From: a virus
Virus record (IMG/VR): IMGVR_UViG_3300007541_000228
Span: 1-23,121 of that record
Length of the DNA stretch: 23,121 nt
Direction: 5' to 3' (one strand)
Shown here: positions 1 to 23,121 of the stretch, piece by piece
Position numbering within the stretch: the first letter of the stretch is position 1
Layout of the letters: each line of letters begins with the position of its first letter
Position numbers and translations under genes: made by a program
Notes under the pieces: model-generated
The model's input: the letters and a program-made list of their open reading frames with translations, nothing else
Databases searched by the model: none
Told to the model about the DNA's origin: nothing

Positions 1-335
1 CTATCAATCCATAGTTGATAATCATACTGCAACTTACCATCCCAAGGAATCTGATCTGGACCACGAAGTACATTTGCACCAAGACACTTGCAACGTGCAA
101 AGTTAACCATTGATGAATAGTCTTGTGATATCTGAATACTCATTCCATTCTGTACTAGATCAAAGCACAGTTGTACAAAGTTCTTCAGAAACACATAGGA
201 TACTCCACGACCAGGAAGACAAAATACAATTGCCTTTCCTCGCATTCGCTCCTTAATTGCTTCATAGTCCCACTCGGGACCATTGGAAGCACCTACACTT
301 GGTGCCTTTGCTTTTACTGTAAATCCTTTTGCCAT
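1..335 (-). CDS. Glycosyltransferase-like protein, N-terminal part (gene runs off the left edge)
   Basis: The first 111 codons are visible, starting MAKGFTVKAKAPS. A Rossmann-like stretch (KAIVFCLPGRGVSYVFLKNF) is followed by NFARCKCLGANVL and then YDYQLWID at the window edge. The order 'N-x-A-R ... L-W-[I/L]-D' resembles GT-A type glycosyltransferases, where the next residues normally complete a D-x-D metal site; that part lies outside the window. Similar proteins are recurrent in T4-type cyanophages. ATG 335 has GAGG about 12 nt upstream and a consensus sigma70-type promoter (359-387). The role could be glycosylation of a virion protein or DNA; the family assignment is moderate. Confidence 0.6.
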   Translation of the reverse strand, partial: MAKGFTVKAKAPSVGASNGPEWDYEAIKERMRGKAIVFCLPGRGVSYVFLKNFVQLCFDLVQNGMSIQISQDYSSMVNFARCKCLGANVLRGPDQIPWDGKLQYDYQLWID

Positions 336-358
336 AAGAGAATAAAAACCTCAAATCA

Positions 359-387
359 ATTGTAATACCTTATTTAGTCTATGTCAA
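359..387 (-). promoter_or_regulatory. Sigma70-type promoter for the glycosyltransferase-like gene
   Basis: The minus strand reads TTGACA (387-382), a 17-nt spacer and TACAAT (364-359), a near-perfect early-type promoter. The -35 overlaps the stop codon of the upstream gene. The spacer holds ACTAAATA (378-371), six of eight matches to the T4 late octamer, so the site may also be read late. Predicted leader about 17 nt. Confidence 0.8.
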
Positions 388-575
388 TGGGAGGACTCAA
401 GAGATACTTGTTTATTATTCACAATTTTCTCAAATGTTAAATCTTCCTTTTGATACTCTGTGAATATTTCTACAAGATTATTCAGAGCTTCCCATGTCTT
501 ATTGAACTCATCCTCTCTCAGAGAATGGCAGATACATTTTCCTTTTGCATAAATGTGATACAACCTTTCAGTCAT
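384..575 (-). CDS. Conserved small phage protein, unknown function (63 aa)
   Basis: The protein starts MTERLYHIYAKGKCI and continues HSLREDEFNKTWEALN. I recognise the 'ERLYHIYAK...F...W..L' pattern as a recurrent cyanomyovirus protein without known function. It has no membrane segment and is mixed charged. The start at 575 is supported by CGGAGAAA about 10 nt upstream. It lies between a small membrane protein and the glycosyltransferase-like gene. Confidence 0.8.
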   Translation of the reverse strand: MTERLYHIYAKGKCICHSLREDEFNKTWEALNNLVEIFTEYQKEDLTFEKIVNNKQVSLESSH

Positions 576-611
576 AAAAAATTTCTCCGGATTTTTTTCA
601 GTCCCTCTTAT

Positions 612-752
612 TTACTTCATTGCATTATATACTAATACTATCAGAATTCCTAGAGGCACTCCCAGTAATCTTAGAAAAAATTTCGGATACCTTATCATCC
701 ATCCTGCTAAGACTGCTCTATAAAAATTCCAATAGGGGCGCCGTTTTTTCAT
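612..752 (-). CDS. Small membrane protein (46 aa)
   Basis: The ORF starts MKKRRPYWNFYRAVLAG and ends with one hydrophobic helix (LLGVPLGILIVLVYNAMK). The basic N-terminus suggests an N-in orientation. TAAGG sits 7 nt before the ATG at 752. Short proteins ending in a helix of this kind are common next to the MTERLYHIYAK-type gene in cyanophages, which supports a real gene. Function unknown. Confidence 0.7.
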   Translation of the reverse strand: MKKRRPYWNFYRAVLAGWMIRYPKFFLRLLGVPLGILIVLVYNAMK

Positions 753-1045
753 TATGAACCTTATGGGGAAAAATTTTTTCTGGCGGAATTTTTTATGCGG
801 AAAGCAGACTTTTATAGCTTAGGGTAGTTATGGGTTTTTATATACGGTACGCCCGCTTATTATAATAACCAACAATCGTAAATACCTGCTATAACGAATA
901 ACGAATAAGTCCTTTATTCGTGCTAATAAGAATAATGAACAATCATAAGTGTTCCGAATAACGAATAACGAACTGTTTCCCTCATTGTATAAGGAACTGT
1001 GCGTCCCCTACGCATAAGGCAGAGGACGCACAGTTCATTATAACA
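753..1045. other. Gene-free 293-bp block with short repeats and hairpins
   Basis: I see no credible ORF. The block holds CGAATAACGAATAA-type direct repeats near 894-907 and 955-968, an 8-bp hairpin (901-908 with 914-921) and the strong 13-bp hairpin listed separately. A possible minus-strand -10 (TATAAA, about 815) precedes the 46-aa gene, but I find no matching -35. Confidence 0.5.
994..1036 (-). terminator. 13-bp perfect hairpin after the 55-aa gene
   Basis: The arms GAACTGTGCGTCC (994-1006) and GGACGCACAGTTC (1024-1036) are exact inverted copies around a 17-nt loop. The hairpin lies 10 nt past the stop codon of the upstream minus-strand gene. No clear T-run follows, so it may be a 3'-end stabiliser or processing structure, not an intrinsic terminator. 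Confidence 0.6.
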
Positions 1046-1213
1046 TCAGAACTCTACTTCGTCAAGAGTATGCATAGAGATCGCAGCATAATGAGCAGCA
1101 CATTCTTCAATGTTATCCTGCTCAATACCACTCACGATAGCATCAAGAATCTGGAGGATTTGCTCACCAGTGTTACCCTGGCGCAGCATACCGATAGCAA
1201 CAGACTGAGACAT
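1046..1213 (-). CDS. Conserved small phage protein (55 aa), unknown function
   Basis: The ORF starts MSQSVAIGMLRQGNTGEQIL and continues with QILDAIVSGI, ending HTLDEVEF. This 'MSQSVAIGMLRxGxTGxQILxILD' opening is a pattern I recognise from many T4-type cyanophages. It is soluble and acidic toward the C-terminus. It is the last gene of the group 2081-1046 and is followed by a 13-bp hairpin. No function is known to me. Confidence 0.8.
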   Translation of the reverse strand: MSQSVAIGMLRQGNTGEQILQILDAIVSGIEQDNIEECAAHYAAISMHTLDEVEF

Positions 1214-1258
1214 AATAATCAGAGGAAAGTGTAAAGAACTAGAGAGTGGAGTTAGTTA

Positions 1259-1399
1259 TCAGGACTGAGTGGAACATTCTTGAACCACAGTCACGATCTG
1301 ATCGTGATCTTGTGCATAATCAACCTGACAAATACCAGGGGAAACTTGCACGAACCCAACGACAGTAGAGGTAACCGTAGCGAGGAGAATGGAGAGCAT
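1259..1399 (-). CDS. Possible small exported or membrane protein (46 aa)
   Basis: The ORF opens with a hydrophobic stretch (MLSILLATVTSTVVGFVQV) that could be a signal peptide or anchor, then a short polar tail with two cysteines (positions 24 and 42). An in-frame stop lies upstream and ATG 1399 is the first usable start. There is no clear Shine-Dalgarno. The position between two convincing genes and the codon structure favour a real gene, but it is less certain. Confidence 0.5.
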   Translation of the reverse strand: MLSILLATVTSTVVGFVQVSPGICQVDYAQDHDQIVTVVQECSTQS

Positions 1400-1480
1400 C
1401 AGAATAACGAAGTGTTGAGAGAGTTGAGTATCACGAATGGGGTTGTGAGTTAGGTATCACGAACCCCACGAAAATTACCC

Positions 1481-1702
1481 TCAGGCAGCGATACGCTGCA
1501 GTGCCTCATTCTTGACCGATTGATTCACGAACTGACCGATAGATTTGCCGCTTTCGATCACCTGAGAGAGTGCAGTCACGAAGGCAGTTACATCGTTGAC
1601 GGTGTAATCGTAGTCACGACCACCAGCAAAAGTGACGGTGGCAGTGTTATCATTCAGAGCGATGTTTTCGATAGCGGTGCTGTTAGAGATGGCGAATTGC
1701 AT
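1481..1702 (-). CDS. KTSC-domain protein, copy 1 (73 aa)
   Basis: The protein fits the short KTSC fold: STAIENIALND, a beta strand TATVTFAGGRDYDY, a helix TAFVTALSQV and the closing GKSIGQFVNQSVK. KTSC domains are about 60-70 residues and occur alone in phages; their role is unknown. I use ATG 1702 because the longer reading runs backward through the tRNA remnant. It is paralogous to 2927-3136: both share AIENIA, GGR-Y-Y, G.S[IV]G[QR]FVN[QR] and even the leader sequence before the ATG. Confidence 0.75.
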   Translation of the reverse strand: MQFAISNSTAIENIALNDNTATVTFAGGRDYDYTVNDVTAFVTALSQVIESGKSIGQFVNQSVKNEALQRIAA

Positions 1703-1732
1703 GATGTTTGTGTAAAGAATCAAAGTGTGTTT

Positions 1733-1785
1733 TGGACCCCACTGAGAGAATCGAACTCTCACACATAAGTGCTCACCAGAGTGGG
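1733..1785 (-). pseudogene. tRNA remnant (3' half with T-arm, acceptor and CCA)
   Basis: On the minus strand there is a canonical T-arm: GAGAG, loop TTCGATT, CTCTC (1760-1744). It is followed by a 7-nt acceptor strand AGTGGGG (1743-1737), discriminator T and encoded CCA (1735-1733). A 6-nt partner CCCACT lies at 1785-1780, only 53 nt from the CCA end. The gap is too short for D and anticodon arms; GGTGAGCAC in it resembles part of a D-loop. I therefore call a deleted tRNA, not a working one. Confidence 0.65.
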
Positions 1786-1793
1786 AATGTGTG

Positions 1794-1818
1794 GTGAGGT
1801 TTTTATAAGGAACCTCAC
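1794..1818. promoter_or_regulatory. 8-bp hairpin between the ETWNVALWI-type gene and the tRNA remnant
   Basis: GTGAGGTT (1794-1801) pairs with AACCTCAC (1811-1818) around a 9-nt loop. On the minus strand there is no T-run afterwards. The CTCACCA segment here can alternatively pair with TGGTGAG at 1771-1777 inside the tRNA remnant, so two exclusive folds exist. Confidence 0.5.
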
Positions 1819-1832
1819 GAAACCTTTATAAC

Positions 1833-2081
1833 TCAGAAGTCGAACACGTCGCTATTGAGTTGGATGACATTTACAGCGGGGTCATCAAACCTTACACCAT
1901 CAAGAGTTTGAGTCATAAACTCACTGATAGATTCCACGAAATCTTCATAAGAACCTGCCTCGCAAGCAAGGTTATGCAGACCCTCATCATTCTGAATCCA
2001 GAGTGCAACGTTCCAGGTCTCATAATTCGCCCAACCGTTATAGGAAGTGTCGAGGGCATTGTGTTGGAAAGTGGTAGTCAT
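1833..2081 (-). CDS. NGWANYETWNVALWI-type conserved protein (82 aa)
   Basis: The N-terminal third contains YNGWANYETWNVALWIQNDE, a motif I know from a widespread family of small bacterial, archaeal and phage proteins of unknown function. The family members are usually 70-120 residues, so this copy is full length. It is acidic overall. The start is the first ATG (2081); no Shine-Dalgarno is visible, as for many genes here. It heads the minus-strand group that ends at 1046. Confidence 0.8.
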   Translation of the reverse strand: MTTTFQHNALDTSYNGWANYETWNVALWIQNDEGLHNLACEAGSYEDFVESISEFMTQTLDGVRFDDPAVNVIQLNSDVFDF

Positions 2082-2118
2082 TTGGGGAAAAGTTTAGTGG
2101 GAAAAGTGTAATTCAGAA

Positions 2119-2304
2119 TCAGAGAATGACTTTGGAAGTATAGCACTCAGGGCGCACTTGCCAACGCTTTGCGGTAGGAAACTGTGCGACGATCTTATCT
2201 ACAGCATTCTCAACAAACTTGCTGTATTTCTTATAGTTACCGACAGATTCGTTGAGAAGGAGAACCTTACCGTCTTTGTCTTGAATTTGAAGAAACCAGG
2301 TCAT
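2119..2304 (-). CDS. Small hypothetical protein (61 aa)
   Basis: The sequence starts MTWFLQIQDKDGKVLLLNES and ends PECYTSKVIL. It is basic and looks like a small beta-rich domain with one helix (NAVDKIVAQF). The longer ORF beginning MRLPLRCK is a reading through repeat copy 1, so I use ATG 2304. It sits directly downstream of that repeat. Not recognised. Confidence 0.65.
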   Translation of the reverse strand: MTWFLQIQDKDGKVLLLNESVGNYKKYSKFVENAVDKIVAQFPTAKRWQVRPECYTSKVIL

Positions 2305-2338
2305 CTTGTGGTTAGTTTGGGGTGGGGTTGCTTGCCCC

Positions 2339-2375
2339 TTACACCTTAGGGGCAATCTCAAAGTTAGCTATTTTT
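2339..2375 (-). repeat. Dispersed intergenic element, copy 1
   Basis: Intact core, variable end GCCCCTAAGGTGTAAGG. Together with TTGCCCC upstream it forms an 8-bp hairpin (TTGCCCCT/AGGGGCAA). It precedes the 61-aa gene; the gene on its other side ends inside it (last residues K-N-S, stop TAA from the core). Copies 1 and 2 also share about 35 nt of leader up to the ATG. Confidence 0.95.
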
Positions 2376-2588
2376 AGTTTGATTCATGTATTCGGCGATA
2401 TAATCAGCGATCATCAGATTGAGGTTGGTTTCGTTATGCTCAGACTCGATAACTTCGATATGCTCAACGTTACCAATCAACTGAACATTGTGCAGACGCT
2501 CATACCAAGCATCGAACAGATCCCAACTCGTATCGGCAAGAAGTTGGAGGGCTTTTTCGATAGCAGTGTTCAGTTCGATTTGGGTCAT
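2364..2588 (-). CDS. Acidic hypothetical protein (74 aa) whose C-terminus is supplied by the repeat
   Basis: The protein starts MTQIELNTAIEKALQLLADT and is helical and acidic. The last codons (K-N-S, then TAA) are read from repeat copy 1. ATG 2588 follows repeat copy 2 by a leader nearly identical to that of the 61-aa gene (AACCACAAGATG). A sigma70-type promoter at 2733-2761 would drive it. Not recognised. Confidence 0.75.
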   Translation of the reverse strand: MTQIELNTAIEKALQLLADTSWDLFDAWYERLHNVQLIGNVEHIEVIESEHNETNLNLMIADYIAEYMNQTKNS

Positions 2589-2621
2589 CTTGTGGTTAGT
2601 TTGAGTGGGGTTGATTGCCCC

Positions 2622-2658
2622 TTACACCTTAGGGGCAATCTCAAAGTTAGCTATTTTT
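2622..2658 (-). repeat. Dispersed intergenic element, copy 2
   Basis: Intact core with end GCCCCTAAGGTGTAAGG, the same variant as copy 1 including the TTGCCCC hairpin partner. No gene abuts its upstream side; instead a 268-bp leader with a strong promoter lies there. Confidence 0.95.
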
Positions 2659-2732
2659 GGTGGAAGGTTGAGTTTGTATAAATAAACTCAGTTGTTTGTT
2701 CCGCATAGGGTCAATAACTATCAGGTGAGTTT

Positions 2733-2761
2733 CTTATATTGAACCCTCCTATATGGGTCAA
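2733..2761 (-). promoter_or_regulatory. Sigma70-type early promoter
   Basis: Minus strand TTGACC (2761-2756), exactly 17 nt, then TATAAG (2738-2733): five of six matches in each box. Transcription would run through repeat copy 2 into the 74-aa gene. A second TTGACC lies just upstream in tandem (about 2768). Confidence 0.8.
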
Positions 2762-2894
2762 GGGTCAATCACAAACTCCCGTAAAGATAGTTAACTCTCA
2801 GGAGAGACAAATAGCAGACAAGAGAAGATTTAAGGGTTGCCAGAGAGGTATAAAAAACCTCACCCGATAACTGGATTTTTTAGTGTCTAAGTGA

Positions 2895-2919
2895 GGGGAG
2901 AGTTTCTTATGCTCTCCCC
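2895..2919 (-). terminator. 8-bp GC-rich hairpin after KTSC copy 2
   Basis: GGGGAGAG (2895-2902) and CTCTCCCC (2912-2919) flank a 9-nt loop, 7 nt past the stop of the KTSC gene. No T-run follows on the minus strand, so termination would be weak or factor-assisted. Confidence 0.6.
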
Positions 2920-2926
2920 AGTGAAA

Positions 2927-3136
2927 TCAGGCAGCAGTGAGCAGTTCTGCCCGCAGAGCACGATTCACAAACCGACCGACAGATTCACCCTCAGAGATAA
3001 CATCGTTCAGGTCATTTTGGAAACCTTCCATATCCTTGCAGGCATACAGATACTGACGCCCACCCTTGAAAGTAACGGTAACTTCCTTATCAGAACCGAA
3101 AGCGATGTTTTCGATAGCAGAAGAAGTGATTTGCAT
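2927..3136 (-). CDS. KTSC-domain protein, copy 2 (69 aa)
   Basis: The protein starts MQITSSAIENIAFGSDKEV and continues VTVTFKGGRQYLY and GESVGRFVNRALRAE. The order of strands, the GGR-x-Y motif and the G-x-S-[IV]-G-x-FVN ending match KTSC domains and the copy at 1481-1702. ATG 3136 is chosen because both paralogues share the leader ATTCTTTA[CT]ACAAACATC just before it. A GC-rich hairpin follows. The function of lone KTSC proteins is unknown. Confidence 0.75.
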   Translation of the reverse strand: MQITSSAIENIAFGSDKEVTVTFKGGRQYLYACKDMEGFQNDLNDVISEGESVGRFVNRALRAELLTAA

Positions 3137-3166
3137 GATGTTTGTATAAAGAATCAAGTGTGTAAT

Positions 3167-3200
3167 TTGAGTGTCTTTAGAGCGCATCTCATTCTCTTTT
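3167..3200 (-). repeat. Second upstream element, copy a
   Basis: Minus strand GAATGAGATGCGC then TCTAAAGACACTCAAA, upstream of KTSC copy 2. It matches the element at 10474-10508 (GAATGAGTGCGCC then TTAAAGACACTCAAA). Both sit just before a start codon and just after another gene, like the main repeat but unrelated in sequence. Confidence 0.6.
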
Positions 3201-3205
3201 GTATA

Positions 3206-3478
3206 TCAGACCAGGACGATCTTATCGCGTCCTTCTTTTACCTTCACAATCCCATTGTGCTCATAGATCGTATAATCACAACCATAAACACTTTCAGATA
3301 CAACCTGCCAGGTATCTTTCATCATCTTGACAATCACATACCCATAGACACTTTCGCTCTGGCAGCAATCATTGCCCACACGGTAAGCATACTCAAGGTT
3401 AGGGCAAACCAGAGAGTCAGTGCAAAACTCACCATAGGAGTTTGCAGAAAGAACAATCAGGCGGAAGAAATCAGACAT
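3206..3478 (-). CDS. Hypothetical protein (90 aa)
   Basis: The protein starts MSDFFRLIVLSANSYGEFCT and has four cysteines in the first half and one (in YGCDYTIY) near the C-terminal third. It contains two similar segments, SESVYGYVIVK and SESVYGCDYTIYE, a possible internal duplication of a beta-hairpin. It follows repeat copy 3. Not recognised. Confidence 0.75.
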   Translation of the reverse strand: MSDFFRLIVLSANSYGEFCTDSLVCPNLEYAYRVGNDCCQSESVYGYVIVKMMKDTWQVVSESVYGCDYTIYEHNGIVKVKEGRDKIVLV

Positions 3479-3510
3479 TTGGTTAGTCTCAGGCGGAGCA
3501 TCGTGCCCCC

Positions 3511-3546
3511 TTACACCTAAGTGGCAATCTCAAAGTTAGCTATTTT
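3511..3546 (-). repeat. Dispersed intergenic element, copy 3
   Basis: Intact core with variable end GCCACTTAGGTGTAAGG. It precedes the 90-aa gene. On its upstream side lies the nested inverted repeat 3563-3649, not a gene. Confidence 0.95.
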
Positions 3547-3562
3547 AATTCAGGGGTAATTA

Positions 3563-3649
3563 CAGTCCCTATGATACTCTGAGACCTGAGAAGGGTTAGA
3601 GGCACGTTCCAGGGGCATTTAGGTGCCTCTGAGAGTATCATAGGGACTG
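3563..3649. repeat. Nested inverted repeat (18-bp outer, 8-bp inner stems)
   Basis: Outer arms CAGTCCCTATGATACTCT (3563-3580) and its exact complement (3632-3649) enclose a second stem AGAGGCAC (3598-3605) with GTGCCTCT (3623-3630). The fold would span 87 nt, with a 17-nt bulge on one side. It follows the 54-aa gene by 15 nt. It has no T-run; it may be a 3'-end structure, small RNA or recombination site. Confidence 0.8.
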
Positions 3650-3664
3650 ATGGGTTTCTTATAC

Positions 3665-3829
3665 TTACCAGTCGATATCCATGTCTTCGATGTATGCTTC
3701 CACCTTCTCAGTTGGTTCGAGATTGAATAGCTTATCGAAGTCAATATCCCTTGGATTGAAGTCACTCAGTACATCGAAATCTAGAGTGATGCGTACCCTA
3801 CGCTTACGGGCAAGTTGATAAGAAACCAT
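3665..3829 (-). CDS. Conserved small phage protein (54 aa)
   Basis: The ORF starts MVSYQLARKRRVRITLDFDV and ends YIEDMDIDW. A basic N-terminus is followed by an acidic remainder. I recognise 'MVSYQLARKRRVR.TL.FDV..DFNP.DID' as a recurrent cyanomyovirus protein of unknown function. ATG 3829 has GAGG 7-8 nt upstream and lies downstream of a strong sigma70-type promoter and a late-like octamer. It appears to be a single-gene transcript ended by the nested inverted repeat. Confidence 0.85.
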   Translation of the reverse strand: MVSYQLARKRRVRITLDFDVLSDFNPRDIDFDKLFNLEPTEKVEAYIEDMDIDW

Positions 3830-3858
3830 GAGAACCTCTGCGATTGACTGACTTGAAT

Positions 3859-3887
3859 AGTATAGGATTTTATGGGGAGGAAGTCAA
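3859..3887 (-). promoter_or_regulatory. Sigma70-type early promoter for the 54-aa gene
   Basis: TTGACT (3887-3882), 17-nt spacer, TATACT (3864-3859) on the minus strand, five of six in both boxes. Predicted leader is about 23 nt. AATAAATA (3906-3899), seven of eight to the T4 late octamer, lies just upstream. Confidence 0.8.
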
Positions 3888-4271
3888 TAGGCATGAGGTA
3901 TTTATTTGGAATCCTTATGAGAATTGAGAGAATGTCTGGGAATCCTTATGAGTGAGGTGCCAGAACTTATAGCGTCCTGGGATACTTGACATCAGGGCAC
4001 TTGTGTGCTTACGGTGTAAGATCACAAGGATCTGAAGGATTTAGATGAGATTTAATAAGGGTATTTAATGAGGTCCAGACACATTTAATAAGGGTATTTA
4101 ATGAGGATTCTATAGGATCTAATGAGGGTATTTAATGAGGATTCTGATACGAATTCGTATTCTTATCACCATTCGATAACAATAATTATCAGCGAATTAA
4201 CACACTCAAATACATTTTTTAATACATTTTTAATCGTTTTTATTATACTTTTTACCTTATTTTACCATAAA
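3888..4271. other. Gene-free block with iterons, palindrome and AT-rich tract
   Basis: No supported gene. Two copies of GGAATCCTTATGAG occur near 3909 and 3950. Three 24-bp iterons at 4050-4140 are followed by a perfect 14-bp palindrome ATACGAATTCGTAT (4147-4160) and about 110 bp that is strongly AT-rich (4160-4270). The order recalls a replication origin or multi-site control region, but no initiator gene is visible. Confidence 0.5.
4050..4140. repeat. Three phased 24-bp iterons
   Basis: Copies at 4050-4073, 4083-4106 and 4117-4140; the first two are identical (ATTTAATAAGGG then TATTTAATGAGG), the third has two changes. Spacing is 33 and 34 bp, close to three helical turns, so bound proteins would lie on one DNA face. 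On the minus strand each unit contains ATTAAATA, loosely like a late octamer. Confidence 0.85.
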
Positions 4272-4300
4272 ACAATAAAAAACCCCACCGAAGTGAGGTT
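4272..4300 (-). terminator. Rho-independent terminator
   Basis: Minus strand AACCTCAC, tetraloop TTCG, GTGGGGTT (one G-T pair), then TTTTTATTG. This is a textbook intrinsic terminator 15 nt after the stop of the 89-aa gene and closes the operon that begins near 5980 or 4950. Confidence 0.9.
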
Positions 4301-4314
4301 CTTATGTCTATCTT

Positions 4315-4584
4315 TTAGTTCGGTTCAGGATCTAACCCAAGACGGTATCTTGCTGCATCTTCTGCATCCTTTCTTGACCTAAATCGTGCATATTGTCCTT
4401 CATAGCGAAGTGGAAGGAATCTGAACTTCTTTACATAAGTTCCAGACTTTTCATCCTTATCTAACACCACCTTGGAAAAGAAGTGAAGAATAAAATTACC
4501 TTCTGGGTTCTTTTTATCTTCCTTTTGAATAATGAATGGAGGAAGAATAGAGTCTTGGAAAGCAGTCTTAGAAAGTAGCATCAT
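4315..4584 (-). CDS. Hypothetical protein (89 aa)
   Basis: The protein starts MMLLSKTAFQDSILPPFIIQ and ends DAARYRLGLDPEPN. It is basic, with a likely beta-sheet core (NFILHFFSKVVL) and an arginine-rich helix (RFRSRKDAEDAARYRLG). The start overlaps the stop of the upstream gene by one base (TGATG), so translation is likely coupled; the second ATG (4581) is an alternative. Followed by a strong terminator. Not recognised. Confidence 0.75.
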   Translation of the reverse strand: MMLLSKTAFQDSILPPFIIQKEDKKNPEGNFILHFFSKVVLDKDEKSGTYVKKFRFLPLRYEGQYARFRSRKDAEDAARYRLGLDPEPN

Positions 4585-4898
4585 CAGGAGAAAGTGTAAC
4601 CGTTAGTGAAAGGAATGACGTTTTGATTATCAGAAATGAACCATTGATGATTCTTTTGGAATACAGAATCAAAGTCGCATCCGTTTGCTTTTAGAATAGC
4701 ATTAAGACGCGATTTGGTGGTATTGGATTGATAACCACCATCAAAGATGCGAACAAAGAAATCACCAAGTTCAGCAATCAGATTACCATGAAGATACACT
4801 TTAGTGATGTCATCTTCATGAACTACAGAAGTGTTTTGTTGATGAAAGTCTTTGCCATTAACAATAGCAGTGTTCATCAGGGATTCGATCTTTCTCAT
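4584..4898 (-). CDS. Conserved phage protein (104 aa), unknown function
   Basis: The sequence includes MNTAIVNGKDFHQQNTSVV, KVYLHGNLIAELGDFFVRIF and GGYQSNTTKSRLNAILKANG. This pattern recurs in cyanophages and other phages without assigned function. ATG 4898 follows repeat copy 4; the internal methionine at 4877 (MNTAIVNG) matches the usual start of the family and is a credible alternative. Coupled to the 89-aa gene. Confidence 0.8.
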   Translation of the reverse strand: MRKIESLMNTAIVNGKDFHQQNTSVVHEDDITKVYLHGNLIAELGDFFVRIFDGGYQSNTTKSRLNAILKANGCDFDSVFQKNHQWFISDNQNVIPFTNGYTFS

Positions 4899-4913
4899 GA
4901 TTTGTGGTTGTGC

Positions 4914-4950
4914 TTACACCTAAGTGGCAATGTCAAAGTTAGCTATTTTT
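4914..4950 (-). repeat. Dispersed intergenic element, copy 4
   Basis: One core change (GACATTGCC in place of GAGATTGCC); end GCCACTTAGGTGTAAGC. It precedes the 104-aa gene and follows the 60-aa gene by 13 nt. Confidence 0.95.
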
Positions 4951-4963
4951 ATTCGACTTTCAG

Positions 4964-5146
4964 TTAGACATCATAACAGAGATAGAATCGCTTCTGCTGA
5001 TAATTCCATTCTCTGTCACTTTCGTTTCCAAACCTTTCGGCAACGTAGATGCAAAAATCATAAGTTTCTGCCATCATATTGTTCAGAAACATTATATCAT
5101 CATGCTTGCCGATGATGTTGTTGTTGAAGTAGTTTTCTTTCATCAT
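4964..5146 (-). CDS. Small hypothetical protein (60 aa)
   Basis: The sequence starts MMKENYFNNNIIGKHDDIMF and continues LNNMMAETYDFCIYVAERFG. It is predicted helical, with no membrane segment. The MKE..YN.NIIGK..DI.FLN opening resembles a recurrent cyanophage protein. It is the last gene of the copy-5 cassette and is separated from the previous stop by 9 nt. Confidence 0.7.
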   Translation of the reverse strand: MMKENYFNNNIIGKHDDIMFLNNMMAETYDFCIYVAERFGNESDREWNYQQKRFYLCYDV

Positions 5147-5155
5147 TTTACCAAT

Positions 5156-5341
5156 TCACATCACATAGATACCGTGTTTTTGATACTGCTCAGGATAATT
5201 GATTCTCCAATTATTCATCATCTGAATCAGATGATTGTCGTTGGATTGATGATACATTTTCATCAACCAATTCGGCGTTTCTTTGTTACCATGAAACTCA
5301 TTGAACATTTGAGTCAGAGAGTGAATCAGTTTCTGTCGCAT
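5156..5341 (-). CDS. Small hypothetical protein (61 aa)
   Basis: The protein starts MRQKLIHSLTQMFNEFHGNK and ends QYQKHGIYVM. It is basic, His/Asn/Gln-rich and helical. It is the fifth gene of a tightly packed run and has no recognisable family. The spacing of 36 nt from the previous stop and 9 nt to the next start fits an operon. Confidence 0.65.
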   Translation of the reverse strand: MRQKLIHSLTQMFNEFHGNKETPNWLMKMYHQSNDNHLIQMMNNWRINYPEQYQKHGIYVM

Positions 5342-5377
5342 TTGTTATACTTTGATAAAAAGTGGTTTTTTGATGCT

Positions 5378-5533
5378 TCAGGGGTGAAAGTTCGTTTGCT
5401 GCAATGAAATCGCAGGAAAATGAGAAAATGTAAAAGAAGCAGGGAATTGAGTGACTACAATTATACCAATCACCAGAAACTCAAGTGCAAAACCAAGATG
5501 ATAATACTTTGCAGTTTTCTTGGTCAATTTCAT
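5378..5533 (-). CDS. Small membrane protein (51 aa)
   Basis: The protein starts MKLTKKTAKYYHLGFALEFL and continues VIGIIVVTQFP: a basic N-terminus and a single transmembrane helix (about residues 13-29), then a short polar tail. ATGA overlap with the upstream gene implies coupling. Likely inserted in the host inner or thylakoid membrane; function unknown. Confidence 0.65.
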   Translation of the reverse strand: MKLTKKTAKYYHLGFALEFLVIGIIVVTQFPASFTFSHFPAISLQQTNFHP

Positions 5534-5655
5534 TGGTTTTGAATAGCAATTGTTTGAATGGTCGAAATACCTTTGTTCCCTAGATTTGCGATTCCGTTGA
5601 ATCCAACCGTAGAGAGAATGATTCCAGTTATGATGCCGATGATAAACTTGGTCAT
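5530..5655 (-). CDS. Small conserved hydrophobic phage protein (41 aa)
   Basis: The ORF starts MTKFIIGIITGIILSTVGFN followed by GIANLGNKGISTIQTIA. A glycine-rich membrane segment followed by an amphipathic tail is a pattern I recognise in cyanomyoviruses (MTKF..G...GT...TVGF.G.A). Start and stop overlap neighbours by ATGA on both sides. Function unknown. Confidence 0.75.
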   Translation of the reverse strand: MTKFIIGIITGIILSTVGFNGIANLGNKGISTIQTIAIQNQ

Positions 5656-5786
5656 TTGCAGAAACTCACGTCGATTTTGCAGAATTGATCTACCTTTTGC
5701 TTTTGAATCACATTTGCGGTTGCATAAGCAGTTGGAACAAACTTAAGAGTCAGAGCAAGAAGAATCAGAGAAATCGTGATTCGCAT
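5652..5786 (-). CDS. Small exported protein with Sec-type signal peptide (44 aa)
   Basis: MRITISLILLALTLKFVPTA followed by YATANVIQ gives an n-region, a hydrophobic core and an A-Y-A cleavage site near residue 22. The mature part would be only about 22 residues with two cysteines (FCKIDVSFCK), possibly one disulphide. A phage-encoded peptide exported to the periplasm is plausible. It is coupled by ATGA to the next gene. Confidence 0.7.
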   Translation of the reverse strand: MRITISLILLALTLKFVPTAYATANVIQKQKVDQFCKIDVSFCK

Positions 5787-5790
5787 GGTA

Positions 5791-5958
5791 TCAATCAGAG
5801 ATAGAATAGTTTGCAACCCAGGAAGGAATCCCTGCTAGAGAGAGGCGATAATTCTGCTCATCAGCATAGTCATCTGCATCAGATTGAGTAGTAAATGGTC
5901 CGATGTATTCGGGAGAATCTATCTTTTCAGACCAAAACTTGACGTAGATTTGATTCAT
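5791..5958 (-). CDS. Small hypothetical protein (55 aa)
   Basis: The sequence starts MNQIYVKFWSEKIDSPEYIG and ends IPSWVANYSISD. It looks like a small alpha/beta domain of the 'YVKFWSEK....GPF.T..DA..YA' kind. It is the first gene after repeat copy 5 and heads a run of seven genes down to 4964. Not assigned to a family. Confidence 0.7.
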   Translation of the reverse strand: MNQIYVKFWSEKIDSPEYIGPFTTQSDADDYADEQNYRLSLAGIPSWVANYSISD

Positions 5959-5979
5959 TTGGTTTCAGTGGTTGAACCC

Positions 5980-6015
5980 TTACACCTTAGTGGCAATCTC
6001 AAAGTTAGCTATTTT
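5980..6015 (-). repeat. Dispersed intergenic element, copy 5
   Basis: Intact core, end GCCACTAAGGTGTAAGG. Uniquely, AGTGGCAAT (5989-5997) has an exact inverted partner ATTGCCACT at 6017-6025, so the whole core lies in a hairpin loop. It precedes the seven-gene cassette. Confidence 0.95.
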
Positions 6016-6034
6016 AATTGCCACTCTTTTGGAT

Positions 6035-6367
6035 TCAGCAACCCTCATCAATTCGCAGGTTGTTATTCACTTGAATCGCACAATAGTATGCGTCCAACCA
6101 GTTATCAAAGGTATCAACAGTTTCAGTCACCGAAGAGAGAACATTTCCACTCTGATGATAAGCAGTTACCTGGCGGAGTGCTACAACAAACTGATCGACA
6201 GATACGCCATTCACATAAGGTGCAGAGTGAGTGATAGAAATGTCGGAATCTTCCTTGAGACGATACACCGAACGGGTGTTCATATGATGAGCAGTGATCT
6301 CATCGCCCCAATACACTTCTGCCTTGAATCCAGCGCGGAAGAGAGAGTTAGAGATGGTTTTCGTCAT
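6035..6367 (-). CDS. Hypothetical protein (110 aa)
   Basis: The protein starts MTKTISNSLFRAGFKAEVYW and includes VNGVSVDQFVVALRQVTAYH. It is mixed alpha/beta and ends RIDEGC just before repeat copy 5. The ATGA overlap with the upstream 99-aa gene suggests coupled translation. Not recognised. Confidence 0.75.
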   Translation of the reverse strand: MTKTISNSLFRAGFKAEVYWGDEITAHHMNTRSVYRLKEDSDISITHSAPYVNGVSVDQFVVALRQVTAYHQSGNVLSSVTETVDTFDNWLDAYYCAIQVNNNLRIDEGC

Positions 6368-6663
6368 TTTAGTTTCACCGTCTCACGCAGAAAGTTGATT
6401 TGATCTTCAGTCAGTGTATCATCAGCAACATTAAGGTCATAATCAGCAGGATTTGCACCTACACTTTCAAGAAGAGTTTCAACTTCCTCTTGTTCATAGA
6501 ACCTACACATTTCATCAATCAGGGTATTATCATCGACAACATCAAAGTTGGCGACAATAGTATCATAAGCAAACTGTTCCAGGGATTTTAGATCCATTCC
6601 CTCAACGATTTGCTCAGCATAAGCAGCAACCAGTTTGTCGAATTGTTCTTGAGAAAGAGTCAT
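6364..6663 (-). CDS. Very acidic helical protein (99 aa)
   Basis: The protein starts MTLSQEQFDKLVAAYAEQIV and contains FDVVDDNTLIDEMCRFYEQE and TLTEDQINFLRETVKLK. Acidic residues greatly exceed basic ones. It is compatible with a DNA-mimic or protein-interaction role, but nothing in the sequence proves this. It is coupled to the 110-aa gene. Confidence 0.75.
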   Translation of the reverse strand: MTLSQEQFDKLVAAYAEQIVEGMDLKSLEQFAYDTIVANFDVVDDNTLIDEMCRFYEQEEVETLLESVGANPADYDLNVADDTLTEDQINFLRETVKLK

Positions 6664-6696
6664 TTGATTTTAGTAATTGAAAAGAGGATAATTGTA

Positions 6697-6885
6697 TCAG
6701 AACTCAAAACAATCGTTGAAGATCACTTCTGCCTGTTGCCATTCTGCATCAGTCAAGTCAGAAACCTGAGAGAGAAGAAAATCAACAACCATCTCCCAAT
6801 CCGCATCCATTTCGTACACAAACTGGGGAATGTCACCGAGGATTCCATTCATATTGTCGATCTCGGTTTGAGTAAAGTTGGTCAT
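6697..6885 (-). CDS. Very acidic small protein (62 aa)
   Basis: The sequence starts MTNFTQTEIDNMNGILGDIP and contains FVYEMDADWEMVVDFLLSQV and LTDAEWQQAEVIFNDCFEF. There is one basic residue at most across the chain, so the net charge is extremely negative. ATG 6885 is used because the longer ORF begins inside repeat copy 6. DNA mimicry is possible; no homologue is recognised. Confidence 0.75.
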   Translation of the reverse strand: MTNFTQTEIDNMNGILGDIPQFVYEMDADWEMVVDFLLSQVSDLTDAEWQQAEVIFNDCFEF

Positions 6886-6898
6886 CGTGGTTGAACCC

Positions 6899-6935
6899 TT
6901 ACACCTTAGTGGCAATCTCAAAGTTAGCTATTTTT
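6899..6935 (-). repeat. Dispersed intergenic element, copy 6
   Basis: Intact core, end GCCACTAAGGTGTAAGG. The gene upstream ends inside it (D-Q-K then TAG of the core). It precedes the 62-aa acidic gene by a short A/C-rich leader (TTCAACCACG). Confidence 0.95.
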
Positions 6936-7146
6936 GGTCGTAGGTGCCTCCAGCATAAACAACATCAGCAAATCCTGCACCAAGATAATCTTTGCGGTAA
7001 ATCTCAGGATGAAGTTGATACCAACCACAATTCAATTCAATCCAGAACGCTGCATAAGTGCTAGGATCTCCTTGATAGTTCCACCAGTAAATGCAGTCCT
7101 TGAAGCTATCAATACCAATCGAAAAAAGAGTGAAAAATCTCATCAT
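6928..7146 (-). CDS. Aromatic-rich hypothetical protein (72 aa), stop from repeat
   Basis: The protein starts MMRFFTLFSIGIDSFKDCIY and is rich in Trp/Tyr (YWWNYQGDPSTYAAFWIEL). The final TAG belongs to repeat copy 6. The start overlaps the upstream stop by one base (TGATG); the second ATG (7143) is possible. It may be a compact beta domain; not recognised. Confidence 0.7.
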   Translation of the reverse strand: MMRFFTLFSIGIDSFKDCIYWWNYQGDPSTYAAFWIELNCGWYQLHPEIYRKDYLGAGFADVVYAGGTYDQK

Positions 7147-7427
7147 CAAACCAGAGTAAGATCAGAAAAAGGTGCTACCTTGAAAGTTCCAAGTCTGTCG
7201 CAGGTGATGCTCACAGCATCAGAAGGTGCTCCGAGTTCATCAACAACGTCCCACCAATCTTCACCTTCTTCAATTACAACGTAACCGAAAGTTCCAGGTT
7301 GTGCAAGTTGCTGACGACCGCACTGTTTGGCATCATTTACATCATCAAATCGCTCTTTACGATTAAACCAACCGTTGCGGAAAACATCATCAGAAGGACC
7401 GAATGTAATGCAAAGAAAGTTAGACAT
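7146..7427 (-). CDS. Hypothetical protein (93 aa)
   Basis: The protein starts MSNFLCITFGPSDDVFRNGW and contains FGYVVIEEGEDWWDVVDELG. It is acidic and probably alpha/beta. It is in an operon with the genes on either side (4-nt gap to the upstream gene and a one-base overlap downstream). Not recognised. Confidence 0.7.
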   Translation of the reverse strand: MSNFLCITFGPSDDVFRNGWFNRKERFDDVNDAKQCGRQQLAQPGTFGYVVIEEGEDWWDVVDELGAPSDAVSITCDRLGTFKVAPFSDLTLV

Positions 7428-7431
7428 TGTT

Positions 7432-7713
7432 TCAGTTTGCGTAGAGGGGAAGTTTTTTGCGGAGACGAATTGAGTCTTCTAATACATCACCAATCTGTTC
7501 GTAGATGTAATCACAACCACCTACATCAGCGAGCACATCTTGAGTGAAAACTTCAGGAAAATGCCTTACTTCTTCTAGTGAATCACCAATCTCTTCATTA
7601 TACTCAAACACATCGTTTTTGGTGAATACAAATGCAGCACAAACTGCGTCCTCACCTTGACTCTCAATCATACGATTGATAGAGTCACGAAGTTCAGAAA
7701 GAGTGCGGTACAT
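7432..7713 (-). CDS. Acidic hypothetical protein (93 aa)
   Basis: The sequence starts MYRTLSELRDSINRMIESQG and has EDAVCAAFVFTKNDVFEYNE and IYEQIGDVLEDSIRLRKKLP. It begins and ends with predicted helices around a beta-rich core. It is acidic except for the basic C-terminus. It lies 2 nt after the stop of the 44-aa gene. Not recognised. Confidence 0.7.
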   Translation of the reverse strand: MYRTLSELRDSINRMIESQGEDAVCAAFVFTKNDVFEYNEEIGDSLEEVRHFPEVFTQDVLADVGGCDYIYEQIGDVLEDSIRLRKKLPLYAN

Positions 7714-7715
7714 AA

Positions 7716-7850
7716 TCAGTAGGTTTCTTTGAGGTTTTGTTGACGTTGAGAATCAGAATCTTCCTTGAAGGGTTTATACTCTGGATGAGCATTTTCCCAT
7801 CGAATCAGTTCATCAATCCAAGAAGATTGAGATGGTTTTTGTTGTTTCAT
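7716..7850 (-). CDS. Small hydrophilic protein (44 aa)
   Basis: The ORF starts MKQQKPSQSSWIDELIRWEN and ends DSDSQRQQNLKETY. A short amphipathic helix (WIDELIRWEN) lies in a polar chain. One-base overlap TGATG with the upstream 53-aa gene implies coupling. Too short for assignment. Confidence 0.6.
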   Translation of the reverse strand: MKQQKPSQSSWIDELIRWENAHPEYKPFKEDSDSQRQQNLKETY

Positions 7851-8011
7851 CAAACAGAAGGGGTAACAGAGATTTCTTTGATGTTGAGTCCGCAGAGTTG
7901 ATTGTAGACGCGGTTGAGAATCAATTTATCGGCAGTCTTTGCCTTTGATTTCTCATACCAGATGGTCACACATCCGTCGTAGGTTTCGACTCGAACTCGG
8001 TAGTTTTTCAT
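7850..8011 (-). CDS. Small basic protein (53 aa)
   Basis: The protein starts MKNYRVRVETYDGCVTIWYE and continues KSKAKTADKLILNRVYNQLC. It looks like a small beta-beta-alpha domain. The start at 8011 is used because the upstream extension MRLPLRCK is repeat copy 7 in translation. It is the first gene of a five-gene run down to 6928. Confidence 0.7.
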   Translation of the reverse strand: MKNYRVRVETYDGCVTIWYEKSKAKTADKLILNRVYNQLCGLNIKEISVTPSV

Positions 8012-8024
8012 CAGTGGTTGATCC

Positions 8025-8061
8025 TTACACCTTAGTGGCAATCTCAAAGTTAGCTATTTTT
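8025..8061 (-). repeat. Dispersed intergenic element, copy 7
   Basis: Intact core, end GCCACTAAGGTGTAAGG. It lies 2 nt after the stop of the 120-aa gene and 13 nt before ATG 8011, giving one of the shortest leaders. Confidence 0.95.
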
Positions 8062-8063
8062 GC

Positions 8064-8426
8064 TCAGACACTTTGAGCGAGTTTCATTACATTGTAGTAG
8101 GAACGAATCTCATTTACAGTATCCTTTACAAAGGGAATTGCAGTGTTCTTTACATAAGGAATGGAGACATCTTTGTTCCAGTTGTAGAATCGAACCGACT
8201 GAACCTTTACAGTTTCAGCAGCAAGTTGAACTCGCTCGGTGCAATCATACTCAACCCACTTATCGCGGAGAACAGTGAACACAGCAGCGATTGCAGCACA
8301 GAAAACAACTACAAAGTCCATAAAAGTGTTGTAGTGTTTCTTATAGTCAACCTCCATCAGAGTTTCAGTCAGTTTCTGTGCAGGAGGGAAAGCAGAAGTG
8401 AAGTCCAGGATTTGTTGCTTGTTCAT
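8064..8426 (-). CDS. Single-span membrane protein (120 aa)
   Basis: The protein starts MNKQQILDFTSAFPPAQKLT. A transmembrane segment FMDFVVVFCAAIAAVFTVL is at about residues 35-53. It is followed by a long amphipathic and basic region with two similar repeats (VSIPYVKNTAIPFVKDTVNE). The start 8426 is preferred over the longer ORF, which begins in repeat copy 8. Function unknown; a membrane-anchored helical protein is implied. Confidence 0.75.
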   Translation of the reverse strand: MNKQQILDFTSAFPPAQKLTETLMEVDYKKHYNTFMDFVVVFCAAIAAVFTVLRDKWVEYDCTERVQLAAETVKVQSVRFYNWNKDVSIPYVKNTAIPFVKDTVNEIRSYYNVMKLAQSV

Positions 8427-8478
8427 AATAAAGAATTGTGGTTTGGTTTGAGTGTGGGAGGCGTCCGTTGCTGCCTCC

Positions 8479-8514
8479 TCACACCTTAGTGGCAATCTCA
8501 AAGTTAGCTATTTT
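8479..8514 (-). repeat. Dispersed intergenic element, copy 8
   Basis: Intact core, end GCCACTAAGGTGTGAGG. Here the upstream gene reads through the entire core in the third frame and stops at the TGA of the variable end. Confidence 0.95.
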
Positions 8515-8634
8515 AATTGTCGCTGAATTGAGAAGTTGCATAATCATGTTTTCAGCAAACTCATCAGGGCAAAGAGTGTCTAACTCTTCATTAGAAAGAT
8601 GATTTAAGTGCTGAAAAATGTCTTTGATAGTCAT
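8479..8634 (-). CDS. Small protein (51 aa) whose last ~11 residues are encoded by the repeat
   Basis: The ORF starts MTIKDIFQHLNHLSNEELDT and runs through LCPDEFAENMIMQLLNSATI into the repeat, ending KIANFEIATKV. This is the only frame through the core without an early stop. The unique part is an acidic helical peptide. Either the natural 3' end was lost when the repeat arrived or the extension is tolerated. Confidence 0.65.
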   Translation of the reverse strand: MTIKDIFQHLNHLSNEELDTLCPDEFAENMIMQLLNSATIKIANFEIATKV

Positions 8635-8640
8635 TGACTT

Positions 8641-8805
8641 TCAGGAAATGAGAACATCAACATAACCATTCGGATAAAGTTCCGAAAACTCATCTACAGC
8701 ATTATCTGCGGTGTCATAATTATCATAAACTCCCAAAACTTTATGCGATCCATCATCAAGAAACAGGACCACGGGATAGGTCTTAACTTTTGTTTCAGTC
8801 ATCAT
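8641..8805 (-). CDS. Small hypothetical protein (54 aa)
   Basis: The protein starts MMTETKVKTYPVVLFLDDGS and contains VLGVYDNYDTADNAVDEFSE. It resembles a small alpha/beta fold of the 'V.YDNYD.A..AV' type seen in many phage proteins of unknown role. Starts at 8805 or 8802; both overlap the upstream 25-aa ORF by a few bases. Confidence 0.7.
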   Translation of the reverse strand: MMTETKVKTYPVVLFLDDGSHKVLGVYDNYDTADNAVDEFSELYPNGYVDVLIS

Positions 8806-8872
8806 TTTTGGGATGCAATTTGAGGTGAGCATAAACAAATGCAGCAAAGAAAGCAGAGAAACTAATAACCAT
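8795..8872 (-). CDS. Mini membrane peptide (25 aa)
   Basis: MVISFSAFFAAFVYAHLKLH followed by PKNDD: one short hydrophobic segment. It fills the gap between two genes exactly, with TGATG overlap at its start and overlap with the next start at its end. This suggests a real coupled mini-gene, though it is very short. Confidence 0.45.
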   Translation of the reverse strand: MVISFSAFFAAFVYAHLKLHPKNDD

Positions 8873-9012
8873 CACCACTTACCATCCCAAGAAGAAGTTT
8901 CCCATTCATCACGTTCTGCACGACGACGATCATAGTCTTCATCAGTGAAGAAATCATCATAATCGTGAGAATCACGATCGTAAATGTAGTTTGTGTTGTT
9001 AGTGGTTTCCAT
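8872..9012 (-). CDS. Small Asp/Tyr-rich protein (46 aa)
   Basis: The ORF starts METTNNTNYIYDRDSHDYDD and ends WETSSWDGKW. It is highly charged (D/R/E/Y) and likely disordered. It is the first gene after repeat copy 9. The charge pattern (acidic first half, RRRAERDE middle) hints at a protein- or nucleic-acid-binding peptide. Not recognised. Confidence 0.65.
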   Translation of the reverse strand: METTNNTNYIYDRDSHDYDDFFTDEDYDRRRAERDEWETSSWDGKW

Positions 9013-9023
9013 AGTTGCGACCC

Positions 9024-9060
9024 TTACACCCTAGTGGCAATCTCAAAGTTAGCTATTTTT
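9024..9060 (-). repeat. Dispersed intergenic element, copy 9
   Basis: Intact core, end GCCACTAGGGTGTAAGG. The metalloprotease-like gene ends inside it (S-K-N-S then TAA). It precedes the 46-aa Asp/Tyr-rich gene by 11 nt. Confidence 0.95.
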
Positions 9061-9429
9061 GCTCAGAGGTAATTGCGAAAACTGATAATTCCAGCAAGAT
9101 TGCGAAAACTGATTATACAAAACCATCTCTAATTCATGTGCTTCACGTTCCCTTTCATCATCATCAAATAGACCACGGAGAGTTTGCGTTACATGCACCA
9201 ACTCATGAAGAAGAGTGGTAACATAGTAGTCAAGATTGAGTTCATTATGAATAGAAATCATAAACTCATTCTCATCACTTTGCTCACACCATCCGAAGAC
9301 ATTATCATCAGTCAGATCGGTGTGATACACTTCCACGCCAACACCTTGGAGATCGTATTGCGTAGCAAACCAGTCATAAACTGCATTTGCTATTTGATAC
9401 CTTTGTTTTTCGCCAGAAGTGAATAACAT
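9049..9429 (-). CDS. SprT-like zinc metalloprotease-type protein (126 aa)
   Basis: A zinc motif HELVH is at residues 75-79 in LLHELVHVTQTLRG, and EREREAHELE (about 92-101) could give the third ligand (E96). The layout of helix, HExxH and a downstream acidic EA-x-x-E resembles SprT/WSS1-like or small phage metallopeptidases. Start 9429 (MLFTSGEKQRYQIANAVYDW) is used because the upstream ORF overlaps the preceding gene. The last residues S-K-N-S come from repeat copy 9. Substrate unknown; it could process a host or virion protein. Confidence 0.7.
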   Translation of the reverse strand: MLFTSGEKQRYQIANAVYDWFATQYDLQGVGVEVYHTDLTDDNVFGWCEQSDENEFMISIHNELNLDYYVTTLLHELVHVTQTLRGLFDDDEREREAHELEMVLYNQFSQSCWNYQFSQLPLSKNS

Positions 9430-9431
9430 AA

Positions 9432-9572
9432 TCAGTCCAGTTCCTGTTGTTGAAGATTCAGATGATCGCAGCAAGAATCATCATCTTGCAAATCAATCAT
9501 TTCAGTATCAACGTGCTTGATGAGTTTGCCGAAGAGAAAATCAACAAACTCTCGGTTTTCTTTGGAAATCAT
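9432..9572 (-). CDS. Small hypothetical protein (46 aa)
   Basis: The ORF starts MISKENREFVDFLFGKLIKH and ends CCDHLNLQQQELD. An N-terminal amphipathic helix is followed by an acidic stretch (DLQDDD) and two adjacent cysteines with a histidine. It sits 2 nt before the metalloprotease-like gene, so the two are likely co-translated from the repeat copy 10 transcript. Confidence 0.65.
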   Translation of the reverse strand: MISKENREFVDFLFGKLIKHVDTEMIDLQDDDSCCDHLNLQQQELD

Positions 9573-9590
9573 TGTGTCGTGGTTGTGTCC

Positions 9591-9626
9591 TTACACCATA
9601 GTGGCAATCTCAAAGTTAGCTATTTT
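9591..9626 (-). repeat. Dispersed intergenic element, copy 10
   Basis: Intact core, end GCCACTATGGTGTAAGG with the best -10-like hexamer (TATGGT). GTGTAAGGACAC forms a small palindrome. The stop TAA of the 32-aa gene overlaps its edge. Confidence 0.95.
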
Positions 9627-9723
9627 AATCGTCCTCAAGATTGTCGAGATGGTTGAACCAAGGAGAGAAAAGTGCAAGCATCGCCCAGGCAATGCAAGCA
9701 CTTGTGAGAAGAAAAATAATCAT
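9625..9723 (-). CDS. Mini membrane protein (32 aa)
   Basis: MIIFLLTSACIAWAMLALFS followed by PWFNHLDNLEDD: one transmembrane segment and a short acidic tail. The start overlaps the 151-aa gene by ATGA and the stop TAA falls on the junction with repeat copy 10. Overlap and hydrophobicity support a real gene despite its size. Confidence 0.6.
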   Translation of the reverse strand: MIIFLLTSACIAWAMLALFSPWFNHLDNLEDD

Positions 9724-10175
9724 CGTTTGTAAAGATAAGATCCGCTCCAGTCTGCATTTTTCATCATCCATTCACGATCTTTGATAAGGCAGAGATTGAA
9801 TCTCTCGCCTTTCGCTGGTGCTTTCCACGATGCAGATTTCAGAACTGAACCAGTCTTCTTATCTACGAAACAATGGACCGATCTACTACCAGAAGAATCT
9901 TTCATAATAATCTTGTGGTATTTACGACCAGATTCGATAGTAAAATCTACACCACACTTTCCTGATTTGATGTCATCAATACATGCCTGATGATACTCTA
10001 CTCTATCACCCTTTTTAATGAAACTCTTATGAACAGGGATTACTACATCAATGTAATTCTGACGTAGAGCATCGCAGAGCATCCAAGACCATTTGATTAT
10101 ATTGAGTTGGATGGTATTTTGTGCATCACGTTGAGCACAAAAATCAGAAAAATCTTTGTTGAGAGTAACAGTCAT
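9720..10175 (-). CDS. Conserved phage protein (151 aa), unknown function
   Basis: The C-terminal half contains VHCFVDKKTGSVLKSASWKA then PAKGERFNL. The pattern 'H.FVD..TG.V.KPASWK.PAK' is one I recognise from a broad phage family annotated as hypothetical. The N-terminal half is helical (IKWSWMLCDALRQNYID). ATG 10175 follows repeat copy 11. The family seems to have a beta-rich C-terminal module. Function unknown. Confidence 0.8.
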   Translation of the reverse strand: MTVTLNKDFSDFCAQRDAQNTIQLNIIKWSWMLCDALRQNYIDVVIPVHKSFIKKGDRVEYHQACIDDIKSGKCGVDFTIESGRKYHKIIMKDSSGSRSVHCFVDKKTGSVLKSASWKAPAKGERFNLCLIKDREWMMKNADWSGSYLYKR

Positions 10176-10187
10176 TTGGTTGTGTCC

Positions 10188-10224
10188 TTACATCTAAGTG
10201 GCAATCTCAAAGTTAGCTATTTTT
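10188..10224 (-). repeat. Dispersed intergenic element, copy 11
   Basis: Intact core, end GCCACTTAGATGTAAGG. It lies 2 nt after the stop of the 73-aa gene and precedes the 151-aa gene. Confidence 0.95.
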
Positions 10225-10226
10225 AT

Positions 10227-10448
10227 TCACCGATCATAGTCTGTCTGATAGTATGCGGAGACTACAATGTCCTCCCAATGAGTAGGAAGAACCGACAGGC
10301 GATGGTGAAGGTGATTTACACCAGAAACCTCATAATCACCAGACTTTACATCATCCAAAACGTTGTGGATTTGCTTGATTTCCTGTTGCGTTTTTGGTTT
10401 GCGAAGTGCTGCTTTATTGTAATGGGGTTTGCGATAAGTGCGAGACAT
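10227..10448 (-). CDS. Hypothetical protein (73 aa)
   Basis: The protein starts MSRTYRKPHYNKAALRKPKT: a strongly basic N-terminal 20 residues, then a helix (QQEIKQIHNVLDDV) and an aromatic C-terminus (SAYYQTDYDR). The basic N-terminus could bind nucleic acid. It is preceded by the second upstream element (copy b) in place of the main repeat. Not recognised. Confidence 0.7.
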   Translation of the reverse strand: MSRTYRKPHYNKAALRKPKTQQEIKQIHNVLDDVKSGDYEVSGVNHLHHRLSVLPTHWEDIVVSAYYQTDYDR

Positions 10449-10473
10449 AATTACAACGATGCAAAAGTGATTG

Positions 10474-10508
10474 TTTGAGTGTCTTTAAGGCGCACTCATT
10501 CCTTTCTT
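10474..10508 (-). repeat. Second upstream element, copy b
   Basis: Minus strand GAATGAGTGCGCC then TTAAAGACACTCAAA, with a small GAGTG/CACTC stem. It matches the copy at 3167-3200. It lies 26 nt before the 73-aa gene. Confidence 0.6.
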
Positions 10509-10514
10509 ATTTAA

Positions 10515-11030
10515 TCAGTGGGAACGGAAGTATTGACCTTCATGCTCATCATAATCAAAACGCAGAGCAGATTCCCAGGTTGCTTCATAATCAATCGCAA
10601 TCCACGAAGGGATTTCAGTATCACTGTTTTCCATAAAGTTCTCTACGAACTCAGAAACTGTGCTGAAATAACCTTCATAACGATCTGCAAATTGACTCAA
10701 TTCGGAAATATCATACAGATAGATGAAGGCATCAAGTGCATCACCATCATAATAATCATTCAGCAGAAGATCAAGATACTCTTCCAGATATTCCAGATTC
10801 TCTACACCATAGGACTCAATAAAGTCCATCAGATCACCTTTATTACAACCAACATTCTCCAGAGTTTCTACAATGTTCGCAAGTTCATCAGCATACTCAA
10901 TGCCGAAGTAATCATAACACTCCAGCACATACTCCAGAGGCAGTTCTTGTTCCTCAACGATGCTATTGACGATCAGAAGATCAACGTCAGAAAGCATTTC
11001 TTGATAGTTGGAAGTCAGAGTAACAGACAT
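10515..11030 (-). CDS. ArdA-like antirestriction protein (171 aa)
   Basis: The protein is extremely acidic and helical. Its last ~55 residues (FADRYEGYFSTVSEFVENFM ... IPSWIAIDYEATWESALRFD ... EGQYF) match the ArdA C-terminal pattern: Y-x-G-x-[FY], [D/E]F..x-F, then I-D-Y-E-[AS] and a final F/Y-R. ArdA proteins mimic B-form DNA and block type I restriction enzymes. The usual ArdA N-terminal domain (start with Y.A.L..Y..G...G.W) is not seen, so this may be a variant with a replaced or diverged N-terminus. Start 11030 (MSVTLTSN) is preferred. It follows repeat copy 12. Confidence 0.7.
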   Translation of the reverse strand: MSVTLTSNYQEMLSDVDLLIVNSIVEEQELPLEYVLECYDYFGIEYADELANIVETLENVGCNKGDLMDFIESYGVENLEYLEEYLDLLLNDYYDGDALDAFIYLYDISELSQFADRYEGYFSTVSEFVENFMENSDTEIPSWIAIDYEATWESALRFDYDEHEGQYFRSH

Positions 11031-11068
11031 TTGCGCAATTAGTTGATTGTTTGTGAGTTGATTGTGCC

Positions 11069-11105
11069 TCACACCCTAGAGGCAATCTCAAAGTTAGCTA
11101 TTTTT
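11069..11105 (-). repeat. Dispersed intergenic element, copy 12
   Basis: Intact core, end GCCTCTAGGGTGTGAGG. The 159-aa membrane protein ends inside it (S-K-N-S then TAA). It precedes the ArdA-like gene. Confidence 0.95.
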
Positions 11106-11573
11106 GGATTGGATTTGTGCGGGGGGATTTGGTGCATCCCACTGCTTTTTAAGTTCAGTTCCCTGATAGAATCCAAATCCACCACAAAGCAGAGCCAATA
11201 CAAGAACGATTGCTGCCTTACCGTGACCCAAATCGTCGTCACGTTCAGTATATTCTTCGATTGATTGTCCCGTCATTTTTTCACCAATCCAGGTCGCAAC
11301 TGCACCTCCAAGTGCCATCAGAATCCAGGGAGTAAATTGAATCAAAATCCAAATGCCTGCGATAAGACCAACGGCAGCGATTGATCCACCTACATCACCA
11401 CCAGAACCTAAAGATGAAGAGTTACTTACTTGTCGGAGATTTGAAATAGATTGAACATTGCCATGTTTGGCATAGATTTGTTGTTGTGCTCCAGAAAAAG
11501 TTGCTGCCTCAACTTCAGTCGAAATCCTGCCAACTTGTGAGTTGACGAATACATCTGCTTTCCAGGTTGCCAT
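11094..11573 (-). CDS. Multi-span membrane protein (159 aa), C-terminus from repeat
   Basis: The N-terminal ~50 residues (MATWKADVFVNSQVGRISTE ... GAQQQIYAKHGNVQSISNLR) form a soluble domain I recognise from cyanobacterial and cyanophage proteins: a short beta domain with a 'GA.QQIYA.YG' helix. Then come a Gly/Ser linker and three hydrophobic segments (about 64-80, 83-97, 119-136). The C-terminus ends S-K-N-S from repeat copy 12. Function unknown; possibly a membrane-associated host-take-over protein. Confidence 0.75.
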   Translation of the reverse strand: MATWKADVFVNSQVGRISTEVEAATFSGAQQQIYAKHGNVQSISNLRQVSNSSSLGSGGDVGGSIAAVGLIAGIWILIQFTPWILMALGGAVATWIGEKMTGQSIEEYTERDDDLGHGKAAIVLVLALLCGGFGFYQGTELKKQWDAPNPPAQIQSKNS

Positions 11574-11596
11574 AATAAAAGTTCCAAATAGTTTTG

Positions 11597-11812
11597 TTAG
11601 TTGTCCAGATCACTTTTCAGGAAGAGATGCTCAAAAATAAGAGAAGAAATCTCTGCTACCAGTTCATAATCTTCTGTTTTGAGTTTTGTAGCAACTGCCT
11701 CAGGGACAACTTCCATCATATAATCAATCCAACCCTCATCTGCATAGATGTAGTTGATGACCTCAGGAGTGAGAGCAATAGCAAGATTTTGAATGGTTTT
11801 CTCAGAAAGCAT
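11597..11812 (-). CDS. Conserved small acidic protein (71 aa)
   Basis: The protein starts MLSEKTIQNLAIALTPEVIN and ends IFEHLFLKSDLDN. It is helical and acidic. The opening 'MLSEKTIQNLA.ALTPEVI.YI' is a pattern I associate with cyanophage small proteins of unknown function. It lies in the copy-13 cassette. Confidence 0.75.
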   Translation of the reverse strand: MLSEKTIQNLAIALTPEVINYIYADEGWIDYMMEVVPEAVATKLKTEDYELVAEISSLIFEHLFLKSDLDN

Positions 11813-11836
11813 CAGATAGACTCCAAAATAAGGTAA

Positions 11837-12007
11837 TCAATAAAGTTCGTAAGGTTCGCAGTTATACTCAATCACATCCATAAACTCAGAGAAGCGATTG
11901 AGTGCTTTACCATTCATCTTTGGATCCATAAAATTATAGTAGAACTGAAGAGAATAGCGAGCACGATCTTCAGGACGATTCAAGATTTGCTGAAGTCTAT
12001 CGTTCAT
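11837..12007 (-). CDS. Small hypothetical protein (56 aa)
   Basis: The ORF starts MNDRLQQILNRPEDRARYSL and ends VIEYNCEPYELY. It is helical and mixed charged. It is the first gene after repeat copy 13, 19 nt from it, and is followed 24 nt later by the 71-aa gene. Not recognised. Confidence 0.7.
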   Translation of the reverse strand: MNDRLQQILNRPEDRARYSLQFYYNFMDPKMNGKALNRFSEFMDVIEYNCEPYELY

Positions 12008-12025
12008 TTGAGTGTGGTTGTGTCC

Positions 12026-12061
12026 TTACACCATAGCGGCAATCTCAAAGTTAGCTATTTT
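12026..12061 (-). repeat. Dispersed intergenic element, copy 13
   Basis: Intact core, end GCCGCTATGGTGTAAGG. The TAA stop of the 56-aa acidic gene overlaps its edge. Confidence 0.95.
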
Positions 12062-12230
12062 ATTGTCCCATAAGTTCCTCTTGGTCAGAGAAGTCAAGAA
12101 ACGTAATCGTTTCCTCATCTTCTACAACAAAAAGCGTAGGATAATGGATTTCATCGTCAAGAATAAACTCTTCGATAATGTAGTCGCAAGTGACTTCAAA
12201 TTCTTCTGCAAGATCACTAATTCGATTCAT
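12060..12230 (-). CDS. Very acidic small protein (56 aa)
   Basis: The protein starts MNRISDLAEEFEVTCDYIIE and contains DDEIHYPTLFVVEDEETITF. Net charge is strongly negative. Start 12230 is supported by GGAG 9 nt upstream; a longer ORF to 12269 has no such site. It overlaps the stop of the 33-aa membrane gene by 14 nt. The stop lies on the edge of repeat copy 13. DNA-mimic-like, but no family is recognised. Confidence 0.75.
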   Translation of the reverse strand: MNRISDLAEEFEVTCDYIIEEFILDDEIHYPTLFVVEDEETITFLDFSDQEELMGQ

Positions 12231-12318
12231 CTTTGTCTCCAAATAAGAAAATAAGTAACCAGATTTCAAGTGCTGCTAGAACTATCAGTTCCACTATCAC
12301 TGGTGGGAGTTGCATCAT
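12217..12318 (-). CDS. Mini membrane protein (33 aa)
   Basis: MMQLPPVIVELIVLAALEIW followed by LLIFLFGDKDESN: one long hydrophobic helix with a short charged tail. Two possible starts (12318, 12315). It overlaps the acidic gene downstream, and the GGAG of that gene lies within it, a typical coupled arrangement. Confidence 0.55.
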   Translation of the reverse strand: MMQLPPVIVELIVLAALEIWLLIFLFGDKDESN

Positions 12319-12355
12319 TTTGAGGTTTTACCACGCGAATGTTTGAGATGTATTC

Positions 12356-12391
12356 TTACACCATAGAGGCAATCTCAAAGTTAGCTATTTT
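12356..12391 (-). repeat. Dispersed intergenic element, copy 14
   Basis: Intact core, end GCCTCTATGGTGTAAGA. The NUMOD-type gene takes its TAG stop from the core. It precedes the 33-aa and 56-aa genes. Confidence 0.95.
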
Positions 12392-12891
12392 AATTCACTA
12401 GATACTTTTTCAACAGATTTAATATCTTTGTATTTGTTTCTTTTTCCTGAAAGGAACCGATACAATCCCCTATCACTGTATCCATTCTTCTTACACCATT
12501 CAACAATTCCAAATACATACTCAATTCTTCCATCAATAAAAGTGACTACATAATATCTTTTCCTTGAATTTATTACATTAGGATTTCCTTTCATTCCTTT
12601 TGATACATTTTCTCCATGATGTTTTGGTTTTGGTATTCTTGCAATCTTTTTCATATGCTCTAGCATTTTACCATCATATTTTAATCCCCTATTCCAAGCA
12701 ATATGTCCTTTTTGGGATTCACTCATTTTTTTCTTTGTTTCTTCACTAAAGGTGATACCTCTCATACCTTTATTCCAAGGAGAAATATTTGGTTTGTGAA
12801 AAACTTCAATATCAGTTGAATCTACAGTAATATATGTTGGACCATCTATGTTGAAAAACTTATTCAACGACTGAACGTTAATTTCTTGCAT
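12385..12891 (-). CDS. NUMOD-type DNA-binding protein, probable remnant of a homing endonuclease (168 aa)
   Basis: A NUMOD3-like motif is visible (PWNKGMRGITFSEETKKKMS, then a second partial NRGLK). A C-terminal helix-turn-helix-like module FGIVEWCKKNGYSDRGLYRF then LSGKRNKYKDI resembles the NUMOD1/IENR1 regions of phage homing endonucleases. I see no GIY-YIG or HNH catalytic motif, so the nuclease domain is missing or highly diverged. Start 12891 (MQEINVQSLN) has AAGAG 8 nt upstream and follows a late promoter. The first ATG (12915) lies only 3 nt past that promoter and cannot have a leader. The stop TAG is from repeat copy 14. Expression control is described for 12899-12980. Confidence 0.75.
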   Translation of the reverse strand: MQEINVQSLNKFFNIDGPTYITVDSTDIEVFHKPNISPWNKGMRGITFSEETKKKMSESQKGHIAWNRGLKYDGKMLEHMKKIARIPKPKHHGENVSKGMKGNPNVINSRKRYYVVTFIDGRIEYVFGIVEWCKKNGYSDRGLYRFLSGKRNKYKDIKSVEKVSSELK

Positions 12892-12918
12892 TACTGCTCT
12901 TAAATTGACTCGCATTAT

Positions 12919-12926
12919 TATTTATA
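12919..12926 (-). promoter_or_regulatory. Late promoter TATAAATA (perfect octamer)
   Basis: Minus strand TATAAATA matches the T4-type late consensus exactly. The start would fall near 12913, giving a leader of about 22 nt to ATG 12891. Confidence 0.8.
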
Positions 12927-12933
12927 ATAAAAG

Positions 12934-12953
12934 GGAGGAGATTTCTCTCCTCC
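12934..12953 (-). terminator. Rho-independent terminator with GAAA tetraloop
   Basis: GGAGGAGA, loop GAAA, TCTCCTCC then CTTTTATT on the minus strand. It ends the four-gene operon 13646-12991 and insulates the late-transcribed gene downstream. Confidence 0.9.
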
Positions 12954-12990
12954 AACCTTAAATGGTGCGAGTCAGTTAAGGCACTATTAT

Positions 12991-13125
12991 TTATTTGCGA
13001 TAAACATTGCTGTAAGAACGCCAAAAACGACGGAAAGCAACCACAGTAATGAGTAGCGCCGAACTAATGCCAACAAGACCAAGGAAGGTGGTAGCATCGC
13101 CAGTAAAATTGTAAGTTTCAATCAT
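12991..13125 (-). CDS. Small membrane protein (44 aa)
   Basis: The protein starts MIETYNFTGDATTFLGLVGI and continues SSALLITVVAFRRFWRSYSN. One transmembrane helix (about residues 12-31) is followed by a basic, aromatic tail, which suggests N-out/C-in orientation. It overlaps the upstream gene by ATGA. Last gene before the terminator. Likely host-membrane insertion; unknown role. Confidence 0.7.
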   Translation of the reverse strand: MIETYNFTGDATTFLGLVGISSALLITVVAFRRFWRSYSNVYRK

Positions 13126-13271
13126 TTTTCGTAAATACAGTTGGGGTGAGGTTGAGGTAGAGTAGCACACGCTCTATCGTATGCTTTGAATAGTTGATCG
13201 TCTCTTTGTGCTAGGAATACATTATACCCCACAATCAAAGAGATTGAAGATAGAATTGCTAAGACTTTCAT
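13122..13271 (-). CDS. Small membrane-anchored or exported protein (49 aa)
   Basis: The protein starts MKVLAILSSISLIVGYNVFL then AQRDDQLFKAYDRAC and ends PNCIYEK. An N-terminal hydrophobic segment (signal or anchor, possible cleavage after F-L-A) is followed by a short domain with two cysteines. ATGA overlaps link it to both neighbours. Function unknown. Confidence 0.7.
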   Translation of the reverse strand: MKVLAILSSISLIVGYNVFLAQRDDQLFKAYDRACATLPQPHPNCIYEK

Positions 13272-13444
13272 TCAAGTTCCTGCATAATAGTTTCAAGAGA
13301 CTTTACAGTAGATTCTACTGTAGAACGAAAATACCCTGTTGCAAATGGATAACCTCTTTCTTTATCTTGAACAGCATCAGAACAAACTTTTAGTGTATTA
13401 TTGAGTCCTTCAATTACAGTCAGGATTTGATCTTTAGTGTTCAT
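13268..13444 (-). CDS. Small helical protein (58 aa)
   Basis: The sequence starts MNTKDQILTVIEGLNNTLKV and ends SLETIMQELE. It is predicted as two or three helices, with a single short loop (GYPFATGYF). Start 13444 is preferred, one base after the upstream stop (TGAAATG). ATGA overlap at the 3' end. Not recognised. Confidence 0.7.
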   Translation of the reverse strand: MNTKDQILTVIEGLNNTLKVCSDAVQDKERGYPFATGYFRSTVESTVKSLETIMQELE

Positions 13445-13445
13445 T

Positions 13446-13646
13446 TCAGTTGCCTTCAGCAATTTGATTGAGGACGTTGCGAGCAAAAGTCATAAACTTA
13501 TAGGGAGTAACGCCCCTGTGCTCATAGAAATCAAGCATATCAGATTGATTGTAGGTGTTCACAATCAGAGCACAAGCATCATAAAGTGCTGCTTTATGTT
13601 CTTCCTTAGAGTGAAAAGAAATTGCGCTGTAGGATGGGAGAGTCAT
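13446..13646 (-). CDS. Hypothetical protein (66 aa)
   Basis: The protein starts MTLPSYSAISFHSKEEHKAA and contains LYDACALIVNTYNQSDMLDF and YEHRGVTPYKFMTFARNVL. It is largely helical. It is the first gene after repeat copy 15, leading the operon that ends at the GAAA-loop terminator. Not recognised. Confidence 0.7.
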   Translation of the reverse strand: MTLPSYSAISFHSKEEHKAALYDACALIVNTYNQSDMLDFYEHRGVTPYKFMTFARNVLNQIAEGN

Positions 13647-13658
13647 TTGGTTGTGTCC

Positions 13659-13695
13659 TTACACCCTAGCGGCAATCTCAAAGTTAGCTATTTTT
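13659..13695 (-). repeat. Dispersed intergenic element, copy 15
   Basis: Intact core, end GCCGCTAGGGTGTAAGG. It is the 5' boundary of a four-gene operon whose 3' boundary is a strong terminator, which fits a transcript-start role. Confidence 0.95.
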
Positions 13696-13709
13696 GAAAG
13701 GAGGTAATC

Positions 13710-14234
13710 TCAAAGAATACCTTCAAGACCTTCCAGGATTTCAGCAGAAGTGATACTTTTACTGGATGGTTTCACATCCTTAGCAAGAATAGTATAATCA
13801 CCAGGAAGAAACTTTACTTTAGCACATGGAGACTTAGGAGTGTAGTAGATACGCTTCTCCACAGTTTCCCAGTCAGTTACACCAATCGACATAAATTCAG
13901 TATCCACCAACAGCATGTAATCAAATGTTTTCTCGATTATTTTATTGTCCGATTGGAAGTTCTTGAGAATGATAGATGAAGTTGACCCATTCTTGTTGAA
14001 CATCTTGAGTTTACCCTTCATCTCATAAAGCAAATTATCTACTGACGACATAAAATCTACACCATCTTTGTAATCTCCAACGTATTGGAGTTGACCATCG
14101 CTCCATTTTGCAAAAGATTTCTCTTGCAACCATGTGCGAATTGTTTTGAAGGCATTAGACTTCATCTGCGTTGTGTTAGTTGCATTTACACAACCGAAGA
14201 ACTCTTCAAGATTAAAACGTGAAATGTCGATCAT
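13710..14234 (-). CDS. Possible PD-(D/E)XK nuclease-like protein (174 aa)
   Basis: A candidate active site lies in YKDGVDFMSSVDNLLYEMKG: D57/D60 followed by E71-M-K73, in the order D-(x)n-E-x-K. A following region (SSIILKNF ... FDYMLLVDTEFMSIGVTDWE) has the strand-helix pattern seen after the catalytic core of some restriction-type enzymes. The match is by eye and weak; it could be an unrelated alpha/beta protein. It follows repeat copy 16 and stands alone before copy 15. Confidence 0.45.
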   Translation of the reverse strand: MIDISRFNLEEFFGCVNATNTTQMKSNAFKTIRTWLQEKSFAKWSDGQLQYVGDYKDGVDFMSSVDNLLYEMKGKLKMFNKNGSTSSIILKNFQSDNKIIEKTFDYMLLVDTEFMSIGVTDWETVEKRIYYTPKSPCAKVKFLPGDYTILAKDVKPSSKSITSAEILEGLEGIL

Positions 14235-14245
14235 AATGTGGGTTC

Positions 14246-14282
14246 TTACACTCTAGTGGCAATCTCAAAGTTAGCTATTTTT
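14246..14282 (-). repeat. Dispersed intergenic element, copy 16
   Basis: Intact core, end GCCACTAGAGTGTAAGA. It lies 2 nt after the 123-aa gene stop and 11 nt before ATG 14234. Confidence 0.95.
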
Positions 14283-14284
14283 GC

Positions 14285-14656
14285 TCACAGACGATTGGAT
14301 GCAACTTGCCACTGAATGTCTTGCGGTTGGATCACCTGCTCCATACCATTAGTGGACATAATGATGTATTTGGAGACAACATCTGCCAATTCAAGAGATG
14401 ACTTTGGACCATTTGCAAAGTATCCAAGTTCAGACACAACTTTTACAAGAATCTCATCGTGCCGAGGACAATCCCAATCGAAAATATATTTTGCCTCCCA
14501 CCACTTTTTGGGACTGATCTCATCAGGTTCTCCATAAGAAGTTCCATAGTTTGGATTTTCTTTCACATATTTGGATCCAAGTTCTACCATCTTCTCAAGT
14601 GCTTGCTGAGAAAGACCGAACTGCCCAACGCAATTATTGTAGACGACTTTTGCCAT
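14285..14656 (-). CDS. Conserved protein with K-V-V-Y-N-x-C-x-G-x-F-G-L-S N-terminus (123 aa)
   Basis: The start MAKVVYNNCVGQFGLSQQAL matches a broad family of unknown function ('KI.YN.C.GGFGLS.EA'), found in bacteria and phages. The central ...DCPRHDEILVKVVSELG is also typical ('...RHDP.LV.VV.ELG'), as is the final beta strand region. Start 14656 is used: it matches the family and lies about 19 nt after the predicted transcript start of the promoter at 14682-14710. Confidence 0.8.
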   Translation of the reverse strand: MAKVVYNNCVGQFGLSQQALEKMVELGSKYVKENPNYGTSYGEPDEISPKKWWEAKYIFDWDCPRHDEILVKVVSELGYFANGPKSSLELADVVSKYIIMSTNGMEQVIQPQDIQWQVASNRL

Positions 14657-14681
14657 TTTGAGTTTTATAGAGGTTTGGAGT

Positions 14682-14710
14682 ATTTTAGTGGTTTTGAAAC
14701 CTGTAGTCAA
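14682..14710 (-). promoter_or_regulatory. Sigma70-type promoter inside the end of the deaminase-like gene
   Basis: TTGACT (14710-14705), 17 nt, TAAAAT (14687-14682) on the minus strand. The -35 overlaps the last codons and stop of the upstream gene. This gene boundary is one without the dispersed repeat, so a conventional promoter stands in its place. Confidence 0.75.
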
Positions 14711-15087
14711 GTCTTGTATTCATACAAAAATCCATCATCAGTTGTATAATGAATGTTTGCAATTTCTGCTTCTTTGATTGCTAGTTGACAAATTGGGCAG
14801 GGACGACTTGAGCGTAACTTACCTTGATTATTGACTCTTGCAACAACAATCGTATCACACTCTTCTTTACATCTTACCAGTGCAGAAATCTCTGCATGAA
14901 GATAAATCTTCTCTGGAAGTCCTGCACGATTTGCAAAAAATGCTTGAAGTGGATGTGATTTTGTTTCAAGATTTGTTGCTGTCGTAACTACCTTGTTTTT
15001 GTTGAGTAGTAGAGCACCAACTTTCTTTTTAGATGGCGAAGACCTTGCAGTTTCAACCGCAAGATCATAAATTGACGAAGAAAGCAT
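14707..15087 (-). CDS. Cytidine/dCMP deaminase-like zinc protein (126 aa)
   Basis: Zinc and catalytic motifs are H64-A-E66 (YLHAEISAL) and C97-P-I-C100 (RPCPIC), in the order and spacing of the cytidine/deoxycytidylate deaminase superfamily. T4-type dCMP deaminases are about 190 residues, so this is a short form near the length of free cytidine deaminases. The VGALLLNKNKVVTTATN strand pair before HAE also fits the fold. A role in nucleotide supply is likely; base or nucleic-acid deamination cannot be excluded. Confidence 0.75.
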   Translation of the reverse strand: MLSSSIYDLAVETARSSPSKKKVGALLLNKNKVVTTATNLETKSHPLQAFFANRAGLPEKIYLHAEISALVRCKEECDTIVVARVNNQGKLRSSRPCPICQLAIKEAEIANIHYTTDDGFLYEYKT

Positions 15088-15095
15088 CAGGTAAT

Positions 15096-15383
15096 CTAAA
15101 GAATAATCGAAAGAAAATCCCAGCGGGAAATGTTGGAGTTGTAATACTTATTGATTATATCCGTTGCTGCCTGATTACACTCAGAATCAAGGAATCCATA
15201 CTGATTATATCCATTGAGATCGACAAACTCATAAAACCTTTTCTGTGCCCATACAGGACTATGAGTAGTGCTTAGAATCTCAAGAAACTCTTTATTCAGT
15301 TGTTCAATCACAACATCAGGAGTATCAGTATAGCAATCCCATTCGCTACGTTTGATTTCAAGTTTTTCGCGTGTGACGATCAT
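15096..15383 (-). CDS. Hypothetical protein (95 aa)
   Basis: The protein starts MIVTREKLEIKRSEWDCYTD and contains NKEFLEILSTTHSPVWAQKR and FLDSECNQAATDIINKYYNS. It is helical, with a conserved-looking aromatic surface. It follows repeat copy 17 and lies 8 nt upstream of the deaminase-like gene, so the two share a transcript. Not recognised. Confidence 0.7.
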   Translation of the reverse strand: MIVTREKLEIKRSEWDCYTDTPDVVIEQLNKEFLEILSTTHSPVWAQKRFYEFVDLNGYNQYGFLDSECNQAATDIINKYYNSNISRWDFLSIIL

Positions 15384-15395
15384 AATTTGATTTCT

Positions 15396-15431
15396 TTCAC
15401 CATAGGGACAATCTCAAAGTTAGATATTTTT
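15396..15431 (-). repeat. Dispersed intergenic element, copy 17 (diverged)
   Basis: Two core changes (ATATCTAAC for ATAGCTAAC; TTGTCC for TTGCC) and end CCCTATGGTGAAAG. It still lies exactly between a stop (TAA on its edge) and the next start. Confidence 0.85.
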
Positions 15432-16143
15432 AACGAGGTGGATGTGCTTTCTGAACTACAGCAAGAAGTTTGGTTCTTTCTACACCTTTTGGTGGGCGCC
15501 CGTGAGTTTCAGTAAATCCAGCAATCGCTTCCTCTTTTGCTTTATTGTATGCTGCTCTCTTATCAGCATTTTGTTTCGCACTGCGGATTTTAGTCTTCTC
15601 TTTAGAAGTCAATGGTCCACCTGCCTTTTTCTCTGCTTCAGTATAATCGTGCTTGGTATAAGAACGCTTAGGTGCTGATGATGTTTCAGGTTTTTTAGAA
15701 GCAGCATCCTTTCTTAGAAGTTCAGTTGCTTTCTTTTCAGTTTCTCTCGATGATGCTGGTTTTGCATCAGGTTTTGATTCACTACTACCAGATGCTGCTG
15801 CTCTTCTTGCTAATGCTGCTTTTCTTCTTTCTTCTTTTGCTGCCGCTGCTGCTTTTGCTGCTCTTTCTTTGGGATCAACACTACGATCTACGGCACCAAT
15901 CTGTGCAGTTGCTTTACCTGCTTCTCTACTCTTACCAATGTCACTTCTTGGTTTCTGAACAACAGCAACTGTCTTTCTTTCGCCAGTTTTGGGATCAATT
16001 TCTGTTTTAGTTCTTTTGATCTTAGCAGGACTTTTACGCCGTGACTGAGGATCTCTTTCCTTTCTTACAGTCATTGACCCTAGATCAGTACGATCTAATG
16101 CCTCAAGGCAGAGAATCTTAAAATCAGAAAAAGAAATGGACAT
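15430..16143 (-). CDS. Basic Lys/Ala-rich protein (237 aa)
   Basis: The N-terminus MSISFSDFKILCLEALDRTD looks folded. Residues ~25-190 are a low-complexity, strongly basic region rich in K, A, R and E (KERAAKAAAAAKEERRKAAL, and Ser/Ala/Pro linkers). The C-terminal ~50 residues return to a helical, basic domain (AIAGFTETHGRPPKGVERTK). Charge and composition suggest a nucleic-acid-binding or packaged protein. It has its own late-type promoter (16168-16175) behind a strong terminator, which supports late expression. No family assignment. Confidence 0.7.
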   Translation of the reverse strand: MSISFSDFKILCLEALDRTDLGSMTVRKERDPQSRRKSPAKIKRTKTEIDPKTGERKTVAVVQKPRSDIGKSREAGKATAQIGAVDRSVDPKERAAKAAAAAKEERRKAALARRAAASGSSESKPDAKPASSRETEKKATELLRKDAASKKPETSSAPKRSYTKHDYTEAEKKAGGPLTSKEKTKIRSAKQNADKRAAYNKAKEEAIAGFTETHGRPPKGVERTKLLAVVQKAHPPR

Positions 16144-16167
16144 TGGTATAACTAAACCCTTATGGTT

Positions 16168-16175
16168 TATTTATT
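16168..16175 (-). promoter_or_regulatory. Late-type promoter AATAAATA
   Basis: Seven of eight bases match TATAAATA. It lies 25 nt before ATG 16143 and just after the terminator at 16186-16209. Confidence 0.6.
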
Positions 16176-16185
16176 CATAATAAAA

Positions 16186-16209
16186 CCTCTTGACTCAAAA
16201 GTCAAGAGG
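16186..16209 (-). terminator. Rho-independent terminator
   Basis: CCTCTTGACT, loop TTTG, AGTCAAGAGG then TTTTATTAT on the minus strand: a perfect 10-bp stem with a T-run. It ends the operon 16714-16223, which begins at repeat copy 18. Confidence 0.9.
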
Positions 16210-16222
16210 CAATGGACAGTTC

Positions 16223-16384
16223 TCAAACTGGTTCGCTACAAAACTTGTAAGAATAACCTGGATAAAACTTTTTTACAATGTGAGGAACTCCATACCTTCC
16301 AAGTTGCCCATTATAATTCCAGTAAATGTTGATGATTTTATTTTGTTCATCAACAGTATGCTGAAAAGGAAACTCAGTTTTCAT
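16223..16384 (-). CDS. Small basic protein (53 aa)
   Basis: The protein starts MKTEFPFQHTVDEQNKIINI and contains YWNYNGQLGRYGVPHIVKKF. It is beta-rich and aromatic, with basic C-terminal half. It overlaps the upstream gene by 11 nt and is followed by a strong terminator. Not recognised. Confidence 0.7.
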   Translation of the reverse strand: MKTEFPFQHTVDEQNKIINIYWNYNGQLGRYGVPHIVKKFYPGYSYKFCSEPV

Positions 16385-16583
16385 CTTCTGTTACAGAAAC
16401 ACTGCGAGATTTTGTCTTTGATATAGCAACCTTACCTTCTTCGTAGAATTGTACTACACGGGCACGACGAAGTTGAAGTAGCATTTCATACTGCTCTTTT
16501 TGCTCCCGAGTGTATCGAAAATCTTGTGCCTTCCATGCCTTGCGAAGGTCTTGCATTTGACGGAGAATGTCGTGAAAATACAT
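16374..16583 (-). CDS. Conserved small phage protein (69 aa)
   Basis: The protein starts MYFHDILRQMQDLRKAWKAQ and contains RYTREQKEQYEMLLQLRRAR. I recognise 'MYFHDILRQMQ.LR..W' as recurrent in cyanomyoviruses, function unknown. Start 16583 (ATG) is preferred over the TTG at 16592. It lies 5 nt after the stop of the 41-aa gene. Confidence 0.8.
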   Translation of the reverse strand: MYFHDILRQMQDLRKAWKAQDFRYTREQKEQYEMLLQLRRARVVQFYEEGKVAISKTKSRSVSVTEDEN

Positions 16584-16588
16584 AGGAA

Positions 16589-16714
16589 TCAATAGTCGTA
16601 CTGTGAGTTTAGGTAATCGGTGAAGTAATCACCCTCTTCATCTTCCTTGAGTTCAGGAATGTCATAGATTTCTCCAGGCATATCTTGGATTTCTTGCCAG
16701 AGTTCGTCAAACAT
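16589..16714 (-). CDS. Small very acidic protein (41 aa)
   Basis: MFDELWQEIQDMPGEIYDIP then ELKEDEEGDYFTDYLNS: only one basic residue. It heads the three-gene operon after repeat copy 18. Acidic and tyrosine-rich; a DNA-mimic peptide is conceivable but unproven. Confidence 0.65.
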   Translation of the reverse strand: MFDELWQEIQDMPGEIYDIPELKEDEEGDYFTDYLNSQYDY

Positions 16715-16730
16715 TTTTTGTGAGTAATCC

Positions 16731-16767
16731 TTACACCTAAGAAGCAATCTCAAAGTTAGCTATTTTT
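16731..16767 (-). repeat. Dispersed intergenic element, copy 18
   Basis: Core with one change (ATTGCT for ATTGCC), end TCTTAGGTGTAAGG. The methyltransferase stop TAA overlaps its A-run. It heads the operon that ends at 16186-16209. Confidence 0.9.
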
Positions 16768-17626
16768 ATTCAGGCATATTTAAGGCAATTTCTAATGGAT
16801 TTTGTTTTGATTCTAAAACTACTGTATCCTCAATACGTTTTTTTGCAAGTAAAAAGTATTTTTCATCATTTTCAATTCCAATAAATTTGCGATTGGTGTT
16901 TTTACATGCAACACCTGTTGTTCCAGATCCCATACAATTATCCAATACAACTTCACCCTCATTACTATATGTTTTAATGAGATATTCCATCAAAGCAACA
17001 GGTTTTTGTGTTGGGTGAATTATATTACGATCTAATCCAAATTCAATAATTTCAGATGGATAATTTGTCCACTTCTGCTCATACTCCGTCTCATGCAGAA
17101 GTTTGTTACCAGCACCCATGTGCTCTGGTTGATACAAAAACTTACCCAGTCTCTTTGCATTATTTTTTTTCTTTACATTTTTCTCAATCAAACCCTGAGG
17201 ATTGTATGTCATATTTTTATTTACTTTGACAGAACCACCACTAGCACCCATAGGAGAAAAAACCAAAATGTCTTCAGTTTCTTTCATGGGTCTAGCATTA
17301 GCATGTAGAAATCCCGTAACTTTTCTCTTTTTCCAAATCCACTCATATTTGAACCATTCCAAGTTACTAAGAACTAATTGACTGGTAAATGGTTGATCTG
17401 ATGTTAGAACTACAGCACCTGATGGTTTCAACACTCTCTTATATTGTTCCCACAATTTATCAAGTGGAATAATAGTATCCCAAGATAAAACTCTATTATC
17501 ACCTTTACTTTCCACACCTTTTCTATCAGTTGTTCCATAAGGGAGGTCTGCACAAATCAAGTCTATAGATCTATCCTCAATCTTGTCCATTTCAACTAGA
17601 CAATCACCTTGATACAACTCAAACAT
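16766..17626 (-). CDS. DNA methyltransferase, N4-cytosine/N6-adenine type (286 aa)
   Basis: The catalytic motif comes first (D27-L-P-Y30 in LICADLPYGTT, motif IV), and the AdoMet-binding motif near the C-terminus (VLDNCMGSGTTGVACKNT, about 228-244, motif I). HPTQKP (204-209, motif X-like) precedes it. This order defines the beta class. The length of 286 is normal, so the enzyme appears complete. Target base and site cannot be read from the sequence. No cognate restriction enzyme is adjacent, so it may protect phage DNA from host restriction. Its start overlaps the endonuclease VII-like gene by 8 nt. Confidence 0.85.
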   Translation of the reverse strand: MFELYQGDCLVEMDKIEDRSIDLICADLPYGTTDRKGVESKGDNRVLSWDTIIPLDKLWEQYKRVLKPSGAVVLTSDQPFTSQLVLSNLEWFKYEWIWKKRKVTGFLHANARPMKETEDILVFSPMGASGGSVKVNKNMTYNPQGLIEKNVKKKNNAKRLGKFLYQPEHMGAGNKLLHETEYEQKWTNYPSEIIEFGLDRNIIHPTQKPVALMEYLIKTYSNEGEVVLDNCMGSGTTGVACKNTNRKFIGIENDEKYFLLAKKRIEDTVVLESKQNPLEIALNMPE

Positions 17627-18008
17627 GTAAGTTTCCCCTCTTTAAATATTTAATAGCACGCTCAAGAGATTCGATTGTATCCCCCAACATACCAATACTA
17701 CGATTACAATTATCACATAACCACCCACGATGTTCTAAAGTTTCATGGTCATGGTCAAATACTAATTTTTTATCAGTTCTACCACAATTATAGCACGGAG
17801 TTCCCAATTTTGGATATACTGGTTTACCTGCAAGTTTATATGCTCGACTCTTGCCTTGACTTGCTTTTTTTGTGCATTTCTTACATTCAGGGCGAAAATA
17901 CTTATCACCACCAGTATTGGTAGACTGATTGCGACCAAAATACTCTTCAGTCAAAGGGTGAATAGTACCACACTTAGAGCATTTGCGTGTTTTCATTATT
18001 TGAACCAT
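17619..18008 (-). CDS. Endonuclease VII-like HNH protein (129 aa)
   Basis: The C-terminal core LVFDHDHETLEHRGWLCDN then CNRSIGMLGD fits the endonuclease VII family: D85-H-D-H88 and a zinc-binding pair C72/C75 with C98/C101. An N-terminal zinc ribbon (C10/C13, C42/C45) is extra. T4 endonuclease VII resolves branched DNA during packaging; small relatives such as this one are often free-standing homing-type nucleases. ATG 18008 is only a few bases from repeat copy 19; the internal ATG 17996 (MKTRKCSKCG) is an alternative and fits better if the repeat is a promoter. Coupled to the methyltransferase. Confidence 0.85.
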   Translation of the reverse strand: MVQIMKTRKCSKCGTIHPLTEEYFGRNQSTNTGGDKYFRPECKKCTKKASQGKSRAYKLAGKPVYPKLGTPCYNCGRTDKKLVFDHDHETLEHRGWLCDNCNRSIGMLGDTIESLERAIKYLKRGNLHV

Positions 18009-18044
18009 TGTATCTAAGGAACAATCTCAAAGTTAGCTATTTTT
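18009..18044 (-). repeat. Dispersed intergenic element, copy 19 (diverged)
   Basis: Core ends ATTGTT, and the variable end is CCTTAGATACAATGG: the GGTGTAAGG part is lost but the spacing to the start codon is shortest. It lies 2 nt after the 173-aa gene. Confidence 0.85.
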
Positions 18045-18046
18045 AT

Positions 18047-18568
18047 TCAGGCATCATAGTAACGCAAAATATACCTCTCCATAGCATCAATATACTTTTC
18101 AGTAAATATGCAAGTGAAGTTACTTTGTATCATCTTCATCGCATTTTTCATTGTGAAGTATGGGATAGTAGAAAATTGAGCGGCAGAGTGCGCATAAAAG
18201 TGCATCATGGCACCATCATCACCATTCTTAAATCCTTTATTGTAAAGATCTCTAAATTCATCCATTACCTGATGTAGAGACTTATCAATCTCCACACCAT
18301 TGATATTCTTGGTGTAAATACATCCCAATGAGGTTTGCATACACTCCCGTGTCTGCTCTACAGTAAGTGCCTGAGATTTCTTCAGTCGATAAGACCACTG
18401 AACAATACCATTTGCTACTTCCATAGCTCTGATTGCAGCAAGATGATGTAGTGCTCTATTGGATAGTTTGTTGTATCGTTCCTGATATTGAACTACAAAA
18501 CTAGAGAATAACTCTGCATCCTTCTCATAATACTCTTCAAGTTCTGAAATGTTTCTAAGATGATTCAT
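18047..18568 (-). CDS. Helical hypothetical protein (173 aa)
   Basis: The protein starts MNHLRNISELEEYYEKDAEL and is almost entirely helical (FSSFVVQYQERYNKLSNRAL, IRAMEVANGIVQWSYRLKKS). There are methionine-rich segments (GDDGAMMHFYAHSAAQF, MKNAMKMIQS). It is not recognised. It overlaps the 61-aa gene by ATGA and ends just before repeat copy 19. Confidence 0.75.
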   Translation of the reverse strand: MNHLRNISELEEYYEKDAELFSSFVVQYQERYNKLSNRALHHLAAIRAMEVANGIVQWSYRLKKSQALTVEQTRECMQTSLGCIYTKNINGVEIDKSLHQVMDEFRDLYNKGFKNGDDGAMMHFYAHSAAQFSTIPYFTMKNAMKMIQSNFTCIFTEKYIDAMERYILRYYDA

Positions 18569-18750
18569 AAGGGCAACTCTCCTACAGATTTTCCTTTTTT
18601 ATCTTTTGCAATAAAATTTCGGGCAGATTGCTCTGTCCGACATAGTTTTATCTGCTGACCCTTATGCAAGATAATATACTGCTGCCCGTAAGGAACAGCA
18701 GCATAAACATTAGGATCGTTCCATTTTCCGACTAGAAATCCTTCACTCAT
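18565..18750 (-). CDS. Small basic protein (61 aa)
   Basis: The protein starts MSEGFLVGKWNDPNVYAAVP and contains YGQQYIILHKGQQIKLCRTE. It is probably a small beta-barrel-like domain with a helical end (QSARNFIAKD). It is linked by ATGA overlaps to the GIY-YIG gene before it and the 173-aa gene after it. Not recognised. Confidence 0.7.
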   Translation of the reverse strand: MSEGFLVGKWNDPNVYAAVPYGQQYIILHKGQQIKLCRTEQSARNFIAKDKKGKSVGELPL

Positions 18751-19232
18751 TTGTTTTTCTTTCTCAAGTAGTTTCTCCTTCTTTTTTCTCTATACTTTTC
18801 AGGGTTTTTTGCGTATCTCGTTCTCTCCGCCAATCTACGAGACTCCCTATTTTCATCTAACCACTTTTTGGAGGCGGCATTACACTTTTCTTTATTATTC
18901 TCATAATACTTTTTTACTGCTATTTTTCGTCTTTCTTTTCGTTCTTCTTCAGTGTAAATTGCTCTGGTTCTTCCACCTTCACATAGGTTAATGAGAATAC
19001 CTCCATCCTTTTCCTTTCCATAGTGAAAAATCAAATACTCTTCGTGCCTGTATGCTAAATCCTCATCATAAAATCTTTTTAGTATAAGTATTCTATTATT
19101 ATCTGTTGGAACAGGAACTGCATTATTTCCTCTTCTCTTATGTTTAGTGTATGCTCGGTTTCCTGTTCCTTTACCGACATAGTAGGGTGTTCCATCTTCA
19201 CGCAAGTATGCGTAAGTGTAGTATTCTTTCAT
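18747..19232 (-). CDS. GIY-YIG homing endonuclease (161 aa)
   Basis: The N-terminal domain has YAYLREDGTPYYVGKGTGNR: the Y-x-Y and Y-V-G-K-G signature (residues 5-22) with R26, and a catalytic glutamate candidate in YRHEEYLIFHYG (E64/E65). After ~residue 85 the chain is a very basic helical region (KKYYENNKEKCNAASKKWLD ... EKYREKRRRNYLRKKNK) suited to DNA binding. It is free-standing, not in an intron. Late promoter plus RBS-sequestering inverted repeat (19234-19308) lie upstream. The helicase gene next door is a plausible target in phages lacking it. Confidence 0.85.
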   Translation of the reverse strand: MKEYYTYAYLREDGTPYYVGKGTGNRAYTKHKRRGNNAVPVPTDNNRILILKRFYDEDLAYRHEEYLIFHYGKEKDGGILINLCEGGRTRAIYTEEERKERRKIAVKKYYENNKEKCNAASKKWLDENRESRRLAERTRYAKNPEKYREKRRRNYLRKKNK

Positions 19233-19233
19233 C

Positions 19234-19308
19234 GTAGGTCTTGGCGAGACTATTATTATTTATACCATAAAAGTGGGACTTACGCAACTACATTCCGCCA
19301 AGACCTAC
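19234..19308 (-). promoter_or_regulatory. Inverted repeat enclosing a late promoter before the GIY-YIG gene
   Basis: GTAGGTCTTGGCG (minus 19308-19296) and CGCCAAGACCTAC (19246-19234) are exact complements. The 3' arm ends 1 nt before ATG 19232, so it covers the ribosome-binding region. The 49-nt loop contains TATAAATA (19264-19257). Read-through RNA from the helicase operon would fold and block the start; late RNA lacks the 5' arm. Confidence 0.8.
19257..19264 (-). promoter_or_regulatory. Late promoter TATAAATA (perfect octamer)
   Basis: Exact T4-type late octamer on the minus strand, 24 nt before ATG 19232, inside the loop of the inverted repeat. Confidence 0.8.
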
Positions 19309-19327
19309 AGTTGCTGCCCACATTTAT

Positions 19328-20509
19328 CTATCGCTTTACAACAGAAATAGCAGGTTCACCTTTGTGGAAGATAGTATCAACAACTGCCTGAACCTTCTTA
19401 GACGTGGAAATACCTACGCGGTCATAGACAGGCACACAAACAAGTCCAAACGTCTTCTGAGAGTCTCCTAGGCGGATTACACGCCCAATACTTTGGGAGA
19501 TTCCAATGTAATCCATAGAGCGCATAAACAATACTGCCTCAAGTCCACTCACATTGATACCCTCAGATAGAATAGAGTGGTGAAGAACCACAAACTTCTT
19601 GGAAGAATCCTTGCCCCAAGCGTTGAGAGTATCAAAGAATTGCTCTCGATTGACCTTCTGACCATCAATGATTGCACCAGTCTTAGATGTAATCGTCATC
19701 CAAGAATAACCACGCTTCTTGAGTTCTTTGCAGAAATCGGACTGAGAAATAAGACCGATAATCTGCTTTGTGTTGCGAGCACAAATCAGAACCTTATCGA
19801 CTTTGTTGTCTTCAATCGTTTCCAGAAGATTTGCAGAGTCACGATCAGCAATCATCTGCTTATCTTGTACCATCTCCAGTTGCTTCACAACAACTTTAGG
19901 GGGCAGGATGTAACCTTGCTCCACAAGAAGAGGAGCAGGAACATTACAAATCACCTGACCATAAACCTCAGGAAGATTCATCCCAGGTTTGGAAATAGTA
20001 GCAGAGTGCTTAGGAGTAGCAGTGAAGAAATAGCAGCGGTCAGCATCAGCAGAGAAATGCTCTGTGGGACCAAAAAAGTTCTTTTGGACTGAATTGTGCG
20101 CCTCATCGAAGTAAATGGTATGAACGTCAATTTGTGCCTGTTCCAGGCGCTTCAGGGAGTGATATGTGGTGAAAATGAGTTGCTTTCGGTATGCTTGTGC
20201 AGACCAGTTATGAAGCACAGAAGCATTAGTGGTGCTGAAATGATGAGTTTCACCGCTGTGGCAGTGGGCAACAGCAACATCATCAATATGCTCAAGAAAC
20301 TCAGAGCAAAGTTGCTCAGCAAGCAGAATACGAGGAGCAACAACTACGATGATAGTTTTGTAACCATCAAGGGTCTCAAAAGTATTGATGGCATCTTTAA
20401 TCATACACATAGTTTTGCCGCCGCCAGTTGGTACAATTACTTGCCCTTTGGAATGAACAAGCATTGCATCAGTAGCAGTCTGTTGATGGGGACGAAGAGT
20501 AATAGTCAA
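19328..20509 (-). CDS. SF2 DEAH-box helicase (393 aa)
   Basis: Motifs in order: Q-like LRPHQQTA (5-12), Walker A PTGGGKT (27-33), Walker B/DEAH in YFDEAHNS (135-138), motif III TATP (163-166) and motif VI QSIGRVIRLG (339-348). This is a complete superfamily 2 core resembling the helicases of type I/III restriction and UvsW-like phage enzymes. The start is TTG 20509 because it is the only start that keeps the LRPHQ motif. It likely acts in phage DNA replication, recombination or repair. Preceded by repeat copy 20 and a weaker sigma70-type promoter. Confidence 0.85.
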   Translation of the reverse strand: MTITLRPHQQTATDAMLVHSKGQVIVPTGGGKTMCMIKDAINTFETLDGYKTIIVVVAPRILLAEQLCSEFLEHIDDVAVAHCHSGETHHFSTTNASVLHNWSAQAYRKQLIFTTYHSLKRLEQAQIDVHTIYFDEAHNSVQKNFFGPTEHFSADADRCYFFTATPKHSATISKPGMNLPEVYGQVICNVPAPLLVEQGYILPPKVVVKQLEMVQDKQMIADRDSANLLETIEDNKVDKVLICARNTKQIIGLISQSDFCKELKKRGYSWMTITSKTGAIIDGQKVNREQFFDTLNAWGKDSSKKFVVLHHSILSEGINVSGLEAVLFMRSMDYIGISQSIGRVIRLGDSQKTFGLVCVPVYDRVGISTSKKVQAVVDTIFHKGEPAISVVKR

Positions 20510-20532
20510 GTCGGTTTCGCTTCAGTACAAAG

Positions 20533-20562
20533 ACAATAATACCCCATGACCATAGAAGTCAA
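20533..20562 (-). promoter_or_regulatory. Probable sigma70-type promoter for the helicase
   Basis: TTGACT (20562-20557) with either TATTAT at 15 nt (20541-20536) or TATTGT at 18 nt (20538-20533). The spacing is off in both, so the promoter is weaker than the others. Confidence 0.5.
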
Positions 20563-20579
20563 GGGTAGGATAAACACTC

Positions 20580-20616
20580 TAACACCTTAGAGTCAATCTC
20601 AAAGTTAGCTATTTTT
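20580..20616 (-). repeat. Dispersed intergenic element, copy 20 (diverged end)
   Basis: Core with ATTGAC for ATTGCC, end CTCTAAGGTGTTAGAG. It lies 72 nt before the helicase start, further than any other copy, and is the rightmost copy in the window. Confidence 0.9.
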
Positions 20617-20623
20617 ATTAGGG

Positions 20624-20785
20624 TCAAGCAGTTCTTACAATCTTTAACCTATTTGGATTATATCCTTCAGAAATCAAAGATTTCCAAACTTCAGAACATT
20701 TTTCTTTTGTAAGATTCTCATAATTTTCAAGAAGAAACCAACCATCAGTTCCTTCTTCTTGAATTTGGTATAAAGGTTCGTTCAT
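20624..20785 (-). CDS. Conserved small phage protein (53 aa)
   Basis: The protein starts MNEPLYQIQEEGTDGWFLLE and ends GYNPNRLKIVRTA. The pattern '[EP]LYQI..EGT.GW.L......LTKE.C......I.EG..P..L..VR' recurs in T4-type cyanophages; function unknown. ATGA overlap with the upstream 43-aa gene. It is the last gene of the right-hand operon. Confidence 0.85.
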   Translation of the reverse strand: MNEPLYQIQEEGTDGWFLLENYENLTKEKCSEVWKSLISEGYNPNRLKIVRTA

Positions 20786-20913
20786 TTTCTAAGTGACTCC
20801 ACTACTTTTTCAATATGCATATCACCTTTTATGTATCCACCAAGAATTATGGCAAAGACAAAAAAAAGCAAAATCCCTAAAGAGATCATAATCATAGTCT
20901 TATCGTTGTTCAC
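20782..20913 (-). CDS. Small membrane protein with GTG start (43 aa)
   Basis: A GTG start overlaps the upstream stop (GTGA). Sequence: MNNDKTMIMISLGILLFFVF then AIILGGYIKGDMHIEKVVES. One transmembrane helix (about 7-25) is followed by a charged tail. ATGA overlap downstream. The alternative ATG start (20895) would lose six residues only. Unknown role. Confidence 0.65.
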   Translation of the reverse strand: MNNDKTMIMISLGILLFFVFAIILGGYIKGDMHIEKVVESLRK

Positions 20914-21191
20914 AATTTACCACCAACGATTCCAGAATAAGAACTATCATTTTCCGAAAAACCCTCTTGCTTCCCTTTCAAATAAAATCTAGTCGCAGAA
21001 ATACATTGCTCTTTAGTGAGAGACGTGACCAATCCTTTTCCATCAAGATCTGTTGAGTCCCAAAGTCCATATTTTTTTTCATTTACATAAAAAGCATCAT
21101 CAATTAGATTCTCTTGGTTTGGTTTTGAATCTTTTGAAGTTTGTTCCACCTTCTTGTTTGAAGCGTTTGATGTATCTTGATCTGTATTCAT
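20910..21191 (-). CDS. Conserved phage protein (93 aa), start uncertain
   Basis: The C-terminal part DDAFYVNEKKYGLWDSTDLD and LTKEQCISATRFYLKGKQEG is the folded and familiar part. The first ~30 residues (MNTDQDTSNASNKKVEQTSK) are polar and overlap the end of the 70-aa gene in another frame by about 92 nt. A start further downstream with a non-ATG codon is possible. Similar C-terminal patterns occur in cyanophage proteins of unknown function. Confidence 0.65.
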   Translation of the reverse strand: MNTDQDTSNASNKKVEQTSKDSKPNQENLIDDAFYVNEKKYGLWDSTDLDGKGLVTSLTKEQCISATRFYLKGKQEGFSENDSSYSGIVGGKL

Positions 21192-21312
21192 CATAAGGAA
21201 AATAAGCAAAGTGTTCAATTTTTTTCTTTCCTTCTGTCGTTGTCCAACTTAGGGCATAAGGACAGAGTTCATGAAAAGGTTTGGGTTCAATTTCAATTTT
21301 TTTAGAGATCAT
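21100..21312 (-). CDS. Conserved small phage protein (70 aa)
   Basis: The protein starts MISKKIEIEPKPFHELCPYA then LSWTTTEGKKKIEHFAYFPY and DEYRSRYIKRF. This is a recurrent cyanomyovirus pattern. The last ~20 residues lie in the overlap with the next gene. ATGA overlap with the upstream 62-aa gene. Unknown role. Confidence 0.8.
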   Translation of the reverse strand: MISKKIEIEPKPFHELCPYALSWTTTEGKKKIEHFAYFPYDEYRSRYIKRFKQEGGTNFKRFKTKPRESN

Positions 21313-21497
21313 TTTTCAGTCTTTTCTGATCTTTTACTTCTCTTTAATCTACCAGAAAAAAATCCAGACAGTTTTGAAGATTGTTCTTCTACAACTGGTT
21401 CTGGTGCAGTTTCTACAACTGGTTCTGGTGTAGGTGTAGGTGTAGGAGAAGGTGCAGGTGCTGATTTTCCTCTAATGAGATCCCCGAATCTAGACAT
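21309..21497 (-). CDS. Small Pro/Thr/Glu-rich conserved protein (62 aa)
   Basis: The protein starts MSRFGDLIRGKSAPAPSPTP, has a P/T/E repeat region (PEPVVETAPEPVVEE) with a duplicated EPVVE unit, and ends with a basic stretch (FFSGRLKRSKRSEKTEK). The 'MSRFG.L.RGK.AP.P' opening recurs in cyanophages. Preceded by a late-like octamer at 21532-21539. Confidence 0.8.
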   Translation of the reverse strand: MSRFGDLIRGKSAPAPSPTPTPTPEPVVETAPEPVVEEQSSKLSGFFSGRLKRSKRSEKTEK

Positions 21498-21524
21498 GAA
21501 TTTTACTTAATAATGTTTTACTAT

Positions 21525-21752
21525 TTATTTTTCCAATCTTCTATGCTTTATAAATTTCAATTCACTCCATTGAGAATGGTAGCACAGCAAAAGACATCTG
21601 GTGTTTTTGTGAATAGGGCAGTGCTTAATGTTTTCATGATCTTTCTCAGTTACACCAATCTCAATCGTAATATATTCGGGACTTACAAAATAAATCCATC
21701 CCTCATGATCTTTCCAATTGACATAATCATCAACTTGAGGTTTGTAAATCAT
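21525..21752 (-). CDS. Conserved small phage protein (75 aa)
   Basis: The protein starts MIYKPQVDDYVNWKDHEGWI and includes YFVSPEYITIEIGV and KHCPIHKNTRCLLLCYHSQW. The C-terminal half has a C-x-x-H ... C-x-x-x-C-Y-H arrangement that may bind zinc. This domain order is one I recognise in cyanophages. The start overlaps the upstream stop by one base. Confidence 0.75.
   Translation of the reverse strand: MIYKPQVDDYVNWKDHEGWIYFVSPEYITIEIGVTEKDHENIKHCPIHKNTRCLLLCYHSQWSELKFIKHRRLEK
21532..21539 (-). promoter_or_regulatory. Late-type octamer AATAAATA
   Basis: Seven of eight to TATAAATA, 34 nt before ATG 21497, inside the end of the 75-aa gene. Confidence 0.45.
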
Positions 21753-21985
21753 CAGGTGGTAAAAGATTCAACTACGATTGATACTTTTTCTTCCGCAAGA
21801 GCAAACTTGCGAGCATTTTGAATGTTTTTTCTGAGATTACTATAATATTCTACACTATCCTCATCGTCATATTCAGTAATTAGATCATAACACTCCTCGT
21901 CATTCTCGGCAATTACATTCCAAATTCCACCATATTCTGATAGAGGGAATGGACAAAAATGTTCAACGATGTAAAGAAATTTCAT
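21752..21985 (-). CDS. Small acidic hypothetical protein (77 aa)
   Basis: The protein starts MKFLYIVEHFCPFPLSEYGG and contains IWNVIAENDEECYDLITEYD. It is acidic and alpha/beta. Start 21985 has a strong AAAGGAG site 8 nt upstream, one of the best ribosome-binding sites in the window. Not recognised. Confidence 0.75.
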   Translation of the reverse strand: MKFLYIVEHFCPFPLSEYGGIWNVIAENDEECYDLITEYDDEDSVEYYSNLRKNIQNARKFALAEEKVSIVVESFTT

Positions 21986-21997
21986 TTTCTCCTTTAA

Positions 21998-22177
21998 TTA
22001 CTCTCCAAGTTTACTATGAGATTTATTGGGAGTCAAGCATGTAAGTTGCCTTTCCAATTCATATTTAACAGGTAAAAGATGCGAGGAGAAAAATCCTTCC
22101 CATTGATTACCTTCAATGAGTTTTGATATATTATGAACTTGTGAAAGTGCAAGGACGATTTTAGTCTGGGGATCCAT
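21998..22177 (-). CDS. Small helical protein (59 aa)
   Basis: The protein starts MDPQTKIVLALSQVHNISKL and contains FFSSHLLPVKYELERQLTCL. Start 22177 is chosen: the long upstream ORF overlaps the convincing 131-aa gene in another frame, and AGGA lies about 12 nt before this ATG. The 'LIPVKYELERQL' helix is familiar from cyanophage proteins of unknown function. Confidence 0.65.
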   Translation of the reverse strand: MDPQTKIVLALSQVHNISKLIEGNQWEGFFSSHLLPVKYELERQLTCLTPNKSHSKLGE

Positions 22178-22556
22178 TGATGATTTCATAATCCTGTAAA
22201 ATACCATATTTAAAATGTAATTGTAAGGTGGGCCAATCTTTCCATTCACCTTCCCATCGTTCTGGATAGACCTCAATATACTTAGTGATTGGATGGACCT
22301 TATACTTGCCCCGTTGACCTGTAGGTATCCATTCAAAGTTGAGAAACAAATGCTTCTCATCATACCTTGGGTCATCTTCAGGGATAGACTCAAAGGTATT
22401 CGTGCCAACATAATCAGGATACCACAAAACACCATTGGGGTCTAACCAATAGTGAGTCATTGTGCCACCATAACCTTCTTCTATGTCTTTTGTTTGGCAA
22501 GTAGTATTCGTAAATTGTTCTCCCAAATCATAAGAAGAACGAAACCAATCAAACAT
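22161..22556 (-). CDS. Conserved phage protein (131 aa)
   Basis: The protein starts MFDWFRSSYDLGEQFTNTTC and contains MTHYWLDPNGVLWYPDYVGT, FEWIPTGQRGKYKVHPITKY and LQLHFKYGILQDYE. It is aromatic- and proline-rich, with a tandem of small beta modules. It is a recurrent T4-type cyanophage protein with no assigned role. Start 22556 has AGGA just upstream. Confidence 0.8.
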   Translation of the reverse strand: MFDWFRSSYDLGEQFTNTTCQTKDIEEGYGGTMTHYWLDPNGVLWYPDYVGTNTFESIPEDDPRYDEKHLFLNFEWIPTGQRGKYKVHPITKYIEVYPERWEGEWKDWPTLQLHFKYGILQDYEIINGSPD

Positions 22557-22565
22557 TCCTATGGG

Positions 22566-22820
22566 TCATTCCTCCTCAGTCACAACACGACTCCAGTTTC
22601 TTCCACATAAATCAAAAGACCAAGAGAACTTCCATAATACAATTAGAATACTCAATAACCTACCATAACCCATACTCAACTGAAAGTATGGAGAACTTGG
22701 GTCATTATCAGTATAATCTACCCATACTTGAAGAAAGGAATACTTCTTAAACTTCAGCACACTTGCTGATAGTTCATAGTATCCCTCTTTTTCATCATCT
22801 TTGATTTCTAGTAATTTCAT
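22566..22820 (-). CDS. Hypothetical protein (84 aa)
   Basis: The protein starts MKLLEIKDDEKEGYYELSAS and contains FLQVWVDYTDNDPSSPYFQL and LLSILIVLWKFSWSFDLCGR. Start 22820 overlaps the upstream stop by ATGA and is preferred to the longer ORF. A hydrophobic segment (LSILIVLWKFSWSF) may be a buried helix or strand pair. Not assigned. Confidence 0.75.
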   Translation of the reverse strand: MKLLEIKDDEKEGYYELSASVLKFKKYSFLQVWVDYTDNDPSSPYFQLSMGYGRLLSILIVLWKFSWSFDLCGRNWSRVVTEEE

Positions 22821-23121
22821 TTGATAATCTGCTTCCAAGCAACTTTGAACTTATCATCCCAGTTTTTGGTATAAACTGGATAAAACGCATTCAGTGCAGC
22901 AGTAACATCAACAATACTTTGTGTATCATTAGCATCTACTGCTTCCTGTAGTTTATCTAGCATAAAACTGAATGCAGTAATTTCATTAAATGATTCTTGA
23001 AGTGAATTCATCACTTCCCAGTTCTTGTCAGTCATATCAATAGTTTCCTCTTCCTTTTTAGGTTCTTCTTTCTTCTCAAGAATGGTTCCAGTCACATCAG
23101 CACCCTCAAGTTTAGCATACC
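22817..23121 (-). CDS. Acidic hypothetical protein, N-terminus beyond the window
   Basis: The reading frame stays open to the right edge (YAKLEGADVTGTILEKK), so the GTG at 23095 is not needed and the gene is partial here. After a charged linker (EEPKKEEETIDMTDKNWEVM) a helical domain follows (FMLDKLQEAVDANDTQSIVD, LNAFYPVYTKNWDDKFKVAW). Function not recognised. Confidence 0.75.
   Translation of the reverse strand, partial: YAKLEGADVTGTILEKKEEPKKEEETIDMTDKNWEVMNSLQESFNEITAFSFMLDKLQEAVDANDTQSIVDVTAALNAFYPVYTKNWDDKFKVAWKQIIK

Follow-up and report, generated by a model that had tools for sequence, protein, structure and literature searches.

RNA structure over the start region controls a number of phage homing endonuclease genes, among them I-TevI, I-TevII, I-TevIII and segB of T4 and mobE of Aeh1, with I-TevI and Aeh1 mobE as the experimentally established precedents (PMC2988022, PMC3014915). 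The three I-Tev genes lie in introns, and there a simple hairpin closes the endonuclease start in read-through RNA and buries a consensus Shine-Dalgarno sequence about 8 nt before the AUG, while RNA from an internal late promoter omits the 5' arm; the I-TevI hairpin is short, and its 5' arm includes AATAAATA. Aeh1 mobE and T4 segB are free-standing homing endonuclease genes with RNA structure over the start (PMC2988022), but each is a single case, and the reviews describe neither a leader shared among unrelated nucleases nor a crossing helix. In cyanomyoviruses, NATAAATA is the late promoter, and both early and late promoters are found ahead of a single gene (PMC2984593). Cyanophage S-PM2 in addition has CfrI, an RNA of about 225 nt antisense to a homing endonuclease gene and psbA (PMC2984593). 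We found no description of cyanophage leaders of the kind reported here in the literature searched, in which coverage of subscription journals is incomplete.

The locus in question lies in the window, that is, the whole stretch of 23,121 nt analysed here, which is a fragment of a cyanomyovirus; all window features named below are on its minus strand. Its uvsW-like helicase gene (19328..20509; ResIII, DEAD and Helicase_C; phrog_16, DNA helicase, 3.7e-62) shares about 64-73% nucleotide identity with the genes annotated as 'helicase' or UvsW of many Synechococcus phages. Six bases past the end of this gene (19328) begins a leader of about 90 nt, which runs to the ATG (19232-19230) of a putative free-standing GIY-YIG endonuclease gene (18747..19232, 161 aa), so that the helicase gene stands immediately 5' of the leader and is the supposed origin of the read-through RNA. 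T4 segE is likewise a GIY-YIG gene beside uvsW, but it stands outside the hairpin-regulated genes in the same account (PMC2988022). The original prediction had taken the product for a GIY-YIG protein, and its relatives bear this out: the motifs with the conserved Arg, Glu and Asn are present, Y5-Y7, Y17-Y18, G20, R26, E64 and N82 being invariant among 24 relatives, and 17 of these 24 match LEM-3_GIY-YIG in Pfam (best 2.1e-4). Taken by itself, the window protein matches no Pfam family, and a sequence search of solved structures gave nothing useful; it does match the homing endonuclease family phrog_314 (1.1e-4), and its structure model (mean pLDDT 77.6) gives weak matches, the top four of which include the UvrC GIY-YIG domain and UPF0213 (E 0.3-0.5). 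Elsewhere in the window a recombination endonuclease VII-like gene (PF02945, 17619-18008) overlaps an N6/N4 DNA methyltransferase gene (PF01555, 16766-17626). An element of about 40 nt, AAAATAGCTAACTTTGAGATTGCCNCTANGGTGTAAGG, is present in about 19 intergenic copies, each just 5' of a gene, uvsW included (copies start near, for example, 2367, 2650, 3539, 6008, 6927, 8053, 8507, 9052, 9619 and 10216, and further ones near 11097, 12054, 12384, 13687, 14274, 15422, 16759, 18035 and 20607); these copies resemble a common leader or promoter element of a regulon.

The leader had been predicted to contain a perfect 13-bp inverted repeat with a late promoter octamer between its arms, and both are exact. 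The 5' arm GTAGGTCTTGGCG (19296..19308) and the 3' arm CGCCAAGACCTAC (19234..19246), which ends at 19234 one base short of the ATG, lie 49 nt apart and can pair in a helix designated S2; the octamer TATAAATA (19257..19264, ATAAATA core at 19263-19257) predicts a transcript start near 19251. No second copy of an S2 arm with up to 2 mismatches is present elsewhere in the window. ATAAATA is not rare there by itself (7 found, 5.2 expected), and a perfect 13-bp inverted repeat of any sequence within 60 nt arose in 4 of 200 dinucleotide shuffles of the window; these shuffles and the covariation in 67 leaders described below rule out a chance repeat. The proposed likeness to I-TevI does not extend to the ribosome-binding site, since the window leader has no Shine-Dalgarno sequence (AGACCTACGATG contains none) where the I-Tev genes have a buried one.

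A search of IMG/VR proteins with the window endonuclease yielded 55 loci, and DNA-pattern searches with the leader yielded 58 and 27 further stretches that overlap this set in part. Nearly all complete loci among the 55 have the leader plan in common, with arms that differ in sequence and stay complementary. The leader mostly starts 3-11 nt past the stop of the upstream gene, and in 64 of 64 leaders of class A, the class to which that of the window belongs, a TAAATA element stands between the arms, 19-27 nt from the ATG. Comparison of these leaders, from which the place of the late element and the pairing of S2 are likewise established, shows a second helix, S1, formed by a 5' strand GTGGG-CA-GCAAC (19310..19321) and a 3' strand GTTGC-GTAAGT-CCCAC (19273..19288), that is, GGGCA...GTAAGTCCC, 19321-19310 with 19288-19273. 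S1 encloses the 5' arm of S2. Because this arm sits in its loop the two helices cross, which can be read as a pseudoknot or as an either/or switch; nested folding, in which S1 and S2 cannot coexist, does not distinguish exchange from a pseudoknot holding both, which seems geometrically possible.

Across 67 aligned leaders, pairing in S1 and S2 is found in 90.8% of cells as compared to 73.1% after shuffling, and drops to 31-47% if the partner strand is displaced by 1-3 columns. Double-sided changes occupy 228 cells as opposed to 74.6 in shuffles, a number reached by 0 of 500 shuffles, and affect 18 of 23 pairs overall (12 of 13 in S2, 4 of 5 in the inner stem of S1), although the 67 rows are kin, so that these counts exceed the number of independent events. 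The arm types GTAGGTCTTGGCG, GTATGTCTGGGG, GTAGTTAGGGGTA and TTGCGGGGG cannot be explained as one inherited change. Moreover, arms bind their own partners with a mean of -25.5 kcal/mol, as opposed to -11.8 kcal/mol for arms exchanged among dissimilar leaders. The arms are thus kept as pairs and not as sequence, being free to diversify provided that pairing holds, in contrast to the late element and to S1 with its internal loop, which are retained. Within S1, conservation is higher in the internal loop than in the stems, and GTAAG and the CC that follows it are invariant in the 67 leaders. A third pairing, of TGCGTAAGT (19278-19286) with codons 6-8 (19209-19217), was not supported, since just some of the GIY-YIG leaders have it and it is tied to TYA codons.

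The original prediction held that read-through RNA closes the start and that late RNA, lacking the 5' arm, leaves it open. Folding supports this: the start region has an average probability of being unpaired of 0.315 in read-through RNA versus 0.675 in late RNA, the latter being the more open in 64 of 64 leaders. The plain hairpin on which the prediction was built does not stand, as S1 crosses it. When nested folding is applied to the growing window transcript, S1 (0.96-0.98) prevails until the second arm emerges and is then replaced by S2 (1.0), the two being mutually exclusive in such folding. We suggest, at a probability of roughly three in four, that the leader is a portable device by which read-through RNA is silenced via S2 whereas internally started RNA is translated. 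When a polymerase coming from the preceding gene (uvsW in the window) crosses the leader, S1 would fold first; once the second arm emerges, S2 would join the 5' arm to the 13 nt that immediately precede the ATG, whether by displacing S1 or by forming a pseudoknot with it, and would shut the ribosome entry site, leaving the read-through RNA silent. Internally started RNA, from the late element and probably from a sigma70-type promoter too, would begin just before the second arm, could form no S2 and would be translated, and endonuclease expression would thus be independent of where the cassette lands. Transcript starts, folding in the cell and the effect on translation are the steps that we infer. 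Since the upstream gene varies (uvsW-like in 29 of 62 leaders, other genes in the rest), silencing of read-through RNA is the function that would fit all cases.

But is the gene switched off early and on only from its late promoter, in the strict manner that the original prediction derived from I-TevI? All leaders have the late element, some (L010, L034, L035 and L039) have no sigma70-type promoter, and leaders of a second class, class B, carry by eye late elements only, all of which would agree with such a switch. Then again, 44 of 68 class A leaders, that of the window included, contain an extended -10 sigma70-type promoter that overlaps or just precedes the late element. In the window this putative promoter (19259..19287) consists of TTGCGT (19287-19282), a 17-nt spacer ending in TGG and the -10 sequence TATAAA (19264-19259); the general layout is a TTGCGT/TTGACG-like sequence on the 3' strand of S1, a spacer of 16-18 nt (17 in 42 of the 44) and TGn-TATAAT or a sequence one base off. 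RNA from this promoter would likewise be without the 5' arm and escape silencing, and for this reason late-only expression is not supported. TATAAT and the late element are separate in several leaders (L006, L009, L116 and L119), and therefore both are kept independently. A strictly late gene is in our view doubtful, though it still deserves to be taken seriously.

The leader of a second endonuclease gene in the window belongs to class B and is a sister design that follows the same logic. The NUMOD3-containing homing-endonuclease-like gene behind it (12385..12891) starts at 12891 and not at 12915, the start of the longest ORF. Its leader comprises an upstream late element TAAATA (12988..12993), a hairpin GCCTTAA...TTAAGGT (12955..12982) with the 5' arm TGACTCGCA (12974-12966) in its loop, a terminator-like hairpin GGAGGAGA/TCTCCTCC (12934..12953) followed by CTTTTA, an inner late element TATAAATA (12919..12926) and a 3' arm TGCGAGTCA (12906..12914) followed by AAGAG (12901-12897); AAGAG or a similar sequence precedes the ATG in class B leaders. 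In a set of 26 class B leaders, picked by their paired arms, TAAATA lies 7-14 nt before the arm in 26 of 26 (background 0.8% per 26-nt stretch), and every one contains the inner hairpin, in most cases accompanied by a T run. When promoter-hairpin-terminator units were searched for separately, with no requirement for paired arms, 33 units followed by a second TAAATA were found, and 30 of them have an ORF behind, in all cases GIY-YIG, HNH or NUMOD-like by eye. S1 is less certain in class B than in class A: its stems measure 5.2 bp on average with their own partners as compared to 3.8 bp when swapped, and the column-wise covariation count is modest because the arms shift in the alignment.

Since a promoter placed directly before a terminator is most readily understood as a small RNA gene, a small antisense RNA has to be considered as well. 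Transcription entering the leader would then stop after the 5' arm, and the RNA so released, which presents the anti-arm in a hairpin loop, would also silence the mRNA in trans. This would explain why the anti-arm is placed in a loop, and the upstream TAAATA, the inner hairpins and the 33 units of class B, 30 of them before nuclease-like ORFs by eye, are all in its favour. However, the promoter-hairpin-terminator unit would function in cis too, class A has no strong terminator, and an upstream TAAATA is present in just 14 of 63 class A leaders. The class A S1 was itself considered as an intrinsic terminator and is a weak one, its T run amounting to just 4-5 or so in 10 nt. A further point against is that there is a single credible orphan unit, L153 (about 1889-1960, plus strand), and on this count orphan class B units were also rejected as immunity elements. 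This unit has a late element, an anti-arm hairpin and a terminator and lacks an inner promoter and a nuclease gene; it may be a relic, or else a small RNA gene in its own right. Like CfrI, class B would link an RNA to a cyanophage homing endonuclease gene, but the RNA would be short, from the same strand and with the anti-arm in a loop. On balance we consider release of an antisense RNA unlikely, and are a shade more sceptical of the broader proposal that cyanophage homing endonucleases are under small antisense RNAs, RNAs of about 60 nt from a late promoter whose loop is complementary to the start and which silence in trans, co-infecting phage included. If this were true, the diversified arms would define compatibility groups among endonucleases.

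A weakness of silencing of read-through RNA by S2 is that under a simple sequestering model the conserved S1 is superfluous, which counts against what is otherwise our best explanation. The invariant internal loop of S1 likeliest reflects contact with a protein or a small molecule, or a role in the order of folding. Accommodating the first of these, S1 might act as a sensor, a protein or metabolite on the GGGCA/GTAAGT internal loop stabilising S1, blocking S2 and thereby turning read-through RNA on. The mutual exclusion of S1 and S2 in nested folding would suit a sensor, as would the conservation of the loop beyond that of the stems even in leaders without the sigma70-type promoter. Yet no ligand is known, class B is without the loop and a search of the leader against Rfam gave no family match at or above the gathering score, so that a sensor is improbable to us; a known riboswitch or ribozyme identity was rejected for want of any Rfam match. 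Nor is S1 kept merely as host of the promoter -35 region, as leaders without the sigma70-type promoter retain it. An S1-like hairpin (GGGCAATCAAG...CTTGATGTAAGACCC) whose loop contains no arm adjoins a tRNA-like gene in another stretch (L134, 7981-8013, minus strand); by our estimate it is near chance expectation for that pattern.

The genes behind the leader are of several kinds. Besides GIY-YIG genes it precedes HNH genes (L115 and L116, by Pfam), a gene for a NUMOD3 protein with an HNH-like start (L110) and, as judged by eye, genes of Endonuclease-VII/HNH-like (L094, L120), AP2/HNH-like (L058) and PD-(D/E)XK-like type (L069, L075; phrog_5018 in both). Arms may be identical across these kinds: GTAAGTCTTGGCG stands before a GIY-YIG gene (L009) and before the HNH-like gene of L058, and GTAGGTCTTGGCG before the window GIY-YIG gene and the phrog_5018 gene of L075. 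Among isolates, S-SRM01, Sf-CH5 and RB11-B have the leader, and RB11-B has two copies, one directly behind a gene that matches the window helicase and bears the annotation type III restriction enzyme. The exact S1 pattern had 0 matches in contigs of bacterial and archaeal genomes. In the complete genome of S-SRM01, nearly all sites at which TAAATA with paired flanks of at least 10 bases stands before an ORF precede nuclease-like genes, and paired arms around a late promoter are therefore a signature of this gene class. An Endonuclease VII/HNH-like gene of this phage (L171, 7343; S-SRM01, 126144) has a 20-bp inverted repeat tight around two overlapping late elements, which is a third, simple version of the design with arms around the late element. 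It is highly improbable that the leader acts at the DNA level, as an operator bound by the encoded nuclease or as the terminal repeats of a mobile element, for although I-TevI binds an operator over its own late promoter in autorepression (PMC2988022) and the leader recurs behind different genes alongside nuclease genes, identical arms before unrelated nucleases, which also disfavour a nuclease operator or homing site in the arms, different arms before related ones, the asymmetry of S1 (2 versus 6 unpaired nt) and the position of the second arm, fixed to the ATG and not to the gene end, all speak against it.

Taken together, the leader appears to be a portable module of cyanophage homing-endonuclease genes, found before GIY-YIG, HNH, NUMOD3 and PD-(D/E)XK-like genes. 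It would work like the I-TevI switch in that structure closes the endonuclease start in read-through RNA and an internal late promoter omits the 5' arm. It differs from the I-Tev leaders in serving a free-standing gene, in having its promoter between the arms, in the additional conserved helix that crosses S2 and in the overlapping sigma70-type promoter. A covariance model of the cyanophage leader found no match in T4. Common descent of the two leaders is not evident, and we regard the cyanophage leader as a new modular variant.

Hairpin control of phage homing endonucleases was previously described for a handful of genes of T4-type phages. What is new here is one leader with two crossing helices and built-in promoters that is common to unrelated nucleases across many cyanophages, its arms covarying freely. 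The leader can be tested as an RNA switch and is a candidate for a new RNA family; it also serves as a marker for homing endonucleases in phage genomes, and silencing of read-through RNA combined with internal starts would explain how a selfish gene behind varied phage genes keeps its own expression program.
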